Shown: positions 1 through 64,000 of the stretch, piece by piece | How the letters are laid out: the number at the start of each line of letters is the position of its first letter | How positions within the stretch are numbered: position 1 is the first letter of the stretch | NCBI GenBank assembly: GCA_027488975.1 | Contig: JAIYAQ010000010.1 | Location: 1 to 64,000 of the forward strand | Direction of reading: 5' to 3' | Length of the DNA stretch: 64,000 nt | DNA from: Cyanobium sp. E1_MAG_00006 | GTDB taxonomy: Bacteria > Cyanobacteriota > Cyanobacteriia > PCC-6307 > Cyanobiaceae | Program-made: the position numbers and the translations under genes | Notes under the pieces: generated by a model | What the model was told of the DNA's origin: nothing | The model's database searches: none | The model's input: the letters and a program-made list of their open reading frames with translations, nothing else

Positions 1-878
1 CGCAGGTTGAGGGCCAGGCCGATGATGCCGATGCTGCTGGTCCACAGACCCATCACCGGCACGAACAGCATGAAGAAGTGCAGCCAGCGCTTGTTGGAGA
101 AGGCGATCCCGAAGATCTGGCTCCAGAAGCGGTTGGCGGTGACCATCGAGTAGGTCTCCTCTTCCTGGGTGGGCTCGAACGCCTTGAAGGTGTTCGCCTG
201 CTCGGAGTCTTCGAACAGGGTGTTCTCCACCGTGGCGCCGTGGATGGCGCAGAGCAGAGCACCGCCGAGGATGCCGGCCACGCCCATCATGTGGAAGGGG
301 TTGAGCGTCCAGTTGTGGAAACCCTGCAGGAACAGCAGGAAGCGGAAGATCGCAGCCACACCGAAGCTGGGCGCGAAGAACCAGCTGCTCTGGCCGAGGG
401 GGTACATCATGAAGACGCTGACGAACACCGCGATCGGGCCGGAGAAGGCGATGGCGTTGTAGGGGCGGATGCCGACCAGGCGAGCAATCTCGAACTGGCG
501 GAGCATGAAGCCGATCAGCGAGAAGGCACCGTGCAGGGCCACGAAGGTCCACAGGCCGCCCAGCTGGCACCAGCGCACGAAGTCGCCCTGGGCTTCAGGG
601 CCCCAGAGCAGCAGCAGGGAGTGGCCCATGGCATCAGCCGGGCTGCTCACCGCTGCGGTGAGGAAGTTGCAGCCTTCCAGGTACGAGCTGGCAATGCCGT
701 GGGTGTACCAGGAGGTGACGAAGGTGGTGCCGGTCAGCCAGCCCCCCAGCGCCAGGTAGGCGGTGGGGAACAGGAGCAGACCCGACCAGCCGACAAAAAC
801 GAAGCGGTCGCGCTTGAGCCAGTCATCGAGGACGTCGAACCATCCCCGCTGCGGCGCGCGCCCTACAGCGATCGTCAT
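1..878 (-). CDS. psbD: Photosystem II D2 protein (partial, 3' end outside the window)
   Basis: D2 is the PSII reaction-centre subunit that, with D1, binds P680, pheophytin, QA and the non-haem iron in the thylakoid membrane. The visible 292 residues begin [20 protein letters not shown] and follow D2 closely through the membrane helices, including the stretch around [14 protein letters not shown] and the [19 protein letters not shown] segment. About 60 residues of the usual roughly 351 are missing because the gene runs off the left edge. The ATG at 876-878 gives the standard D2 N-terminus. In cyanobacteria psbC normally follows and overlaps psbD; it would lie outside this window. A 170-bp non-coding gap separates it from the divergent UPF0367 gene and should hold its promoter. 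Confidence 0.98.
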
Positions 879-1048
879 GAGAAGGCTTCATGAAGCGTTA
901 CACGCGCACTGTACGGGCAACCGAGCAGAGGCGGCGGGCGAACCGGCCCCGATCTGCGGCCCTGATCAGGAAATGAGTAAAAGCACCTAGTGGACGCTGG
1001 CGGCCGGCGCGATTCGCCAGAGTGGGGGCTGGCCGCGCTTTCCCACCT

Positions 1049-1312
1049 GTGTACGTCGTCGAGCTCTCGATCAAGCTCAGCCCCATGCCCGTGGCGGTGC
1101 AGCGCAAGGAGCAGTCCGCCGCCGATGCCCTCTATGAGCAGGTGAAGCAGGCGATGGACAGCGGCCATCCCCGCCTGCTGGAGCTCACCTGCGAGAAGGA
1201 GGAAAGCAAGCGCGTCAGCCTGCTCAGCAGCGAGGTGGTGGCGGTGCAGACCTACGAGAAATCGGCCATGGGCGGCGGCAGCAAGCGCCCCGGCTTCAGC
1301 TTCGATGAATGA
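1049..1312 (+). CDS. UPF0367 family conserved cyanobacterial protein
   Basis: This 87-residue protein belongs to a small family (UPF0367) found across cyanobacteria and of unknown function. The conserved features are an N-terminal [19 protein letters not shown] segment, the [10 protein letters not shown] strand and the C-terminal KRPGFSFDE tail. I chose the GTG at 1049 because family members start right at (M/V)YVVEL; an in-frame ATG at 1022 would add nine residues with no family resemblance. The 3' end overlaps the next gene by 8 bp, suggesting co-translation with the ABC ATPase. No membrane segment or known catalytic motif is visible. Confidence 0.85.
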
Positions 1313-2015
1313 AGCCGGCCTCGCCGGCGCAACCGGAGCCGGCCCCTGCCTGGTGGTCGACCAGCTGGGCTTCGCCTGGCCCAGCGGCCACACCGCTCTC
1401 AATCACTGCAGCTTCTCGATCCCAGGGCCGGGCCTGTGGATGCTGGTGGGCGGCAACGGCAGCGGCAAGAGCACCCTGCTGCGCCTGATCGCCGGCCTGC
1501 TCGAGCCCAGCCGGGGTCGCCTGCAGCGGCCGCTCAAGCCGGCCCTGGTGTTTCAGAACCCCGATCACCAGCTGCTGCTGCCCAGCTGCGGCAGCGATAT
1601 CGAGCTCTCGCTTCCAGCGGGCCTGGGCACTGCTGAACGGCTGGACGCCGTGGAGCAGGCCCTGGGCCAGGTGGGCCTCAACGGCTTCCGGCAACGACCG
1701 ATTCACAGCCTCAGCGGCGGCCAGAAGCAACGGCTGGCGATCGCCGGCGCCCTGGCCAGCCGCGCCCAGCTGCTGCTGCTGGATGAACCCACGGCCCTGC
1801 TCGATGCCGAGAGTCAGCAGGAGGTTCTGGAGCTGATCAGCGCCCTCTGCAGCCGGGAGCAGCAGCCGATCACCGCCCTGTGGATCACGCACCGGCTGGA
1901 GGAGCTGCGCTGGTGCGACGCTGCTGCCCTGGTGGAACGCGGCAGCGTCGGTCGCTGGCAGAAGGGCGCAGCCCTGCAGCAGAAGCTCCGCCCCCTTGCC
2001 GGCGGGAAGGCCTGA
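1305..2015 (+). CDS. ABC transporter ATP-binding protein, CbiO/ECF-like
   Basis: A stand-alone ABC ATPase of 236 residues with every nucleotide-binding motif: Walker [10 protein letters not shown] (about 49-57), Q-loop [11 protein letters not shown], signature [15 protein letters not shown], Walker [13 protein letters not shown] and switch histidine in WITHR. The FQNPDHQ Q-loop resembles the CbiO/EcfA group that energises metal or vitamin uptake. No membrane permease or substrate-binding gene is adjacent, so the substrate cannot be read from context and the partner must be encoded elsewhere. The start overlaps the upstream UPF0367 gene by 8 bp. tRNA-Asn follows 34 bp downstream. Confidence 0.85.
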
Positions 2016-2049
2016 GGGGTAAGTTCTTCGGGTCCCAGAAGGGATCCAT

Positions 2050-2121
<72 letters not shown>

Positions 2122-2129
2122 CTTCGTCA

Positions 2130-2158
2130 CCCCAGCCCACGGGCTGGGGTCTTTTTTT
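2130..2158 (+). terminator. Rho-independent terminator after tRNA-Asn
   Basis: CCCCAGCCC at 2130-2138 is complementary to GGGCTGGGG at 2141-2149, followed by TC and seven T residues (2152-2158). A GC-rich stem with a U-tract, eight bases past the tRNA 3' end, is a textbook intrinsic terminator. Confidence 0.93.
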
Positions 2159-2537
2159 GTCCGCTCGCAGCGTCCTCCCTCAGCAGCGGCCGAGATCAAC
2201 AACGCCAAGACAGATCCTCAGGCCAACGCCTTACCAGCGGTTGCCGCAAAAGAAGCCGGAAACAGCACGACTGGAACCAAAGACTTCCTGAAGATTTCCG
2301 TGGCATCGTTCATCTGAAAACTGGTCAGACCCGCTGCAGCGCAGCTTTTCCCGGCTGATCTGCCTCAAAGGCGAGGCGCACCGTTTGTTCTGCAAAAGCT
2401 GAAGGTGACAGGGAGAATGTGTGCCGTGAACATCCAACTGTGAGCAGCGGCGCCACGCACCGCCACTCCGCCAGCCTCCTCCGCCGGCCCAAGAACACCT
2501 CCATTCCCATCTGCCAACCCCGCCCCGGAGCGCCCCC
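2159..2537. other. 379-bp gene-free region upstream of rpaA
   Basis: This is the longest stretch in the window without a gene. It lies between the tRNA-Asn terminator and the rpaA start codon, and its middle part is less GC-rich than the flanking genes. It presumably contains the rpaA promoter and a 5' leader. I see no convincing open frame, tRNA, riboswitch fold or exact repeat, and no -10/-35 pair I would assign. Confidence 0.5.
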
Positions 2538-3308
2538 ATGAAGCCCTGCATCCTGCTGATCGAAGACGACGGCGACATGCGCGAGCTAGTGGCCGGGCAC
2601 CTGGAACACAGTGGCTTCGATGTGCAGCGCGCCGAGGATGGCATCAAGGGCCAGGCCCTCGCCCTGCAGTACACCCCGGATGTGGTGCTGCTGGACCTGA
2701 TGCTGCCCAAGGTGGATGGGCTCACCCTCTGCCAGAGGCTGCGCCGCGATGAGCGCACCGCCCGGATTCCGATCCTGATGCTCACCGCCCTGGGCAGCAC
2801 CAAAGACAAGGTGAGCGGCTTCAACTCCGGCGCCGACGACTACCTGGCCAAGCCCTTCGACCTGGAGGAGCTGCTGGTGCGGATCAAGGCCCTGCTGCGA
2901 CGCAGCGATCGCGCCCCCCTCTCTGCCAAGCACAACGAAATCCTCAGCTACGGCTCGCTCACCCTGGTGCCCGAGCGCTTTGAGGCGATCTGGTTCGACG
3001 AGCCTGTGCGCCTCACCCACCTGGAATTCGAGCTGCTGCACTGCCTGCTGCAGCGCCACGGCCAGACCGTGGCCCCTTCGCTGATCCTCAAGGAGGTGTG
3101 GGGCTACGAGCCCGACGACGACATCGAAACGATCCGCGTCCACATCCGCCACCTGCGCACCAAGCTCGAGCCGGATCCCCGCAAGCCTCGTTTCATCAAG
3201 ACGGTCTACGGCGCCGGCTACTGCCTTGAGCTGCCCACCGGCAATCAGCAGAACGAGCTGGCCGCCATGGTGCAGGACGCCCGCGACAGCCGCCGGGCGG
3301 CCGCCTGA
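2538..3308 (+). CDS. rpaA: Response regulator RpaA (OmpR family)
   Basis: RpaA is the DNA-binding output regulator of the cyanobacterial circadian clock (partner kinase SasA) and was first linked to phycobilisome association. The receiver domain (about 3-118) has the acidic pair Glu9/Asp10-Asp11, phospho-acceptor Asp53 in LLDLMLPK and Lys105 in YLAKPF. The C-terminal winged helix (about 135-238) contains the strongly conserved [44 protein letters not shown] and [12 protein letters not shown] segments typical of RpaA rather than other OmpR proteins. Length 256 is normal. It stands alone after a 379-bp leader, convergent with holB. Confidence 0.95.
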
Positions 3309-3351
3309 GCACGGGCGCGCCAACACGCCACAGCCGGGCTTCAATCGGGCC

Positions 3352-4329
3352 TCAGCCGGCTGCCACTCCACACAGCTCCAGCAGGGCCACCTCCCAGGCC
3401 AGCCGCGGCTGAACGAACGAACGCAACTGGCGGCGCAGGCGCTCCAGCCGCGCCAGAGCGGCCCTGTCCTGGCGGTGGCGCCAGAACCGCAGCTGCCACC
3501 AATCCAGCAGCCACAGCTGCTGCTCGATCTCGAGGGCTTCGGTGAGGTCGCGGGCCAGAGCCAGGGCGTCCACGGGGCTGGCTGCCAGATCAATGCAACG
3601 CTGGGCCAGCCCGGCGGGCAGCGACTGCCACTGCTGCCGGTGATGCAGCAGGGCCCCGGGTGACCCCGCGGCCAGCTCCAGCAGCTCCGGCGGATCGGGG
3701 ATCGACGCTTGCGGCTCCTCCTCCGCGGCGGGTTGCTGGGGCAGAGCCGCCAGCACCTGCTGGAGCAGCACCGGTGTGAGCCTGGCGAAGGGAATGCTCT
3801 GGCAGCGGGAGCGGATCGTGCTCAGCAGCCGATCCGGTGCGGCACTCAAGAGAATCAGCAGGCCATCGCCAGGCTCCTCGAGCGTCTTGAGCAGGGCGTT
3901 GGCGGCGCCTTCCGCCATCACCTCCACCGACTCGATCACCACCAGGCAGCGCGGCGCCTCCACCGGCCGCCGGGCCAGAAACTGCGACACCGCCCGCACC
4001 TGCTCCAGCCGCAGCTGCGGCGGCGCCTTGCGGCTCACACCGGCGGCGGCGGCCTGGGAGGCGGGAACCAGCTGGCCCTTGTCGCTGTAGGTGGGCTCGA
4101 CCCAGAGCAGATCGGGGTGGTTGCCGTCCTGCAGGCGCCGCCGCACCGCCGCCGAGCCCGCCGCTCCGGCGATCACCCCCTCGAGAAAACGCAGAGCCGC
4201 CAGGCGTCGGCCCACCCCGTCGGGCCCACTGAACAGATAGGCGGGGGCCAGCCGCTGCTGCACCAGGGCAGCCGTGAGCAGGGCGATCGCCTGCTCCTGC
4301 CCCAGCAAGCCGGCAAACAGCTCAGCCAT
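3352..4329 (-). CDS. holB: DNA polymerase III subunit delta prime
   Basis: The delta' subunit is part of the clamp-loader complex that opens the beta clamp during replication. This 325-residue protein begins with FAGLLGQEQAIALLTAALVQQRLAPAYLFSGPDGVGRR, the clamp-loader AAA+ start. The Walker A region reads GPDGVGRR (about 35-42), with Arg in place of the ATP-binding Lys; delta' subunits are generally ATPase-inactive, so this is expected. The internal NALLKTLEEPG and IRSRCQ motifs are also diagnostic. It overlaps tmk by 8 bp, and tmk-holB adjacency is common in bacteria, supporting one transcript ctaA-tmk-holB. Confidence 0.92.
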   Translation of the reverse strand: MAELFAGLLGQEQAIALLTAALVQQRLAPAYLFSGPDGVGRRLAALRFLEGVIAGAAGSAAVRRRLQDGNHPDLLWVEPTYSDKGQLVPASQAAAAGVSRKAPPQLRLEQVRAVSQFLARRPVEAPRCLVVIESVEVMAEGAANALLKTLEEPGDGLLILLSAAPDRLLSTIRSRCQSIPFARLTPVLLQQVLAALPQQPAAEEEPQASIPDPPELLELAAGSPGALLHHRQQWQSLPAGLAQRCIDLAASPVDALALARDLTEALEIEQQLWLLDWWQLRFWRHRQDRAALARLERLRRQLRSFVQPRLAWEVALLELCGVAAG

Positions 4330-4984
4330 GACCAGGGCCAGCCGGCAGGGCGCAGTGCTGGCGGATCGCCCGCTGGATCGCGGCGCTCACCTGCTCGGGC
4401 GGCTTGCTGGCATCCAGGCGGCACCACCCGGGCTGCACAGCGAGCGCGGCGAAACCGTCGCACACCCGCTGCAGAAACGCTTCACCACTGGCCTCGATCC
4501 GGTCGGCCGGGCGCTGACCGCGCCGGCGCAGCGACTCGGCCAGCGGCAGATCCAGCAGCAGGGTGAGATCCGGCTGCAGTCCACCGGTGGCGATCGCCGC
4601 CAGCTGCTCGATCAGATCGAGCGACAGACCGCGGCCATAGCCCTGATAGGCCGCGGTGGAGCCGCTGAAGCGATCGCTCAGCACCCAGTGGCCAGCCGCC
4701 AGGGCCGGTTCGATCCGCTGCTGCACGTGCTGAGCCCGATCGGCTGCATAGAGCAGCAGCTCGGCGGTGCTGCCGGGAGCGGCGTCGCCGGGGGGATGCA
4801 GCAACAGCGTGCGCAGGGCCTGGCCGAGGGCGGTGCCGCCGGGCTCGCGCGTCAGCACCAGCTCAGCCCCAGCAGGCAGCAGGCCACTGGCGGGCAGCCA
4901 GGTGCGCAGCCGTTCGAGCTGGGTGGTCTTGCCACAGCCGTCGATCCCCTCCAACACCAGAAAGCGACCGCGCTCAGCCATCAC
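4322..4984 (-). CDS. tmk: Thymidylate kinase
   Basis: This enzyme phosphorylates dTMP to dTDP in the cytosol for DNA synthesis. The P-loop GIDGCGKTT lies at residues 13-21, the substrate-binding LTREPGGTALGQALR follows, then the DRFSGSTAAYQGYGRG segment with the DR(F/Y) motif, and LLLDLPLAESLRRR near the lid. Length 220 fits the family. Two adjacent ATG codons are possible starts (4984 or 4981). The gene overlaps the end of the copper ATPase by 11 bp and its own end overlaps holB, so the three are probably translationally coupled. Confidence 0.95.
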   Translation of the reverse strand: MMAERGRFLVLEGIDGCGKTTQLERLRTWLPASGLLPAGAELVLTREPGGTALGQALRTLLLHPPGDAAPGSTAELLLYAADRAQHVQQRIEPALAAGHWVLSDRFSGSTAAYQGYGRGLSLDLIEQLAAIATGGLQPDLTLLLDLPLAESLRRRGQRPADRIEASGEAFLQRVCDGFAALAVQPGWCRLDASKPPEQVSAAIQRAIRQHCALPAGPGHG

Positions 4985-7343
4985 GCCCCAGCAGCAGGGC
5001 GTTCACCACCACGGTGAGCGAACTCAGGGCCATCAGCAGCGCCGCCAGCGGAGGGGAGAGCAGCACACCGAAGCCGGGCAGCAGGGCCCCCGCGGCGATC
5101 GGCAGCACCACAAGGTTGTAGCCGAAGGCCCAGGCCAGGTTCTGGCGCACGGTGACCATGATCCGCCGCGAGAGCCGCAGGGCCGCCGGAATCGCCTCCA
5201 GCCGATCGCCCAGCACCACCAGATCAGCCGTATCCAGGGCGATCTGGGTGCCGGTGCCCACGGCGATGCCCACGCTGGCCGCGGCCAGGGCCGGCGCATC
5301 GTTGATGCCATCGCCCACCATCGCCACCGGCGCCTGGCGCCGGGCCGCCTCGATCCGCTCCAGCTTCTGCTGCGGCAACAGCTCCCAAGCGAGTTGATCG
5401 GGCGCTAGCCCCAGCTGCGCTCCGAGGCGCTGCACCGGGGCACACCGATCACCGCTGAGAAGTCCGAGCTGCAGCCCCATCCCCTTCAGGGCAGCCAGAG
5501 CCGAGGCCGCATCGGCACGGGGCTGGTCCTGCACCGCCACCAGCCCGAGCAGGGTCTGCTCCTGCGCCACCGCCAGAAGCGTGGCCCCCTGCCGCTCCTG
5601 CTCCTCCAGCCAGCTGCGCTGCCGCGCTGGGATCTCCAGGCCCGCCGCCTCCAACCAGCCGACGCGGCCCACCCGGCAGAAGCGATCCGCTACCTGTCCG
5701 CTCACCCCATCGCCGGGGTGGGTGAGGGCCTGCTTCACCGACAGCAGCGGCAGCTCCAGCTCCTGAGCGTGCTGAAGCAGGGCATGGGCCAGCGGATGGC
5801 GGGTCTGCGCCTCGAGGCTGGCGGCCAGCTGGATCAGCCCATCGGCATCCGACACCGCAGAGAGCCCGCTCACCTGCGGGCGGCCAAGGGTGAGGGTGCC
5901 GGTCTTGTCGAACAGCACGGTGTGCAGCCCGGCCGCCGCCTCGATCACATCACCGCCGCGGAACAGCACGCCGGCCTGGGCGGCGCGGCCGGTGCCCACG
6001 CTGATCGCCGTGGGGGTGGCCAAGCCCAAGGCGCAGGGGCAGGCCACCACCAGCACGGCGATGCTGAGCTGCAGGGCCAGGGCGAAGGGGCTGCTGGCAC
6101 CCAGACCAAGGCTGTGCCCCGCGTGCTGATGCATCGCCGGTGCTCCGGCCAGCACCTGAGGCCAGAGCCGCGTGCCCCACAGCCACCAGAACAGCAGGGT
6201 GGCCAGGGCCAGCAGCAGCACGGCCACGCTGAACCGGCCAGCGATGCGATCCGCCAGGCTCTGGATCGGTGCCTTGCGCGCCTGAGCCTGCTCCACCAGC
6301 GCAATGATCCGGGCCACGGCGCTCTGGCTGCCCGGCCGCAGCACCTCGAGCGTGAGCACCCCCTCCAGGTTGAGGCTGCCGGCAGCCAGCTCCATCCCGG
6401 CCCCGGCCTGAAGCGGCAGCGGTTCACCGGTGAGGCTGGAAATGTCCAGCGCCGAGGAGCCCTCCAGCACGCGGGCATCCACCGGCACCCGATCCCCCGG
6501 CAGCAGCCGCAGCCGGTCGCCGGGCTGCAGCGCCCCCACCCGCACCGGGCGCACCGGGGCATCGGCACCATCGCCGAGCAGCAGCAGCGCTTCATCGGGC
6601 TGCAGCCGGGCGAGCTCCTGCAGGGCACGGCCGGTGCGGCTGCGGGCCCGCTCCTCCAGGAAGCGGCCAAGCAGCACGAAGCCCAGCAGCATCACCGGCT
6701 CGTTGAAGAAGCAGGGCCAGCCCACGCCGGGCCACAGCAGCGCCGCCAGGCTGGCCACATAGGCGCTGCCCATGCCCAGGCCCACCAGGGTGTCCATCCC
6801 CGGGGCACCGGCCAGGGCGGAGCGCATCCCCCGCACCAGGATCGAGCGCCCGGGCAGGGCGAGAGACAGGCTGGCCACCAGGGCATGCAGGCGGATGTCC
6901 GCCAGGGCCGGCAGCGGCAGCTGACCGGCCTCGGCCAGATGGCCCGCCGCAGACACCACCACCAGCAGCAGGGCCACCACCAGCTGACGCCAGCGCTGCC
7001 ACCAGCTCTCGCGCCGCCGCCGCTCCTCGCGGGTTTCGGCGGAGGCCTCCTGATCGCGGCGACGGGCGGCATAGCCCATCTCTGCCAGCGCCGTGATCAA
7101 GGGCTGCACCGGATCGGGGGCTGGCTGGGCGGCTCCCTCCCGATTCAGCAGCGCCGGATCAAAACCCACCCAGGCGGTCCGGGTGAGCAGGTTCACGCTG
7201 GCCTGATGCACGCCCGGCTGCGCCAGCAGGCGCTGCTCGACGGCCCGGACGCAACCGCCGCATTTCATTCCCTCGATCTCCAGCAGAAGCGGCAGCACCG
7301 GCTGCGCCGCCGAGGAAGCGGTCTCGGCAACGCCGGTGGGCAC
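4974..7343 (-). CDS. ctaA: Copper-transporting P1B-type ATPase (CtaA-like)
   Basis: An integral membrane pump of 789 residues that moves Cu(I) using ATP. It has an N-terminal HMA domain with metal-binding GMKCGGC (25-31), actuator motif SSLTGEP, ion-path CPC in VVACPCALG, phosphorylation motif DKTGTLT, the HP dipeptide in TRHPLAHA, and hinge [10 protein letters not shown]. The last helices carry YN and MALSS, the signature of Cu(I) P1B-1 pumps. Cyanobacteria use two such pumps, CtaA (cell import) and PacS (thylakoid import); backbone synteny with tmk-holB and ycf3 favours CtaA, but motifs alone do not separate them. The start is GTG. Residues about 395-410 are rich in His and Met and could be an extra metal contact in a loop. 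Confidence 0.88.
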
Positions 7344-7444
7344 GAAGAGCGATCAAGGTCGGCCTCAAGGCTAGGGACTGCGAACGGGTCCGCCAGCACG
7401 CCCCTGGGCAGGGGAGGATGGGTCGAGAAGCTCAGCTGCCCGCC

Positions 7445-7966
7445 GTGCCCCGCTCCCAGCGCAACGACAACTTCATCGACAAGAGCTTCACGGTGATGGC
7501 GGACCTGATCCTCAAGGTGCTGCCCACCAACCAGCGGGCCAAGGAGGCCTTCGCCTACTACCGCGATGGCATGAGCGCCCAGGCCGACGGTGAATACGCC
7601 GAAGCGCTGGACAACTACGCCGAGGCGCTGACGCTCGAGGATGACCCGAACGACCGCGCCTTCATCCTTTACAACATGGCGCTGGTGTTCGCCAGCAACG
7701 GCGAGCACGAGAAGGCCCTGGAGCACTACGCCCAGGCTCTCGATCTCAACAGCAAGATGCCCCAGGCCCTCAACAACACGGCGGTGATCCACCACCACCT
7801 GGGCTCGATTGCTGAGGAGAAGGGCGATGCCGATGAAGCCGACCGCCGCTTCGATCTGGCCGCCGACTTCTGGACCAAGGCGATCCGGATGGCCCCGAAC
7901 AACTACATCGAGGCCCAGAACTGGCTGAAGACCAGCGGGCGCGGCAGCGTCGACGTGTATTTCTAG
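7445..7966 (+). CDS. ycf3: Photosystem I assembly protein Ycf3
   Basis: Ycf3 is a peripheral thylakoid TPR chaperone needed to assemble PSI subunits. The 173-residue product starts (GTG at 7445) with [16 protein letters not shown], the normal Ycf3 N-terminus, and continues with three tetratricopeptide repeats (about residues 35-68, 72-105 and 120-153), ending in [19 protein letters not shown]. An ATG at 7418 would add nine residues outside the family pattern. It is divergent from ctaA and convergent with the nitrilase-family gene. Confidence 0.96.
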
Positions 7967-8003
7967 CGAGGGTCAGCTTCTGACGTTGGTCTGTCGGGAG
8001 GCG

Positions 8004-9005
8004 TCAGTAGAGCTCAGGGCGCCGGTCGGCCAGATAGTCGGTGCCCTCGGGGTGGAGCGGGCCGTGGCCACCCGGCACGCAGTCACCCACCAGCAGGGTC
8101 GGTTCGGGCCTTGCCGCCACCAGGACGTCACCGTGGGGACCGCAGATGATGCTGTTACCGAGATAGGCCGCCTTCTCCACCCCCGCCACCGTCTCCACGC
8201 CGCAACGGTTGGCGTAGGCCAGAAAGCAGTTGTTCTGGATGGCGTTGGCGGGAATCAGTGTGCGGGAGACATCGGGATAGGGCTGGCTGGTGCGCCGCCC
8301 CGTGCTCAGCTCAGCCCAGAGATCGGCAGCGGTGGGAATCAGCACCAGCTGCGCCCCGGCAAGGGCCAGACGACGGCTCAGCTCGGGAAACTCCGCCTCG
8401 TAACAGTTGAGCAGGCCCACGCCGATCCCGTTCACCGCCTGCACCGCGAAGGCCGGCCCCTCCTCCGGCTCCAGGTAACCGGGACTCCAGCAGCGCCGCT
8501 CATCCGGTCCCCAGAGATGGGTCTTGCGGTAGTTGCGCAGCAGGGCACCATCGGGACCGAATAGGGCGATGGCGTCGTAGAAGCGCTCCTCGCCCGCCAC
8601 CGTGGCCCGCTCGGGATAAGGGCAGGCGATGGCGAGACCGTGGCGGCGGGCGCAGGCGGCCACCCGGCTCAGGCTGGGCCCATCGACGGGTTCCGCCAGA
8701 GCGCGGGCCAGATCCGGCGTGACGATGTAACCGCTCAGGTAGAGCTCGGGGAAGGCCAGCAGCTGCACCTGCAGCGCCGCGGCCCGCTCGGCCACAGCCT
8801 CCAGCCGCTCCAGGTTCTCGGCCACCGCGGCGGGCGTGGCCGCACTGCCGCTGCCCTGCCAGAGAGCCAGGCGGATGCCGACCCCGGGGGCGGGTGGTGT
8901 GGGCAGGGTGTAGCTGAGCAGGCGGTGGGAGGGCAGCACGACGGGAACGGTGGCGAGGGCAGCGGGAGGAGGCCGGTGTCCGGCGCGATGGCGGCGTTGG
9001 GCCAA
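8004..9005 (-). CDS. Nitrilase-superfamily carbon-nitrogen hydrolase (amidase-like)
   Basis: A cytosolic hydrolase with the nitrilase Glu-Lys-Cys triad. Counting from 9005, these are Glu87 in AFPELYLSGY, Lys161 in YRKTHLWGPDERR and Cys201 in GLLNCYEAEFPE. The LSRRLALAGAQLVLIPTA stretch after the cysteine resembles the omega-/aminopentan-amidase branch (RamA/DavA-like) more than true nitrilases, so an aliphatic amide is the likely substrate class. The start is uncertain: TTG at 9005 gives 333 residues with a basic unconserved leader, and GTG at 8939 gives 311. It is divergent from the glutamate decarboxylase with only about 40 bp between starts, hinting at shared regulation. The exact substrate is not predictable from sequence alone. 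Confidence 0.82.
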   Translation of the reverse strand: MAQRRHRAGHRPPPAALATVPVVLPSHRLLSYTLPTPPAPGVGIRLALWQGSGSAATPAAVAENLERLEAVAERAAALQVQLLAFPELYLSGYIVTPDLARALAEPVDGPSLSRVAACARRHGLAIACPYPERATVAGEERFYDAIALFGPDGALLRNYRKTHLWGPDERRCWSPGYLEPEEGPAFAVQAVNGIGVGLLNCYEAEFPELSRRLALAGAQLVLIPTAADLWAELSTGRRTSQPYPDVSRTLIPANAIQNNCFLAYANRCGVETVAGVEKAAYLGNSIICGPHGDVLVAARPEPTLLVGDCVPGGHGPLHPEGTDYLADRRPELY

Positions 9006-9047
9006 CGGGATTTAAATGCGTCTCCCGCCCGGTTCCCCGTGCTGCCA

Positions 9048-10451
9048 ATGACGACCCACCACCCGGATCATGCCGAGCAGCTCGACCTGAGTGGGCCGAT
9101 CGCCCATCGGCTGCACCTGCGCCAGCTGCAGGCGACGGAGATTCCCCGGCACAGGCTCAGTGAGCAGGGCCTGCCCGGTGATCTGGCCTATCAGCTGATC
9201 CACGACCACCTGATGCTCGATGGCAACGCCCGGCTGAACCTGGCCACCTTTGTGGGCACCTGGATGGAGCCGGAGGCCCACCAGCTGATGGAGGAATGCG
9301 CCGACAAGAACATCATCGACAAGGACGAATACCCCCAGACCGCGGAGCTGGAGGAGCGGTGCCTGCGCATCCTGGCCGACCTCTGGCATGCGCCGGATCC
9401 GGGCGAGGCCGTGGGCACCTCCACCACCGGCTCGAGCGAAGGGTGCATGCTTGGCGGCCTGGTGCTCAAGTGGCGGTGGCGGCAGCGACGCCTGTCGGCG
9501 GGTCTGGATGCCGGTCGCCCCAACCTGGTGATGGGGGCCAACACCCAGATCTGCTGGGACAAGTTCTGCACCTATTTCGATGTGGAACCGCGGCTGGTGC
9601 CCCTGGAGGCGGGCCGCCTGCACCTCACAGCCGAGGAGGCGGTGCGCCGCTGCGATGAGAACACGATCGGCGTGGTGGGCATCGTCGGCAGCACCTTCGA
9701 CGGCAGCTACGAACCGATCGATGGGATCGCCCGCGCGCTCGACGACCTGCAGGAGCGCCGCGGCCTCGACATCCCCATCCATGTGGATGGCGCCTCCGGC
9801 GGCTTCGTCGCCCCCTTCAACGCCCCGGATTGGGCCTGGGATTTCCGACTTCCCCGGGTGGCATCGATCAACACCAGCGGGCACAAATACGGCGGTGTGC
9901 TGCCGGGTCTGGGCTGGGTGCTGTGGCGCAGCGGCGCCGTGCTGCCGCAGGAGCTGCGCTTCAACGTGAACTATCTCGGCGGCACCATGCCGACGATCGG
10001 CATGAACTTCTCCCGGCCCGGGGCTCAGGTGGTGGCGCAGTACTTCAACTTCCTGCATCTCGGCCGGGAGGGATACCGGCAGCGGATGGCCAACCTTGAG
10101 GCGATCGCCTGCCACATGGCCGACCACCTGGCGGCCATGGAGCCGCTGCGGCTTGTCAGCCACCCCCGCGGCCAGCTGCCGGTGTTCGCCGTGGAGCTCG
10201 ATCCAGGGGTGACCACCTGGAACGTGTTCCACCTCTCGGCGCTGCTGCGCAGCCGCGGCTGGCAGGTGCCGGCCTACACCCTCCCGGCCAACCAGGAAGA
10301 GCGCAGCGTGCTGCGGATCGTTGTGCGGGCCGGCTTCAGCCGCGACATGGCCGACCAGCTGCTGGCCGACATGCAGCGCAACCTGGACTGGCTGGCCACG
10401 GCCAGCTCGCCGCTGCCACAGGCGGCCGATGAACCGACCTTCCGTCATTGA
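9048..10451 (+). CDS. gadB: Glutamate decarboxylase
   Basis: A PLP enzyme that converts glutamate to 4-aminobutyrate and CO2, consuming a proton. The 467-residue length equals the bacterial GadA/GadB size. Visible motifs are DGNARLNLATFVGTW near the N-terminus, GSSEGCMLGGLVLKWRWR, HVDGASGGF (about 245-253), the PLP lysine Lys280 in SINTSGHKYG, and NYLGGTMPTIGMNFSRP. It ends in His, as E. coli GadB nearly does (a C-terminal His participates in pH gating there); whether that holds here is inference. The start at 9048 gives the full family N-terminal helix. It is divergent from the amidase and sits between ycf3 and radA, which are usually neighbours in marine picocyanobacteria. Confidence 0.93.
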   Translation: MTTHHPDHAEQLDLSGPIAHRLHLRQLQATEIPRHRLSEQGLPGDLAYQLIHDHLMLDGNARLNLATFVGTWMEPEAHQLMEECADKNIIDKDEYPQTAELEERCLRILADLWHAPDPGEAVGTSTTGSSEGCMLGGLVLKWRWRQRRLSAGLDAGRPNLVMGANTQICWDKFCTYFDVEPRLVPLEAGRLHLTAEEAVRRCDENTIGVVGIVGSTFDGSYEPIDGIARALDDLQERRGLDIPIHVDGASGGFVAPFNAPDWAWDFRLPRVASINTSGHKYGGVLPGLGWVLWRSGAVLPQELRFNVNYLGGTMPTIGMNFSRPGAQVVAQYFNFLHLGREGYRQRMANLEAIACHMADHLAAMEPLRLVSHPRGQLPVFAVELDPGVTTWNVFHLSALLRSRGWQVPAYTLPANQEERSVLRIVVRAGFSRDMADQLLADMQRNLDWLATASSPLPQAADEPTFRH

Positions 10452-10464
10452 GCGCGGGCCCAGC

Positions 10465-11937
10465 TCAGCCCCGATCGTCCGCCGGATTCACCCCCAGGGC
10501 CGCCACGAGGGCCTCAGCCACGCTGCCCGCCTCCAGCAACTGGATCTCCAGGCCGGCCGCCAGGCGCCCCAGGCCGCTGCCCCTGGGCACCACCGCCCGC
10601 CGGAACCCCAGCCGGGCCGATTCCTGCAGGCGCTGCTCCAGCTGCCCCACCGGCCGCAGCTGGCCGCCCAGCCCCAGCTCACCGATCAGCACCGTGCCCG
10701 GGGGCAGCGTCAGATCCCGATAACTGGCCACGACGGCGGCGGCAACACCCAGATCCGCCGCCGGTTCCTCCACCTCCAGGCCGCCGGCCACCGCCAGGTA
10801 GCAATCGAAGCGGGACAGAGGCAGACCCAGGTGCTTCTCCAGCACCGCCAGGATCTGATGCAGGCGGTTGGTGCCGATGCCGGTGGCGGTGCGGCGCGGG
10901 CTGGCATAGCTGGTGGTGCTCACCAGGGCCTGCAGCTCCACCACCAGCGGCCGCGTGCCCTCGCAGGCCACGATCGTGGCGGTGCCGGCGCTGGGCTCAT
11001 CGCCCCCCAGAAACAGCTCGCTGGGATTGAGCACCTCCGCCAGGCCCTGGCCGCGCATCTCGAACACCCCCAGTTCATGGGTGGCACCGAAGCGGTTCTT
11101 GACGGCCCGCAGCAGGCGATGGCTGGCGAAGCGATCACCCTCGAAGGTGAGCACCGCATCCACCAGGTGCTCCAGCACCTTCGGGCCCGCCAGCATGCCC
11201 TCCTTGGTCACGTGGCCCACCAGCAGCAGGGCCGTGTCCTGGCGCTTGGCGATGCGGGCCAGGGCGGCGGCGCATTCGCGCACCTGGGCCACCGAGCCGG
11301 GTGCGCTGGCCAGCTCGCCGTCGTGCAGGGCCTGGATGCTGTCGATCACGGCCACTGCCGGCCGCAGGGTCTCCAGCTCCTGCAGCACCAGCTCCAGATC
11401 GGTTTCCGCCAGCAGCTGCAGACCGGCGGGGCCCGCAGGAGCCGCGCCATCAGCCGGATCGGCTGGGGCATCAGCGCCGGCCAGCTGATCCACCAGCCGG
11501 CGCCAGCGCAGCTTCACCTGCTGAGCCGATTCCTCGGCGCTCACGTAGAGCACCGGGTGACGGCCCGCCATGGCCTGGGCGCTCTGGAGCAGCAGGGTGC
11601 TCTTGCCGATGCCGGGATCTCCTCCGAGCAGCACCAGCGAGCCGGGCACCAGGCCGCCGCCGAGCACCCGGTCCAGCTCGCTGTAGCCGCTGCTCAACCG
11701 CTGCAGCGGTCGATCGCCAACAGCGTGGATCGGCTCGGAGCGGCCAGCACGGGCGGGGATGCCGGCCGCGGCATCGAGGGGAGCGGCGGCCACCGGCCGG
11801 CGACGGCGGTTGTCGGCGGCGGCAGCCACCTGCTCCACCAGGGTGTTCCAGTTGCCGCAGCTGGAACAGCGGCCGAAGAACTGGCGGCTCTGGGCTCCGC
11901 AGCTCTGACAGACGTAGGTGCTGGTGGCGCGCGCCAA
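10465..11937 (-). CDS. radA: DNA repair protein RadA (Sms)
   Basis: RadA is a RecA-like helicase that aids branch migration in recombinational repair. The protein (490 residues) starts at a TTG with a four-cysteine zinc finger (Cys10, Cys13, Cys24, Cys27), then Walker A GGDPGIGKSTLL, Walker B around AVIDSIQ, the RadA-specific KNRFGATHELGVFEM motif and a Lon-like C-terminal domain from about residue 320. All hallmarks are intact. It converges on gadB with a 13-bp gap and is divergent from rpaB. Confidence 0.95.
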   Translation of the reverse strand: MARATSTYVCQSCGAQSRQFFGRCSSCGNWNTLVEQVAAAADNRRRRPVAAAPLDAAAGIPARAGRSEPIHAVGDRPLQRLSSGYSELDRVLGGGLVPGSLVLLGGDPGIGKSTLLLQSAQAMAGRHPVLYVSAEESAQQVKLRWRRLVDQLAGADAPADPADGAAPAGPAGLQLLAETDLELVLQELETLRPAVAVIDSIQALHDGELASAPGSVAQVRECAAALARIAKRQDTALLLVGHVTKEGMLAGPKVLEHLVDAVLTFEGDRFASHRLLRAVKNRFGATHELGVFEMRGQGLAEVLNPSELFLGGDEPSAGTATIVACEGTRPLVVELQALVSTTSYASPRRTATGIGTNRLHQILAVLEKHLGLPLSRFDCYLAVAGGLEVEEPAADLGVAAAVVASYRDLTLPPGTVLIGELGLGGQLRPVGQLEQRLQESARLGFRRAVVPRGSGLGRLAAGLEIQLLEAGSVAEALVAALGVNPADDRG

Positions 11938-12034
11938 GACGGTGTATGAAGAAAGGTGGCTTCAGGTGAACCCAGGGGCCCGCCGGCCTTTTCAGTAGGT
12001 CGAACTACTTAACCCGTCTGCGTAGCGTGGTGCA

Positions 12035-12787
12035 ATGACGGCCTCTTCCGCCGCTTCAGCCAAGGAAACGATCCTGGTCGTCGACGACGAGGCCAGCATC
12101 CGGCGCATTCTCGAGACACGCCTCTCGATGATTGGCTACCAGGTGGTGACCGCCTGCGACGGCCTGGAGGCGATCGAGGCCTTCCGACGCACCAGCCCCG
12201 ATCTGGTGGTGCTCGACGTGATGATGCCGAAGCTGGATGGCTACGGCGTCTGCCAGGAGCTGCGCAAGGAATCCGATGTGCCGATCGTGATGCTCACGGC
12301 CCTGGGCGACGTGGCCGACCGCATCACAGGCCTGGAACTCGGCGCCGATGACTACGTCGTCAAGCCGTTCAGCCCCAAGGAGCTGGAGGCTCGCATCCGG
12401 TGCGTGCTGCGCAGGGTCGACAAGGACACCGTGGCCGGCATCCCCAACTCGGGCGTCATCCAGGTGGGCGAGCTGCGCATCGACACCAACAAACGGCAGG
12501 TGTACCGCGGCGACGAGCGCATCCGCCTCACCGGCATGGAATTCAGCCTGCTGGAGCTGCTGGTGGGCCGCAGCGGCGAGCCCTTCAGCCGCGGCGAAAT
12601 CCTCAAGGACGTGTGGGGCTACACGCCGGAACGTCACGTGGACACCCGAGTGGTGGATGTTCATATCTCCCGGCTGCGCTCCAAACTGGAGGACGATCCG
12701 GCCAACCCCGAGCTGATCCTCACGGCTCGCGGCACCGGCTATCTGTTCCAGCGCATCGTTGAAGCCGTTGCCCCCGAAGCCCACTGA
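12035..12787 (+). CDS. rpaB: Response regulator RpaB (OmpR family, Ycf27)
   Basis: RpaB is the essential light/redox regulator, partner of kinase NblS, that controls high-light genes and PSI/PSII promoters through HLR1 sites. The receiver has Asp17-Asp18, phospho-acceptor Asp61 in VVLDVMMPKLDGYGVCQELR, and Lys110 in YVVKPF. The winged helix (about 148-243) contains RLTGMEFSLLELLVGRSGEPFSR, WGYTPERHVDTRVVDVHISRLR and ILTARGTGYLFQRI, typical of RpaB/Ycf27. Length 250. The 3' end overlaps plsX by 29 bp, so it leads a lipid-synthesis operon. Confidence 0.95.
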   Translation: MTASSAASAKETILVVDDEASIRRILETRLSMIGYQVVTACDGLEAIEAFRRTSPDLVVLDVMMPKLDGYGVCQELRKESDVPIVMLTALGDVADRITGLELGADDYVVKPFSPKELEARIRCVLRRVDKDTVAGIPNSGVIQVGELRIDTNKRQVYRGDERIRLTGMEFSLLELLVGRSGEPFSRGEILKDVWGYTPERHVDTRVVDVHISRLRSKLEDDPANPELILTARGTGYLFQRIVEAVAPEAH

Positions 12788-14135
12788 CGCCTCAGGCTCC
12801 AGCACCGGTTCCGGCGGTCCCGGCCGGCGCTCCCGCCCGCGGGCCATCCGTCGTCTGGTGATCTGGTACCGCCGCAATGCGGCGGTGACCTCCCTGGTGG
12901 ATACAGCCTCCGCAGCCGGCAGCATGGCCGGCTCAATGGCCGGCAGCGCGGCCGGGGTGGCCGGCGCAGCCGCCACGGCTGCGGCCAACGTGGCCAACAC
13001 CACCGTGCTGCAACCGCTGGTGTTCGATCCACTGCGGCGCCTGCAGCAGGGCGTGGGCGGCAGCGAGGGGGAACCGATCAATGATGCCGACCGCCTCTGG
13101 GTGGCGGTGGACGGCATGGGCGGCGACTACGCGCCAGGGCCAATCCTCGAGGGCTGCCTGCGGGCTGTGCGGCTGCTGCCGGTACGGGTGAGATTCGTGG
13201 CCGAAGCGGCCGTGGTGGAGGCGGCCGTCGCCGAGATGGGCCTGGCGGAGGAGCTGGCCGAGGCCCAGCAGGCGGGCTTGCTGCAGCTGGTACCCAGCGG
13301 CCCTTCGGTGGGTATGGATGAGGAGGCCACGGTGGTGCGCCGCAAACGCGACGCCAGCATCAACATGGCCATGGACCTGGTGAAGACCGGCGAGGCCACG
13401 GCTGTGTACTCCGCCGGCAACTCCGGCGCCGTGATGGCCTCGGCGATCTTCCGGCTCGGACGGCTCAAGGGCATCGACCGCCCGGCCATCGGCGCCCTGT
13501 TCCCCACCAAGAACCCCGAGCAGCAGGTGCTGGTGCTGGATGTGGGCGCCAACATGGACAGCAAGCCCGCCTACCTGCACCAGTGGGCGCTGCTGGGCAA
13601 CATCTACAGCCGCGATGTGCTGCAGGTGCGTGAGCCGCGCATCGGCCTGCTGAACATCGGCGAAGAGGAGTGCAAGGGCAACGAGCTGGCCCAGCGCACC
13701 TATCCGCTGATGGCCGAGGAAACCCGCTTCCACTTCGCCGGCAACTGCGAGGGCCGCGATGTGCTCTCTAGTGACTTCGACGTGGTGGTCTGCGACGGTT
13801 TCACCGGCAACGTTCTGCTCAAGTTCCTGGAAGCGGTGGGGGGGGTGCTGCTGGATGTGCTCAAGGCCGAGCTGCCCCGCGGCCGCCGCGGCAAGGTGGG
13901 ATCCGCCTTCCTGATCAGCAACCTGCGCCGCATCAAGAAGCGGCTCGACCATGCCGAGCACGGCGGAGCGCTGCTGCTGGGGGTGGATGGGGTGTGCGTG
14001 ATCGGCCATGGCAGCAGCAAGTCCCTCTCGGTGGTGAGCGCCCTGCGCCTGGCCCACTCCGCAGCCAGCCATGGTGTGATGGACGACCTGCACCGTCTCA
14101 GTGAAGGCACGGACTCCACCGTGGCCTGTGGTTGA
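12759..14135 (+). CDS. plsX: Phosphate acyltransferase PlsX
   Basis: PlsX makes acyl-phosphate from acyl-ACP and phosphate, the first step of glycerolipid assembly at the membrane. The catalytic domain starts at about residue 110 (LWVAVDGMGGDYAPGPILEG) and includes MDEEATVVRRKRDASINMAMDLVK, VYSAGNSGAVMASAIFRLGR, LDVGANMDSKP and FDVVVCDGFTGNVLLK. It is about 110 residues longer than most PlsX because of an Ala/Gly/Ser-rich N-terminus with repeated AGSMAGS units; picocyanobacterial PlsX proteins carry comparable extensions. Start TTG 12759 keeps the RAIRRLVIWYRRN segment; GTG 12858 is an alternative. It overlaps rpaB by 29 bp and is followed by fabH-fabD-plsC. Confidence 0.93.
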   Translation: MKPLPPKPTDASGSSTGSGGPGRRSRPRAIRRLVIWYRRNAAVTSLVDTASAAGSMAGSMAGSAAGVAGAAATAAANVANTTVLQPLVFDPLRRLQQGVGGSEGEPINDADRLWVAVDGMGGDYAPGPILEGCLRAVRLLPVRVRFVAEAAVVEAAVAEMGLAEELAEAQQAGLLQLVPSGPSVGMDEEATVVRRKRDASINMAMDLVKTGEATAVYSAGNSGAVMASAIFRLGRLKGIDRPAIGALFPTKNPEQQVLVLDVGANMDSKPAYLHQWALLGNIYSRDVLQVREPRIGLLNIGEEECKGNELAQRTYPLMAEETRFHFAGNCEGRDVLSSDFDVVVCDGFTGNVLLKFLEAVGGVLLDVLKAELPRGRRGKVGSAFLISNLRRIKKRLDHAEHGGALLLGVDGVCVIGHGSSKSLSVVSALRLAHSAASHGVMDDLHRLSEGTDSTVACG

Positions 14136-14160
14136 CTGAGCCCACCTGTGGGCTGAACCC

Positions 14161-15183
14161 GTGGCGCTGGGCCAGATGGGCACTCTCGGCATGGCCCTCG
14201 TGGGCAGTGGCAGCGCCGTTCCCTCCATCAGCGTCAGCAACCAGCAGCTCAGCGAGCGGGTCGACACCAGCGATGAATGGATCCGCACGCGCACCGGCAT
14301 CGGTGCCCGGCGCATCTGCGCCGCTGATGAACCGCTCACGCTTCTCGCCACCCGCGCGGCCGAGGCCGCACTGGCCCATGCCGGCTGGGAGCCAGAGGAT
14401 CTCGATCTGATCCTGATGGCCACCTCCAGCCCGGACGACCTGTTCGGCACGGCGCCGCGGGTGCAGGGCGCTCTGGGTGCCGTCAATGCTGTGGCCTTCG
14501 ATCTCACCGCCGCCTGCAGTGGCTTCCTATTCGCTCTGATCACCGCTGGCCAATACCTGCGCAGCGGTGCGATGCGCCGCGCCCTGGTGATCGGCGCCGA
14601 TCAGCTCAGCCGCTGGGTCGACTGGGACGACCGCACTACCTGCGTGCTGTTCGGCGACGCTGCAGCTGCCGTCGCGGTGGAGGTCTGCCCCGAAGCGGAG
14701 AACGGTCTGCTCGGCTTCCGCATGCGCTCCGATGGATCGCGCAACGGCTGTCTGACCCTGGCCCAGACCGACACGCATCACAGCGTGCTGGGAGGCGTCA
14801 GCGCCCAGCTGGGCGGCTTCGCCCCTCTGCGCATGAATGGCCAGGAGGTGTACAAGTTCGCCGTGCGCGAGGTGCCGGCGGTGCTCAAGGAGCTGCTCGA
14901 AAGCACAGGCACCGAAGCCGCGGCCCTCGACTGGCTGCTGCTGCACCAGGCCAACCAACGCATCCTGGATGCGGTGGCCGATCGCTTTGCCATCCCGCAC
15001 GAGCGGGTGCTCAGCAACCTGGCCAGCTACGGCAACACCTCAGCCGCCACCATCCCCCTGATGCTCGATGAAGCCGTGAAGGACGGCCGCATCCAGCCCG
15101 GGCACCTGATCGCCAGCAGTGGCTTCGGCGCCGGCCTCAGCTGGGGAGGTGCACTGCTGCGCTGGGCAGGACCGCGCGGCTGA
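14161..15183 (+). CDS. fabH: 3-oxoacyl-ACP synthase III (KAS III)
   Basis: FabH condenses acetyl-CoA with malonyl-ACP to start fatty acid synthesis. The triad is visible as Cys119 in LTAACSGF, His in LLLHQANQRI and Asn in ASYGNTSAA, with the DTSDEWIRTRTGI start and the C-terminal GFGAGLSWGGALLRW. The GTG at 14161 gives 340 residues; the ATG at 14176 is an alternative close to the conserved LVGSGSAVP strand. It lies 25 bp after plsX and 53 bp before fabD, in one apparent operon. Confidence 0.96.
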   Translation: MALGQMGTLGMALVGSGSAVPSISVSNQQLSERVDTSDEWIRTRTGIGARRICAADEPLTLLATRAAEAALAHAGWEPEDLDLILMATSSPDDLFGTAPRVQGALGAVNAVAFDLTAACSGFLFALITAGQYLRSGAMRRALVIGADQLSRWVDWDDRTTCVLFGDAAAAVAVEVCPEAENGLLGFRMRSDGSRNGCLTLAQTDTHHSVLGGVSAQLGGFAPLRMNGQEVYKFAVREVPAVLKELLESTGTEAAALDWLLLHQANQRILDAVADRFAIPHERVLSNLASYGNTSAATIPLMLDEAVKDGRIQPGHLIASSGFGAGLSWGGALLRWAGPRG

Positions 15184-15236
15184 GGGCTGCAACAGCGCCG
15201 ACGCCTAATCTCGCCCGAGCGTGAGATTGCGGCCGC

Positions 15237-16127
15237 ATGGGTATCGCCTGGGTGTTTCCCGGACAGGGGTCACAAAAGCTCGGGATGGCGGCAGCCGTGC
15301 TGGAGCTGCCCGGTGCCAGCGAACGCTTCGCCGCCGCCTCGGAGCTGCTGGACCGGGACCTGCTGGCCATTTGCGCCGGAGACGCCGAGGGTGAGCTGAG
15401 CGATCTCAACGACACCCGCAACACCCAGCCGGCCCTGTTCGTGATCGAGAGCCTGCTGGTGGATGCCCTCAGGGCCCAGGGCCGCAGCGCTGACCTGGTG
15501 GCGGGCCACAGCCTCGGTGAACTGGTGGCGCTCTACGCCGCTGGGGTGTTCGACGTGAGCACCGGCCTGCGGCTGATGAAGACCCGCAGCGAGCTGATGG
15601 CCGGGGCCGGTGGTGGGGCCATGACTGCCGTGATGGGCTTCGATCGCGGCGAGCTCGCGCAGCTGGTGGCGGCCAACGAGGGGGTGGTGATCGCCAACGA
15701 CAACAGCAGCGCCCAGGTGGTTCTCTCCGGCACTCCCGAAGCGGTGGCAGCCGTCAGCGGCCAGCTCACCTGCAAGCGCGCCATTCCCCTGGCGGTGAGC
15801 GGTGCCTTCCACTCCCCGTTCATGGCCCAGGCGGCGGCAGCCTTCGCCACCGAACTGGAGGCGATCCCCTTCGCCGATGCCGCCATCCCGGTGCTGAGCA
15901 ACACCGATCCCAGCCCCGAAACCAGCGGCGCTGCCCTGAAGGCCCGCCTGCGCAACCAGATGACCACCGGCGTGCGCTGGCGCGAAACGATGGAGCGCCT
16001 CTCCGGTGAAGGCATCGCCACCGCCGTGGAAATCGGCCCAGGAGCTGTGCTGAGCGGCCTGATCAAGCGCAGCTGCGAGGGCATCAGCACCGCCCAGATC
16101 GCCGGCGCCGCGGACCTGGGGCTGTGA
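15237..16127 (+). CDS. fabD: Malonyl-CoA:ACP transacylase
   Basis: FabD transfers malonyl from CoA to acyl carrier protein, supplying elongation units. The 296-residue protein has the N-terminal FPGQGSQKLGM loop, nucleophile Ser92 in GHSLGELVALYAAGVF, the catalytic His in SGAFHSPFM and the C-terminal EIGPGAVLSGLIKR. The ATG at 15237 immediately precedes the first conserved strand. Its stop codon overlaps the GTG of plsC (GTGA), so the two are translationally coupled. Confidence 0.96.
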   Translation: MGIAWVFPGQGSQKLGMAAAVLELPGASERFAAASELLDRDLLAICAGDAEGELSDLNDTRNTQPALFVIESLLVDALRAQGRSADLVAGHSLGELVALYAAGVFDVSTGLRLMKTRSELMAGAGGGAMTAVMGFDRGELAQLVAANEGVVIANDNSSAQVVLSGTPEAVAAVSGQLTCKRAIPLAVSGAFHSPFMAQAAAAFATELEAIPFADAAIPVLSNTDPSPETSGAALKARLRNQMTTGVRWRETMERLSGEGIATAVEIGPGAVLSGLIKRSCEGISTAQIAGAADLGL

Positions 16128-16933
16128 GCGACACCCCCGCCGGCGACGGCTCCAGCGGCGAGGCGAACCGGCTGCCAGGCAGCCGGTCCGTGAACGCGGT
16201 GAAGCGGGTGCTGCGCCGCCGCCGCAAACCGGCCGAGCCACCGGCGCTGCTGCGCACACCGAAACCCAGCCTCACCTACCGGCTGGTGAGCTACCTGCTC
16301 GTGTTCCCGGTGTATCGGCTGCTGTTCCGGGGGCGCACCGCCGGCAACACCAATGTTCCTCAGGAGGGGGCACTGGTGGTGGTGGCGAACCACGGCTCCC
16401 ACCTCGACCCGCCCCTGCTGGGCCATGCCCTGGGCCGGCCGGTGGCCTTCATGGCCAAGGCGGAGCTGTTCCGGGTACCGCTGCTGGGCCCGATCATCCG
16501 CGCCTGTGGCGCCTATCCGGTGGCCCGCGGCGCCAGCGACCGAGAAGCCATCCGCACCGCCACCGACCGCCTGGAGCAGGGCTGGGCCACCGGCGTGTTC
16601 ATCGACGGCACCCGCCAGGTGGATGGGCGCGTGAATCAGCCACAGCCCGGTGCAGCCTTGCTGGCGGCCCGGGCCGGGGTGCCCCTGCTGCCGGTGGCGA
16701 TCATCAACAGCCACAGGGCCTGGGGCACCGGGTCGAGCAGCGCCCGCCTGGTGCCGGTTCATATCCGCATCGGCACGCCGATCCCGCCACCGGCCTCACG
16801 CAAACGGGCCGATCTGGACGCCACCACCGCCGCCTGCCAGGCGCAGATCAACGCCCTGCTGGATCAGGGGCTGATCAGCGGCGCCGCCCTGCCTCCAGCA
16901 GCGGAGCGAAGCGCTCTGCCGCCCAGCTCCTGA
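16124..16933 (+). CDS. plsC: 1-acyl-sn-glycerol-3-phosphate acyltransferase (PlsC family)
   Basis: This membrane-associated acyltransferase makes phosphatidic acid from lysophosphatidate. The catalytic HX4D motif is NHGSHLD (89-95), preceded by a hydrophobic segment (about 53-68). FIDGTRQVDGR corresponds to the family EGTR substrate motif, and VPLLPVAIIN follows. The first 45 residues are basic and not part of the domain. Start GTG 16124 overlaps the fabD stop. The last 59 bp overlap the convergent ydcF-like gene, an unusually long 3' overlap. Confidence 0.9.
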   Translation: MSDTPAGDGSSGEANRLPGSRSVNAVKRVLRRRRKPAEPPALLRTPKPSLTYRLVSYLLVFPVYRLLFRGRTAGNTNVPQEGALVVVANHGSHLDPPLLGHALGRPVAFMAKAELFRVPLLGPIIRACGAYPVARGASDREAIRTATDRLEQGWATGVFIDGTRQVDGRVNQPQPGAALLAARAGVPLLPVAIINSHRAWGTGSSSARLVPVHIRIGTPIPPPASRKRADLDATTAACQAQINALLDQGLISGAALPPAAERSALPPSS

Positions 16934-17528
16934 GATCGCGGCCGGTCAGCACCCACAGAGCTGCCCGCAGCCCATCGCCCCACACCTTGCGCCGTCCCTC
17001 CGGTAGGCAGCGCGCGCCGCAGGGCACCGCCACCGGCGTGAGGGTGATGCCGCGACTGCCCGCCACCAGCCGTCCCACCAGCAGGGCCCGATTCATGTGA
17101 TCGCTGCTGGTCACCAGCAGCACGTGGCGCACCCTGGCGCGCCGAAGTTCATCCACAACCGAGGTGAAGTTGGAGAGCGTGTCGGTGGCGCGGTAATCGA
17201 GGTGAACACGGGCGGCATCCAGCCCCTGCTGGCCGAACTGCCAGGCGGCGTACTCCGGGTTGCTGCCGCCGCTCACCAGCACCGGCAACCCATCCCGTCG
17301 GGCCAGCATTCCGGCGACACGCTCGCGCTCCACATCCCCGCCCAGCACCAGGATCAGCTGGGGCGGCGGCAGCGGCGGCTGCCACAGGCCCCGCGAGAGC
17401 CACACCAGCCCGCCGGCAGCCGCCAGCACCAGCAGCAGCGACGCCAGAGGGCGCCGTCTGCGGCGCCCTCTGGGTCGTCGGCCCCGTGCAGAGGGCGGCC
17501 GCCGCCGCCGCGGGCCTGCGGCGGTCAT
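16875..17528 (-). CDS. YdcF-like (DUF218) membrane-anchored protein
   Basis: A 217-residue protein with an Arg-rich N-terminus (about 1-28), one membrane anchor (about 28-47) and a DUF218/YdcF domain starting LILVLGGDVERERVAGMLARR. The domain also shows VLVSGGSN, RATDTLSNFTSVVDEL and VLLVTSSDHMNRALLVGRL. YdcF-type domains bind nucleotides or act in envelope metabolism, but the reaction is not established. It overlaps plsC at the 3' end by 59 bp on the opposite strand and starts 4 bp inside the end of tsaB, so it sits in a leftward ycf34-tsaB-ydcF unit. Its 5' coding region holds a 13-bp perfect hairpin (17444-17473). Confidence 0.82.
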   Translation of the reverse strand: MTAAGPRRRRPPSARGRRPRGRRRRRPLASLLLVLAAAGGLVWLSRGLWQPPLPPPQLILVLGGDVERERVAGMLARRDGLPVLVSGGSNPEYAAWQFGQQGLDAARVHLDYRATDTLSNFTSVVDELRRARVRHVLLVTSSDHMNRALLVGRLVAGSRGITLTPVAVPCGARCLPEGRRKVWGDGLRAALWVLTGRDLRSWAAERFAPLLEAGRRR

Positions 17529-18190
17529 ACCCCCTCCACCGGACTGGTGGGATAGAGCGGCAACACCGGCTGCCAGGGGCCCGGTAGGGCCGTGGCATGG
17601 GCCAACTGGCCCAGCCGCAGCAGTTCGGCGGCATCGGCTTCCGGATCCACCACAGCCAGCAGCGCGGGATCAGCCGCCGCTCCCTGCCACGGCAACGGAT
17701 CCCCCGGCCGGAACAGCCGCGGCACCTGCAGCTCCGCCATGCCGCCGAAGGCCTGGGGATCGGGGCCATAGCAGCCGGCCACCGTGCCACGACGCGGCAG
17801 CTCCTGCTGCAGCCAGAAGCGAGCCCGGCCAGCCATGGGCCCCTGCGGGGCTGCCAAACGGCGGGCCATCAACAGAAAACTGCTGCTGCCATGCAGCGGA
17901 ATCGCAAGCTGCTGGGCCAGGGTGCGGGCAAGCACCAGGGTGAGGCGGGTGCCGGTGAAGCCTCCCGGGCCGGTGGCCACGATCAGCCGCCCCAACTGCG
18001 GCCAGCGGTCTGCCGGCAGCAGCTGCTCAACACAGGCGAAGAGATCGTTGGAGAGCCGCCGGCCGAGGGGGAAGCTCAGCAGCTGGAGCGGGCCGGCCTC
18101 CTCCTCCGGGCCCGGCAGGGTCTGCAGCCCCACGGCCAGGGTTTCACTGGAGCTGTGCAGGGCCAGCAGCAACGATGGGCCGGCACTCAT
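17525..18190 (-). CDS. tsaB: tRNA threonylcarbamoyladenosine biosynthesis protein TsaB
   Basis: TsaB is the non-catalytic ASKHA partner of TsaD in making the universal t6A37 modification of ANN-decoding tRNAs. The 221-residue protein starts MSAGPSLLLALHSSSETLAVGL and has the family loop IVATGPGGFTGTRLTLVLARTLAQQL. An upstream in-frame start would run into ycf34, so I chose the ATG at 18190, which overlaps the ycf34 stop by 4 bp. The C-terminal half is poorly conserved, as usual for TsaB. Confidence 0.88.
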   Translation of the reverse strand: MSAGPSLLLALHSSSETLAVGLQTLPGPEEEAGPLQLLSFPLGRRLSNDLFACVEQLLPADRWPQLGRLIVATGPGGFTGTRLTLVLARTLAQQLAIPLHGSSSFLLMARRLAAPQGPMAGRARFWLQQELPRRGTVAGCYGPDPQAFGGMAELQVPRLFRPGDPLPWQGAAADPALLAVVDPEADAAELLRLGQLAHATALPGPWQPVLPLYPTSPVEGV

Positions 18191-18438
18191 GTGGGCACCA
18201 CCAGGCCAGGGCAGAGCCGCTGCGAGCGGCCAGGGTCGGCCACGAAGCTGCCACAGGCGCGCACATCCCACTCCACACCCACCTGCCCATCGGGCAGATC
18301 AAGCACCTGCACGTGGATACGGGGCTGTTCGGGCTGGAACACAGGGTGTGCGCTCAGATGTGGCACACCGTGCTGGCGCTCGACCGCGTGGTAGGCCTGG
18401 CACTGGTCGACCCAGCGGCAGTCCACGCAGATGCACAT
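18187..18438 (-). CDS. ycf34: Ycf34 iron-sulfur protein
   Basis: Ycf34 is a small protein conserved in cyanobacteria and red-algal plastids; in Synechocystis it is reported to bind an Fe-S cluster and influence photosynthetic acclimation. This 83-residue copy begins MCICVDCRWVDQCQAYHAVE, so Cys2, Cys4, Cys7 and Cys13 are clustered, with further cysteines in VRACGSF and RLCPGL. The start at 18438 overlaps the start region of the divergent cca gene by up to 8 bp, so the two 5' ends compete for the same sequence. Confidence 0.92.
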   Translation of the reverse strand: MCICVDCRWVDQCQAYHAVERQHGVPHLSAHPVFQPEQPRIHVQVLDLPDGQVGVEWDVRACGSFVADPGRSQRLCPGLVVPT

Positions 18439-19717
18439 GCCCGGAGCCGGTGCGGATGGCGCCATTGTGGCCTGGCATCGCCTGGCCGCGCAGCGCTGGC
18501 CCATCCCCCTGGAGGCTTTCCCACCGGGCACGGCTCTGGTGGGCGGGGCCGTGCGCGATGCCCTGCTCGACCGCCTGGGGCCGATGCCGGACCTGGATCT
18601 GGTGGTGCCAGGAGATGCGGTGGCCGTGAGCCGGCAATTGCGGCGGCGCCACGGCGGCAGTGCCGTGGTGCTCGATGCGGAGCGCTCGATCGCCCGGCTG
18701 GTGGTGCAGGGCTGGAGCCTCGACCTGGCCCGGCAGGAAGGCGACAGTCTCAGTGCCGATCTGCACCGCCGCGATTACACGATCAACGCCATGGCCCTGC
18801 CGCTGGCGGAACCGCACACGCTGGTGGATCCACTGGGTGGAGCCGCCCACCTGGCAGCTGGCGAGCTGGTGGCGGTCGCCGAGGCCAACCTGCTGGATGA
18901 TCCCCTGCGGTTGCTGCGGGGCCTGCGACTGGCCAGCGAACTGGGGTTCCGGCTGGAGCCCCGCACCCATGCCTGGATCCTGCAGCACAGCCCACGGATG
19001 AGGGGTGTGGCCGGCGAGCGGGTCCTGGCGGAACTGGAGAAGCTCGCCACTGCTCCGGCTGGGCATCGTGGCCTGGCTGAGGTGCTCAACAGCGACCTTC
19101 TGCTTCCCTGGCTGGGCGCAGGCAGCGACCAGGAGCGTCGCAACGCTCTGGCCTTACTGGATCGCCTCAGCCTGGAACACAGCCGGCAGCTGCAGCTCAC
19201 CGCGGCGGAAGCGGCGGCGGCCCTGCCGCTGGCGAGGCTGGCGGCCCTGCTCGACGGCGCGGCCCTGCAGGCGCTGCGCAGCAGCCGTCGGCTGCAGCAG
19301 CGGGTGGAGCGACTGCGGCACTGGCAGACCCGACTGGGCCACACCGATGCGATGGGCAGCGCGGCGGCCCTGTCGGAGACCGAGCGTCTGCAGCTGCATC
19401 GCCAGCTGGAGGAGGATCTGCCCGCCCTGCTGCTGGGCTGGCCGGAGCCGGAGCGAGAGGCGGCGGCGGCGGGCTGGCTGGAGCGCTGGCGCAACCCGCG
19501 CGACCCACTCTTCCATCCACGCGCCGCGATCGATGGGGGCAGCCTGCAGCGTGAGCTGCAGCTGCGGCCCTCCCCGCAGCTGGGGGCATTGCTCGATCAC
19601 CTGATGCTCGAGCAGGCCTTCGGGCGGCTGCAGGAACGCGGCGAGGTGCTGGAGCGGGCGCGGCAGTGGCTCGACGCCGAGGCCAACGATGGCGGAATGG
19701 CCCCCTGCCGTGATTAA
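18431..19717 (+). CDS. CCA-adding tRNA nucleotidyltransferase / poly(A) polymerase family
   Basis: The class II nucleotidyltransferase head is clear: ALVGGAVRDALL (GG at 38-39), DLDLVVPG with the metal-binding aspartates (54 and 56), RRDYTINAMALPL and DDPLRLLRGLRLASELGF. Such enzymes add CCA, or parts of it, to tRNA 3' ends; the tRNA-Asn here lacks an encoded CCA, so such an activity is needed. The C-terminal half (about 230-428) is Leu/Arg-rich and helical. Start ATG 18431 or 18437 lies inside the ycf34 start region on the other strand. Whether it is a full CCA enzyme or only CC- or A-adding is not decidable here. Confidence 0.88.
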   Translation: MHMPGAGADGAIVAWHRLAAQRWPIPLEAFPPGTALVGGAVRDALLDRLGPMPDLDLVVPGDAVAVSRQLRRRHGGSAVVLDAERSIARLVVQGWSLDLARQEGDSLSADLHRRDYTINAMALPLAEPHTLVDPLGGAAHLAAGELVAVAEANLLDDPLRLLRGLRLASELGFRLEPRTHAWILQHSPRMRGVAGERVLAELEKLATAPAGHRGLAEVLNSDLLLPWLGAGSDQERRNALALLDRLSLEHSRQLQLTAAEAAAALPLARLAALLDGAALQALRSSRRLQQRVERLRHWQTRLGHTDAMGSAAALSETERLQLHRQLEEDLPALLLGWPEPEREAAAAGWLERWRNPRDPLFHPRAAIDGGSLQRELQLRPSPQLGALLDHLMLEQAFGRLQERGEVLERARQWLDAEANDGGMAPCRD

Positions 19718-19941
19718 CTTCTCAGGCAAAGGCGTTTTTACGACCTGATTCGCGCCAGTTAGGGTCGCGCCACCTCGGTCAGCTTCGGAACCACGATCAC
19801 GTCAAGGCGATCGCATCCGTTCAGCACCAAGCACACGACATTGCACACGGAAGTCGGGATTTCGGCACGCCGCGTCAGTCAGTGAATCGACAGTGACCCC
19901 GACCAGCCCGCAAACCAACCCGTTCCCCTCTTCCGAATCCC

Positions 19942-20370
19942 ATGAGCGTTCGTCTGTACGTCGGCAACCTGCCGCAGAGCTTTGATGCCAAGGAGCTTGA
20001 GGCCCTGTTCGCCTCCGTGGGTGAGGGCATCCGCTTCAAAGCCGTGCAGGACCGCGAGACAGGCGCCGGCCGCGGTTTCGGCTTCGCCAACATCGACGAC
20101 GAGAAGCTCGCTGATGCGGTGATCGAACAGCTCAATGGCCGTGATTTCGGCGGCAACGCCCTGCGCATCGAGCGCTCCGAGCGTCGCGATGAGCGTCGCG
20201 GCAACGACCGCCGCCCCGGCAGCCCTGCAGGCGCCCCCAGCCCTGCCCGCAAGGCCGTGAACAAGGTGGTGCACAGCGACGACGTTGTGGAGGGTGCTCC
20301 CGACCCCCGCTGGGCCGGTGAACTGGCCAAGCTGCGCAGCCTGCTGGACAACCAGAAGGCTGCGGTCTGA
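19942..20370 (+). CDS. RRM-type RNA-binding protein
   Basis: A single RNA recognition motif at about residues 3-82, with RNP2 LYVGNL (5-10) and RNP1 RGFGFANI (44-51). The C-terminal tail (about 85-142) is basic and Pro/Gly/Ala-rich at first, then has a helical end (GELAKLRSLLDNQ). Cyanobacterial Rbp proteins of this type are often cold-induced and affect mRNA localisation or stability; the function of this copy is inferred from family only. It follows a 224-bp leader without a recognisable gene, consistent with post-transcriptional control. Confidence 0.93.
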   Translation: MSVRLYVGNLPQSFDAKELEALFASVGEGIRFKAVQDRETGAGRGFGFANIDDEKLADAVIEQLNGRDFGGNALRIERSERRDERRGNDRRPGSPAGAPSPARKAVNKVVHSDDVVEGAPDPRWAGELAKLRSLLDNQKAAV

Positions 20371-20417
20371 CTCCAGTCGACCTGAACACGCCACAGACGC
20401 AGGGCGCTGCGCCAGCC

Positions 20418-21425
20418 ATGCAGGAGCAGTTCTGGACTTGGCGCGGCCAGCGCATCGCCTACACCCGGATCGCCCCGGCGCAACCGGCAGACGCGTCGAT
20501 CCCTCTGAACGGCCCCCCGCAAGGGAGGGCCGTTCTCTGCATTCATGGATTCGGGGCCAACAAGGGCCACTGGCGCCACAACCTTCAGGCGCTTGCAGGG
20601 AGCGGCCGCTTGGCTGCAACGGTGTATGCCATCGATCTGCTGGGCTTCGGCAACAGCAGCAAGCCCCTCTCCCAGCTGAGCGGCGAAACACCCCTGCCGG
20701 GCGCTGTTCGCTACGGCTTCGATCTCTGGGCCGAGCAGATCGTTGACTTCTGCCGAGAGGTGATCGGCCTTGGCGCCCCTACAGCCACGTCAGAGCCCAT
20801 CCAGCTGCAGCTGATCGGCAACTCCATCGGCGGGGTGGTGGCGCTCAACGCCGCCCGGCTGCTGCTGGAGCGAGGGCTGAACCCGCAGCAGCTGATCCTG
20901 ATCGATTGCGCCGAGCGCGAACTCGACCTGAAGCGGCTGGCTGAGCAGCCATGGCCGGCCCGGCTGGGGCGCCCCCTGCTAATGGCCGTGGTGCGGCAGC
21001 GCTGGCTGGTGGGCGGTCTGTTCGGGTGGCTGGCCCGTGCCTCCGTGGTGCGCCAGGTGCTGCTGCAGGCCTACCCCACCGGCCGCAACGTGGATGCCGA
21101 GCTGGTGGAGCTGCTGCTGGGGCCAAGCCGCGATCCCGGAGCACGCGAGAGCTTCCGCGGCTTCGTGAATCTGTTCGACGACTGGCTGGCCCCGCAGCTG
21201 CTCGCAGTGCTGAGCCAGCAGGATCCGGCTGCTGTGCCGGTCCGGCTGCTTTGGGGTGCGGCAGATCCCTGGGAACCCTTGGCCGAAGCGCAGCGCTGGC
21301 GGACCGCGTTCGCCTGCGTCCAGGAGCTGACCATGCTGCCCGGCCTGGGGCACTGCCCCCACGACGAAGCCCCGGAGCTGGTGAATCCGATTCTTCAGGC
21401 CTGGCTCGAGTCGGGCTGGCGCTAA
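20418..21425 (+). CDS. Alpha/beta-fold hydrolase
   Basis: A 335-residue alpha/beta hydrolase with oxyanion-hole HGFGANKGHWRHN, the DLLGFGNSSKP strand-turn, nucleophile elbow GNSIGG (Ser in LIGNSIGGVVALNAARLLL), an acidic residue in LLWGAADPWEP and the catalytic His in LPGLGHCPHDEAPE. Ser-Asp-His is therefore complete. The substrate is unknown; similar cyanobacterial proteins are only annotated at family level. It begins 47 bp after the RRM gene on the same strand and converges with crtB across a 49-bp gap that carries a triplicated 12-mer. Confidence 0.85.
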   Translation: MQEQFWTWRGQRIAYTRIAPAQPADASIPLNGPPQGRAVLCIHGFGANKGHWRHNLQALAGSGRLAATVYAIDLLGFGNSSKPLSQLSGETPLPGAVRYGFDLWAEQIVDFCREVIGLGAPTATSEPIQLQLIGNSIGGVVALNAARLLLERGLNPQQLILIDCAERELDLKRLAEQPWPARLGRPLLMAVVRQRWLVGGLFGWLARASVVRQVLLQAYPTGRNVDAELVELLLGPSRDPGARESFRGFVNLFDDWLAPQLLAVLSQQDPAAVPVRLLWGAADPWEPLAEAQRWRTAFACVQELTMLPGLGHCPHDEAPELVNPILQAWLESGWR

Positions 21426-21488
21426 CGCGCTGGGATCAGGGAAAGGCGCTAAAGCGAGGACGCACCGGAAGGCGCTAACGCGCCTGGG
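21418..21488. repeat. Three copies of GGCGCTAAMGCG at a convergent junction
   Basis: GGCGCTAACGCG begins at 21418, GGCGCTAAAGCG at 21445 and GGCGCTAACGCG at 21471. The first copy contains the hydrolase stop TAA (21423-21425) and the last contains the complement of the crtB stop TAG (21475-21477). The repeat fills the short gap between two convergent genes. Confidence 0.8.
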
Positions 21489-22404
21489 CAATCACGAACG
21501 AGCGAGGCAGGTCGAGGAACTTGCCGGAGGTGGGCACGTAAGCCCGGTGATTGAACACGTCGTAATCGAGCTCTTCGATCACATCGAGGATGCCGCGGTA
21601 GAGGCGAAGGGAGGCCCACACCGGCCAGCGGGCATCCGGGGCCAGCCAGCGCACTCCCGCTTCGGAGCGGGCGAACCAATCGCGGGCGCGGGCCAGCTGA
21701 AAGCGCATCAGCTCACGCCAGCTCTCGTTGAGGGTGCCCGCCAGCAGGTCCGCTTCGCTGTAGCCGAAGCGGGCGAGATCCTCCTGAGGCAGGTAGATAC
21801 GGCCGCGAGCCCTGTCCTCGCCCACATCCCGCAGAATGTTGGTGAGCTGGTTGGCGATGCCGAGAGCCACGGCCGCTTCGCTGGTATCCGGCCGCTCGCT
21901 CCACGGGGCCGATGTGTAGGCAGGATCGACACCCATCACCTCCTGGGTCATCAGTCCCACCGTGCCGGCCACGCGGTAGCAGTAGAGGTGCAGCTGCTCG
22001 AAGCTGGCGTAGCGGGTGGTGGTGAGATCCATCCGCATGCCCTCGATCATGTCGAGATAGGGCTGCAGCGGCTGGGGGTAGCGCTCGAGGGTGTCCACCA
22101 TCACCCGATCGAGGCCATCGCGAACCTTGCCGAGGAACAACTCGCGGGTGCGCTGCTCCCAGGCATCGAGCCGGGCCGCCAGCTCCTCAACCGGCCGCGC
22201 CATCGCCTCCGGGCTGTCCATCAGCTCATCGGTGCGGCGGCACCACACGTAGATCGCCCAGATGGCACGGCGCTTGGCCGGGGGCATCAGCAAGGTGCCG
22301 AGATAGAAGGTCTTGGCCCACTCGGCCGTTTCGCGGCGACAGGCCTCGTATGCCTCCTCGAGGGAGGGAATCGTGGCGCCGGTGGCAAGGAGAGCGGCCA
22401 GCAC
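21475..22404 (-). CDS. crtB: Phytoene synthase
   Basis: CrtB condenses two geranylgeranyl diphosphates to phytoene, the first committed carotenoid step. The 309-residue protein has AEWAKTFYLGTLLMP, the first Asp-rich motif in YVWCRRTDELMDSP, YCYRVAGTVGLM, and the second Asp-rich motif in LTNILRDVGEDRARGRIYLP. The GTG at 22404 is 3 bp after the crtP stop, so crtP-crtB form an operon, the standard cyanobacterial order. Confidence 0.97.
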   Translation of the reverse strand: MLAALLATGATIPSLEEAYEACRRETAEWAKTFYLGTLLMPPAKRRAIWAIYVWCRRTDELMDSPEAMARPVEELAARLDAWEQRTRELFLGKVRDGLDRVMVDTLERYPQPLQPYLDMIEGMRMDLTTTRYASFEQLHLYCYRVAGTVGLMTQEVMGVDPAYTSAPWSERPDTSEAAVALGIANQLTNILRDVGEDRARGRIYLPQEDLARFGYSEADLLAGTLNESWRELMRFQLARARDWFARSEAGVRWLAPDARWPVWASLRLYRGILDVIEELDYDVFNHRAYVPTSGKFLDLPRSFVIAQAR

Positions 22405-22407
22405 CGA

Positions 22408-23832
<1,425 letters not shown>

Positions 23833-24037
23833 TCAGGAGGCAACCTTAAGAGGCCCGCTCCCACCACCGGGCGCGCCACGCCATCCACAGGATGAAACGG
23901 CCGTACGAACCGTCCGGCACGCGCGCTTCCTAGAGTCGGTCCATGTGGTCGCTGGGTTCGCAGCTCAGACGCTCTTGCCCGCGCCGACCTCCAGCAGCAC
24001 CGCACACACCAGCACCGCCCCCAGCGCCGCCACCTCC

Positions 24038-24385
24038 ATGGCCGACACCCTGATCAAGTCCACCACCCGCCACGTGCGCCTGTTCACGGCCCGGGTGGAG
24101 AACGGTCAGTTGGTGGCTGATGCCAGCCAGCTCACCCTTGATCTCGACCCGGACAACGAATTTCTCTGGGATGCCAGCAGCCAGGAGGCTGTGCAGCAGC
24201 GTTTCCGCGAGCTCGTGGAGGCCCACGCCGGCGCCGACCTCACCGACTACAACCTGCGCCGCATCGGTTCGGAGCTCGAGGGCACGATCCGGCAGCTGCT
24301 CCAGGCCGGCCAGCTGCGCTACAACCCGGATTGCCGGGTGCTGAACTACTCGATGGGCCTGCCCCAGAGCCCCGCAACGGCATGA
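24038..24385 (+). CDS. ndhM: NDH-1 subunit M
   Basis: NdhM is a peripheral oxygenic-photosynthesis-specific subunit of the NAD(P)H-quinone oxidoreductase-like complex. The 115-residue product begins [20 protein letters not shown] and contains [35 protein letters not shown] and [15 protein letters not shown], all typical. The reading frame stays open 267 bp upstream, but the ATG at 24038 gives the family N-terminus. The ATGA overlap couples it to the DUF3172 gene. Confidence 0.95.
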
Positions 24386-25107
24386 GCCGATCCCCCTACG
24401 GCCGCAGCGATTACCGCGGGCGAGATCCTGAGCAGGACCGCTACGACAGACAACCGCGCAGCCGCGAGGCGGCCGGAGCTGGCCGCTGGGGACGGAACGA
24501 CGACCTCTACGACGACCCGGCCAGCGGCCGGCGCGGTGGACGCAACCGCTCAGGTGGCGGCGGCGGTCCCGGTGGCGGCCCCGGCGGTCCCCAGGGCGGC
24601 GGTCCTGGCGGCATGGGGTCGTTTCAGTTCAATGTGGCCACCGTGGCGGTGCTGGCCGGTGTGCTGATCGTGGGCATCGGCATCGGCACCGGTCTGTCCA
24701 GCACCACCCAGGGCGACCAGGGCAACATCGCCAGCTCGCAGCAGCTGGATATGGCCGTGCCCGATCCGGAGTTCTGCCGCCAGTGGGGTGCCAGCGCCTT
24801 CGTGATGGACATCGAGCTCTACACCACGATGAACCCCAGTTCCAGCTTCGTGACCCAGCCCGCTCTCAAACCGGGCTGCGTGATCCGCCGCGAGAACTGG
24901 AGCGTGTTGCAGAAGGAGGGCGCTGTGACCGCCGAGCAGATGCGGCAGTGCAAGCAGCGGATGAACACCTTCGCCTACATCGGCTCGGTGAAGGACAAGC
25001 CGATCGTGCGCTGCGTCTACCAGACCGACATCACCGAGAACAAGTTCCTGACCAAGGGCGTGGCCGACGACACAGTTGGCGTGACCCCGGAAGCCGATCA
25101 GTTCTGA
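24382..25107 (+). CDS. DUF3172 family membrane protein
   Basis: A 241-residue cyanobacterial protein. The first 70 residues are hydrophilic and Arg/Asp/Tyr-rich, followed by a Gly/Pro-rich low-complexity run (about 55-78), one transmembrane helix (about 84-105, [21 protein letters not shown]) and a conserved soluble domain with [35 protein letters not shown] and [11 protein letters not shown]. Three or four cysteines could form disulfides if the domain is extracytosolic. The function is unknown; its ATGA overlap with ndhM suggests a role near NDH-1 or the thylakoid, which is inference. Confidence 0.85.
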
Positions 25108-25139
25108 TCAGCCCTGACCAGAACTCTTCAGAACTGATC
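25096..25139. repeat. Inverted repeat at the DUF3172/rbcR convergent junction
   Basis: GATCAGTTCTGA (25096-25107) is perfectly complementary to TCAGAACTGATC (25128-25139), with a 20-bp spacer that offers an alternative shorter stem (AGTTCTG 25100-25106 with CAGAACT 25119-25125). The arms carry the DUF3172 stop and most of the rbcR stop codon. It may act as a bidirectional terminator, though no T-tract follows. Confidence 0.7.
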
Positions 25140-26133
25140 AGACCGTCGCGGCCGGCTCCTCGGCGGCGACCGGCGGCTGGTTCTGCAGCAGTGGCCGGCG
25201 CAGGGGGCTGTCCGGGCTGGCGAACACCGGCAGGATCTCGCGGCGGAAGGCTTCAGCGGCCCGCGAGCAATAGCGCGCCGGGTGGGTGATCAGCTTGAGC
25301 TGGCGGCGCACGGAGAGATCCGCCAGGGCAGGCCGATACAGGCTGCCCGCCGCCAGCTCCCGTTCGATCGACACCACCGGCAGGAAAGCGGCCCCGAGGC
25401 CGCTCTGAACAGCGTTCTTGATCGCCTCGAACGAGTTGAGCTCCATCTCGATCTTCAGGCGCGCCACATCAAGGCCGGAGCGAGCCAGCAGCTGGTCCAC
25501 CATCTTGCGGGTGGTGGACTGGGCATCCAGGCAAACAAAGCCCAGCCGGTAGAGGTCGTCCTTGCTGAGTTCCGGCAGGCGCGCCAGGGGGTGCTTGGTG
25601 GGCAGCACCAGGGCGAGCTCATCGCTGGCGTAGGGCACCACCTGCAGCAGCTCGTTGAGGTCGGCCGGCAGTTCACCGCCGATGATCGCCAGGTCGACCT
25701 GACCGTTGGCCACGCTCCAGCCCGTGCGCCGGGTGCTGTGCACCTGCAGCTGCACCGCCACCTCCGGGTACTTCTGGCGGAACAGCCCGATCATGCGCGG
25801 CATCAGATAGGTGCCGGTGGTCTGACTGGCGCCGACGATCAGGGAGCCGCCGCGCAGGTTGTGCAAATCATCGAGCGCTCGGCAGGCCTCCTGGCACTGG
25901 CTGAGGATCCGATCGCAGTAGCTCAGCAGCAGGTGGCCCGCTTCGGTGAGCTGCGCCTTGCGGCCACCCCGGTCGAACAGGGAGACATCCAGCTGTTTCT
26001 CCAGGTTCTGGATCTGGAGACTGACCGCCGGCTGCGTCACATACAGGCTGTCGGCCGCCTTCTTGAAACTGCCCTCGCTGGCGATGGCCCGCAGGATGCG
26101 CAGCTGGTCGAGGGTGAACGGCAGGTCAGCCAT
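25138..26133 (-). CDS. rbcR: LysR-family regulator RbcR
   Basis: RbcR (Ycf30-type) regulates Calvin-cycle genes such as rbcLS in cyanobacteria and algal plastids. The 331-residue protein starts [53 protein letters not shown], a full LysR helix-turn-helix (about 8-65), followed by the effector-binding domain ([24 protein letters not shown] onward). The ATG at 26133 is chosen because the upstream in-frame residues are Arg/Pro-rich and unconserved. It is divergent from the NnrU/Z-ISO gene. Confidence 0.93.
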
Positions 26134-26267
26134 GAAGGGCGGCCATGGGGGATCGCGGGGCGCTCTCCGGCTCGAGCGATGAACTTTAGGAGCCTCCCCA
26201 GGGATTGGGCGGCCGGGCTGAGGGCGGACCCATTTCGCCACAATCGCCCCACTCCCGCGCCGCCGGC

Positions 26268-27005
26268 ATGGACGCCACCAACCCCCACCACAGCAGCTGG
26301 GTGATGCTCGCTCTTCTGCTGGCCTTCGCCGTGGTGCACAGCGGCGGCGCCTCCCTGCGGGTCTGGGGGGTGGAGCGCATCGGCGAGCGGGCCTGGCGCC
26401 TGCTGTTCGCCGCCGTGAGCATTCCCTCAGCCGTGATCGTGATCGGCTACTTCCTGGCCCACCGCTACGACGGCGTGCGCCTCTGGAACCTGCAGGACCA
26501 GCCCTGGATCGTGCCGCTGGTCTGGAGCGGCACCGCCATCAGCTTTCTGTTCCTCTATCCGGCCACCTACAACCTGCTGGAAATCCCGGCGGTGCTCAAG
26601 CCGCAGGTGCGGCTCTACGCCACGGGAATCATCCGCATCAGCCGCCATCCGCAGGCGGTCGGTCAGATCCTCTGGTGTGTCACCCACCTGCTCTGGATCG
26701 GCAGCAGCTTCATGGTGGCGGCCTGCATCGGCCTGATCGCACATCACCTCTTCGCCGTCTGGAACGGTGATCGCCGCCTGGCCAATCGCTTCGGGCCCGC
26801 CTTTGAGGAGCTGAAGGCCAGCACCTCCGTGATCCCGTTCCGGGCGGTGCTCGATGGCCGCCAGCAGCTTGTGCCGAACGAGTTCCTGCGGCCGGCCCAG
26901 CTGGGCATCGCCATCTCCATCGGCGTGTTCTGGTGGGCCCATCGCTTCATCGGTGCCGGCGCCACCGCCTTCAGCCGCACCGGCCTGGCCCACTGGCTGG
27001 GCTGA
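26268..27005 (+). CDS. NnrU / 15-cis-zeta-carotene isomerase (Z-ISO) family membrane protein
   Basis: A polytopic membrane protein of 245 residues with about six hydrophobic segments, including [21 protein letters not shown] and [22 protein letters not shown]. Conserved histidines lie in [16 protein letters not shown] and [10 protein letters not shown]. NnrU and Z-ISO share this fold; Z-ISO is a haem-dependent isomerase that acts between phytoene desaturase and zeta-carotene desaturase. Its position a few genes from crtP-crtB favours a carotenoid role over nitric-oxide metabolism. The ATG at 26268 precedes the first conserved helix. Family assignment is firm; the exact reaction is inferred. 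Confidence 0.83.
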
Positions 27006-27099
27006 TGTGCTGTAAAGAACACCCATGCAACGGCACCCACACAGCAACGAGACGGCCACGCCGGTCTGCCTACACTCGGCCTGACTGCCTCAGCGTCGG

Positions 27100-29115
27100 A
27101 TGCCCTCGCCCGCCGAAATCGCCTGGCTGATCCCGGTCTTGCCCCTCGCGGGCGCCTGCCTGGTGGGTCTGGGGTTGATCAGCTTCAACCGCACCGTGAA
27201 CCGCTTGCGCAAGCCGGTGGCGCTGCTGCTGATCAGCTGCGTGGGCGCCGCAGCCGTGCTGAGCTTTGCCGTGCTGGCGCAACAGCTGGCCGGGGCAGGC
27301 CCCACCGAAGTGCTGTTCAACTGGGCCAGCGCCGGCAGCTTCAACCTGCAGATGGGCTTCCGCGTTGACGCGCTCGGCGCCGTGATGCTGGCCCTGGTCA
27401 CCACCATCGCCCTGCTGGTGATGGTCTACTCCGATGGCTACATGGCCCACGACAAGGGCTATGTCCGCTTCTTCACCTATCTGGCCCTGTTCAGCAGCTC
27501 GATGCTGGGCCTGGTGATCAGCCCCAACCTGCTCGAGATCTATGTGTTCTGGGAGCTGGTGGGCATGTGCTCCTACCTGCTGGTTGGCTTCTGGTACGAC
27601 CGCGACGGCGCCGCCAACGCCGCCCAGAAGGCGTTTGTGGTGAACCGGGTGGGCGACTTCGGCCTGCTGCTGGGAATCCTGGGCCTGTTCTGGGCTACCG
27701 GCAGCTTCGGCTTCGAGGAGATCGGTGCCCGCCTGCAGGAGGCCGTGGCCGGCGGCAGCATCAGCACCACCGTGGCGGTGATCCTCTGCCTGCTGGTGTT
27801 CATGGGCCCGATGGCCAAGTCGGCCCAGTTCCCACTGCACGTGTGGCTGCCTGATGCGATGGAGGGCCCCACGCCGATCTCGGCCCTGATCCACGCCGCC
27901 ACGATGGTGGCCGCCGGTGTGTTCCTGGTGGCGCGGCTGCAGCCGGTCTACGTGCCGTTCCCGCAGGTGCAGCTCTTCATCGCCGTGATCGGCACGATCA
28001 CGCTGTTTCTGGGGGCCTCGATTGCGCTCACCCAGATGGACCTCAAGAAGGGCCTGGCCTACAGCACCGTGTCCCAGCTGGGCTACATGATGCTGGCCAT
28101 GGGCTGTGGCGCCCCGGTGGCGGGCATGTTCCACCTGGTGACCCACGCCTTCTTCAAGGCGATGCTGTTCCTCGGCTCGGGCTCGGTGATCCATGCCATG
28201 GAGGAGGTGGTGGGCCACGAGCCGGTGCTCGCTCAGGACATGCGCCTGATGGGCGGCCTGCGGCGCTGGATGCCGGTGACGAGCACCACCTTCCTGATCG
28301 GCTGCATCGCCATCGCCGGCATCCCGCCCTTGGCTGGCTTCTGGAGCAAGGACGAGATCCTCGGCCAGGCCTTCAACACCTATCCCCTGCTCTGGGCGAT
28401 GGGCTTCATCACCGCCGGCATGACCGCCTTCTACATGTTCCGGCTCTACTTCCTCACCTTTGAGGGCGAGTTCCGCGGCACTGACAAGGCCGTGCAAGCC
28501 CAGCTCATGGCGGCCGCGGGCAAGGGAGGCGAGTCAGACCATGGCGATGAGCATGGCCACGCCCATGCCTCCCACCCCCATGAATCCGGCTGGCAGATGG
28601 CCATGCCTCTGGCGGTCCTGGCGGTGCCGTCTGTGCTGATCGGTCTGCTCGGCACCCCATGGAACAGCCGCTTCGCCTTCCTGGTGGATCCCGAAGAGGC
28701 CGCCCACATGGCCAAGCACTTCAGCTGGGGCGAGTTCCTGCCTCTGGCCGGAGCCTCCGTGGCGATCTCGCTGGTGGGCATCACCGTGTCAGTGCTGGCC
28801 TACGCCCTGCACAAGCTCGATCTGGCCACGACCGTGGCGGCTCGCTTCCCAGCGGTGAACGCCTTCCTGGCCAACAAGTGGTACCTGGACGACATCAACG
28901 ACAAACTCTTCGTGCAGGGCAGCCGCAAGCTGGCTCGTTCGGTGCTTGAGGTCGATTCCAAGGTGGTGGACGGCGTCGTCAACCTCGCCGGCCTGGTGAC
29001 CCTCGGCAGTGGCGAAGGCCTCAAGTACGTCGAAACCGGCCGGGCCCAGTTCTATGCGCTGATCTTGTTCGGCGGGGTGATCGCTCTGGTGGTGTTGTTC
29101 GGGGCGCTGGGGTGA
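27100..29115 (+). CDS. ndhF: NDH-1 subunit 5 (NdhF1)
   Basis: NdhF is the large proton-pumping antiporter-like subunit of NDH-1 in the thylakoid membrane. The 671-residue product has the N-terminal family domain (about 66-116) and the main antiporter domain with YVFWELVGMCSYLLVGFWY, KSAQFPLHVWLPDAMEGPTPISALIHAATMVAAGVFL and THAFFKAMLFLGSGSVIHAMEEV. The Glu in FWELVG and Lys in MAKSAQ are the expected pumping residues. A His-rich loop (SDHGDEHGHAHASHPHES, about 478-495) precedes the last helices and is unusual. The stop codon lies inside a 24-bp inverted-repeat arm. ndhD follows 270 bp on, so both serve the respiratory/cyclic NDH-1 complex. Confidence 0.96.
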   Translation: MPSPAEIAWLIPVLPLAGACLVGLGLISFNRTVNRLRKPVALLLISCVGAAAVLSFAVLAQQLAGAGPTEVLFNWASAGSFNLQMGFRVDALGAVMLALVTTIALLVMVYSDGYMAHDKGYVRFFTYLALFSSSMLGLVISPNLLEIYVFWELVGMCSYLLVGFWYDRDGAANAAQKAFVVNRVGDFGLLLGILGLFWATGSFGFEEIGARLQEAVAGGSISTTVAVILCLLVFMGPMAKSAQFPLHVWLPDAMEGPTPISALIHAATMVAAGVFLVARLQPVYVPFPQVQLFIAVIGTITLFLGASIALTQMDLKKGLAYSTVSQLGYMMLAMGCGAPVAGMFHLVTHAFFKAMLFLGSGSVIHAMEEVVGHEPVLAQDMRLMGGLRRWMPVTSTTFLIGCIAIAGIPPLAGFWSKDEILGQAFNTYPLLWAMGFITAGMTAFYMFRLYFLTFEGEFRGTDKAVQAQLMAAAGKGGESDHGDEHGHAHASHPHESGWQMAMPLAVLAVPSVLIGLLGTPWNSRFAFLVDPEEAAHMAKHFSWGEFLPLAGASVAISLVGITVSVLAYALHKLDLATTVAARFPAVNAFLANKWYLDDINDKLFVQGSRKLARSVLEVDSKVVDGVVNLAGLVTLGSGEGLKYVETGRAQFYALILFGGVIALVVLFGALG

Positions 29116-29171
29116 TTGCGGAGCGGCCGCGGCCCACGGGCCGAATGCCGCTCCGCAATCACCCCAGCGCC
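29103..29171 (+). repeat. 24-bp perfect inverted repeat overlapping the ndhF stop
   Basis: Bases 29103-29126 are the exact reverse complement of 29148-29171, with a 21-base spacer that holds a second stem (CGGCCC 29130-29135 with GGGCCG 29138-29143). The ndhF stop TGA (29113-29115) is inside the left arm. There is no T-tract after the stem. It could be a terminator or 3'-end stabiliser. Confidence 0.85.
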
Positions 29172-29243
29172 GGAGGCGAGGGCCCGGCTCCAGGGGCTCC
29201 TCCGCCACCGGCTGAGCTGCCCACCCACCCCCCGCCCCCCACC

Positions 29244-29312
29244 TGAGGGGTGTGTCGCAGCGGGGCGCTGTCCCGCCCCAGCGGTGAGCGCCCCGCCGCA
29301 ACACACCCCTCA
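29244..29312 (+). repeat. Second long inverted repeat between ndhF and ndhD
   Basis: Bases 29244-29269 pair with 29287-29312 over 26 positions, with two mismatched columns in the 5'-3' comparison; both would be G-U pairs or near pairs in RNA. The loop is 17 bases. It starts 73 bp after the first inverted repeat and ends 73 bp before the ndhD start codon. Confidence 0.75.
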
Positions 29313-29385
29313 ACAACGCTCTGTGTGACATCGGCCACCGCCCGAAGCCAGCAGCGGCCGTGATTTCTACACTCCGGCCAGACCC

Positions 29386-31053
29386 GTGAGCCGGCCTGTG
29401 GCCCTGGATTTCGCCGTGACCCAGGGAACCGCCCTGGCCCAAGGAAGCAGCACCGCCTTCCCCTGGCTGAGCACCGCAATCCTGTTCCCGATCGCAGCGG
29501 CGCTGCTGATCCCGTTCGTGCCCGACAAGGGCGACGGCAAGCAGGTGCGCTGGTTCGCCCTGGGCGTCACCCTGATCACCTTCCTGATCACGGTGGGGGG
29601 GTACCTGAACGGGTACGACCCCAGCGTGGCCACTCTGCAGATGGCGGAGCGCTGGACCTGGCTGCCGGAACTCGGCCTGGCCTGGTCGGTGGGGGCGGAC
29701 GGCCTCTCGATGCCGTTGATCCTGCTCACCAGCTTCATCACCTCCCTGGCGGCTCTGGCGGCCTGGCCGGTGACCTTCAAACCGCGGCTGTTCTATTTCC
29801 TGCTGCTGGCGATGGATGGCGGCCAGATCGCCGTGTTCGCCGTGCAGGACATGCTGCTGTTCTTCCTGGCCTGGGAGCTTGAACTGCTGCCGGTGTATCT
29901 GCTGCTGGCGATCTGGGGCGGCAAGAAACGCCAGTACGCCGCCACCAAATTCATCCTGTACACGGCCGGCAGCTCCCTGTTCATCCTGATCGTGGGTCTG
30001 GCGATGGCCTTCTACGGGGGCACCACCAGCTTCGAGTACGCCGATCTGATGGCCAAGGGCTTCTCCACGAAGTTCCAGCTGCTGGCCTACGCAGGCCTGC
30101 TGATCGCCTTCGGCGTGAAGCTGCCGATCGTGCCCCTGCACACCTGGCTGCCGGATGCCCATGGCGAAGCCACGGCCCCTGTGCACATGCTGCTGGCCGG
30201 CATCCTGCTCAAGATGGGCGGTTATGCCCTGCTGCGCTTCAACGTGCAGCTCTTGCCGGAGGGACACGCCCAATTCGCGCCACTGCTGGTGGTGCTGGGG
30301 GTGGTGAACATCATCTACGCCGCTCTCACCTCGTTCGCGCAGAGAAATCTCAAGCGCAAGATCGCCTACAGCTCGATCAGCCACATGGGGTTTGTGCTGA
30401 TCGGCATCGGCAGCTTCAGCGACCTGGGAACCAGCGGAGCGATGCTGCAGATGATCAGCCACGGCCTGATCGGCGCCTCGCTGTTCTTCCTGGTGGGCGC
30501 CACCTACGACCGCACCCACACCCTGCAGCTCGATGAGATGGGCGGCGTCGGCCAGAAGATGCGCAAGATGTTCGCGCTGTGGACCATCTGCTCCCTGGCC
30601 TCCCTGGCCCTACCGGGCATGAGCGGCTTCGTGAGCGAACTGATGGTGTTCGTGGGCTTCGTCACCAGCGAGGCCTATGCCCTCAGCTTCCGCATCGTGA
30701 TGGCGGTGCTGGCGGCGGTGGGTGTGATCCTCACGCCGATCTACCTGCTGTCGATGCTGCGCGAGATCTTCTTCGGCAAGGAGAACGCCGAACTGGTCGC
30801 TCACTCCAACCTGGTGGACGCGGAACCGCGTGAGATCTACGTGATCAGCTGCCTGCTGGTGCCGATCGTCGGCATCGGCCTCTACCCGCGGATCATGACC
30901 GACAGCTACCGCGCCTCGATCGAGGCGCTGGTGCAGCGGGAGAACGGGGCTGTCACGCGCCTGATCCACCCGTCGCCGAACGATCTAATCCGACGGCCCA
31001 GCCTGGCGATGCTTCCGTCTTCTGCCCTGCTGCAGGCTCCGGCCCTGGGGTAA
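29386..31053 (+). CDS. ndhD: NDH-1 subunit 4 (NdhD1)
   Basis: NdhD is the second antiporter-like proton-pumping subunit of NDH-1. The 555-residue polypeptide has many membrane helices and the family motifs [80 protein letters not shown] and [12 protein letters not shown]. The start is GTG at 29386; the first 25 residues are weakly conserved. Proximity to ndhF1 and similarity to the NdhD1 group suggest the respiratory/cyclic NDH-1L complex rather than the CO2-uptake forms, though subtype is judged by context and not alignment. Confidence 0.95.
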
Positions 31054-31157
31054 GCACGCGGAGGCCGTAACGAAGCCCTGCGACCCGAAGCGGTAGCGGA
31101 CAGAACCCTGAAACCCTGCGTACGCTCTGCAGCTGAGAACAACGGTTCCCCCGTGCA

Positions 31158-31517
31158 ATGAAGCAGCTGAATTTCGTGCTGATCTTCAGCTTCGGCCTGG
31201 CCATGGTGATGTTCACCCTGGAGAACACCGCTCCAACCACCGTCACGTTCCTGCCGGGCCTCACCACCACCCTCCCCCTGGCAGCGCTGCTGCTGCTGGT
31301 GGGTGGCATCGGTGCCACAGCCGCCTGGGTCTTCGCCGTCTGGACCGGTGTGGTCAAACGTGTCGAAAGCCAGGTGAACCCCAGTGATGTGGAAGCGCAG
31401 CAGGTGCGCATCCGCGAGCTTGAGGAGGATGTGCAGCGCTACCGCGCCACGGTGGACGCCCAGCTGGGCCTGCTGCCCGCAGCCGGCGAAAGCTCTGCCA
31501 AGGTCGAGGCGGCCTGA
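31158..31517 (+). CDS. LapA-domain (DUF1049) membrane protein
   Basis: A 119-residue protein with two transmembrane helices (about 4-22 and 40-63), the first followed by ENTAPTTVTFLPG, which matches the lipopolysaccharide-assembly LapA domain. The C-terminal part (about 75-105) is a charged helix likely to form a coiled coil. In enterobacteria LapA works with LapB to control LPS synthesis; the role in cyanobacteria is unknown. It stands 104 bp after ndhD, and a triple 10-bp tandem repeat begins 3 bp after its stop codon. Confidence 0.82.
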   Translation: MKQLNFVLIFSFGLAMVMFTLENTAPTTVTFLPGLTTTLPLAALLLLVGGIGATAAWVFAVWTGVVKRVESQVNPSDVEAQQVRIRELEEDVQRYRATVDAQLGLLPAAGESSAKVEAA

Positions 31518-31520
31518 GAG

Positions 31521-31550
31521 GCCTTGAACGGCCTTGAACGGCCTTGAACG
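31521..31550 (+). repeat. Tandem repeat, three exact copies of GCCTTGAACG
   Basis: Three perfect 10-bp units run from 31521 to 31550, directly after the lapA-like stop codon and about 75 bp before scpA. A fourth partial unit is not evident. Confidence 0.9.
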
Positions 31551-31624
31551 GCAGTCACAACCCGCCCGGTGGCCTGGTTCAGGCCGGCCGATCTCGGTAG
31601 GGTCGGGCCAGTGCGGGCGGATCG

Positions 31625-32527
31625 GTGGCTGAAGCGGGCGCCAGGCTGGCCATCCGGCTGCTGCAGGACGCGGCGGAGCGGGGCGATCTGGACCCGTGGG
31701 ATGTTGACGTGATCGCCGTTGTGGACGGCTTTCTCGACCAGCTGCGCGCTCGCATCGAGGTGCCGCGGCTGGTGGCGGCCGCCAGAAGCTCACGCCAGGG
31801 GGGCGGCCAGGGCGGCAGCTACGAACAGGACCTGGCCGAAACCAGTGAAGCCTTCCTGGCTGCCTCGGTGCTGGTGGGCCTGAAGGCCGAGGTGCTGGAG
31901 GCCCAGACCTTTCCACCCGCCCCGATCGAGGAGGACGGATTCGCCTTCGACGTGGACGCCGATGGCCAGGGCTGGCTGCTGGCCCCAGGCGTGGAGCTGC
32001 CGACACGACCGGAGCGCCACCTGCTGCGCCGACCGGTGGCACCGCCGCCGCTGCAGCGGCCTGTGACCCTTGGGGAATTGATCCGTCAGCTCGAAGAGAT
32101 CGCCGAGCGGCTCGAGCAGGAGGAGGGGCAGACGCGCCAGCGCCAGCGCAGCCGCCGCTTCAGCGATCGGGCCGTGATCGAGCAGGTGGCCGCTCTTGCC
32201 CACCGCGAGAAACTGCCGGAAACCACCGCCGCCCTCAGTCAGTTCCTGCTGGAGTGGCCCACCGCCCTCGACTGGTGCTGCTTTGAGGCTCTGGTGCAGA
32301 ACTGGGCCGCCGTGGCACCGGCGGACCTGGACTGCGATCGGGTGGGCGTGTTCTGGGCCCTGCTGTTCCTCTGCTCCCAGGGGCGGGTGGAACTGGAGCA
32401 GCAGGGCGGTCTGCACGGCCCGCTGCGTCTGAAGCGGCTGCTGGAGGAGCGGGAAAGCGTCCAGCTGCCGCTGCCTGCGGACCTGGGGTCAGCTCGGGGG
32501 CCGTCTGGCCAGCCACTGGCGGCCTGA
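31625..32527 (+). CDS. scpA: Segregation and condensation protein ScpA
   Basis: ScpA is the kleisin that bridges SMC heads in the bacterial condensin complex. The 300-residue protein begins with AIRLLQDAAERGDLDPWDVDVIAVVDGFLDQL, matching the ScpA N-terminal helices, and has SEAFLAASVLVGLKAEVL. After a long acidic linker (about 95-150), the C-terminal winged-helix region reads VIEQVAALAHREKLPETTAALSQFL and VFWALLFLCSQGRVELEQQGG. The start is GTG at 31625. The linker is longer and more variable than in Bacillus. It precedes the nucleotidyltransferase gene by 47 bp. Confidence 0.85.
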   Translation: MAEAGARLAIRLLQDAAERGDLDPWDVDVIAVVDGFLDQLRARIEVPRLVAAARSSRQGGGQGGSYEQDLAETSEAFLAASVLVGLKAEVLEAQTFPPAPIEEDGFAFDVDADGQGWLLAPGVELPTRPERHLLRRPVAPPPLQRPVTLGELIRQLEEIAERLEQEEGQTRQRQRSRRFSDRAVIEQVAALAHREKLPETTAALSQFLLEWPTALDWCCFEALVQNWAAVAPADLDCDRVGVFWALLFLCSQGRVELEQQGGLHGPLRLKRLLEERESVQLPLPADLGSARGPSGQPLAA

Positions 32528-32574
32528 GGCCCCTGCTTAGGGTGTAACCACCTCACCCACGACAGCCCGCGCCG

Positions 32575-33756
32575 ATGAAGGCGATGATCCTGGCGGCCGG
32601 TAAGGGGACCCGTGTGCGGCCGATCACCCACACGATCCCCAAACCGATGATCCCCATCCTGCAGAAACCCGTGATGGAGTTTCTGCTTGAGCTGCTGCGG
32701 GAGCATGGTTTCACCGAAGTCATGGTGAACGTGTCGCACCTGGCCGAGGAGATCGAGAATTATTTCCGCGATGGCCAACGCTTCGGCGTGGAAATCGCCT
32801 ACAGCTTCGAAGGCCGCATCGAAGATGGCGAACTGATCGGCGATGCGGTGGGATCCGCAGGCGGACTCAAGAAGATCCAGAGCTTCCAGCCCTTCTTCGA
32901 CGACACCTTCGTGGTGCTGTGCGGCGATGCGCTGATCGACCTCGACCTCACCGAAGCGGTGAAGCGCCACAAGGCCAAAGGTGCCATGGCCAGCCTGATC
33001 ACCAAGCGGGTGCCGCGTGATCAGGTGAGCAGCTATGGCGTGGTGGTGACCGACGCCGACGGCCGGGTTCGCTCTTTCCAGGAGAAGCCGGCAGTGGATG
33101 AGGCCGCCAGCGACATGATCAACACCGGCATCTACATCTTCGAGCCGGAGGTTCTTAAGTACGTGCCGGAGGGTGTGCCCTTCGATATCGGCTCGGATCT
33201 GTTCCCCAGGCTCGTGGCGGACGGCGCTCCCTTCTATGCGCTGCCGATGGAGTTCGAGTGGGTGGATATCGGCAAGGTGCCGGACTACTGGCAGGCGATC
33301 CGCAGCGTGCTCCAGGGCCAGGTGCGTCAGGTGCAGATCCCTGGCAAGGAAGTGCGTCCGGGGGTCTACACGGGTCTGAACGTGGCTGCCAACTGGGACA
33401 AGATCCACGTGGAAGGGCCGATCTATGTGGGCGGGATGACCCGCATCGACGACGGTGCCACGATCATCGGCCCCGCCATGATCGGGCCGAGCTGCCACAT
33501 CTGTGAGGGCGCCACGATCGACAACTCGATCATTTTCGACTACTCACGCATCGGCGCCGGCGTGCGTCTGGTGGAGAAGCTGGTGTTCGGCCGTTATTGC
33601 GTGGACCGCAACGGCGACCATTTCGATCTGCAGGAAGCCGCCCTCGACTGGCTGATCACCGACTCCCGCCGGCAGGACCACGTCGCCCCCTCCCCTCAGC
33701 AGAAGGCGATGGCCGAACTGCTGGGCACCGACCTGGCGATCAGCAGCGCGAGCTGA
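32575..33756 (+). CDS. NDP-sugar pyrophosphorylase (sugar-1-phosphate nucleotidyltransferase)
   Basis: The N-terminal domain (about 1-235) is a nucleotidyltransferase: MKAMILAAGKGTRVRPITHTIPKPMIPILQKPVMEFLLELL, with VLCGDALIDLDL for metal binding and FQEKPAVDEAASDMINTGIYIFEPEVL for sugar binding. The C-terminal part (about 270-345) carries hexapeptide repeats of a left-handed beta-helix. It couples a sugar-1-phosphate and an NTP to an NDP-sugar for cell-wall or exopolysaccharide synthesis; GDP-mannose or dNDP-glucose are possible products. The substrate cannot be read from the sequence. The last 17 bp overlap metF. Confidence 0.87.
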   Translation: MKAMILAAGKGTRVRPITHTIPKPMIPILQKPVMEFLLELLREHGFTEVMVNVSHLAEEIENYFRDGQRFGVEIAYSFEGRIEDGELIGDAVGSAGGLKKIQSFQPFFDDTFVVLCGDALIDLDLTEAVKRHKAKGAMASLITKRVPRDQVSSYGVVVTDADGRVRSFQEKPAVDEAASDMINTGIYIFEPEVLKYVPEGVPFDIGSDLFPRLVADGAPFYALPMEFEWVDIGKVPDYWQAIRSVLQGQVRQVQIPGKEVRPGVYTGLNVAANWDKIHVEGPIYVGGMTRIDDGATIIGPAMIGPSCHICEGATIDNSIIFDYSRIGAGVRLVEKLVFGRYCVDRNGDHFDLQEAALDWLITDSRRQDHVAPSPQQKAMAELLGTDLAISSAS

Positions 33757-34624
33757 TCCCGGCCCGCTCCAGGATGAGCGGGATCTTCTCTTCTGCCTTC
33801 ACGGCCATCAGGTGAACTCCCTGGGCAATGCCGGCGTAGGTGGACACCTGCTCAGCGGCGATGCTGATGCCCTCGTCGGCGGGATTGGCAGATGCCGCGA
33901 GCCGATCGATGATCGACTGGGGAATGTTGGCGCCGGGTACCACCCGGTTGATGAAGGCGGCATTCCGGGCTGACTTGAGCAGGAACACTCCGGCCAGCAC
34001 CGGCAGTTCCAGAGGGCCGCTGATCTCGTCAACGAAGCGGCGCAGGCAGTCAGCGTCGGTGACCATCTGGGTCTGAATGAAGCGAGCTCCGGCCTGTTGC
34101 TTGCGCCGGACGCGGCTGCGCAGGCCGCTCCAGCTGGGGCACTGGGGATCGGCGGCGGCACCGGCGTACAGGTCTGTGGGGCCATCGGGCAACAGACCCT
34201 GAACCGGATCAAGGCCGGCATTGAAGTCCCGCACCTGCTGCAGCAACCGCACCGATTCGAGTTCATTCACGGGCCGGGCCGATGTCTGATCCCCGGCGCG
34301 CACCGGATCGCCGGTGAGGCAGAGCAGGTGGCGAATACCAAGGGCATGGGCACCGAGCAGATCGGCCTGCAGGGCAATGCGGTTGCGGTCACGGCAGGCC
34401 AGCTGCAGCACCGGCTCGATGCCAGCCTCCAGCAGCAGCCGGCAGACCGCCAGGCTGCTCATGCGCATCACGGCGCGGCTGCTATCGGTGACGTTCACGG
34501 CATGAACGAGGCCGCGCAGGGCGCGTGCGTGGGCCAGGGTGCTGCTCACATCACCACCGCGGGGGGGCATCACCTCGGCGGTGATAGCGAAGGAGCCCAC
34601 CTCCAGTGCCTGCTGCAGCCCCAA
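33740..34624 (-). CDS. metF: Methylenetetrahydrofolate reductase
   Basis: MetF reduces 5,10-methylene-THF to 5-methyl-THF with FAD for methionine synthesis. The 294-residue protein includes ITAEVMPPRGGD near the start, VHAVNVTDSSRAVMRMSSLAVCRLL, LACRDRNRIALQADLLGAHALGIRHLLCLTGDP and GARFIQTQMVTD, covering the folate and FAD contacts. The only start with the family N-terminus is the TTG at 34624. It converges on the nucleotidyltransferase gene by 17 bp and is divergent from the PedR-like gene across 163 bp. Confidence 0.9.
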   Translation of the reverse strand: MGLQQALEVGSFAITAEVMPPRGGDVSSTLAHARALRGLVHAVNVTDSSRAVMRMSSLAVCRLLLEAGIEPVLQLACRDRNRIALQADLLGAHALGIRHLLCLTGDPVRAGDQTSARPVNELESVRLLQQVRDFNAGLDPVQGLLPDGPTDLYAGAAADPQCPSWSGLRSRVRRKQQAGARFIQTQMVTDADCLRRFVDEISGPLELPVLAGVFLLKSARNAAFINRVVPGANIPQSIIDRLAASANPADEGISIAAEQVSTYAGIAQGVHLMAVKAEEKIPLILERAGISSRC

Positions 34625-34787
34625 GACGCTCTGCCCGATCGGCGGCCATCATCGGCCACGAGTGAACACAACCGGGGCAGACCAGCCCAGACCAGTCCGC
34701 ACCAGCCCACCAACGGTGTGGCAGGCGCTGCTTACAGTGACCAGAGCATGAGCTGTCGAAGCCTCCTGCCGCGGTGAAGAGGCCTCC

Positions 34788-35063
34788 ATGTCCGACCTGG
34801 GCGATCTCAGCCAGCAACGCCTCGAGCTCTCCGAGCGCGAGCTCGAGATCATTGAGCTTGTGGCCCAGGGGCTGACCAATCAGGAGATCGGCGAGACCCT
34901 GATGATCAGCAAGCGCACTGTGGACAACCACGTGAGCAACGTGTTCAACAAGACCGGCGCCAAGAACCGGGTCGCCCTGCTGAACTGGGCGATGGACCGC
35001 GGCAAGATCTGCCGCGATGGCTTCAACTGCTGCAACCTGCCCCAGACGGAAGCCGAGGGCTAA
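34788..35063 (+). CDS. pedR: Small LuxR-type HTH regulator, PedR-like
   Basis: This 91-residue protein is essentially a free-standing LuxR helix-turn-helix (about 14-72: LSERELEIIELVAQGLTNQEIGETLMISKRTVDNHVSNVF) without a receiver domain. The tail GKICRDGFNCCNLP has three cysteines (75, 81, 82). PedR of Synechocystis (Ssl0564) is a similar small regulator that senses photosynthetic electron flow via thioredoxin-controlled cysteines, so this is a plausible orthologue. Symbol assignment rests on architecture and the cysteine tail, not an alignment. It overlaps the convergent small gene by 4 bp. Confidence 0.8.
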   Translation: MSDLGDLSQQRLELSERELEIIELVAQGLTNQEIGETLMISKRTVDNHVSNVFNKTGAKNRVALLNWAMDRGKICRDGFNCCNLPQTEAEG

Positions 35064-35242
35064 GCGGCAACCCCCTGCTCGATCGGAGCCGTGCTCACCT
35101 CAAGCGTGAAGGAGGAGGCGAACAGGGGCTCCAGGCTGAACGTGCCTTCCTGCAGAGCGAACAGCTCGGCATAGGCCAGGCATTCAGCCCTGCCATGGCC
35201 GGCATAGCGGAGCATGCCTCGGTGGTCGTAAAGCCCGAACAC
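35060..35242 (-). CDS. Small conserved-type protein of unknown function
   Basis: A 60-residue protein, MFGLYDHRGMLRYAGHGRAECLAYAELFALQEG..., with no membrane segment. The compact beta-alpha pattern around LRYAGHGRAECLAYAELF and placement between pedR and the CYTH gene look like a real small gene rather than noise, and I recall similar short proteins in picocyanobacteria. I do not know its function. It overlaps the pedR 3' end by 4 bp. Confidence 0.6.
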   Translation of the reverse strand: MFGLYDHRGMLRYAGHGRAECLAYAELFALQEGTFSLEPLFASSFTLEVSTAPIEQGVAA

Positions 35243-35272
35243 GCGCCACGGGGCAGGAATCCAAGGAAAATC

Positions 35273-35791
35273 TTAAGCGCCGATGCGGCCGATTCGCTGC
35301 AACCAGCGCTCACGCTCGCGCCTCTCCCAGCTGCTGAACGGGAAGCGCGCCAGGGCGGCATTGCTGAACGCCCCCTCGCCGGTGATCTCCAGCGCGCACC
35401 AGGGGGGCACCGCCACCGGCTGATCGGCCCGTTCCAGCTCCACCTCGGCGATCACCAGGGGCGCGTTCTCCGCCTCAAACACATCAAGAACCCAGTCGCC
35501 ACCGGGCAGATCAAGGCCATGGCGCCACTTCTTCACCCCCTCGCGGCACTGCAGCAACAGGGCCTCGGCATCGGCAGGCGGGATGGCGTACTCGAATTCC
35601 TCACGGGCGATCCCGGCCGCAGGGAACTTGAGCGTGAGCCAGGCCTGCTCCAGCCCCGCACGGCGCACGCGCAGCGTGAGCCCCTCGGCCGCGGATGCCA
35701 GGTATCCCTGATGCAGCGAAGCACTCGAGCGCACATGCCGCCTCCAGCCCTCGCCGGACACCAGGAAGCGACGTTCGATCTCCAGGGCCAT
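35273..35791 (-). CDS. CYTH-domain triphosphate tunnel metalloenzyme
   Basis: CYTH/TTM proteins hydrolyse triphosphates (inorganic triphosphate or nucleotides) in a beta-barrel tunnel. The 172-residue protein begins MALEIERRFLV, the ExExR signature, and has LTLRVRR, AWLTLKFP, REEFEYAIP, WVLDVFEAEN and VIAEVELERAD, the alternating charged strands that line the tunnel. The likely activity is tripolyphosphatase, inferred from family. It lies 11 bp after nadK in the leftward ndhAIGE-nadK run. Confidence 0.86.
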   Translation of the reverse strand: MALEIERRFLVSGEGWRRHVRSSASLHQGYLASAAEGLTLRVRRAGLEQAWLTLKFPAAGIAREEFEYAIPPADAEALLLQCREGVKKWRHGLDLPGGDWVLDVFEAENAPLVIAEVELERADQPVAVPPWCALEITGEGAFSNAALARFPFSSWERRERERWLQRIGRIGA

Positions 35792-35802
35792 CGGCAGTGT
35801 GC

Positions 35803-36726
35803 TCAGTTGGTGGAGGGCTCAGCGGCGGTGAGGCTGCCCGCCCAGTGCAGCTTGTGGCTGAGGGTGCGGTAGTAGGAGGGGCTCTGCTCCAGTTGCACCA
35901 TCAGCGCCTCATGGGGGGCCCGGCGCACATCGCAGCGATCTCCCGGCTCCAGCACGGTGGCATGGGCACCATCCTTCCAGAGGCGTACGCGCCGGCTCGA
36001 TTCGCCAAGGGGCCAGACAGCCAGCTGGGCCCGCGGCGGTACCACCACCGTCCGGCTGGAGAGGCTCATCGGGCAGATGGGGTTCACCACGATCGCCTCC
36101 AGGCCGGGGTGCAGGATCGGTCCGCCCGCGGCCATCGAGTAGCCGGTGGAGCCTGTGGCCGTCGAGATGATCAGCCCATCGCCGCGGTACTGGTCCACCA
36201 CCTCCCCGTCGATCTCCAGTTCCAGCTCACAGGTGGGGGCCGTCTCGTCGAGCCCCGGCCGCAGGTAGAAGTCGTTGAGGGCCAGGTGGCGCTCCGCGCC
36301 CTCCTCCTCGGTGCGGGCTTCCAGCATCATGCGGCGCTCCAGGGCGAAGCGGTCGTCGCGCAGGCGCTGCCAGAGATCGGGCTCGCCATCGGCGAGGCCT
36401 GGCCCCGAGCCCTGGGTGAGCAGCTTGCGCTCATGGGTAAGGAAGCCGAAGTGGCCGCCCACGTTGAAGCAGAGGATTGGCACCTGCAGCGGCGCCAGGT
36501 GGCGGGCCGCCCCCAGCACCGTGCCGTCGCCTCCGAGCACAACCGCAAGATCAGGTGGACCTCCCTGATCAGCCAGCAACCCGGGGAACGGGTTGGCCTG
36601 TGGCCCACTCATGGCCACGCAGACGTGAACGCCCTGCTCGCGCAGGACCTCGGCACTGCGACGGGCCTGGCGCAGCGCCGCCTGGCTGGCGGCACGATGA
36701 ATCAACCAGACAGTGTCGAGACGCAA
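35803..36726 (-). CDS. nadK: NAD kinase
   Basis: NadK phosphorylates NAD to NADP, the cofactor of photosynthetic electron transport. The 307-residue enzyme has the catalytic [13 protein letters not shown] motif (GGD at 65-67), [13 protein letters not shown] and [20 protein letters not shown]. Cyanobacteria usually encode two NAD kinases; this one has the N-terminus [14 protein letters not shown] of the second type. Its start is TTG at 36726, 53 bp after ndhE, so it may share the ndhAIGE transcript. Confidence 0.93.
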
Positions 36727-36779
36727 GGGCTATCGACAGCGGCCGAGCCGCCGAGGAGGAGAGTCAGCCCCCAGGGTGG

Positions 36780-37106
36780 CTACCAGCGCAACAGGTTGAA
36801 ACGCTCCATGTCGACCGTTTCACGGTTCCGATACAGGGAGAGCAAGATCGCCAACCCCACGGCCGCCTCAGCCGCCGCCACGGTGATCACGAAGATGGCG
36901 AACACCTGGCCGCGGATCAGCTGGCCATCCACATAACTGGAGAAGGCCATCAGGTTGATGTTCACGGCGTTGAGCATCAGCTCGATGCTCATCAGCACGC
37001 GCACGGCGTTGCGGCTGTTGATCAGACCCCAGACGCCGGTGCAGAACAGGATCGCCGCCAGGGCCAGGTAGGCCTGCAGGGGAACGGTGGTGAGTTCGAG
37101 GGTCAT
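36780..37106 (-). CDS. ndhE: NDH-1 subunit 4L (NdhE)
   Basis: A NuoK-like membrane subunit of 108 residues with three helices and the conserved buried Glu in [17 protein letters not shown]. The product is nearly identical in pattern to other cyanobacterial NdhE proteins. Its ATG overlaps the ndhG stop by one base (TGATG), which marks tight translational coupling. Confidence 0.96.
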
Positions 37107-37705
37107 CAGTTGGGCTTCTCCAGCAGCAGAGGGGTGCGGGACTTCTCGATCAAGCCCTGATCAGCCGGTTCGCCGGTGACGATATCCGAGGCGAACACAT
37201 CCCGGCGAGCCAGAACGATCGCACCGATCATTGCCATCAGCAGCAGCACGGAGGCGAGCTCGAAGGGCAGCAGATAGTCGCTGAACAGGTGCTCGCCGAT
37301 GCGGATCGTGGCCTCATCGCCCAACGGAACAGGGCCGGGGGTGGCCCAGGGGGTGGAGAACGCCACCCGCAGCAGCAGGGCGAACAGACCGGCGCAGACG
37401 GCACCAGACAGAACCCGGCGCAGGGCCAGACCCGGGATGGCGGCCAGGTTCTCCTTCTTGTTCACGAGCATGATCGCGAACAGGATGAGCACGTTCACGG
37501 CGCCCACGTACACCAGGATCTGGGCGGCAGCCACGAAGCTGGCATTCAGCAGCAGGTAGAGCCCCGCCACCGAAAGGAACACCCCGCCCAGCAGGAAGGC
37601 GGAATACACGATGTTGGGCAGCAGCACCACGCCCAGGGCGCCGATGGCCACGGCGGCTGAGAGGGCCACGAAGCAGATGAACTGGGTGGAGGAGGCGATG
37701 GTCAT
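37106..37705 (-). CDS. ndhG: NDH-1 subunit 6 (NdhG)
   Basis: A NuoJ-like membrane subunit of 199 residues with five predicted helices. The [29 protein letters not shown] segment is the family hallmark. It is coupled to ndhI by an ATGA overlap upstream and to ndhE by TGATG downstream. The C-terminal 40 residues are more polar. Confidence 0.95.
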
Positions 37706-38337
37706 CCGTTGGTCTCCTCGGCGGCAGGGGCGGTTGTAGCAGCGGCAGCGGCGGCCTTGGGCAGGGTCTCCAGCACCTGCGCGGGCAACTGGCCGGCACG
37801 GGGGCGGGTTGGATCGACGCCATGGGGGTCCATTTCACCCTTGGGCAGATAGGCCAGCTCGCGCAGGGGAGTGACCGCCGGATCGCTGCTGACACTGGTG
37901 GGCAGACGGCCAAGCGCGATGTTGTCGTAATTGAGGCTATGGCGATCGAAGGCCGCCAGCTCGTATTCCTCGGTCATCGACAGGCAGTTGGTGGGGCAGT
38001 ACTCCACGCAGTTGCCGCAGAAGATGCACACCCCGAAATCGATCGAGTAGTTGCGCAGCTCCTTCTTCTTGGTGGCCTTGTTCATCACCCAGTCGACCAC
38101 CGGCAGGTTGATCGGGCAGACGCGCACACACACCTCACAGGCGATGCACTTGTCGAACTCGTAGTGGATGCGGCCGCGGTAGCGCTCCGAGGGAATCAGC
38201 TTCTCGTAGGGGTACTGCACCGTGATCGGCCGGCGGCGCAGGTGATCGAAGGTGACCGACAGTCCCTGGGTGAGGTAATTGGCGGCGCCCACGGCGTCGC
38301 GGGTGTAGTCACCGACTTTCTTGAGGAACCCGAACAT
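37702..38337 (-). CDS. ndhI: NDH-1 subunit I (two 4Fe-4S clusters)
   Basis: NdhI carries electrons through clusters at the arm-membrane junction of NDH-1. The two motifs are [16 protein letters not shown] and [16 protein letters not shown], each with four cysteines. The first 30 residues form an amphipathic anchor ([23 protein letters not shown]). The C-terminal tail is Ala/Pro-rich, from about residue 170. Length 211. It follows ndhA by 58 bp. Confidence 0.97.
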
Positions 38338-38395
38338 GGTGGGGTGAGAGGGCGGCGTGGGCGATGAGCAGAACGACGTGAGAAAAACGCTGGCG

Positions 38396-39535
38396 TCAAC
38401 CGCCGAAGAAGGCGGGGAAGGCCAGCTTCAGACCGGCGGTGACCAGCAGGTTGACCAGAGCAATGGGAAGCAGGAACTTCCAGCCCAGATCCAGCAGCTG
38501 GTCGATGCGAACCCGCGGCACGGTCCAGCGCAGCAGGATCGCGAAGAACACGAGCAGGTAGGCCTTCAGCACGGTCATAACGATGCCGGTGGTGGCCGTG
38601 ATCACCTGCACCAATGGGGCATCTACGGACTGGCCTGTGAGACCAACGATCCACTCAACGGGCAGTGGGAAACCCCAGCCACCCAGATAGAGCACCGCCA
38701 CCAGAAGAGCCGAGAGCACCAGATTGATGTAGCTGCCCAGATAGAACAGGGCGAACTTCATGCCGGAATACTCGGTCTGGTAGCCGGCCACCAGCTCCTC
38801 CTCCGCCTCGGGAAGATCGAAGGGGAGGCGCTCACATTCGGCGAGGGCGCAGATCCAGAAGATCAGGAAACCAACCGGTTGGCGCCAGATGTTCCAGCTG
38901 AGGATGCCGGCACCGGTCTGCTGGTTGACGATGTCGACCGTGCTGAGCGAGTTGCTCATCATCACGATGGCGAGCACCGCCAGGGCCAGCGGGATCTCGT
39001 AGCTGATCGACTGTGCGGCGGCCCGCAGGCCGCCCAGCAGCGAGTACTTGTTGTTGGAGGCGTAGCCGGCCATCAGCAGACCGATCGGCTGGATCGAGCT
39101 GAGGGAGATCCACAGGAAGATGCCCACCCCCACATTGCTGATCAGCAGGTGCTGGCCGAAGGGCACCACCAGCCAGCTGAGGATCACCGGCACCAGCACC
39201 AGCACCGGGCCGAGGGTGAACAGCAGCCCGTCGGCGCGGGCAGGAATGATGTCTTCCTTGAACAGCAGCTTGAGGCCATCGGCCATGGGCTGGAGGATGC
39301 CGAGAGCACCGGCGTATTCAGGACCGATGCGCTGCTGCACGGCGGCGGAGATCTTGCGCTCCAGCCAAACGTTCACCAGCACGCCCACCACCGCTGCCAC
39401 CAGCACGAGCAGCATCGGCAGCGGCAGCCACAGCAGATGGGCAGCACCGGGGGAGAGTCCGAACCCCTGGAGCAGCTGGGTGAAGCTGGATTCCAGGTCG
39501 AGACCCGGACTCACGACGGCAGGGGCGATCACCAT
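38396..39535 (-). CDS. ndhA: NDH-1 subunit 1 (NdhA)
   Basis: NdhA (NuoH-like) is the membrane subunit that contributes to the quinone site. The 379-residue protein includes [61 protein letters not shown] and [31 protein letters not shown], with [24 protein letters not shown]-like residues near the end. It leads the ndhA-I-G-E run; gltA lies upstream by about 70 bp. Confidence 0.97.
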
Positions 39536-39606
39536 GCGTGGCGTGTGGATGGGGGCAACTTAGGCGGCCGCAACGGTTAGCTGGTCAGCAGATGTGCCGC
39601 AGGCCA

Positions 39607-40767
39607 TCAGCGGGCTTCGATCGGCTGCCAGTCGCGACCGTTCGAACCGGTGTAGATCTGCGTGGGGCGGTAGATGCGATTGGCCCCCAGCTGCTCCTTC
39701 CAGTGGGCCAGCCAGCCGGCGGTGCGGGCGATGGCGAAGATCGGTGTGAACAGGTCCTCGGGGATGCCGAGCTTGCGGTACACCAGGCCGGAATAGAAGT
39801 CCACGTTCGGGTAGATGCCCTTGGGGCCGAGCCGCTCGGCGGCGGCGGCTTCGAGCTCACGCGCCAGGTCGTACAGGGGGTCATGGCCGAACTGGTCGAA
39901 CAGCTGCTCGGCCAGCTTCTGCAGGATCACGGCACGCGGATCCTTCACCTTGTATTCGCGGTGGCCGAAGCCCATGATCTTCTGCTTCTCCGCGATGGCC
40001 CGGTCCAGCCAGGGGCGCACCTGGTCGGCGCTGCCGATGGCCTCAAGCATGATGAGCACGTCTTCATTGGCGCCGCCATGAAGCGGGCCGGCCAGGGTGC
40101 CGACGGCCGAGGCCACCACGGCGTAGGGGTCGGTGAGGGTGCTGGCGGTGACGCGGGCGCTGAAGGTGCTGGCGTTGAGACTGTGTTCGGCGTGCAGGAT
40201 CAGGCAGGCATCGAAGATGCGAGCGGCCAGGGGATCCGGCTCCCGCTCCGTGAGCATGTACAGGAAGTTGGCCGCGTAGGGCAGGTCGTCTCGGGGTTGA
40301 ATCGGATCCTGGCCTTTACGGATCAGCTGGAAGGCCGCCACCATCGTGGGGATCTTGGCGATCAGGCGCACCACCGCCGAATAGATGTACTCGGGGTTGT
40401 CGAGGGCGCGGCGGGAATAGAAGAGGCCCAGGGATGCGGCGCTGGCCTGCAGCGCATCCATGGGATGCCCCTGGGAGGGGAAGCTCTTCATCATGTCCCG
40501 GATGCGGAAGCTGACCCGGCGGTGCATCTGCACCTCCTGTTCGAATTCGGCCAGCTGCTCCGCGTCGGGCAACTCGCCCCAGATCAGCAGGTAGGCCGTT
40601 TCCAGGAAGGTGCTCTGGGCTGCCAGCTCGTCGACGCGGTAACCCCGGTAGGTGAGCAACCCCTGCTGGCCGTCGATGTCACACACCGACGACTGGGTGG
40701 CCGGCACCCCTTCAAGTCCGGGCCTGTAGAGCGGTGCAGAGGCCGCCTCGGTTGCCGCAACCACCAT
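39607..40767 (-). CDS. gltA: Citrate synthase
   Basis: GltA condenses oxaloacetate and acetyl-CoA at the entry of the (incomplete or branched) TCA route. The 386-residue protein has TYRGYRVDELA, the His in LILHAEHSLNASTFSARV, the HGGANEDV loop, GFGHREYKVKDPRA and the Asp in YPNVDFYSGLVYRKLGIP. I prefer the ATG at 40767; a TTG nine codons upstream (40794) is also open. The gene precedes ndhA, an arrangement conserved in marine picocyanobacteria. Confidence 0.95.
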   Translation of the reverse strand: MVVAATEAASAPLYRPGLEGVPATQSSVCDIDGQQGLLTYRGYRVDELAAQSTFLETAYLLIWGELPDAEQLAEFEQEVQMHRRVSFRIRDMMKSFPSQGHPMDALQASAASLGLFYSRRALDNPEYIYSAVVRLIAKIPTMVAAFQLIRKGQDPIQPRDDLPYAANFLYMLTEREPDPLAARIFDACLILHAEHSLNASTFSARVTASTLTDPYAVVASAVGTLAGPLHGGANEDVLIMLEAIGSADQVRPWLDRAIAEKQKIMGFGHREYKVKDPRAVILQKLAEQLFDQFGHDPLYDLARELEAAAAERLGPKGIYPNVDFYSGLVYRKLGIPEDLFTPIFAIARTAGWLAHWKEQLGANRIYRPTQIYTGSNGRDWQPIEAR

Positions 40768-40827
40768 CGCCGGAGCCAGAGCGTCTGAGCGCAACCTAGG
40801 GCGCGCTCCAGCCCTGGTTTGGTGACG

Positions 40828-41403
40828 CTAGCGACCAGATGGAGCAAGTCCGATGCGGGGCCCCAGCAGCGCCCGCGGCGGCAGCAGCAGTGCCAGCCGT
40901 GCCGATCCGACGAGCCCGGTGGGGGGGCTCCCCGATGGCGGCGGGGCGGCGCACTGCAGGAGTGCCGCACCGGCCTTCTTGAGCTGCAGGGCCTGTGGCG
41001 CCTGGGCCATCGGCACGCCGATCAGCAGGGCCGCCAGGGTGCTGAGGTCAGGCTCGTGCCCCACCAACGCCAGGCGGCGCCAGCCCGGCCGGGGCGAGAG
41101 CGGCCCCAGCCAGCGCTCCAGCAGCGGCAGGGGATCCGCCAGGGGCGCCAGAGCTGCCGCCAGCTCCAGCTCGGGAGCAAGGCCGCCCGCCAGCGCCAGC
41201 TCCGCCGTCTGGCGGGCCCGCACCAGCGGACTGCTGAGCACCAGATCGCAGGTCAGATCCAGCCACACCAGCGACTGGATCACCCGGCTGGTGCGCTCCA
41301 CCCCTTCCGGTGTGAGCTGGCGCGGGGCATCCTCCAGCTGATCGAGACGCTCCTCGGCGATGCCGTGGCGCAGCAGCAGCAGCTCGCGGTGGCAGCGGGC
41401 CAT
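40828..41403 (-). CDS. Histidine phosphatase-family protein, SixA-like
   Basis: A 191-residue protein with the phosphohistidine phosphatase RHG motif at residues 12-14 (LLLLRHGIAEE), LVLSSPLVRARQTAEL and the second catalytic His in LALVGHEPDLSTLAALL. SixA removes phosphate from histidine phosphotransfer domains; the substrate here is unknown. The ATG at 41403 is chosen because the open frame continues upstream into the next gene without conserved residues. Its start is 5 bp from the end of the DUF3352 gene. Confidence 0.86.
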   Translation of the reverse strand: MARCHRELLLLRHGIAEERLDQLEDAPRQLTPEGVERTSRVIQSLVWLDLTCDLVLSSPLVRARQTAELALAGGLAPELELAAALAPLADPLPLLERWLGPLSPRPGWRRLALVGHEPDLSTLAALLIGVPMAQAPQALQLKKAGAALLQCAAPPPSGSPPTGLVGSARLALLLPPRALLGPRIGLAPSGR

Positions 41404-41408
41404 GGCCT

Positions 41409-43034
41409 TCAGCCCCGGAACTGAAGGCGGCCGCGCAGGTGCAGCAGCCGTGGCTGACCAGCTTCGGGCTCCAGGCTGAGGGCTGCCCCATCCACCACTG
41501 GAGCCAGCGGCGTGCTGGAGAGGGTGCCAAGCAGCCGCCAGGGCGTCCAGGTGGCCATCAGGTTCTGGGCAATGCCGGCATCCATCGCCCACTGGAAGGG
41601 AGCTGCTGGGGTAGCCAGCGCCTCCAGCTGATCGAGCCGTTCCTGTGGCGGCTGGCGGCCCTCATGCTGCTCGTTGAGCACCTCGAGGCCCTGGCCCCAC
41701 CAAGCCCAGTCCCCTTCAGAGGCGCGGGCCCCGGCGAGCTCGGCCTGAAGCTGATCCGGATTGCCCCTCACCGGGTGCGATTGCAGGCGAGTCCAGGCCT
41801 GCAGGGTCTGCCCCTGGCTATCGAGGGGGCTGGCGCTGTAGCCCTTCTGCGCCAGGCCTTGGTTCACCGTATCCAGCAGGGCCGGCGCGGGCGGTGTGCC
41901 CAGCAGCCAGCCCCCCGGCTGGCTGGCCCAGAGCAGCGGGCCATCATCGGCGGCGGCCACCAGGACCGGCAGCGGACCACCGGCTTGGCTGAGGGTCTGC
42001 TGCAGCGGCGGCCCCAGCAGGGCGCGCCAGGGATCGACCTGGTCAGCAGCGGCAGCCTCCTCCAGCAAGGCAGCAGGCCGGCTGAGCAGCGCCAGCGATC
42101 GGGCCGGTTGCCCAAGGGCCTCCAGGAACGGCGCAGCAGATGCGGTAGCCGATGGGCCAGGCGAGGAGGGCAGCGGCGTTCTGAGCTGGGCCAGGGCATC
42201 CACCTGAAGCGATCGGCCGGCGGGTTGCAGCGCGGCAACCAGCTCCAACAGCTCCGGCTGATCGTCGTCTGCAGGCAGCGGCAGACCAAGCCAGGGCTGC
42301 ATCGCCTCCGAGCGGGCGGTGAGCAGGGCCACGCCATGGTCGAGCCGGGCCACCGCCTGCTGCAGCGTGGGGCTGGCGGCCTGGTTCAGTTCATCGATCT
42401 GGGACACATCCAGGGACTGCTCCAGCACACCCCGCCCGGAGGCGATCAGCACGAGATCGTCGTTGATCAGGGCCGTGGCCAGCGGCTGCGGATCCTGACC
42501 GAGCAGGGCGCCGCGGCCGCTGATCAGACCCATGCCGCGGTAGCTGCTGATCTGCAGGTCGGTGCCCGCCAGGCTGCGGGTCTGCCAGAAGCGCTGCAGG
42601 AACTGCCGTGCACCGGCGCTGTCGCGGCTGCGCAGGGCCAGCACCCAGCCCGGCGGGCCCTGCTCGCCGGGAGGCGTGAGCAGGGCGAGGCTGCTCTGAT
42701 CCCCGAGCCAGGGGGCCAGCTCACTGGCGTAATCAAGGCCGGCGGCGGCAAACGCACCATCGCGCAGGCGCTCCACCGCCGCTGCCGCCTGGCGGCGCTG
42801 GCGCGGAGCGGCCACAGCGCGGGCGTAGGCCGAGGGCTGGTCGGGACCCACCAGCCAGTGCAGGCTCAACGGCGCCGTGCGGGGCACGAAGCGGGCCGCC
42901 AGGGGGAGCTGCAATGGCTGGCTCTGCAGGCCGAGCGGGCCGTGCTGCAGCAGCAACCACCAGGCGGTGAAGCCGAAGCTGAGCAGGGCCAGGGCCAACG
43001 CCAGCACTGCCGCCAGAAAGGGGCGGACCTTCAT
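41409..43034 (-). CDS. DUF3352 family membrane-anchored protein
   Basis: A 541-residue cyanobacterial protein with an N-terminal signal-anchor (about 5-28, FLAAVLALALALLSFGFTAWWLL), then a large extracytosolic domain with repeated AWWGQGLEVL-like and ALLTARS segments typical of DUF3352. The function is unknown; no enzyme motif is visible. The start ATG at 43034 gives the clean signal-anchor, and an ATG eight codons upstream is possible. It is divergent from the rhodanese gene. Confidence 0.82.
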   Translation of the reverse strand: MKVRPFLAAVLALALALLSFGFTAWWLLLQHGPLGLQSQPLQLPLAARFVPRTAPLSLHWLVGPDQPSAYARAVAAPRQRRQAAAAVERLRDGAFAAAGLDYASELAPWLGDQSSLALLTPPGEQGPPGWVLALRSRDSAGARQFLQRFWQTRSLAGTDLQISSYRGMGLISGRGALLGQDPQPLATALINDDLVLIASGRGVLEQSLDVSQIDELNQAASPTLQQAVARLDHGVALLTARSEAMQPWLGLPLPADDDQPELLELVAALQPAGRSLQVDALAQLRTPLPSSPGPSATASAAPFLEALGQPARSLALLSRPAALLEEAAAADQVDPWRALLGPPLQQTLSQAGGPLPVLVAAADDGPLLWASQPGGWLLGTPPAPALLDTVNQGLAQKGYSASPLDSQGQTLQAWTRLQSHPVRGNPDQLQAELAGARASEGDWAWWGQGLEVLNEQHEGRQPPQERLDQLEALATPAAPFQWAMDAGIAQNLMATWTPWRLLGTLSSTPLAPVVDGAALSLEPEAGQPRLLHLRGRLQFRG

Positions 43035-43125
43035 GGGGCCGCAGGCAGGACTGGCCACATCTTTCTACATGGGCCAGACCTCTGGCACCACCAGCGGGGC
43101 CGGCCGTGCCGGATAAGGTGCCGGA

Positions 43126-43470
43126 ATGCCCAGCCCCACCCCTCTGTGCGCCGGCGATCTCAAGGCCCGGCTTGCTGCCGGCGAGCCGCTGCAGCTTGTG
43201 GACGTGCGCGAGCCGATGGAACTGCAGCTGGCCGCCATGGCCGAACCGGTGATCCACTTGCCCCTGAGCCGCTCGGAGGAGTGGCTGGAGCAGATCGGCG
43301 AGCTGCTTGATCGCGAGCGCGACCTTGTGGTGCTCTGCCATGCCGGCATCCGCAGCTGGCAGTTCGGCTGCTGGCTGATGGAAGTGCACGGCTATGAGCG
43401 GGTGTGGAACCTGCACGGCGGCATCGACGCCTGGAGCCTGGAGGCCGATCCCTCCGTTCCCCGCTATTGA
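43126..43470 (+). CDS. Rhodanese-like sulfurtransferase domain protein
   Basis: A single-domain rhodanese of 114 residues: LQLVDVREPMELQLAAM, then VIHLPLSR, and the active loop VVLCHAGIRS with Cys71, followed by WLMEVHGYERVWNLHGGIDAWS. The persulfide-carrying cysteine is intact. Such proteins move sulfur or detoxify cyanide; the partner here is unknown. It lies 92 bp before hrcA on the same strand. Confidence 0.88.
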   Translation: MPSPTPLCAGDLKARLAAGEPLQLVDVREPMELQLAAMAEPVIHLPLSRSEEWLEQIGELLDRERDLVVLCHAGIRSWQFGCWLMEVHGYERVWNLHGGIDAWSLEADPSVPRY

Positions 43471-43562
43471 TTCGCGGCCCCGCGACTGATCGCAATCCAG
43501 GACGACCGGGCTGCCGGCGATGCCGCCTACGATCAGCCCCATCGCTCTACCGGTGAGCTGCC

Positions 43563-44561
43563 TTGCAACCGCTGCCTCGCCGCCAACAGGAGGTGCTGCA
43601 GGCGACAGTGCGGCACTACGTGGACACCACCGAACCGGTGGGCAGCCAGACTCTGGTGCGGCGCTTCGGCCTGCAGGCCAGCCCCGCCACGGTGCGCTCA
43701 GCGATGGGTGCCCTGGAGCTGCGGGGCTTGCTCACCCAGCCCCACACCTCAGCCGGACGCATCCCAAGCCCGCTGGGCTACCGGCATTACGTGAACTGCC
43801 TGCTGCCGGCACCGGGGGCAACGGCGCAGCAACTGCAGCGCGAACTGATGGGCCTCAGCCTGCAATGGGCCGCCCTGGACGATCTGCTGCTGCACCTGGC
43901 CCGGCGCCTGGCGGATCTCACCGGCCTGCTCAGCCTGATCACCCGGCCGCAGCAGAGCAGCCCCGGCCTGCAGGCGCTGCGGCTGGTGCCCAGCGGCGAT
44001 CGCCTGCTGGTGTTCCTCGTGGAGAACACGGCGGTGGCCAGCAGCCTCAACCTGCGGCTGCCCCTGGCGGCCGAGGGTGAACTGGCCTCGCTGGAGCGCT
44101 GGGCGAGCCGCCAGCTGGAGCGCGGCAACCTCGACTGGAGCAGCCTGCCGCCGCAGCTGCGCATGAGCGGCGAGCTGCTGCGCCAGGGCCTGAGCAGCCA
44201 CGCCCAGGCCCGCGCAGGCCAGGGGGACAGCGCCGTGGCCATCGGCCTGGGGGGTCTGCTGCGCCAGCCGGAATTCCAGCGCAGCGACAGCCTGCGGCCG
44301 CTGCTGCAGCTGGTGGAGGAGGAGCCCCATGCCCTGCTGCAGAGCGAGCAGGCCGAACGGGGCGACCGGCAGGGTGTGTGGATCGGCAGCGAGCATCCCA
44401 ACCCGGAGCTGCACCATTGCGCCGTGGTGCAGGCGGGCTATCGCACCGGCAGCGGCGGACAGGGACAGGTGGCCCTGGTGGGGCCGATGCGCATGGCCTA
44501 CGCCACGGCCCGCGCCGCCGTGCAGGCGGTGGCGGCCAGCCTTGAGCGTCTGCTCAGCTGA
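43563..44561 (+). CDS. hrcA: Heat-inducible transcription repressor HrcA
   Basis: HrcA represses groESL/groEL in the absence of heat by binding CIRCE. The N-terminal winged helix reads LPRRQQEVLQATVRHYVDTTEPVGSQTLVRRFGLQASPATVRSAMGALELRGLLTQPHTSAGRIPS, a very close match to HrcA. The rest (about 100-332) is the GAF-like dimerisation region ending in LVGPMRMAYATARAAVQAVA. The start is TTG at 43563. No CIRCE element was noticed in this window, so its targets lie elsewhere. Confidence 0.93.
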   Translation: MQPLPRRQQEVLQATVRHYVDTTEPVGSQTLVRRFGLQASPATVRSAMGALELRGLLTQPHTSAGRIPSPLGYRHYVNCLLPAPGATAQQLQRELMGLSLQWAALDDLLLHLARRLADLTGLLSLITRPQQSSPGLQALRLVPSGDRLLVFLVENTAVASSLNLRLPLAAEGELASLERWASRQLERGNLDWSSLPPQLRMSGELLRQGLSSHAQARAGQGDSAVAIGLGGLLRQPEFQRSDSLRPLLQLVEEEPHALLQSEQAERGDRQGVWIGSEHPNPELHHCAVVQAGYRTGSGGQGQVALVGPMRMAYATARAAVQAVAASLERLLS

Positions 44562-44568
44562 GAGCCCA

Positions 44569-44598
44569 GCTGAGGATTCAGTCCTGCTGAGGATTCAG
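44569..44598 (+). repeat. 13-bp direct repeat at the hrcA/trpB junction
   Basis: GCTGAGGATTCAG occurs at 44569-44581 and again at 44586-44598. The second copy includes the reverse complement of the trpB stop (44595-44597); the first lies 8 bp after the hrcA stop. The two copies are 17 bp apart start to start. Confidence 0.85.
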
Positions 44599-45866
44599 CC
44601 CAGCAGGCCGCCGCCGAGCTTCTCGGCCACGGTGTTCACGTCCTTGTCGCCGCGGCCGGAGAGGTTGAGCACCACCTCGGTGCCGGGGGCGAGGGTTGGG
44701 CAGAGCTTCTCCAGCCAGGCGAAGGCGTGGGCCGTTTCCAGGGCCGGAATGATGCCCTCGAGGCGGCAGAGCAGCTGCAGGGCATCGAGCGCTTCGGCAT
44801 CGGTGACGGCGCCGTACTCAGCCCGGCCGATGGTCTTCAAATAGCTGTGCTCGGGGCCGACGCCGGGGTAATCCAGGCCGGCACTGATCGAGTGGGCCTC
44901 CTGCACCTGGCCTTCGTCGTCCTGCAGCAGCAGGCTCATGGCGCCATGGAGCACCCCCACACGGCCTTCGGTGATCGTGGCGGCATGGCGGCCGGTGGCC
45001 ACGCCATCGCCGGCGGCCTCCACGCCGATCAGGCGCACGGCCGTGTCCTGCACGAAGGGGTGGAACAGGCCCATGGCGTTGGAGCCACCGCCCACGCAGG
45101 CCACCAGCACATCGGGATTGCGGCCGAAGGCCTCATGGCACTGGCGCTTGGTTTCCTCACCGATCACGGCATGGAAATCGCGCACCAGCATCGGAAAGGG
45201 GTGCGGGCCCGCCACCGAACCGAGGATGTAGTGGGTGGTTTCCACGTTGGTGACCCAGTCGCGGATGGCTTCGCTGGTGGCGTCCTTGAGGGTGGCGGTG
45301 CCGGCCGTCACGGGCTGCACCCTGGCCCCCAGCAGGCGCATGCGGAACACGTTGAGGGCCTGACGGCGCATGTCCTCGGCGCCCATGTACACCACGCAGT
45401 CGAGGCCGAAGCGGGCACACACGGTGGCGGTGGCCACGCCGTGCTGGCCGGCGCCGGTTTCGGCAATGATCCGCTTCTTGCCCATGCGCAGGGCCAGCAG
45501 CGCCTGGCCCAGGGCGTTGTTGATCTTGTGGGCGCCGGTGTGGTTGAGGTCTTCCCGCTTCAGCCAGATGCGCGGGCCACCCTCGGCGCGGCGGTAGTGC
45601 TCGCTCAGCCGCTCCGCCTCATAGAGCGGATTGGGGCGCCCCACATAGGTGCGCAGCAGATGGTTGAGCCGATCGGTGAAAGCCGGATCCTTCCAGGCCT
45701 CAGCCGCGGCCTGCTCCAGCTCCGCCAGCGCGGGAATCAGGGTTTCCGGCACGTACTGGCCGCCGAACTGGCCATAGCGGCCGAGGGTGTTGGGGCGGGC
45801 GTCGAGCTCCAGGTCAGCCGGGTCCACGGCACCGGCGAACGACACAGGGGGGACGGTGCTGGTCAC
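44595..45866 (-). CDS. trpB: Tryptophan synthase beta chain
   Basis: TrpB joins indole and serine to make tryptophan with PLP. The 423-residue protein has [15 protein letters not shown], the PLP lysine in [25 protein letters not shown], the phosphate loop VGGGSNAMG, and [14 protein letters not shown]. The open frame continues far upstream, but GTG at 45866 gives [19 protein letters not shown], the usual cyanobacterial start; GTG at 45845 is an alternative. It is divergent from the SUI1 gene. Confidence 0.96.
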
Positions 45867-45905
45867 CGGCGGCGGAGCAAGATCACTGCAGCGTAAGAAG
45901 CGGCC

Positions 45906-46241
45906 ATGGCAAAGGGCGGCTGGCAGGAATTCAGCAGGCCTGAGAGCCTGCAGCGCAGCAGCGGCCCGGCGGACGCCAATGGCGCCTCTCCCCCTAAAGC
46001 CCAGCAGCGGGTGCGGGTGCAACGCACCAAGGCCGGCAAGGGCGGCAAGCTGGTGACGGCCATCACCGGCCTGGAAGCGCCGGAGGCCGAGCTGAAGACG
46101 CTCCTCAAGCAGCTCAAGGCCGCAGCCGGCACCGGCGGCACCCTCAAAGACGGCGTGATCGAACTGCAGGGCGACCAGGTGGCCCCGGCCCTGGCGGCCT
46201 TGGAGAAGGAGGGCTACCGGCCCAAGCAGGCGGGGGGCTGA
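45906..46241 (+). CDS. SUI1/eIF1-like translation factor (YciH family)
   Basis: A 111-residue protein whose C-terminal domain (about 38-108) is the SUI1 fold: [51 protein letters not shown]. Bacterial YciH/SUI1 proteins resemble eukaryotic eIF1 and can affect start-codon selection or stress translation. The N-terminal 35 residues are Ser/Gly/Pro-rich and unconserved. The ChaN-PDZ gene starts 2 bp after its stop, so the two are co-transcribed. Confidence 0.92.
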
Positions 46242-46243
46242 GC

Positions 46244-47479
46244 ATGAATCGCCAGGCAGCATCCGGATCGACTCCCCTCCACTGGCGTTGCGGAGAGCGT
46301 GCGCAACGGCTGATCCAGCTGGTGCTGATCCAGCCACTGCTGCTGAGCGGCCTCGCCGACGGCCTCGCAGCCCGCCCGGCGGCGGCAGCTCCCGGCTGTG
46401 AGGCCGCCCTGGCCGCCGCCCGGCGCCAACCGATCGATCTGCAGGCCAAGGCGCCCGGGCTCGCGGTGCTGCTGCTGGGCGAGATCCACACCAGCGCCGA
46501 CGATCACGACTGGCAGCTGCAGACACTGGAGAGCCTCTGGCGCGGGGGACGCCGCCGGCTCAGCCTCGGCCTGGAGATGATCCCGGCCGCCCGACAACCG
46601 GTGCTCGATCGCTTCAATGCCGGCCAGCTCAGTGAAGAGGAGCTGCTCAGGCAGGTGGACTGGGCGGCGGTGTGGGGCCACGACCCGGATCTGTACGCGC
46701 CGCTGCTGCGCTGGGCCCGGCTGCGGGGGGTGCCGCTGCTGGCACTCAATGCCGAGCCGAAGCTGGTGCGGCGCGTGCGCCAGCAGGGGCTGGCGGCGAT
46801 CCCAGCGGCCGAGCGGGAGGGCATCGGCAGCTCGGCAGCGGCCAGCCCGGCCTATCGACAGCGCCTGGAAGCCAGCTGGCGCGGGCACAGGACGCTGGGG
46901 CCGCCTGCTGCCGCAACCGCGGCCGATCTTCAGCGCTTCATCGAGAGCCAGCTGCTGCGCGATCGCGCCATGGCCGAGCAACTCGCCGCTGCCCATCGCC
47001 GCGATCCGCAGCGGCTGCAGGTGGGCCTGATCGGCGTGGGGCATCTGCAGGGGGGCGACGGCGTGCCCCACCAGCTGCAGGATCTGGGTCTGAAGCAACA
47101 GCTGAGCCTGACCAGGCCGACCCTGCCCGATGGCTGCACCCTGCCACCCCGCGGAGCACGGTTGGGGGCCTATCTGGAGAGCGACGACCAGGGTGTCTGG
47201 GTTCGGCAGGTGGCGCCGGCCTCTGCTGCCGAGGCCGCCGGCCTTCGCCCCGGCGATCGGATCCTGGAGCTGAACGGCATGGCGGTGCAGAGTGCGGGTC
47301 AGGTGATCCGCGGGGTGCGCCTGCATCCCGATGGACTGCCGCTGCAGCTGACCATCGAGCGCAACGGTCGCCGGCGGCGACTGGAGCTGCGCCTGCCCCC
47401 CTCCGCCGATCCGCGCCTGGCCGTCAGGGACTATGAACTCAGGAGTGGCACCTGGAGCCGCACCGCGAGCAGGCAGTGA
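46244..47479 (+). CDS. ChaN-domain protein with C-terminal PDZ domain
   Basis: A 411-residue protein. The N-terminal hydrophobic stretch (about 22-45) followed by AAAAPGC looks like a signal or lipid-anchor region, though not a classic lipobox. The ChaN domain (about 70-300) has [57 protein letters not shown] and [19 protein letters not shown]; ChaN of Campylobacter binds haem in the outer membrane. A PDZ domain (about 310-395) contains [32 protein letters not shown]. The combination suggests haem or metal handling plus protein binding in the envelope; this is inference. Confidence 0.88.
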
Positions 47480-47715
47480 TCGAGGCTGCCATCCGCGTGC
47501 AAGACAGGCGATCGCTGCGGACCTGAATCTCGGGCCACTGGAATGCCCGGACCACGTCCAAAGGCAGCGGCTGGATCAGGCGACCGTGCTGTCAAACGAC
47601 AACGATTTAGAGCGCTTCCCAGGTCTGCGCTGGACCAATCCCCTCGCCAGGCCTTCCGACCGCTCGCACTAGGGCAGCGTTGGATACTGGCTCCATCAGC
47701 TTGCAGCAGAGCGCG

Positions 47716-48366
47716 ATGACCTCCCCCTCGGCCGTCTACGGCGATCTGACCACCCAGGGGGCATCCAGCAACATCGCCTGGCACCACACCTCGGTGGACC
47801 GGGCCGCCCGCGCCCAGCAGCGCGGCCACCGCAGCGCCATCCTCTGGTTCACCGGCCTGAGCGGCGCCGGCAAGAGCACCCTGGCCAATGCGGTGAACTC
47901 GGCCCTGTTCGAGCGGGGCCTCTCCTGTTACGTGCTCGACGGCGACAACGTGCGCCACGGCCTCTGCAAGGACCTGGGCTTCTCCGACGCCGCCCGCGAG
48001 GAGAACATCCGCCGCATCGGCGAGGTGAGCAAGCTGTTCCTTGATGCCGGCGTGGTGGTGCTCACCGCCTTCGTGTCGCCATTCAAGGCCGACCGCGACA
48101 AGGCCCGCGCCCTGGTGGACGCCGGCGACTTCATCGAGATCCACTGCGCCGCCGACCTGGCGGTCTGCGAGACGCGCGACACCAAGGGCCTCTACGCCAA
48201 GGCCCGCGCCGGCGAGATCAAGGAGTTCACCGGCATCTCCAGCCCCTACGAAGCGCCGGAAGCCCCGGAGCTGAGGGTGGACACCGGCAGCCAGACCCTC
48301 GAAGAGAGCGTGGAGCAGGTGCTGGCCTACCTGAGCGCCGAGGGCGTCATTCCCCAGGCGGGCTGA
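47716..48366 (+). CDS. cysC: Adenylylsulfate kinase
   Basis: CysC phosphorylates APS to PAPS in sulfate assimilation. The 216-residue protein has the P-loop GLSGAGKST (47-55), [46 protein letters not shown] and [23 protein letters not shown], all family motifs. I prefer the ATG at 47716; a TTG at 47680 would add 12 residues. The 236 bp before it hold no recognisable gene. The 3' end overlaps the convergent permease gene by 20 bp. Confidence 0.94.
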
Positions 48367-49435
48367 GGGGAGCGGCGGGGCTCAGACCCCGCTGCTGCGC
48401 CCAGGCATCCAGAAACGTCTTCAGGCAGCTGGTGACAGGCACCGCCAGCAGCAGCCCCAGCAGTTCCCCCAGACCCATCAGGCTGCCGATGCGGGCCCCG
48501 ATCGGCAGGCACACCAGCAGCCAAGCGGGCTGCAGGCCAACGATGCTGCCCATCAACCGCGGCTGGATCACCTGATCCACCAGCTGGCCCACCGTGATGG
48601 CGGCCGCCAGCACCTCCAGGCCCGTGCGCGGATCCTCCAGCGCCAGCAGCAGACTCACCAGCACGATCGTGAGCGCACTGGCATAGGGCACCAGGGTGGT
48701 GAAGCCGATCGCCACGGCGAACAGCACGCCGTAGGGAATCCCCAGCAGCGTGAACACCAGGATCTGCAGAACGCTGAGGATCAGGGCCAGCAGCACCTGC
48801 CCGGCGAAGTAGCCACGGAAGGTGCGGCCAAGGGTGCCGCGCACCAGCTCGCGCACGCTGTCGGGTAGCCAGCGGGCCAGGCCCGCCACGATCGAATCGC
48901 CGCCCAGCAGCAGGAACACCGCCAGCACCACCACGATCACCGTGTTCACGGTGAGACCCACCGTGGCTCCGAGCAGGCCCAGGAAGCGCTGGCTGAGCTG
49001 GCTGGCCAGCTGGCTGGCGCGGGCCAGCAGGGTGCTGCTCAGGTCGGTGAACTGGGTGGGCAGGCCGTGATCGGCGGCCCAGGCCTGGAGGCGATCCAGC
49101 CAGATCTCCCCCTCAGCCAGCCAGGCCGGCAGAGAATTCACCAGCTCACCAAGCTGCTCGATCAGCCGCGGCACCAGCCACAGCACCGCCAGCACCAGCA
49201 GGCCGAGGCCGGCACCCACCACCAGCAACACCGCCAGGGGCCGCGGCAGGCGCCGCTCCTCCATCCAGCGGGTGGGCAGATCAAGCAGAAAGGCGATCAG
49301 CGCCGCCCCGAGAAACAACGCCGGGAACGGGGCCAGGGGCAGCAGCAGCTGACGCAGCACCCAGAGATTCAGGGTGAACAGCGGCAGCGCCAGGCTCAGA
49401 CGCAGCCAGAGGGGCAGGACCAGGCGCTCGAGCAT
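48347..49435 (-). CDS. AI-2E family transporter (PerM/TqsA-like permease)
   Basis: A polytopic permease of 362 residues with about eight helices and the family pattern of a long soluble loop (about 90-140) followed by [28 protein letters not shown], the [44 protein letters not shown] region and [18 protein letters not shown]. Members of the family export autoinducer-2 or exchange Na+/H+; substrate is uncertain. The ATG at 49435 is used because upstream residues overlap purE and are unconserved. Confidence 0.84.
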
Positions 49436-49445
49436 GGGGTGGCGC

Positions 49446-50030
49446 TCACATCTGGGCCAGGTAGGCCGCGCTGCCCAGCTCCAGGAGCCGGCCGTCCTTG
49501 GCCACCACCTGATCGTGCAGCTCACGCCGGTAGGCGGCAACCCGCTCGGCCAGGGCGGGATCACTGATGGCCAGGATCTGAGCCGCCAGCAGGCCGGCGT
49601 TGGTGCCGTTGCCGATGGCCACCGTGGCCACCGGGATGCCAGCCGGCATCTGCACGATCGAGTGCAAGGAATCCACTCCGGAGAGGGCGCGGCTCTGCAC
49701 CGGCACGCCGATCACCGGCAGGGTGGTGAGCGACGCCACCATGCCCGGCAGATGGGCGGCGCCACCGGCACCGGCGATCACCACCTTGATGCCCCGGTCT
49801 GCCGCTCCCTGCGCAAAGGCCACCATCTCCAGGGGCGTGCGATGGGCGGAGAGCACCCGCACCTCCGCAGCCACACCGAAGCGCTCGAGCATCGCCACCG
49901 CCGGCTGCATGGTGGGCAGATCCGAATCGCTGCCCATCACCACGGCAACCGGAGCACAGGCAGACGGGCTACTGGACACGGGCGGCACGGTGGACACAGG
50001 CGGGACCGAGCGAAGCGGCGAGACTGACAT
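49446..50030 (-). CDS. purE: N5-carboxyaminoimidazole ribonucleotide mutase
   Basis: PurE converts N5-CAIR to CAIR in purine synthesis. The 194-residue protein has the [24 protein letters not shown] loop, [11 protein letters not shown] with the catalytic His, [15 protein letters not shown] and [10 protein letters not shown]. About 27 N-terminal residues rich in Ser, Pro and Val precede the domain. The ATG at 50030 is 27 bp from the divergent nagA start. It lies 10 bp before the permease gene, so the two are probably co-transcribed. Confidence 0.94.
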
Positions 50031-50057
50031 TCTCCCGCCGCGGCACACCGCACGCCC

Positions 50058-51221
50058 ATGCGCTGGCTCAGCAACGTCCGCCTGCCGGGTAAGGAGGGGT
50101 TCTGGCGCCTCGGCCTCGACGCCGAAGCGCGCATCGCCGCCGTGCACCCCCTGGCGCCCGGCAGTGCTGCCAGCGGCGAGAACTGGCACGGCGATCGCCT
50201 CAGCCCAGCGGCGGTGGATCTGCAGATCAACGGCGGCCTCGGCCTGGCCTTCCCCGAGCTCACCGAGGCCGACCTGCCCACACTGCTGCAGCTGCTCGAC
50301 ACCCTCTGGGCCGACGGGGTGGAAGCGATCAGCCCCACCCTGGTGACCTGCGCCACGGCCGACCTGCGCCGCGCCCTGGCGGTGCTGCAGCTGGCACGCT
50401 TGGAACAGCGCCCGGAGCGCTGCCGGCTGCTGGGGGCCCACCTGGAGGGGCCATTTCTCGAACCCAGCCGCCGCGGCGCCCACCCGGCCCAGCACCTGGC
50501 CTTGCCGAGCCCGGCGGCCCTGCAGGAGCGCATCGCCGGCTTCGAGGACGAGATTGCCCTGCTGACCCTGGCGCCGGAGCTGCCGGGCGCCCTGGAGCTC
50601 ACCCGGCAGCTGACGGAGCGGGGCGTGGTGGTGTGCCTGGGCCACAGCGCCGCCACGAAGGCTCAGGCCGAGGCGGGCTTCGAGGCCGGCGTGCGCATGC
50701 TCACCCACACCTTCAATGCCATGGCGGGCCTGCATCACCGCCAGCCGGGGCCGGTGGCGGCTGCCGCCCTGCGCGGCGACATCGCCCTAGGCCTGATCGC
50801 CGACGGCGTGCATGTGGCGCCGGCGATGGCGGTGCTGCTGCAGCGGCTGGCGCCGCAGCAGCTGATGCTGGTGAGCGATGCCCTCGCCCCCTACGGACTG
50901 CCGGATGGCACCTACCGCTGGGACGAGCGTGCCCTGATCGTGGAGGCGGGCAGCTGCCGCCTGGAGGACGGCACCCTGGCGGGGGTGACTCTGCCGCTTC
51001 TGGAGGCGGTGCGCCGCCTGGCCCGCTGGAGCGGCGATGCCGACGGGGCGATCGCCGCCGCCACCCTGCACCCCCGGCGGCTGCTGGGGGACCACCGGCC
51101 GATCGAGGCGCTGCTGCTGGGACTGCCCCTGGCCGACACCCTGCGCTGGCGCGGCACGGCGAGCGATCTGCAGGGCCACCGCACCGAATCGACCCGGAAG
51201 CGGATCGCGCCATCTGAATAG
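50058..51221 (+). CDS. nagA: N-acetylglucosamine-6-phosphate deacetylase
   Basis: NagA deacetylates GlcNAc-6-phosphate for cell-wall sugar recycling. The 387-residue amidohydrolase shows [31 protein letters not shown] with a metal-binding Glu, [10 protein letters not shown] and [15 protein letters not shown] with metal-binding histidines, and [10 protein letters not shown] with the catalytic Asp. It precedes chlM by 34 bp. This nagA-chlM order recurs in picocyanobacteria. Confidence 0.92.
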
Positions 51222-51255
51222 GATCCGCGCCACAGAGCACCCCCAGGCCCCGCCC

Positions 51256-51966
51256 ATGTCCGCGACCGTTGAGACCGCCAAGGCCGCCGAGAAGCAGGAG
51301 GTGAAGGGCTACTTCGAGACCACCGGCTTCGATCGCTGGAACCGCATCTACAGCGATTCGGATGATGTGAACAAGGTGCAGCGCAACATCCGCATCGGCC
51401 ACCAGAAAACGGTTGACAACGTGCTGGCCTGGCTGCAGGAGCAGGGCGATCTGGCCAGCCGCAGCTTCTGCGACGCCGGCTGCGGTGTGGGCAGCCTGAC
51501 GCTGCCGCTGGCCCAGCTGGGGGCGGGCTCGATCGCCGCCTCCGACCTCTCCGCCGCGATGGTGCAGGAGGCGGAGCGCCGCTCGATCGAAGCCGCTGTA
51601 AAGCCAGGCCAGATCAGCTTTCTGGCTTCCGATCTGGAGAGCCTCATGGGTCGCTACGACACGGTGATCTGCCTGGATGTGTTCATCCACTACCCGCAGC
51701 AGCCGGCCGAGGAGATGGTGCGCCATCTTGCCTCGCTGGCCGAGCGGCACCTGCTCGTGAGCTTCGCCCCCTACACCCCCCTGCTGGCGCTGCTCAAGGG
51801 CATCGGCCAGCTGTTCCCCGGCCCCAGCAAAACCACCCGCGCCTACACCCTGCGCGAGGAGGGCATCGTCAAAGCGGCGGCTGAGGCCGGCTTCGTGCTC
51901 AAGCGCCGCAGCCTCAACAAGGCGCCCTTCTACTTCTCGCGGCTCCTGGCCTTCGAGAAGGCCTGA
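51256..51966 (+). CDS. chlM: Magnesium-protoporphyrin IX methyltransferase
   Basis: ChlM methylates Mg-protoporphyrin IX with SAM in chlorophyll synthesis. The 236-residue protein has KGYFETTGFDRWNRIYSDSDDVNKVQRNIRIGHQKTV, the SAM loop CDAGCGVGSLTLPLAQLG and YDTVICLDVFIHYPQQPAEEMV. The N-terminal ten residues are Ala/Lys-rich. It ends one base before the convergent RluA-like gene. Confidence 0.96.
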   Translation: MSATVETAKAAEKQEVKGYFETTGFDRWNRIYSDSDDVNKVQRNIRIGHQKTVDNVLAWLQEQGDLASRSFCDAGCGVGSLTLPLAQLGAGSIAASDLSAAMVQEAERRSIEAAVKPGQISFLASDLESLMGRYDTVICLDVFIHYPQQPAEEMVRHLASLAERHLLVSFAPYTPLLALLKGIGQLFPGPSKTTRAYTLREEGIVKAAAEAGFVLKRRSLNKAPFYFSRLLAFEKA

Positions 51967-51967
51967 T

Positions 51968-53038
51968 TCAGGCGACTCCGGTCTCCAGCAGCGGCGGCAG
52001 CGGGGCCTGCAGCTTCAGAAGCTGGCCGTCCGGGCTGGTGAGATCGAGGCGGTGGGCGTGCAGCTGGTAACCGCCATCCCCTGGCAGGGCCTCGGGATGG
52101 GCCTGCCCCCCCGGCCGGTAGAGCGGATCGCCGAGCAATGGCGCGCCGAGGGCGGCGGTGTGGATGCGGATCTGGTGGGGCCGGCCGGTGGCGATCGACA
52201 CCGCCACCAGGCAGCTGTCTTGGCGGCGCTCCAGCAGGGTGAGGGCGCTGCGCGACGGCAGGGCCGCCGGGTCATCCGGCGGGGCCGCACACCAGATCTG
52301 GCCCAGGCGCGGATGGGGGCGTCGGCTGATCGGTGTGGAGAGCGGCCGGGTTTCTCCGATCGCCCAGTCGGCCGGCAAGGGCTGGGTGAGGGCGCGATAC
52401 AGCTTGTGGCACCGCTGCGGTAACAACGGCGATGGCTCGCCGGGCCGGCCACTGCTGTCGCGCAGCAGGGCACTGAGCCAGGCGCGACTGGCGGCGGAGC
52501 GGGCACACACCAGCAGGCCGGAGGTGAAGCGGCCGAGGCGATGGACCGGCCGAGGCAGACCCGGGGCATCGGCGCCGGAGCGGATCGCACCGGCGCTGAT
52601 CACACCGGATCGGGCCCAGCCCTCCAGCTGCGCCAGCAGCGTGTGGGCCAGGAAACCGCCGGCGGGCAGCACCGGTAGGCCGCTAGGTTTGTTGACCACC
52701 AGCAGATCGCCGTCGTCGAACACGATCGATTGCTGCTGCAGCACCGGCACGGCGGCCTCCTGCCAGGGGGGCCGATGCCAGACCAGCCGATCGCCCGGCT
52801 GCAGGGGCCCATCGGCCCGGAGCCTCTGGCCGTTGCACAGGATCTCGCCGGCGGCCAGGCGCTCCTCCCACACCCGCTGATCCGAGTGCGGATAGCGGCT
52901 GGCGTAGAAGGCAATAGTGCTGGCCGCGGGCTCGCGGACGCGGTCGCGGTAGAGGTGACCGGCGTTCAAGGCCGCAGGCAGCCACGGCGCATCGCTGGCT
53001 GCGTCGCCGGCTGCGCCTGTGCCGGGATCGCTACTCAA
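51968..53038 (-). CDS. RluA-family pseudouridine synthase-like protein with altered catalytic site
   Basis: A 356-residue protein with an S4-like RNA-binding segment (about 52-88) and an RluA fold: DDGDLLVVNKPSGLPVLPAGG (about 108-128), PRPVHRLGRFTSGLLVCARS (162-181), and a C-terminal GRPHQIRIHTAALGAPLLGDPLY. The canonical catalytic motif is HRLDxxTSG; here residue 169 is Gly (codon GGC, 52532-52534), so the essential Asp is absent. Everything else around it is intact. Some plant and bacterial relatives are also described with HRLG, so this may be a distinct subgroup rather than a mutation. TTG start at 53038 overlaps the rre1 stop by 8 bp. Confidence 0.87.
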   Translation of the reverse strand: MSSDPGTGAAGDAASDAPWLPAALNAGHLYRDRVREPAASTIAFYASRYPHSDQRVWEERLAAGEILCNGQRLRADGPLQPGDRLVWHRPPWQEAAVPVLQQQSIVFDDGDLLVVNKPSGLPVLPAGGFLAHTLLAQLEGWARSGVISAGAIRSGADAPGLPRPVHRLGRFTSGLLVCARSAASRAWLSALLRDSSGRPGEPSPLLPQRCHKLYRALTQPLPADWAIGETRPLSTPISRRPHPRLGQIWCAAPPDDPAALPSRSALTLLERRQDSCLVAVSIATGRPHQIRIHTAALGAPLLGDPLYRPGGQAHPEALPGDGGYQLHAHRLDLTSPDGQLLKLQAPLPPLLETGVA

Positions 53039-53783
53039 CCAGGCTGTTCTCGAGGGCGTAGCGCACCAGCTCCGTTCGGCTAGCGGTGCCGGTCTTGGTG
53101 AACAGACGGCTCACATACTTCTCGACGTTGCGGATCGAGGTTTCCAGCCGGCGGGCGATCTCCTTGTTCATCATTCCCTCGGCCACCAGCTGCAGCACCG
53201 AGGCCTCACGCGGGGTGAACTCGTGGCGGATGCCGCCGCTGGGCTTGCGGCTGCCACCGGTGCCCAGCAGCGAGCGGATCTCGGTGATCTGCTTGGCCAT
53301 CTGACCGATATCGGCATCGGCGAAGCGGGCGGCCTCCGCCAGCAGACGCTCCTGGCGGCGCACCACGTTGCGCACGCGGGCCACGAGCTCGTCGGGATCG
53401 AACGGCTTGGGGATGTAGTCGTCGCAGCCGGCCTGGAAGCCCTCGATGCGATCGGCCGTCATCCCCTTGGCGGTGAGGAAGATCACCGGCGTGCCGCCGA
53501 GGCGCTCATCGTCGCGCAGCTTGCGCAACAGGCCGTAGCCATCGAGCCGCGGCATCATCACGTCCGAGATCACCAGATCCGGCAGCAGCTCCTGGGCCTT
53601 GGTCCAGCCGTCGTCGCCATCGACGGCGGTGGTGACCTGAAAACCCTCGTCCTCGAGATAGGCCTGCACGGCGGTGCGCAGGCCCGGTTCATCGTCCACC
53701 AGCAGCAGGCGGACCGGTGGTGCGGGCTGGGCCGTTGCCTCTGACGGGGCTTCGGCGGCCAGGGAGTCGGGTTCGAGGCTCAT
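53031..53783 (-). CDS. rre1: NarL/LuxR-type response regulator, Rre1/Ycf29-like
   Basis: A 250-residue two-domain regulator. The receiver (about 24-140) has Asp30-Asp31, phospho-acceptor Asp74 in LVISDVMMPRLDGYGLLRKLR, and Lys126 in YIPKPFDPDELV. The LuxR HTH (about 183-243) reads FTPREASVLQLVAEGMMNKEIARRLETSIRNVEKYVSRLFTKTG. This matches the Rre1/Ycf29 group, which with Hik34 or Hik2 controls heat, salt or redox genes in other cyanobacteria. The ATG at 53783 follows an unconserved open stretch. Orthology is inferred from motifs, without alignment. Confidence 0.82.
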   Translation of the reverse strand: MSLEPDSLAAEAPSEATAQPAPPVRLLLVDDEPGLRTAVQAYLEDEGFQVTTAVDGDDGWTKAQELLPDLVISDVMMPRLDGYGLLRKLRDDERLGGTPVIFLTAKGMTADRIEGFQAGCDDYIPKPFDPDELVARVRNVVRRQERLLAEAARFADADIGQMAKQITEIRSLLGTGGSRKPSGGIRHEFTPREASVLQLVAEGMMNKEIARRLETSIRNVEKYVSRLFTKTGTASRTELVRYALENSLVE

Positions 53784-53817
53784 GGCCCGCAGGGCGGCAG
53801 GAAGCGGTGGCCGCAAT

Positions 53818-54354
53818 CTATCGAGCACCTCCGGAAATCACCTGCTGCTGCTCGCGCAGGGTTCCCGAATAGCCCAGCCGGCGGGCCAGGGCGCTGAGCG
53901 TGGCCGGGTCCTTGCCGGCCTGCTCGGGATAACAGGCCGCCCACCAGATCTGATGGTTGAGCCGGTTGGACTCGGTGACCATGCCGCCGGGGTTGAGCTC
54001 GAGGATCAGCAGATCCCTGCCGCGGCGGGTGAGCCGCATCGGCGCCTCGGGGGCGCAGCGCAGGGTTTCCACCGCCAGCTTCACGCCGCTGGGCTCCTCC
54101 AGCCAGACCACGATCGTGCGGGCGCTCGGATCGCGGGGATCGGGCTTGGCGTCGTGGACGCCGATGGCATAGGTGCCCTCCATGGTCTGCCACTGCCGCA
54201 GCAGCACCAGCCCGGCGGGGCGCTGCTGCTCCGAATTGCGGAACGGGTTGCTGGCATCCGGCGCTCCGATGGACGTCTGGGCCGCTGCAGGCAGCGATGC
54301 GGCCAGCAGTGACAGCAGGGCTGCCAGGGCTGAGCGCTGACGAACAGCGGCCAT
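53818..54354 (-). CDS. Secreted protein of unknown function
   Basis: A 178-residue protein with a classic signal peptide (MAAVRQRSALAALLSLLAASLPAAAQ, cleavage after AAA or AAQ). The mature part is polar with EGTYAIGVHDAKPDPRDPSARTIVVWLEEPSGVKLAVETLRCAP, suggesting a beta-rich domain, but I recognise no family. It is leftward with rre1 and rluA-like. The open frame continues upstream antisense to the cysteine desulfurase, so the ATG at 54354 is the sensible start. Confidence 0.7.
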   Translation of the reverse strand: MAAVRQRSALAALLSLLAASLPAAAQTSIGAPDASNPFRNSEQQRPAGLVLLRQWQTMEGTYAIGVHDAKPDPRDPSARTIVVWLEEPSGVKLAVETLRCAPEAPMRLTRRGRDLLILELNPGGMVTESNRLNHQIWWAACYPEQAGKDPATLSALARRLGYSGTLREQQQVISGGAR

Positions 54355-54393
54355 CGGGCGTGCAGGCGCAGGTGCTTGCCAGCATGGGCGCAC

Positions 54394-55551
54394 ATGGGCA
54401 ACGCCGTCGTTTACCTGGACCATCAGGCCAGCACCCCCTGCGAGCCAGGGGTGCTGAAGGCGATGGCGCCCTGGTGGACCAGCCAGGCCGCCAATCCCTC
54501 CAGCCGGCTGCACCGACCGGGGCTGCTGGCGGCGGCGGCGGTGGAGCAGGCCCGCGGCCGCATCGCCACCGGCCTGGCCGTGAAGCCGGAGCAGGTGGTG
54601 TTCACCAGCGGTGCCACCGAAGCCAACAACCTCGCCCTCAAGGGCCTGGCGGAGGCCGAACTCGAGGCCGGCGGCCGGCGGCGGCATCTGATCACCGTGG
54701 CCACGGAACACCGCGCGGTGCTCGATCCACTGCGGCACCTCGAACGGCATGGCTTTCCGCTCACCGTGCTGCCGGTGGGATCCGATGGCCTGCTGGAGCC
54801 GGCGGTGCTGGAAGCGGCCCTGCGACCCGACACGCTGCTGGTGAGCGTGATGGCCGCCAACAACGAGATCGGTGTGCTGCAGCCGCTGGCGGCCATCGGC
54901 GCCCTCTGCCGCGAGCGGGGCATCCGTTTCCACTGCGATGCCGCCCAGGCCGTGGGCCACATCCCCCTGCAGCCGGCGGCGCTCGGCATCGACCTGCTCA
55001 GCTTCAGCGGCCACAAGCTGGGTGGACCGATGGGCATCGGGGCCCTGGTGGTCGGGCCCGATGTGCGGCTGGTGCCGCAGCTGCACGGCGGCGGCCAGGA
55101 GCAGGGCCTGCGGGCCGGCTCGCCACCCCTGCCACTGATCGTGGGGCTGGGGGCGGCCGTGGAGCTGGCCCTGGCGGATCGGCCCGAGCGCAGCACGCGG
55201 CTGGCGGCGCTGCGCGATCAGCTCTGGCAGCAGCTGCAGGCGGCCGGCGGCATCCGCCGTAACGGAGCCGCGGCCCCGCGGCTGGCCCACAACCTCAATG
55301 TGTGCGTGGACGGGGTGGATGGCACCGCCCTGCACAGCCGGCTGCGGCGGCAGCTGGCGGTGAGCAGCGGCTCGGCCTGCAGCAGCGGCGAGCCCTCGCA
55401 CGTGCTGCAGGCCCTGGGACTGAGCCGTCAGCAGGCGGCGGCCTCAATCCGCTTCGGCCTGGGGCGCGCCACCACGGCAGAGGAGATCCAGGCAGCGGCG
55501 GAGCGGGTGCTGGAGACGATCAGGGTGCTGCGGCAGGGCCCCACAGGCTGA
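54394..55551 (+). CDS. Cysteine desulfurase (NifS/IscS-like)
   Basis: A PLP enzyme that takes sulfur from cysteine for Fe-S clusters and thio-cofactors. The 385-residue product has YLDHQASTP, TSGATEANNLALKG, ATEHRAVLDP, FHCDAAQAVGHIPL, the PLP lysine in SFSGHKLGGPMG, GGGQEQGLRAGS and catalytic Cys in SSGSACSSGEPS. The ATG at 54394 directly precedes the first conserved strand; an earlier ATG at 54376 adds six residues. Which of the isc, nif or suf-type desulfurases it corresponds to is not decided. The 3' end overlaps the convergent DUF456 gene by 32 bp. Confidence 0.93.
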   Translation: MGNAVVYLDHQASTPCEPGVLKAMAPWWTSQAANPSSRLHRPGLLAAAAVEQARGRIATGLAVKPEQVVFTSGATEANNLALKGLAEAELEAGGRRRHLITVATEHRAVLDPLRHLERHGFPLTVLPVGSDGLLEPAVLEAALRPDTLLVSVMAANNEIGVLQPLAAIGALCRERGIRFHCDAAQAVGHIPLQPAALGIDLLSFSGHKLGGPMGIGALVVGPDVRLVPQLHGGGQEQGLRAGSPPLPLIVGLGAAVELALADRPERSTRLAALRDQLWQQLQAAGGIRRNGAAAPRLAHNLNVCVDGVDGTALHSRLRRQLAVSSGSACSSGEPSHVLQALGLSRQQAAASIRFGLGRATTAEEIQAAAERVLETIRVLRQGPTG

Positions 55552-56074
55552 GCACCACGAATCCCGCCACACCGACCACCGCCAGCAGCGTCTGAGCCAG
55601 CTTGCTCACGAGCATGCCGCTCACCACCGCCAGGCCCACCAGGGCTGAGCGCCGCAGCAACGCCAGGCCACCGCGGCTGCGGGCCCGCAGCTCCGCCGCC
55701 AGCTCCCCCAGGGCAGCACCGAGCAGCGGGCCCAGCAGGGCCCCCAGCAGCGGCCCACCCACGGGCAGTGCCGGCAGCAGCCCCAGCAACCCCACCAGCA
55801 GACCGATCGCCGCACCCACATAGGCCCAGCGGCTGGCCTGCAGGCGTGCCGCCCCCAGCACCACCCCCAGCAGATCCGCCCCCCAGCCCAGCAGCAGCAA
55901 CACGCTGGCCAACGCCAGCACCGGCCAGCCGGTGGTGAAGCCCACCGCCCAGCACCAGAGCAGCGCCCCCAGGGGCAGCAGCACCAGGCCGGGCAGCACC
56001 GGGAACAGGGCGCCGGGGATGGCCAGCACCTGCAGCAGCAGGGCCGCCCACCAGAGCCAATCGCTGCTGTCCAT
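55520..56074 (-). CDS. DUF456 family membrane protein
   Basis: A 184-residue polytopic protein with four or five hydrophobic segments and Gly/Pro-rich turns (GALFPVLPGLVLLPLGALL, GLLPALPVGGPLLGALLGPLLGAALGELA), typical of DUF456. Function is unknown. The ATG at 56074 (MDSSDWLWW) is preferred to an upstream one that extends toward the divergent gene. It converges on the cysteine desulfurase with a 32-bp overlap. Confidence 0.8.
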   Translation of the reverse strand: MDSSDWLWWAALLLQVLAIPGALFPVLPGLVLLPLGALLWCWAVGFTTGWPVLALASVLLLLGWGADLLGVVLGAARLQASRWAYVGAAIGLLVGLLGLLPALPVGGPLLGALLGPLLGAALGELAAELRARSRGGLALLRRSALVGLAVVSGMLVSKLAQTLLAVVGVAGFVVLSLWGPAAAP

Positions 56075-56142
56075 CAATCGTGCTGCGGCGTCTGGGCGAA
56101 TGCAGTTCCCATCGCTACCGTCCGGCCAGTGAGACATCAATC

Positions 56143-56919
56143 ATGGGTCTGCCGACTCCAGGCACCAATCAGCTGCAGGTGCTGCGCGCCGTTGAAGACG
56201 GATGGCAGGCCTTCTGCCGGGCCCCCTGGCCGTTCCTGTTGTTCCAGGTGCTGGCCCTGGTGATCGCGGCCCCCTTCGCGGGCCTGGTGGCCGGCGGGGT
56301 GGTGCGCCTGAGCGGGCCGGAACCTGCGTTCGTGCATCCGATCGCCGCCGGCGTGGCCGTGGTGGTGGGCGTGGTGGGCTACGTGGTGGTGGCCCTGTGG
56401 GGCGTGGTGGGTCTGGTGCGCGGCGCCTGGCTGAGCCTGGAGGGCCAACGCCCCGTGTTCCGCACCTTCACCCGCTGGGATGGGGCCGCCAGCGGCCGGC
56501 TGCTGCTCTCCACCCTCCTGCTGGCGGTGGTGGTGGCGGTGCTGGCCCTGATCGCCTCGCTGATCGGCACGGGGCTGGGCCGCCTCAACGCCGCCCTGGC
56601 CAGCCTGCCGCTGCTGGTGTTCGCCGTGTTCTACATCTGGTTCCTGGTGACCCAGAAGTTCCTGATCCAGCTGTCGCTGCTGGGGGCGAAGCAGCCGGTG
56701 GACACCGTGAAGGCCGGCGTGGCGGGCGTGAACCCCAGCTGGTGGGTGGTGCTCTGGCTGGCGATCGTGGAGAGCGTGATGCACGCCATCGCCCTGCTGT
56801 TCAGCTACGGCGGCCTGTTCGTGATCCTGCCGTTGATGATCTGCATCAGCACCGCCGCCTACCGGCAGCTGTTCGGCAGCGACGACCACACCGGCCTGCT
56901 CAGTGAGCCTCAGGGCTGA
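56143..56919 (+). CDS. Multi-pass membrane protein, weak DUF975-like pattern
   Basis: A 258-residue protein with about six transmembrane helices after a cytosolic N-terminus ([29 protein letters not shown]). The [57 protein letters not shown] end resembles proteins that tile the inner membrane in a DUF975-like way. It shares this general plan with the protein at 60264-60947, hinting at paralogy. No function known. Its 3' end overlaps rsmH by 10 bp. Confidence 0.7.
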
Positions 56920-57827
56920 CGCCGCCGGGCCAGGCGCCACTTGGCCGAACGGCTGCGGGGGTTGGAGCTCTGCTCCTCCTCCGCAGCCGTTTCCGGTTTG
57001 CGGGTCACACGCTGCAGCCGCTCGTCGCTGACGAAGGCCGTCTTGACACGCCGGTCTTCCAGGGAGTGGAAGCTGATCACGCCGAACAGGCCGCCGGGCA
57101 GCAGCCAGTCGGGCGCGGCGGTCAGCAGGCGATCGAGCACGCCGAGTTCATCGTTCACAGCGATGCGCAGGGCCTGAAAGGTGCGGGTGGCGGGATGGAT
57201 ACGGCCACGCCGTGCCTGCGGCGGATAGCAACCGGCGACGCAGTAGGCCAGAGCGGCGGTGCCACTGAAGGGGCCCTGCTCGGCCAGCTGCAGCTTGATC
57301 TTGCGCGCAATGCGGCGCGACAGCCGCTCCTCGCCGTAGGCGTAGATCAGATCCGCCAGCTCGGCTTCCTCGAGGCGCTCGATCAGCTCGGCCGCGCTCT
57401 CGCCGGCCGCGGGGTTCATGCGCATGTCGAGCGGGCCATCCAGGCGGAAGCTGAAGCCCCGCTCGGCCACATCCAGCTGCGGGCTGCTCACGCCCAGATC
57501 GGCCAGCACCGCCAGGGCCGGCTCCGGCGGCGTGTAGGCCGCGAAGTTGCTGGCCACGATCGCGACGCGATCGCCGAAGGGGGCCAGGCGCTCGGCCGCC
57601 GCCGCCCGGGCTGTGGGGTCCTGATCGAGGCCGATCAGCCGCAGGCGCGGATGGGCCTCCAGCAGCAGCGCGCTATGGCCGCCGCCGCCGAGGGTGCAGT
57701 CGATCAGCAGCCCATCGCTGCGCTGTTCCAGCAGGGGAGCGAGCTCGGCAAAGCCGGCCAGCACCTGCTCCGCCAGCACGGGCTGATGTTGAAAGGCGCC
57801 TTCTGTAGCCAACGGCGCCTCAGCCAC
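56910..57827 (-). CDS. rsmH: 16S rRNA (cytosine1402-N4) methyltransferase RsmH
   Basis: RsmH (MraW) methylates C1402 of 16S rRNA in the P site. The 305-residue protein begins [18 protein letters not shown] and has [73 protein letters not shown] and [15 protein letters not shown]. All SAM and cytosine contacts are in place. It overlaps its neighbour on the same strand by 8 bp and converges with the membrane protein by 10 bp. Confidence 0.95.
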
Positions 57828-58476
57828 GGGCGCTCTGGCGCGGGGAGGCCCAGCGCTGCAGGGGCGCCGCCAGCCGACGGCGCAACCGCTCCCGCCGACC
57901 CGGCGGGAGCCGGAGCTCAGCTGGAAGATCCAGACGATCCAGGTCCCGCGGGTCGACGTCCAGGGCTTTCAGCAGCCGGGTGAGCAGATGCTGCTCCGCT
58001 GGCGCGATGCGGCCGTCGGCGTCAGCCAGGAGGCTGTAGAAGCCCGCGATGGCCAGGCGCAGGCTGGGGTCGCCGAGAGCCGCCAAGGTGCCGCACACCC
58101 CGGCCAGATCCACCGAACCCTGCAGGCTGAGGGAGCGGCGCTGCTGGTCCTGCAGGTTGAGCAGGGCCATGCCCCGGGTGAACAGCTCCCATTCATCGTT
58201 GCCGAACTGGGCGTCCGCCATCCCCAGGGCCAGCGCCCCCGCCAGGATCGCCAGGCCCTCCTCCCCCCGGCCGGCCAGGGGGCTGAGCAGGGCGTCCTGG
58301 CTCCGCTGCAGCAGAGCCAGCCGCCGGGCCGCTCGCCGCCGGACGGGGGCCAGCAGCCAGTCGGCCACAGCGCGGGCCAGTCCACGCAGCAGCCGCGTCA
58401 GCGGTGACAGCGATGCCGATGGCAAAGTCCGTGCCTGGTGGCGGCGAGGAACGCTGCGGTCTGGCTTCGTCACCAC
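57820..58476 (-). CDS. Hypothetical protein with TerB-like C-terminal segment
   Basis: The region is an open frame with a hydrophilic, Arg/Leu-rich protein. The segment [30 protein letters not shown] (TerB-like acidic helices) and a basic C-terminus are visible. TerB-type domains occur in stress and tellurite-resistance proteins, but the match is only local. The start is unclear: GTG at 58476 is one option, TTG at 58425 another. It overlaps rsmH by 8 bp and shares its 5' region with the divergent ndhH gene. Confidence 0.6.
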
Positions 58477-58621
58477 GATCCAGGCCGCTGCCAGGCCGAT
58501 ATACCGTTGGCACCACCGTACCGGCGGCAGCGGCAGCGGATCCTCACCGTGCTCGCCTGCCGACCGAAGTTCGGGCCCGCCGTTCCTAAGATCGCGACAT
58601 CTTGCCCCTGGCCACGGCCCC

Positions 58622-59806
58622 ATGACGCAGCTGGAGACGCGCACGGAGCCGATGGTGGTCAACTTCGGCCCCCATCACCCCTCAATGCACGGGGTGTTGC
58701 GGCTGGTGGTGACCCTCGACGGCGAGGACGTGGTGGATTGCGAGCCGGTGATCGGCTACCTGCACCGCGGCATGGAGAAGATCGCCGAGAACCGCACGAA
58801 CGTGATGTTCGTGCCCTATGTGAGCCGCATGGACTATGCGGCCGGCATGTTCTACGAGGCGATCGTGGTGAACGCACCCGAACGCCTCGCTGATGTGCCG
58901 GTGCCGAAGCGCGCCAGCTACATCCGCGTCCTGATGCTGGAGCTCAACCGCATCGCCAACCACCTGCTCTGGCTTGGCCCCTTCCTGGCGGACGTGGGCG
59001 CGCAGACGCCGTTCTTCTACATCTTCCGCGAGCGGGAGATGATTTACGACCTCTGGGAAGCCGCCACCGGCCAGCGCCTGATCAACAACAACTACTTCCG
59101 CATCGGCGGGGTGGCAGCTGATCTGCCCTACGGCTGGCTGGAGAAGTGCCTCGACTTCTGCGATTGGTTCGGCCCCAAGATCGACGAATACGAGAAGCTG
59201 ATCACCAACAACCCGATCTTCCGCAAGCGGATTGAAGGGCTGGGCGTGATCACACGCGAGCAGGCGATCAACTGGAGCCTGTCGGGCCCGATGCTGCGCG
59301 CCTCCGGCGTGCCCTGGGATCTGCGCAAGGTGGATCACTACGAGTGCTACGACGATTTCGACTGGGACGTGGCCTGGCAGACGGAAGGCGATTGCTATGC
59401 CCGCTATCGCGTGCGCATCCAGGAGATGCGCGAATCGCTGAAGATCCTGCGCCAGGCCTGCGCCATGATTCCCGGCGGCCCCACCGAGCTCCTGGAAGCC
59501 CGCCGCATGGCCGAGGGCAAGGGAAGCGAGTTCACCGGCTTCGACTACCAGATCGTGGCCAAGAAGGTGGCTCCCACCTTCAAGATTCCCAGCGGTGAGC
59601 TCTACACCCGTCTGGAATCCGGCAAAGGCGAGATCGGTGTGCTCATTCAGGGCAACGACGACGTCACCCCCTGGCGCTTCAAGATTCGCGCCGCCGACTT
59701 CAACAACCTCCAGATCCTGCCCCACATCCTCAAGGGGGCCAAGGTGGCCGACATCATGGCCATCCTCGGCTCGATCGACGTGATCATGGGCTCGGTAGAT
59801 CGCTAA
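58622..59806 (+). CDS. ndhH: NDH-1 subunit H (49-kDa-type)
   Basis: NdhH forms part of the quinone-binding site of NDH-1 in the peripheral arm. The 394-residue protein matches the family throughout: [66 protein letters not shown] and [16 protein letters not shown] at the end. It sits apart from the ndhAIGE run, as in other cyanobacteria. The DUF2752 gene follows 3 bp downstream. Confidence 0.98.
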
Positions 59807-59809
59807 CCG

Positions 59810-60220
59810 TTGCGGCGCTTCCTGGGCCGGATCCGGCACGCCGGCGTTCTCCTGCCTGCAGCGCTGACCGGCTACCTCTGGTTCAAGGGGCAGCACCCCC
59901 TGCTTCCGGGGATGCCGTGTCCGCTGCGGGCGCTCACCGGCATCCCCTGCCCCACCTGCTTCCTCACCCGCGCCACGGCCGCCGCGCTCACGGGAAACCT
60001 GGCCGGATCCGTGCAGCTGCACGCCTTCGGACCCATCGCCGCGGCCATGTTGGTTTGGTGGTCGATCACGGCGATCCGCCAGCGGCGGATGATGCCACGG
60101 GATGTGCCTGCCTTGCCTCTGGCTGTGGCCGGCCTGGGGCTGCTGAGCTACTGGCTGCTGCGGCTATGGCTGCGCTACGGGCTGGGGTTCGTGGGGTTTC
60201 CGGCCTTTCCGAGCGGCTGA
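59810..60220 (+). CDS. DUF2752 family membrane protein
   Basis: A 136-residue membrane protein with about three helices and the DUF2752 signature near residues 45-53, here GIPCPTCFLTRA (the usual form is PCPxCGxTR; Phe replaces Gly). The cysteines could coordinate a metal. The start is a TTG at 59810, 3 bp after ndhH, suggesting co-expression. Function is unknown. Confidence 0.82.
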   Translation: MRRFLGRIRHAGVLLPAALTGYLWFKGQHPLLPGMPCPLRALTGIPCPTCFLTRATAAALTGNLAGSVQLHAFGPIAAAMLVWWSITAIRQRRMMPRDVPALPLAVAGLGLLSYWLLRLWLRYGLGFVGFPAFPSG

Positions 60221-60263
60221 ATGCAGGCCCAAGGCCCAGCGGGCTCCGCAGGGCCTCGGCCGC

Positions 60264-60947
60264 TCAGGAGATCAGACCCTTGTGATACGCAGCGTTCTGC
60301 AGATAAAAAGTGCTCACCGGAACCGCCAGCAGCGCCCCGAGGCCGCAGCTGCAGACCGACACCAGAGCCACCAGCAACCAGGCGAGGATCTCGAGCAGGA
60401 TGAAGCTGCCGCCGTTCGGTGAGCGGTACACCGCCTGGAAGGAGGCGGCAAAGGCATCCGTGATCGGCTGATCCGTGAGGAAGATGCGATTCACGTAGAT
60501 CGGCATCACCAGGGCCACCAGAATCCCCGGCACGATGCAAAGCACGAAACCCACGGCCGCCACCAGGGAAAACAGCAGCCCGGCCAGCAGGTAACGCCCT
60601 GGACGACGGAGCAGTTCACGGAAGGCCGCCTCCACGGTGATCACCTCGCCGCTGGCGTAATGCATGGCCGGCACGGCCACGAACAACACTCCCACCAGGC
60701 TGGAGAGAATCGCGAAGGGCAACTGCCCCAGCTGCCCGAGCAACGTGGCGATCGAGAAGGCCGAATCCGAGCCGGTGGAACCGGACACCCCGAAGCCCAC
60801 CAGCAGGATCAACCAGGTCACCGCTGCTCCGAGAGCGGCGAGTACTGCTGTGGCGAGCCAGATCAGCAGGATCGTGGGCACATGGGCCAGGAATGCCTCC
60901 CAGGCCCGGTTCAGGGTGGGCTGTTCGGTGGCACTCGCAGAGGCCAT
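60264..60947 (-). CDS. Multi-pass membrane protein of unknown function
   Basis: A 227-residue protein with about six transmembrane helices, beginning MASASATEQPTLNRAWEAFLAHVPTILLIWLATAVLAALGAAV. It has a cytosolic N-terminus, a loop with GEVITVEAAFRELLRRPGRYL, a helix FVLCIVPGILVALVMPIYVNRIFL, and a terminal AAYHKGLIS. The architecture recalls DUF975/glycerophosphodiester-phosphodiesterase membrane domains and the neighbour at 56143-56919. An in-frame ATG at 60971 is also possible. It is divergent from the thioesterase gene. Confidence 0.75.
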   Translation of the reverse strand: MASASATEQPTLNRAWEAFLAHVPTILLIWLATAVLAALGAAVTWLILLVGFGVSGSTGSDSAFSIATLLGQLGQLPFAILSSLVGVLFVAVPAMHYASGEVITVEAAFRELLRRPGRYLLAGLLFSLVAAVGFVLCIVPGILVALVMPIYVNRIFLTDQPITDAFAASFQAVYRSPNGGSFILLEILAWLLVALVSVCSCGLGALLAVPVSTFYLQNAAYHKGLIS

Positions 60948-61028
60948 GGGCTGGAATCGAATTGGAGGCATGCTGACGGGGGGATGGCTCGGCCACAACC
61001 CCCGAGCTGTCGCGCCGATCACCCCGCC

Positions 61029-61493
61029 ATGACGCCCGCACCCAACCCCGACAGCTGGCTTCTCCTGTGCCGCACGGTGCGCTTCGGCGAGACCGACGCC
61101 GCCGGGGTGATGCATTTCCAGCAGCTGCTGCGCTGGTGCCACGAGGCCTACGAGGAGAGCCTGGAACGCTTCGGCATCCCGGCGGCCCACCTGTTCCCCA
61201 CCCCTGGCGGCACACCGGCGGTGGCCCTGCCGATCGTGCACTGCAGCGCCGATTACCGGCGACCGCTGGTCTGCGGCGATCCCCTGGCGATCCGGCTCAA
61301 CCCGCAGCGGCTGGACCCCGGCAGTTTCGAGCTGCGCTACCGCTTCAGCAGCAACGGCGAGGAGGTGGCTCAAGCGCTCACCCGCCACCTGGCGATCGAC
61401 AGCCTCAGCCGCCGGCGCTGCCCCCTGCCGGAGGCCATTCAGCGCTGGCTGGAGGCTTCAGCCCTGCAGGCGGGCGTGCGACCGCTGCCGTAG
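61029..61493 (+). CDS. 1,4-dihydroxy-2-naphthoyl-CoA thioesterase (hotdog fold)
   Basis: A 154-residue hotdog-fold thioesterase: RTVRFGETDAAGVMHFQQLLRWCHEAYEESLERFGIP, with the catalytic Asp23, followed by LPIVHCSADYRRPLVCGDPLAIRL. This matches the cyanobacterial DHNA-CoA hydrolase that follows MenB in phylloquinone synthesis. Its neighbours menE and menC on the other strand support that reading. The 3' end overlaps the small protein gene at 61405-61659 on the opposite strand by 89 bp. Confidence 0.85.
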   Translation: MTPAPNPDSWLLLCRTVRFGETDAAGVMHFQQLLRWCHEAYEESLERFGIPAAHLFPTPGGTPAVALPIVHCSADYRRPLVCGDPLAIRLNPQRLDPGSFELRYRFSSNGEEVAQALTRHLAIDSLSRRRCPLPEAIQRWLEASALQAGVRPLP

Positions 61494-61659
61494 GCACCTG
61501 ACTGAAGGCCCAGAGCAAAGCCGCCAGCTGCAGTGGCAACAGACTGGCCAGCACCGCCAGCGGATGCCAGCCCTCGCTCGGCACCGCGGCAAAGACCCCA
61601 CAGCTGGCCATGGCGGCCAGCACCAGCATCAGCCTCAGCAGAGGCGGTTTGAGAACCAC
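61405..61659 (-). CDS. Small membrane protein (weakly supported)
   Basis: An 84-residue open frame from GTG 61659, with two hydrophobic segments (LLRLMLVLAAMASCGVFAAV and PLAVLASLLPLQLAALLWAFS). It starts 4 bp after the TM2 gene stop, so translational coupling is likely, but it overlaps the thioesterase gene on the opposite strand by 89 bp. In a GC-rich genome such a frame can occur by chance. Confidence 0.45.
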   Translation of the reverse strand: MVLKPPLLRLMLVLAAMASCGVFAAVPSEGWHPLAVLASLLPLQLAALLWAFSQVPTAAVARPPAGLKPPASAEWPPAGGSAGG

Positions 61660-61663
61660 GGGT

Positions 61664-61942
61664 TCAGAACCACTCCTTGCGGCCGTCGATATACAGCGCC
61701 TGGAACTCCTCAGGGGTTTTCTGGAGGTAGATGATCCCCTCAATCAGGCCGATGACGCCCATCACGAAACTGGCGGCTCCGCAGGTGACAACCCCGCCGG
61801 CCAAGCTGATCACCAGCATGATCACGCCGGGTTTGGTGTAACCGAGCGCAAACTTGTGCACGCCGAAGGCGCCCAGAAAGATCCCCAGCAGGCCCGCGGC
61901 CAGCTTCTTGTTGCTCACTTCCGTGAGATCGTTCTCCGCCAT
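61664..61942 (-). CDS. TM2-domain protein
   Basis: A 92-residue protein with two transmembrane helices (LAAGLLGIFLGAFGVHKFALGYTKPGVIMLVISLAGGVVTCG and ASFVMGVIGLIEGIIYL) and the TM2 hallmark GxxGxHxFxxG in GAFGVHKFALGY. TM2 proteins are widespread and of unknown function. The first 12 residues are polar (MAENDLTEVSNKK). It lies 48 bp before the menE 3' end. Confidence 0.88.
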   Translation of the reverse strand: MAENDLTEVSNKKLAAGLLGIFLGAFGVHKFALGYTKPGVIMLVISLAGGVVTCGAASFVMGVIGLIEGIIYLQKTPEEFQALYIDGRKEWF

Positions 61943-61990
61943 GGGGCTGTGATGAGGTCACACCGCTTGTAGCGATCTGATGCCGAGCTG

Positions 61991-63244
61991 TCACCCCGGA
62001 TCCCGCGGTTGCACCAGCAACCACTGACGCCAGCGCCCCAGCTCCCACTTGCCCGCAGCGCTCACCGCCAGCGGCGGACAACTCAGCCAGCGCCGTGGCC
62101 GCTCGCAGGCAGGCAGGCGGCGGGCCAGGGCCTCCAGGCGAGCCCAGACCCCCATCGCGGGCGGTTCCTCCAACCGCACCAGCGCCACCAGAAGCTCCCC
62201 CCAGAGCGGATCCGGCTCCGCCAGCAGCAACAGCTCCCTCACGGGCAAACCCTCGGCGGCACTCAGGGCCAGCAGGCGCTCTCGCACCTGCTCGGGAAAC
62301 ACCGTTTCACCGCCGCTGCTGATCGCCCCATCAAGGCGGCCCAGCAGCTGCAGACCCTCCGGCCCGAGGCTGGCGGCATCGCCACTGCTCCACCAACCCT
62401 GCTGCAGCGGCAGCGGCGCAAAGGCTCCGTCCGCCAGAAATCCCGCCGCCAGGCTGCTGGCACGGATCTGCAGAACACGGCTCTGCACATCCGCACTGCC
62501 TTCCTCCAAGCGCAGCTCTGCATGGGCCAGGGGCTGACCGCAGCCGCTCACTCCAGCCAGGAAGCACTCGGGGGGCAGCGCCGCCACCATCGCGCCCGTT
62601 TCGGTGCTGCCGTAGCAGGGCGAGAGCCGCAGCCCCGCAGCCCTGGCGCGCCTGGCCTGCTCGGGTGCCAGAGCGGCCCCGCCCACCCAGATCAGGCTGA
62701 ACCCCTGCAGCCAGGCCACGCCATCGGGGTGATCCAGCAGCCGCTGCAGCTGGGTGGGCACCAGCGAGATCAGGGCCTGACGCCCCGGCGTTGGCCGGGC
62801 CTCCGCCAGCAGGCGCGGCGGCTCACGCAGCCAGGCCGGCGGCAGCCAGCGCAGAGGAGCTCCCCAGCAACGGGCCCGCACCACGGGCATCAGGCCGCTG
62901 ACGTGATGCAACGGCAGGGGATTGAACAGCTCACACCGGGCTGGATCGAGGTCGATTGCCTGCAGCCACAGGCCGGTGGCCTCAGCCGCCCGCTGCAGAT
63001 GGCTGAGGGGTTGCAGGCACCAGCGCCGGCCGCCGCTGCTGCCGCCACTACCCAGCAGCACCGCAGGCCCCAGCTCGGCCGGCAACGCGCTGGGCCACTG
63101 CAGCGGCAGGGCCGCCTGCAGCAATGCCTGCTCCTGCGCGGCCACCACCGCCACGATCTCCCCCGCTGTCCAGGCCTGCTGCAGCTCCTGCGCCAAGGCC
63201 TCCGACTCCCCATCGGCCACCAGCACCCGGGCGAAACCACTCAT
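61991..63244 (-). CDS. menE: 2-succinylbenzoate-CoA ligase (MenE)
   Basis: MenE activates o-succinylbenzoate with CoA in phylloquinone synthesis. The 417-residue adenylate-forming enzyme has a degenerate AMP loop (LLGSGGSSGGRRWCLQP), SLIWVGGAALAPEQARRARAAGLRLSPCYGSTETGAM, GRLDGAISSGGETVFPEQVRERLL, and the C-terminal lysine in GKWELGRWRQW. The ATG at 63244 overlaps the menC stop by 4 bp (ATGA). The shortness compared with fatty-acyl ligases is normal for picocyanobacterial MenE. Confidence 0.9.
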   Translation of the reverse strand: MSGFARVLVADGESEALAQELQQAWTAGEIVAVVAAQEQALLQAALPLQWPSALPAELGPAVLLGSGGSSGGRRWCLQPLSHLQRAAEATGLWLQAIDLDPARCELFNPLPLHHVSGLMPVVRARCWGAPLRWLPPAWLREPPRLLAEARPTPGRQALISLVPTQLQRLLDHPDGVAWLQGFSLIWVGGAALAPEQARRARAAGLRLSPCYGSTETGAMVAALPPECFLAGVSGCGQPLAHAELRLEEGSADVQSRVLQIRASSLAAGFLADGAFAPLPLQQGWWSSGDAASLGPEGLQLLGRLDGAISSGGETVFPEQVRERLLALSAAEGLPVRELLLLAEPDPLWGELLVALVRLEEPPAMGVWARLEALARRLPACERPRRWLSCPPLAVSAAGKWELGRWRQWLLVQPRDPG

Positions 63245-64000
63245 GCCGCCGCCTCCCACACCACGTGAGGATCCGCTGCGAACAGCGCCCCCTCGGGCCG
63301 CCAGCCCGGGGCGAGGCCAGGGGCCGCCGGCGTGGGGCCGTCTGCCTGCAGGGCAGCGAGATGCTGGAGCAGCCGCCGGCCGATGCCCGTTTCCAGGGCT
63401 GTGCTGAGCATCAACCGTGGCGTGCCGGCCTGAAACGCCGCCAGCAGGGAGCGCGGGTCGCCTTCCACCAGGGGCCGCCGCACCTGCCAGCCCCGCCAGG
63501 CGCCCGTGGCCATCAGCTCGGGCCGCTGCCGCAGCGATTCATCCAGGGCCACCGGCAACCGCGCCGCCAAGCGCTCCAGGCCGGCCTGATCCGGCGGCGG
63601 CAGCGGCTGCTCCAGCCACTCCAGGCGCGGTTCCGCCTGCAGCCGAGCCGCCCAGGCATCGGCGGTGGCGCGGTCCCAGCCGCCATTGGCATCAAGGCGC
63701 AGGCGGGCTGCTACCGGCAGGCGCTCCAGCAGCTGCTCGAGAAGATGCCGCTCCTGGGCATCGTCCAAAGCGGCCACCTTCCATTTCACGGTGAGCACGT
63801 CTGCGCCTTTGGGCGGCCCCGCAGCTCCCCGAACCGGAGCCAGCACCGCCTCCCGTGCCCGATCCAGCGCCGGCAGCGCCGCCTCCCCCGCCGGCAGCAG
63901 CCAGGCCGAAGCAGGTGCCTGGCGCCAGCCGCCCTGATCCGTGGCCCCCAGTCCATCGTGTTCTGCCAATGCCATCCCCACGGCGCAGGCGAGGGACGCG
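63241..64000 (-). CDS. menC: o-Succinylbenzoate synthase (partial, 5' end outside the window)
   Basis: MenC is an enolase-superfamily dehydratase that forms o-succinylbenzoate. The visible 252 or so residues include the Lys-x-Lys motif in LTVKWKVA, the metal-binding Asp in LRLDANGGWD, Glu in LEQPLPPPDQ and Asp in ALDESLRQ. The open frame continues upstream past 64000, so the 5' end is missing. It overlaps menE by 4 bp and forms the start of a menC-menE unit. Confidence 0.9.
   Translation of the reverse strand, partial: ASLACAVGMALAEHDGLGATDQGGWRQAPASAWLLPAGEAALPALDRAREAVLAPVRGAAGPPKGADVLTVKWKVAALDDAQERHLLEQLLERLPVAARLRLDANGGWDRATADAWAARLQAEPRLEWLEQPLPPPDQAGLERLAARLPVALDESLRQRPELMATGAWRGWQVRRPLVEGDPRSLLAAFQAGTPRLMLSTALETGIGRRLLQHLAALQADGPTPAAPGLAPGWRPEGALFAADPHVVWEAAA

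Follow-up and report, generated by a model that had tools for sequence, protein, structure and literature searches.

An RluA-family gene in a cyanobacterial genome carries glycine in place of the catalytic aspartate of pseudouridine synthases, and the substitution is a fixed feature of a bacterial subgroup that otherwise keeps its uridine-binding pocket. The gene lies in a 64,000-nucleotide stretch of Cyanobium sp. E1_MAG_00006, referred to here as the window. Comparison of related sequences and a predicted structure suggest, with a probability of roughly 0.6, that these proteins are conserved pseudo-synthases: they would bind RNA, flip a uridine out of it and hold that uridine without isomerising it, such that the benefit to the cell comes from binding.

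Glycine at the catalytic position

The gene occupies positions 51968-53038 on the minus strand and encodes 356 amino acids from a predicted TTG start, with an eight-base overlap with the end of the upstream gene. Its motif II, PVHRLGRFTSGLLV (residues 164-177; 52508-52549, minus), includes Arg167, a putative base-flipping residue by virtue of the role described in PMC3919597 (in excerpt). At 52532-52534 the plus strand reads gcc, which gives the minus-strand codon GGC for Gly169, and this residue aligns with the aspartate of the paralogues and of sister proteins with an HRLD motif. The first-pass annotation had reported a glycine codon where GAC is expected in an otherwise preserved protein, and both statements are borne out. 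Motif III, GRPHQIRIH, is present at residues 285-293 (52160-52186, minus) and includes Arg291, and the other pocket residues are kept, among them the active-site Tyr214 in KLYRAL (52397-52399, minus).

Profile searches place the protein within the RluA family at some distance from its characterized members. PF00849 (PseudoU_synth_2) matches residues 111-296 with 55.9 bits, above the curated Pfam cut-off of 26.8. The NCBIfam model for the RluA subfamily, TIGR00005, gives 142 bits, below its cut-off of 192.7, and the equivalog models for RluD (49.9 of 351), RluC (47.9 of 378) and RluA (44.7 of 286) fall far short of theirs. No Pfam S4 domain is matched in the 356-residue protein at E values up to 1, PF00849 being the single match. 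Four other PF00849 matches in the same genome all retain the usual aspartate, as HRLDK (L001), HRLDR (L002) and, in one plus frame each of L003 and L004, GRLDA.

Directly upstream is a response regulator with a receiver domain and a LuxR-type helix-turn-helix (53031-53828, minus). The convergent downstream gene (51037-51966, plus) encodes ChlM, magnesium-protoporphyrin IX methyltransferase, which TIGR02021 matches over residues 86-305 with 213.2 bits against a cut-off of 158.9; the frame as listed is over-extended at its start. A further frame, at 50058-51221, resembles N-acetylglucosamine-6-phosphate deacetylase (206 bits, NagA cut-off 225.65) and has no Pfam match at 0.001.

Homologues were drawn from the window's own order (61 genomes), 44 named loci, Cyanobacteria (292 genomes), the phylum to which Corallococcus G317 belongs (193 genomes), that of G318, titled 'Proteobacteria bacterium DTSAM18' (377 genomes), and that of G320 and G321, whose titles are Latescibacterota and Gemmatimonadetes (64 genomes). 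The G317 and G318 phyla are taken to be different, as no genome is common to both samples. An alignment with homologues from other cyanobacteria had been proposed when the substitution was first noticed, and it shows the glycine to be common to a subgroup that includes members from other phyla. Against the subfamily profile, 237 fetched loci score above 200 bits; of these, 233 have glycine, four have aspartate and none has any other residue. Some of these loci are one gene fetched repeatedly; counted as distinct proteins, the figures are 204 and four. Three additional aligned rows with a gap at this column represent second fragments of genes that the count already includes. Counted per genome, glycine occurs in 64 cyanobacterial genomes, 66 of the Corallococcus phylum, 18 of the G318 phylum and 24 of the G320 phylum, in addition to the 44 named loci, and aspartate in one genome of the Corallococcus phylum and three of the G318 phylum. 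Two aspartate members found later, L255 (HRID) and L260 (partial), also belong to the G318 phylum. A sequencing error is rejected because so many related loci (233/237) carry the same residue.

The glycine itself has been retained while its codon has drifted. All four glycine codons are used in the 204 distinct proteins (GGG 89, GGA 58, GGC 34, GGT 23). Synonymous changes at this codon number at least 24 on one tree (54 HRLG rows) and 52 or more on another (99 rows), and three changes between glycine and aspartate are inferred on each tree, counting the split from the outgroup.

Ancestry, distribution and loss

HRLG proteins, together with a few HRLD proteins, form a group that is split from the outgroup HRLD sequences with support of 100/100 in the second tree and likewise in the first. 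A clade restricted to HRLG proteins is not rejected in the first tree (p-AU 0.424). In the second, which has a different outgroup and one extra HRLD row and whose bootstrap had not settled, such a clade is borderline rejected (p-AU 0.044), and a clade of HRLG proteins plus L209 is not (0.216). The aspartate-bearing L165, L166, L167 and L255 fall inside the HRLG group with support of 100/99 in this second tree, with its unsettled bootstrap; L165-L167 have no resolved position in the first. L209 (3001-3888), from the Corallococcus phylum, has the motif HRLDRGTSGL with a GAC codon and sits among HRLG rows with moderate support (89/80). Its sequence may represent a natural return to the catalytic aspartate; no second HRLD relative was found among 16 genomes of its order. 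L209 and the four aspartate proteins placed inside the group by one tree suggest that the scaffold may still permit catalysis.

Judged by sequence, the subgroup extends beyond cyanobacteria to Myxococcota and at least two other phylum-ranked groups. Presence counts in Cyanobacteria, the Corallococcus phylum and the G318 phylum are lower bounds, with up to 7, 11 and 5 candidates scored per genome, respectively. At least 50 of the 292 cyanobacterial genomes have the gene at more than 200 bits against the alignment; carriers number at least 21 of 36 in the same family, at least 29 of 103 in the rest of the class and, among the candidates scored, none of 153 outside it. The cyanobacterial scores are bimodal, the next match below the 200-bit group reaching 163.5. 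In the Myxococcota (the Corallococcus phylum) at least 67 of 193 genomes carry the gene, one of them with aspartate. For the matches labelled Latescibacterota and Gemmatimonadetes, contamination is rejected as the whole source because 24 of the 64 genomes of that phylum have the gene. A search of plasmids with the protein as query returned eight records, each below 60% identity and 80% coverage, and yielded nothing useful.

Within the window's own order, 37 of 61 genomes have the gene, including one frame-split copy (G011). The 24 without it are genomes of 1.6-1.9 Mb; G033, also 1.9 Mb, has it. In all eight gene-less genomes examined out of these 24 (L276-L283), the response regulator and ChlM genes are convergent, their open frames are 7-62 bases apart, and the HRLG gene is missing. 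The function of the HRLG protein is thus dispensable, as small genomes in the order cleanly lack the gene, and it is non-essential, since 242 of the 292 cyanobacterial genomes have no match above 200 bits among the candidates scored.

At 34 of 36 named loci of Synechococcus/Cyanobium type (L036-L079 minus L063, L064, L072-L076 and L079), the response regulator immediately precedes the HRLG gene in the same orientation. In the two exceptions, L057 and L065, the gene starts no more than about 220 bases from where the sequence ends. No such neighbour occurs in the examined flanks of 29 loci from other cyanobacterial families (L100-L109, L168-L185 and L187). One of the 36 loci, L066, has a Phycisphaerae title yet groups with Synechococcus.

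Pocket conservation, selection and fold

Residues expected to contact the flipped base are nearly invariant. Among distinct HRLG proteins the base-flipping arginine is kept in 204 of 204, the pocket tyrosine in 202 of 202 (two uncovered) and the motif-III arginine in 201 of 201 (three uncovered). In a 180-protein HRLG alignment the pocket columns checked show 99-100% identity, and the mean over 290 columns is 59%. Columns at 100% are His166, Arg167, Leu168, Gly169, Gly174, Lys212, Tyr214, Gly285, Arg286, Gln289, Ile290, Arg291 and His293; among the 204 distinct proteins Lys212 differs in two and is uncovered in one. The motif-III histidine is more variable (His 156, Glu 34, Gln 11). Glutamate at this position, for example in GRPEQIR or GRSEQIR, is seen in the Corallococcus phylum (L072-L074, L076, L079, L112, L113, L120-L147, L188-L190 and L192).

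A nearby aspartate that takes over catalysis had been named as an observation that would overturn the idea of a lost active site. Alignment with the HRLD sisters and the paralogues reveals no acidic column specific to HRLG proteins, which argues against such a compensating residue. The six columns that are at least 80% Asp or Glu (32, 94, 108, 109, 304 and 321) are acidic in at least three of the four HRLD sisters as well.

Substitution rates indicate that the gene is under purifying selection. Over 511 pairs with dS between 0.05 and 1.2, which are related and therefore not independent, the median dN/dS is 0.22, and the window gene gives 0.18-0.42 against eight relatives. The HRLG protein evolves faster than the adjacent response regulator and ChlM in all eight comparisons. 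Between the window gene (51968-53038) and its counterpart in a close relative, L036 (2507-3526), dS is 0.62, compared with 0.10 for the response regulator, 0.19 for ChlM and 0.14 for the nagA-like frame. This excess suggests replacement of the allele at the HRLG locus by recombination.

The reading frame was checked in L186 and eight other odd cases, a set that does not include L111. In L186 (G011, same genus) the gene is divided between two frames at profile positions 182-188, the sole clear disruption seen. Apparent internal stops in L106, L177, L191, L194, L160 and L110 were rejected as disruptions, because each falls on a terminal codon of the matched range and marks a gene end. The frames of L187, which has an insert, and L181 are open.

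The predicted fold is that of RluA, RluC and RluD. An AlphaFold2 model built with 42 sequences has a mean pLDDT of 88.9 and a pTM of 0.85. Its pseudouridine-synthase fold domain (about residues 101-356; 51971-52738, minus) matches RluC (1xpi) and RluA (2i82) with Z of 20.7 and rmsd of 2.7-2.8 over 206-208 residues. The N-terminal region with its HRPPWxE linker (about residues 26-100; 52739-52963, minus) appears S4-like from fold comparison. Full-length RluD (2ist) aligns to model residues 26-356 with Z of 19.3, but with an rmsd of 7.4; large full-length deviations (7.4 to 13.6) may reflect a different orientation of the two domains. The E. coli enzymes thus share this fold and, like canonical relatives in general, the arginine, tyrosine and motif III, but they possess the catalytic aspartate, and the HRLG protein scores far below their equivalog cut-offs.

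Both domains also align (Z 19.1-19.5, rmsd 13.4-13.6) with RluA-fold proteins from trypanosome and Leishmania mitoribosomes, 6yxx_EC mt-LAF3, 7aoi_XP and 7am2_BZ. According to their entry titles these are components of large-subunit assembly intermediates, and they provide a structural precedent for the fold in ribosome assembly, although their sequence match to the HRLG protein is weak (E 1e-5 to 8e-8).

A probable flip-and-hold role without isomerisation

In pseudouridine synthases the catalytic aspartate is described as the sole absolutely conserved residue that is essential for activity (PMC7822408, in excerpt). The same excerpt reports that the pseudouridine signal is undetectable with TruA D70A, names RluA D57A as an inactive control and states that E. 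coli RluA and TruA still bind their substrates when inactive. In RluB, the arginine two residues before the aspartate stacks in the position vacated by the flipped base, and motifs II and III engage both grooves (PMC3919597, in excerpt). An HRLG protein would probably operate in a similar way. The two-domain protein would dock on structured RNA, with rRNA or tRNA as the most likely target, and the arginine of the HR motif would flip a uridine into the pocket, where the conserved tyrosine and the motif-III arginine would hold it. Without the aspartate the uridine could not be isomerised. Any benefit would arise from binding itself: the protein would act as a chaperone or placeholder while RNA folds or ribosomes assemble, a role we infer partly by analogy with the kinetoplastid proteins. 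The absence of catalysis, the binding of RNA and its target are likewise deductions, and flip-and-hold without isomerisation is the simplest mechanism. The first-pass annotation had left the choice between another mechanism and a non-catalytic RNA binder; sequence comparison favours the binder, with a uridine pocket that appears to be still under selection.

Dead enzymes seldom keep a pocket this strictly frozen, and different chemistry fits it too. HRLG proteins might still act on the flipped uridine through a substrate-assisted route or yield a product other than pseudouridine. This is unlikely, though the best of the alternatives. The pocket is invariant save for the aspartate, and in one RluB crystal the conserved tyrosine is covalently bound to the target base, which indicates that a tyrosine here is capable of reacting. 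However, that bond arose once isomerisation had taken place, on the opposite face from the aspartate and 'perhaps fortuitously', and RluB Tyr140Phe retains about 3% activity, for which reason the tyrosine is called non-essential (PMC3919597, in excerpt). Moreover, the alignment offers no new candidate catalytic acid, and known synthases are inactive as aspartate mutants (PMC7822408, in excerpt).

Somewhat less probable is that the HRLG protein binds RNA in partnership with an active pseudouridine synthase present alongside it in the cell. For plants, such a partnership is suggested in PMC8910892 (in excerpt), and four relatives of canonical appearance are kept in the window's genome. Yet weaker matches (E up to 1e-25; motif read in a minority) occur in 235 of the 242 cyanobacterial genomes that have no HRLG-level match, so the presence of such relatives does not track that of the HRLG gene. 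There is a slim chance that the protein reads pseudouridine already present in RNA, the missing aspartate making room for the product, as the retention of base-flipping and pocket residues without the aspartate might allow. A decaying synthase relic is very improbable: the split gene of G011 (L186), protein change faster than in two neighbours and the gene's absence from the order's small genomes would fit decay, but the median dN/dS, the invariant pocket, the occurrence in several phyla and the open frame in the eight other odd cases oppose it.

The pseudo-synthase reading has possible parallels in eukaryotes. RluA proteins of XXHRLG type are described in plants, for example AtRLUA7 (AT3G52260) and ZmRLUA7, and their loss of activity is judged probable by the authors (PMC8910892, in excerpt). 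They are likened to the bacterial proteins here by the aspartate-to-glycine change in the motif alone. PMC2956550 (in excerpt) gives At3g52260 as no more than a candidate homologue of pseudouridine synthases. The first-pass annotation had mentioned HRLG in some plant and cyanobacterial relatives: the cyanobacterial ones are confirmed by sequence, and the plant ones are known from PMC8910892. Human RPUSD3, described as an RluA-family protein with the same exchange, has no noticeable activity in cells; it is a close vertebrate homologue of RPUSD4 (PMC12716993, in excerpt) and so presumably lost its aspartate independently.

A broader and more tentative proposal is that one subfamily, spread over at least four phyla, flips and holds (or newly alters, or reads) a specific uridine yet makes no pseudouridine, and that plant HRLG proteins are its plastid-derived descendants. 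No paper on bacterial HRLG-type proteins was found among the open-licence papers searched. Their occurrence in several bacterial phyla contradicts the 2022 claim, in the excerpt of PMC8910892, that the type is absent outside plants and algae. Lifting that restriction makes tractable bacteria available for finding the function and, the gene being dispensable, a knockout should be feasible. A fixed glycine in a retained pocket constitutes a natural test of what pseudouridine synthases do beyond their chemistry.
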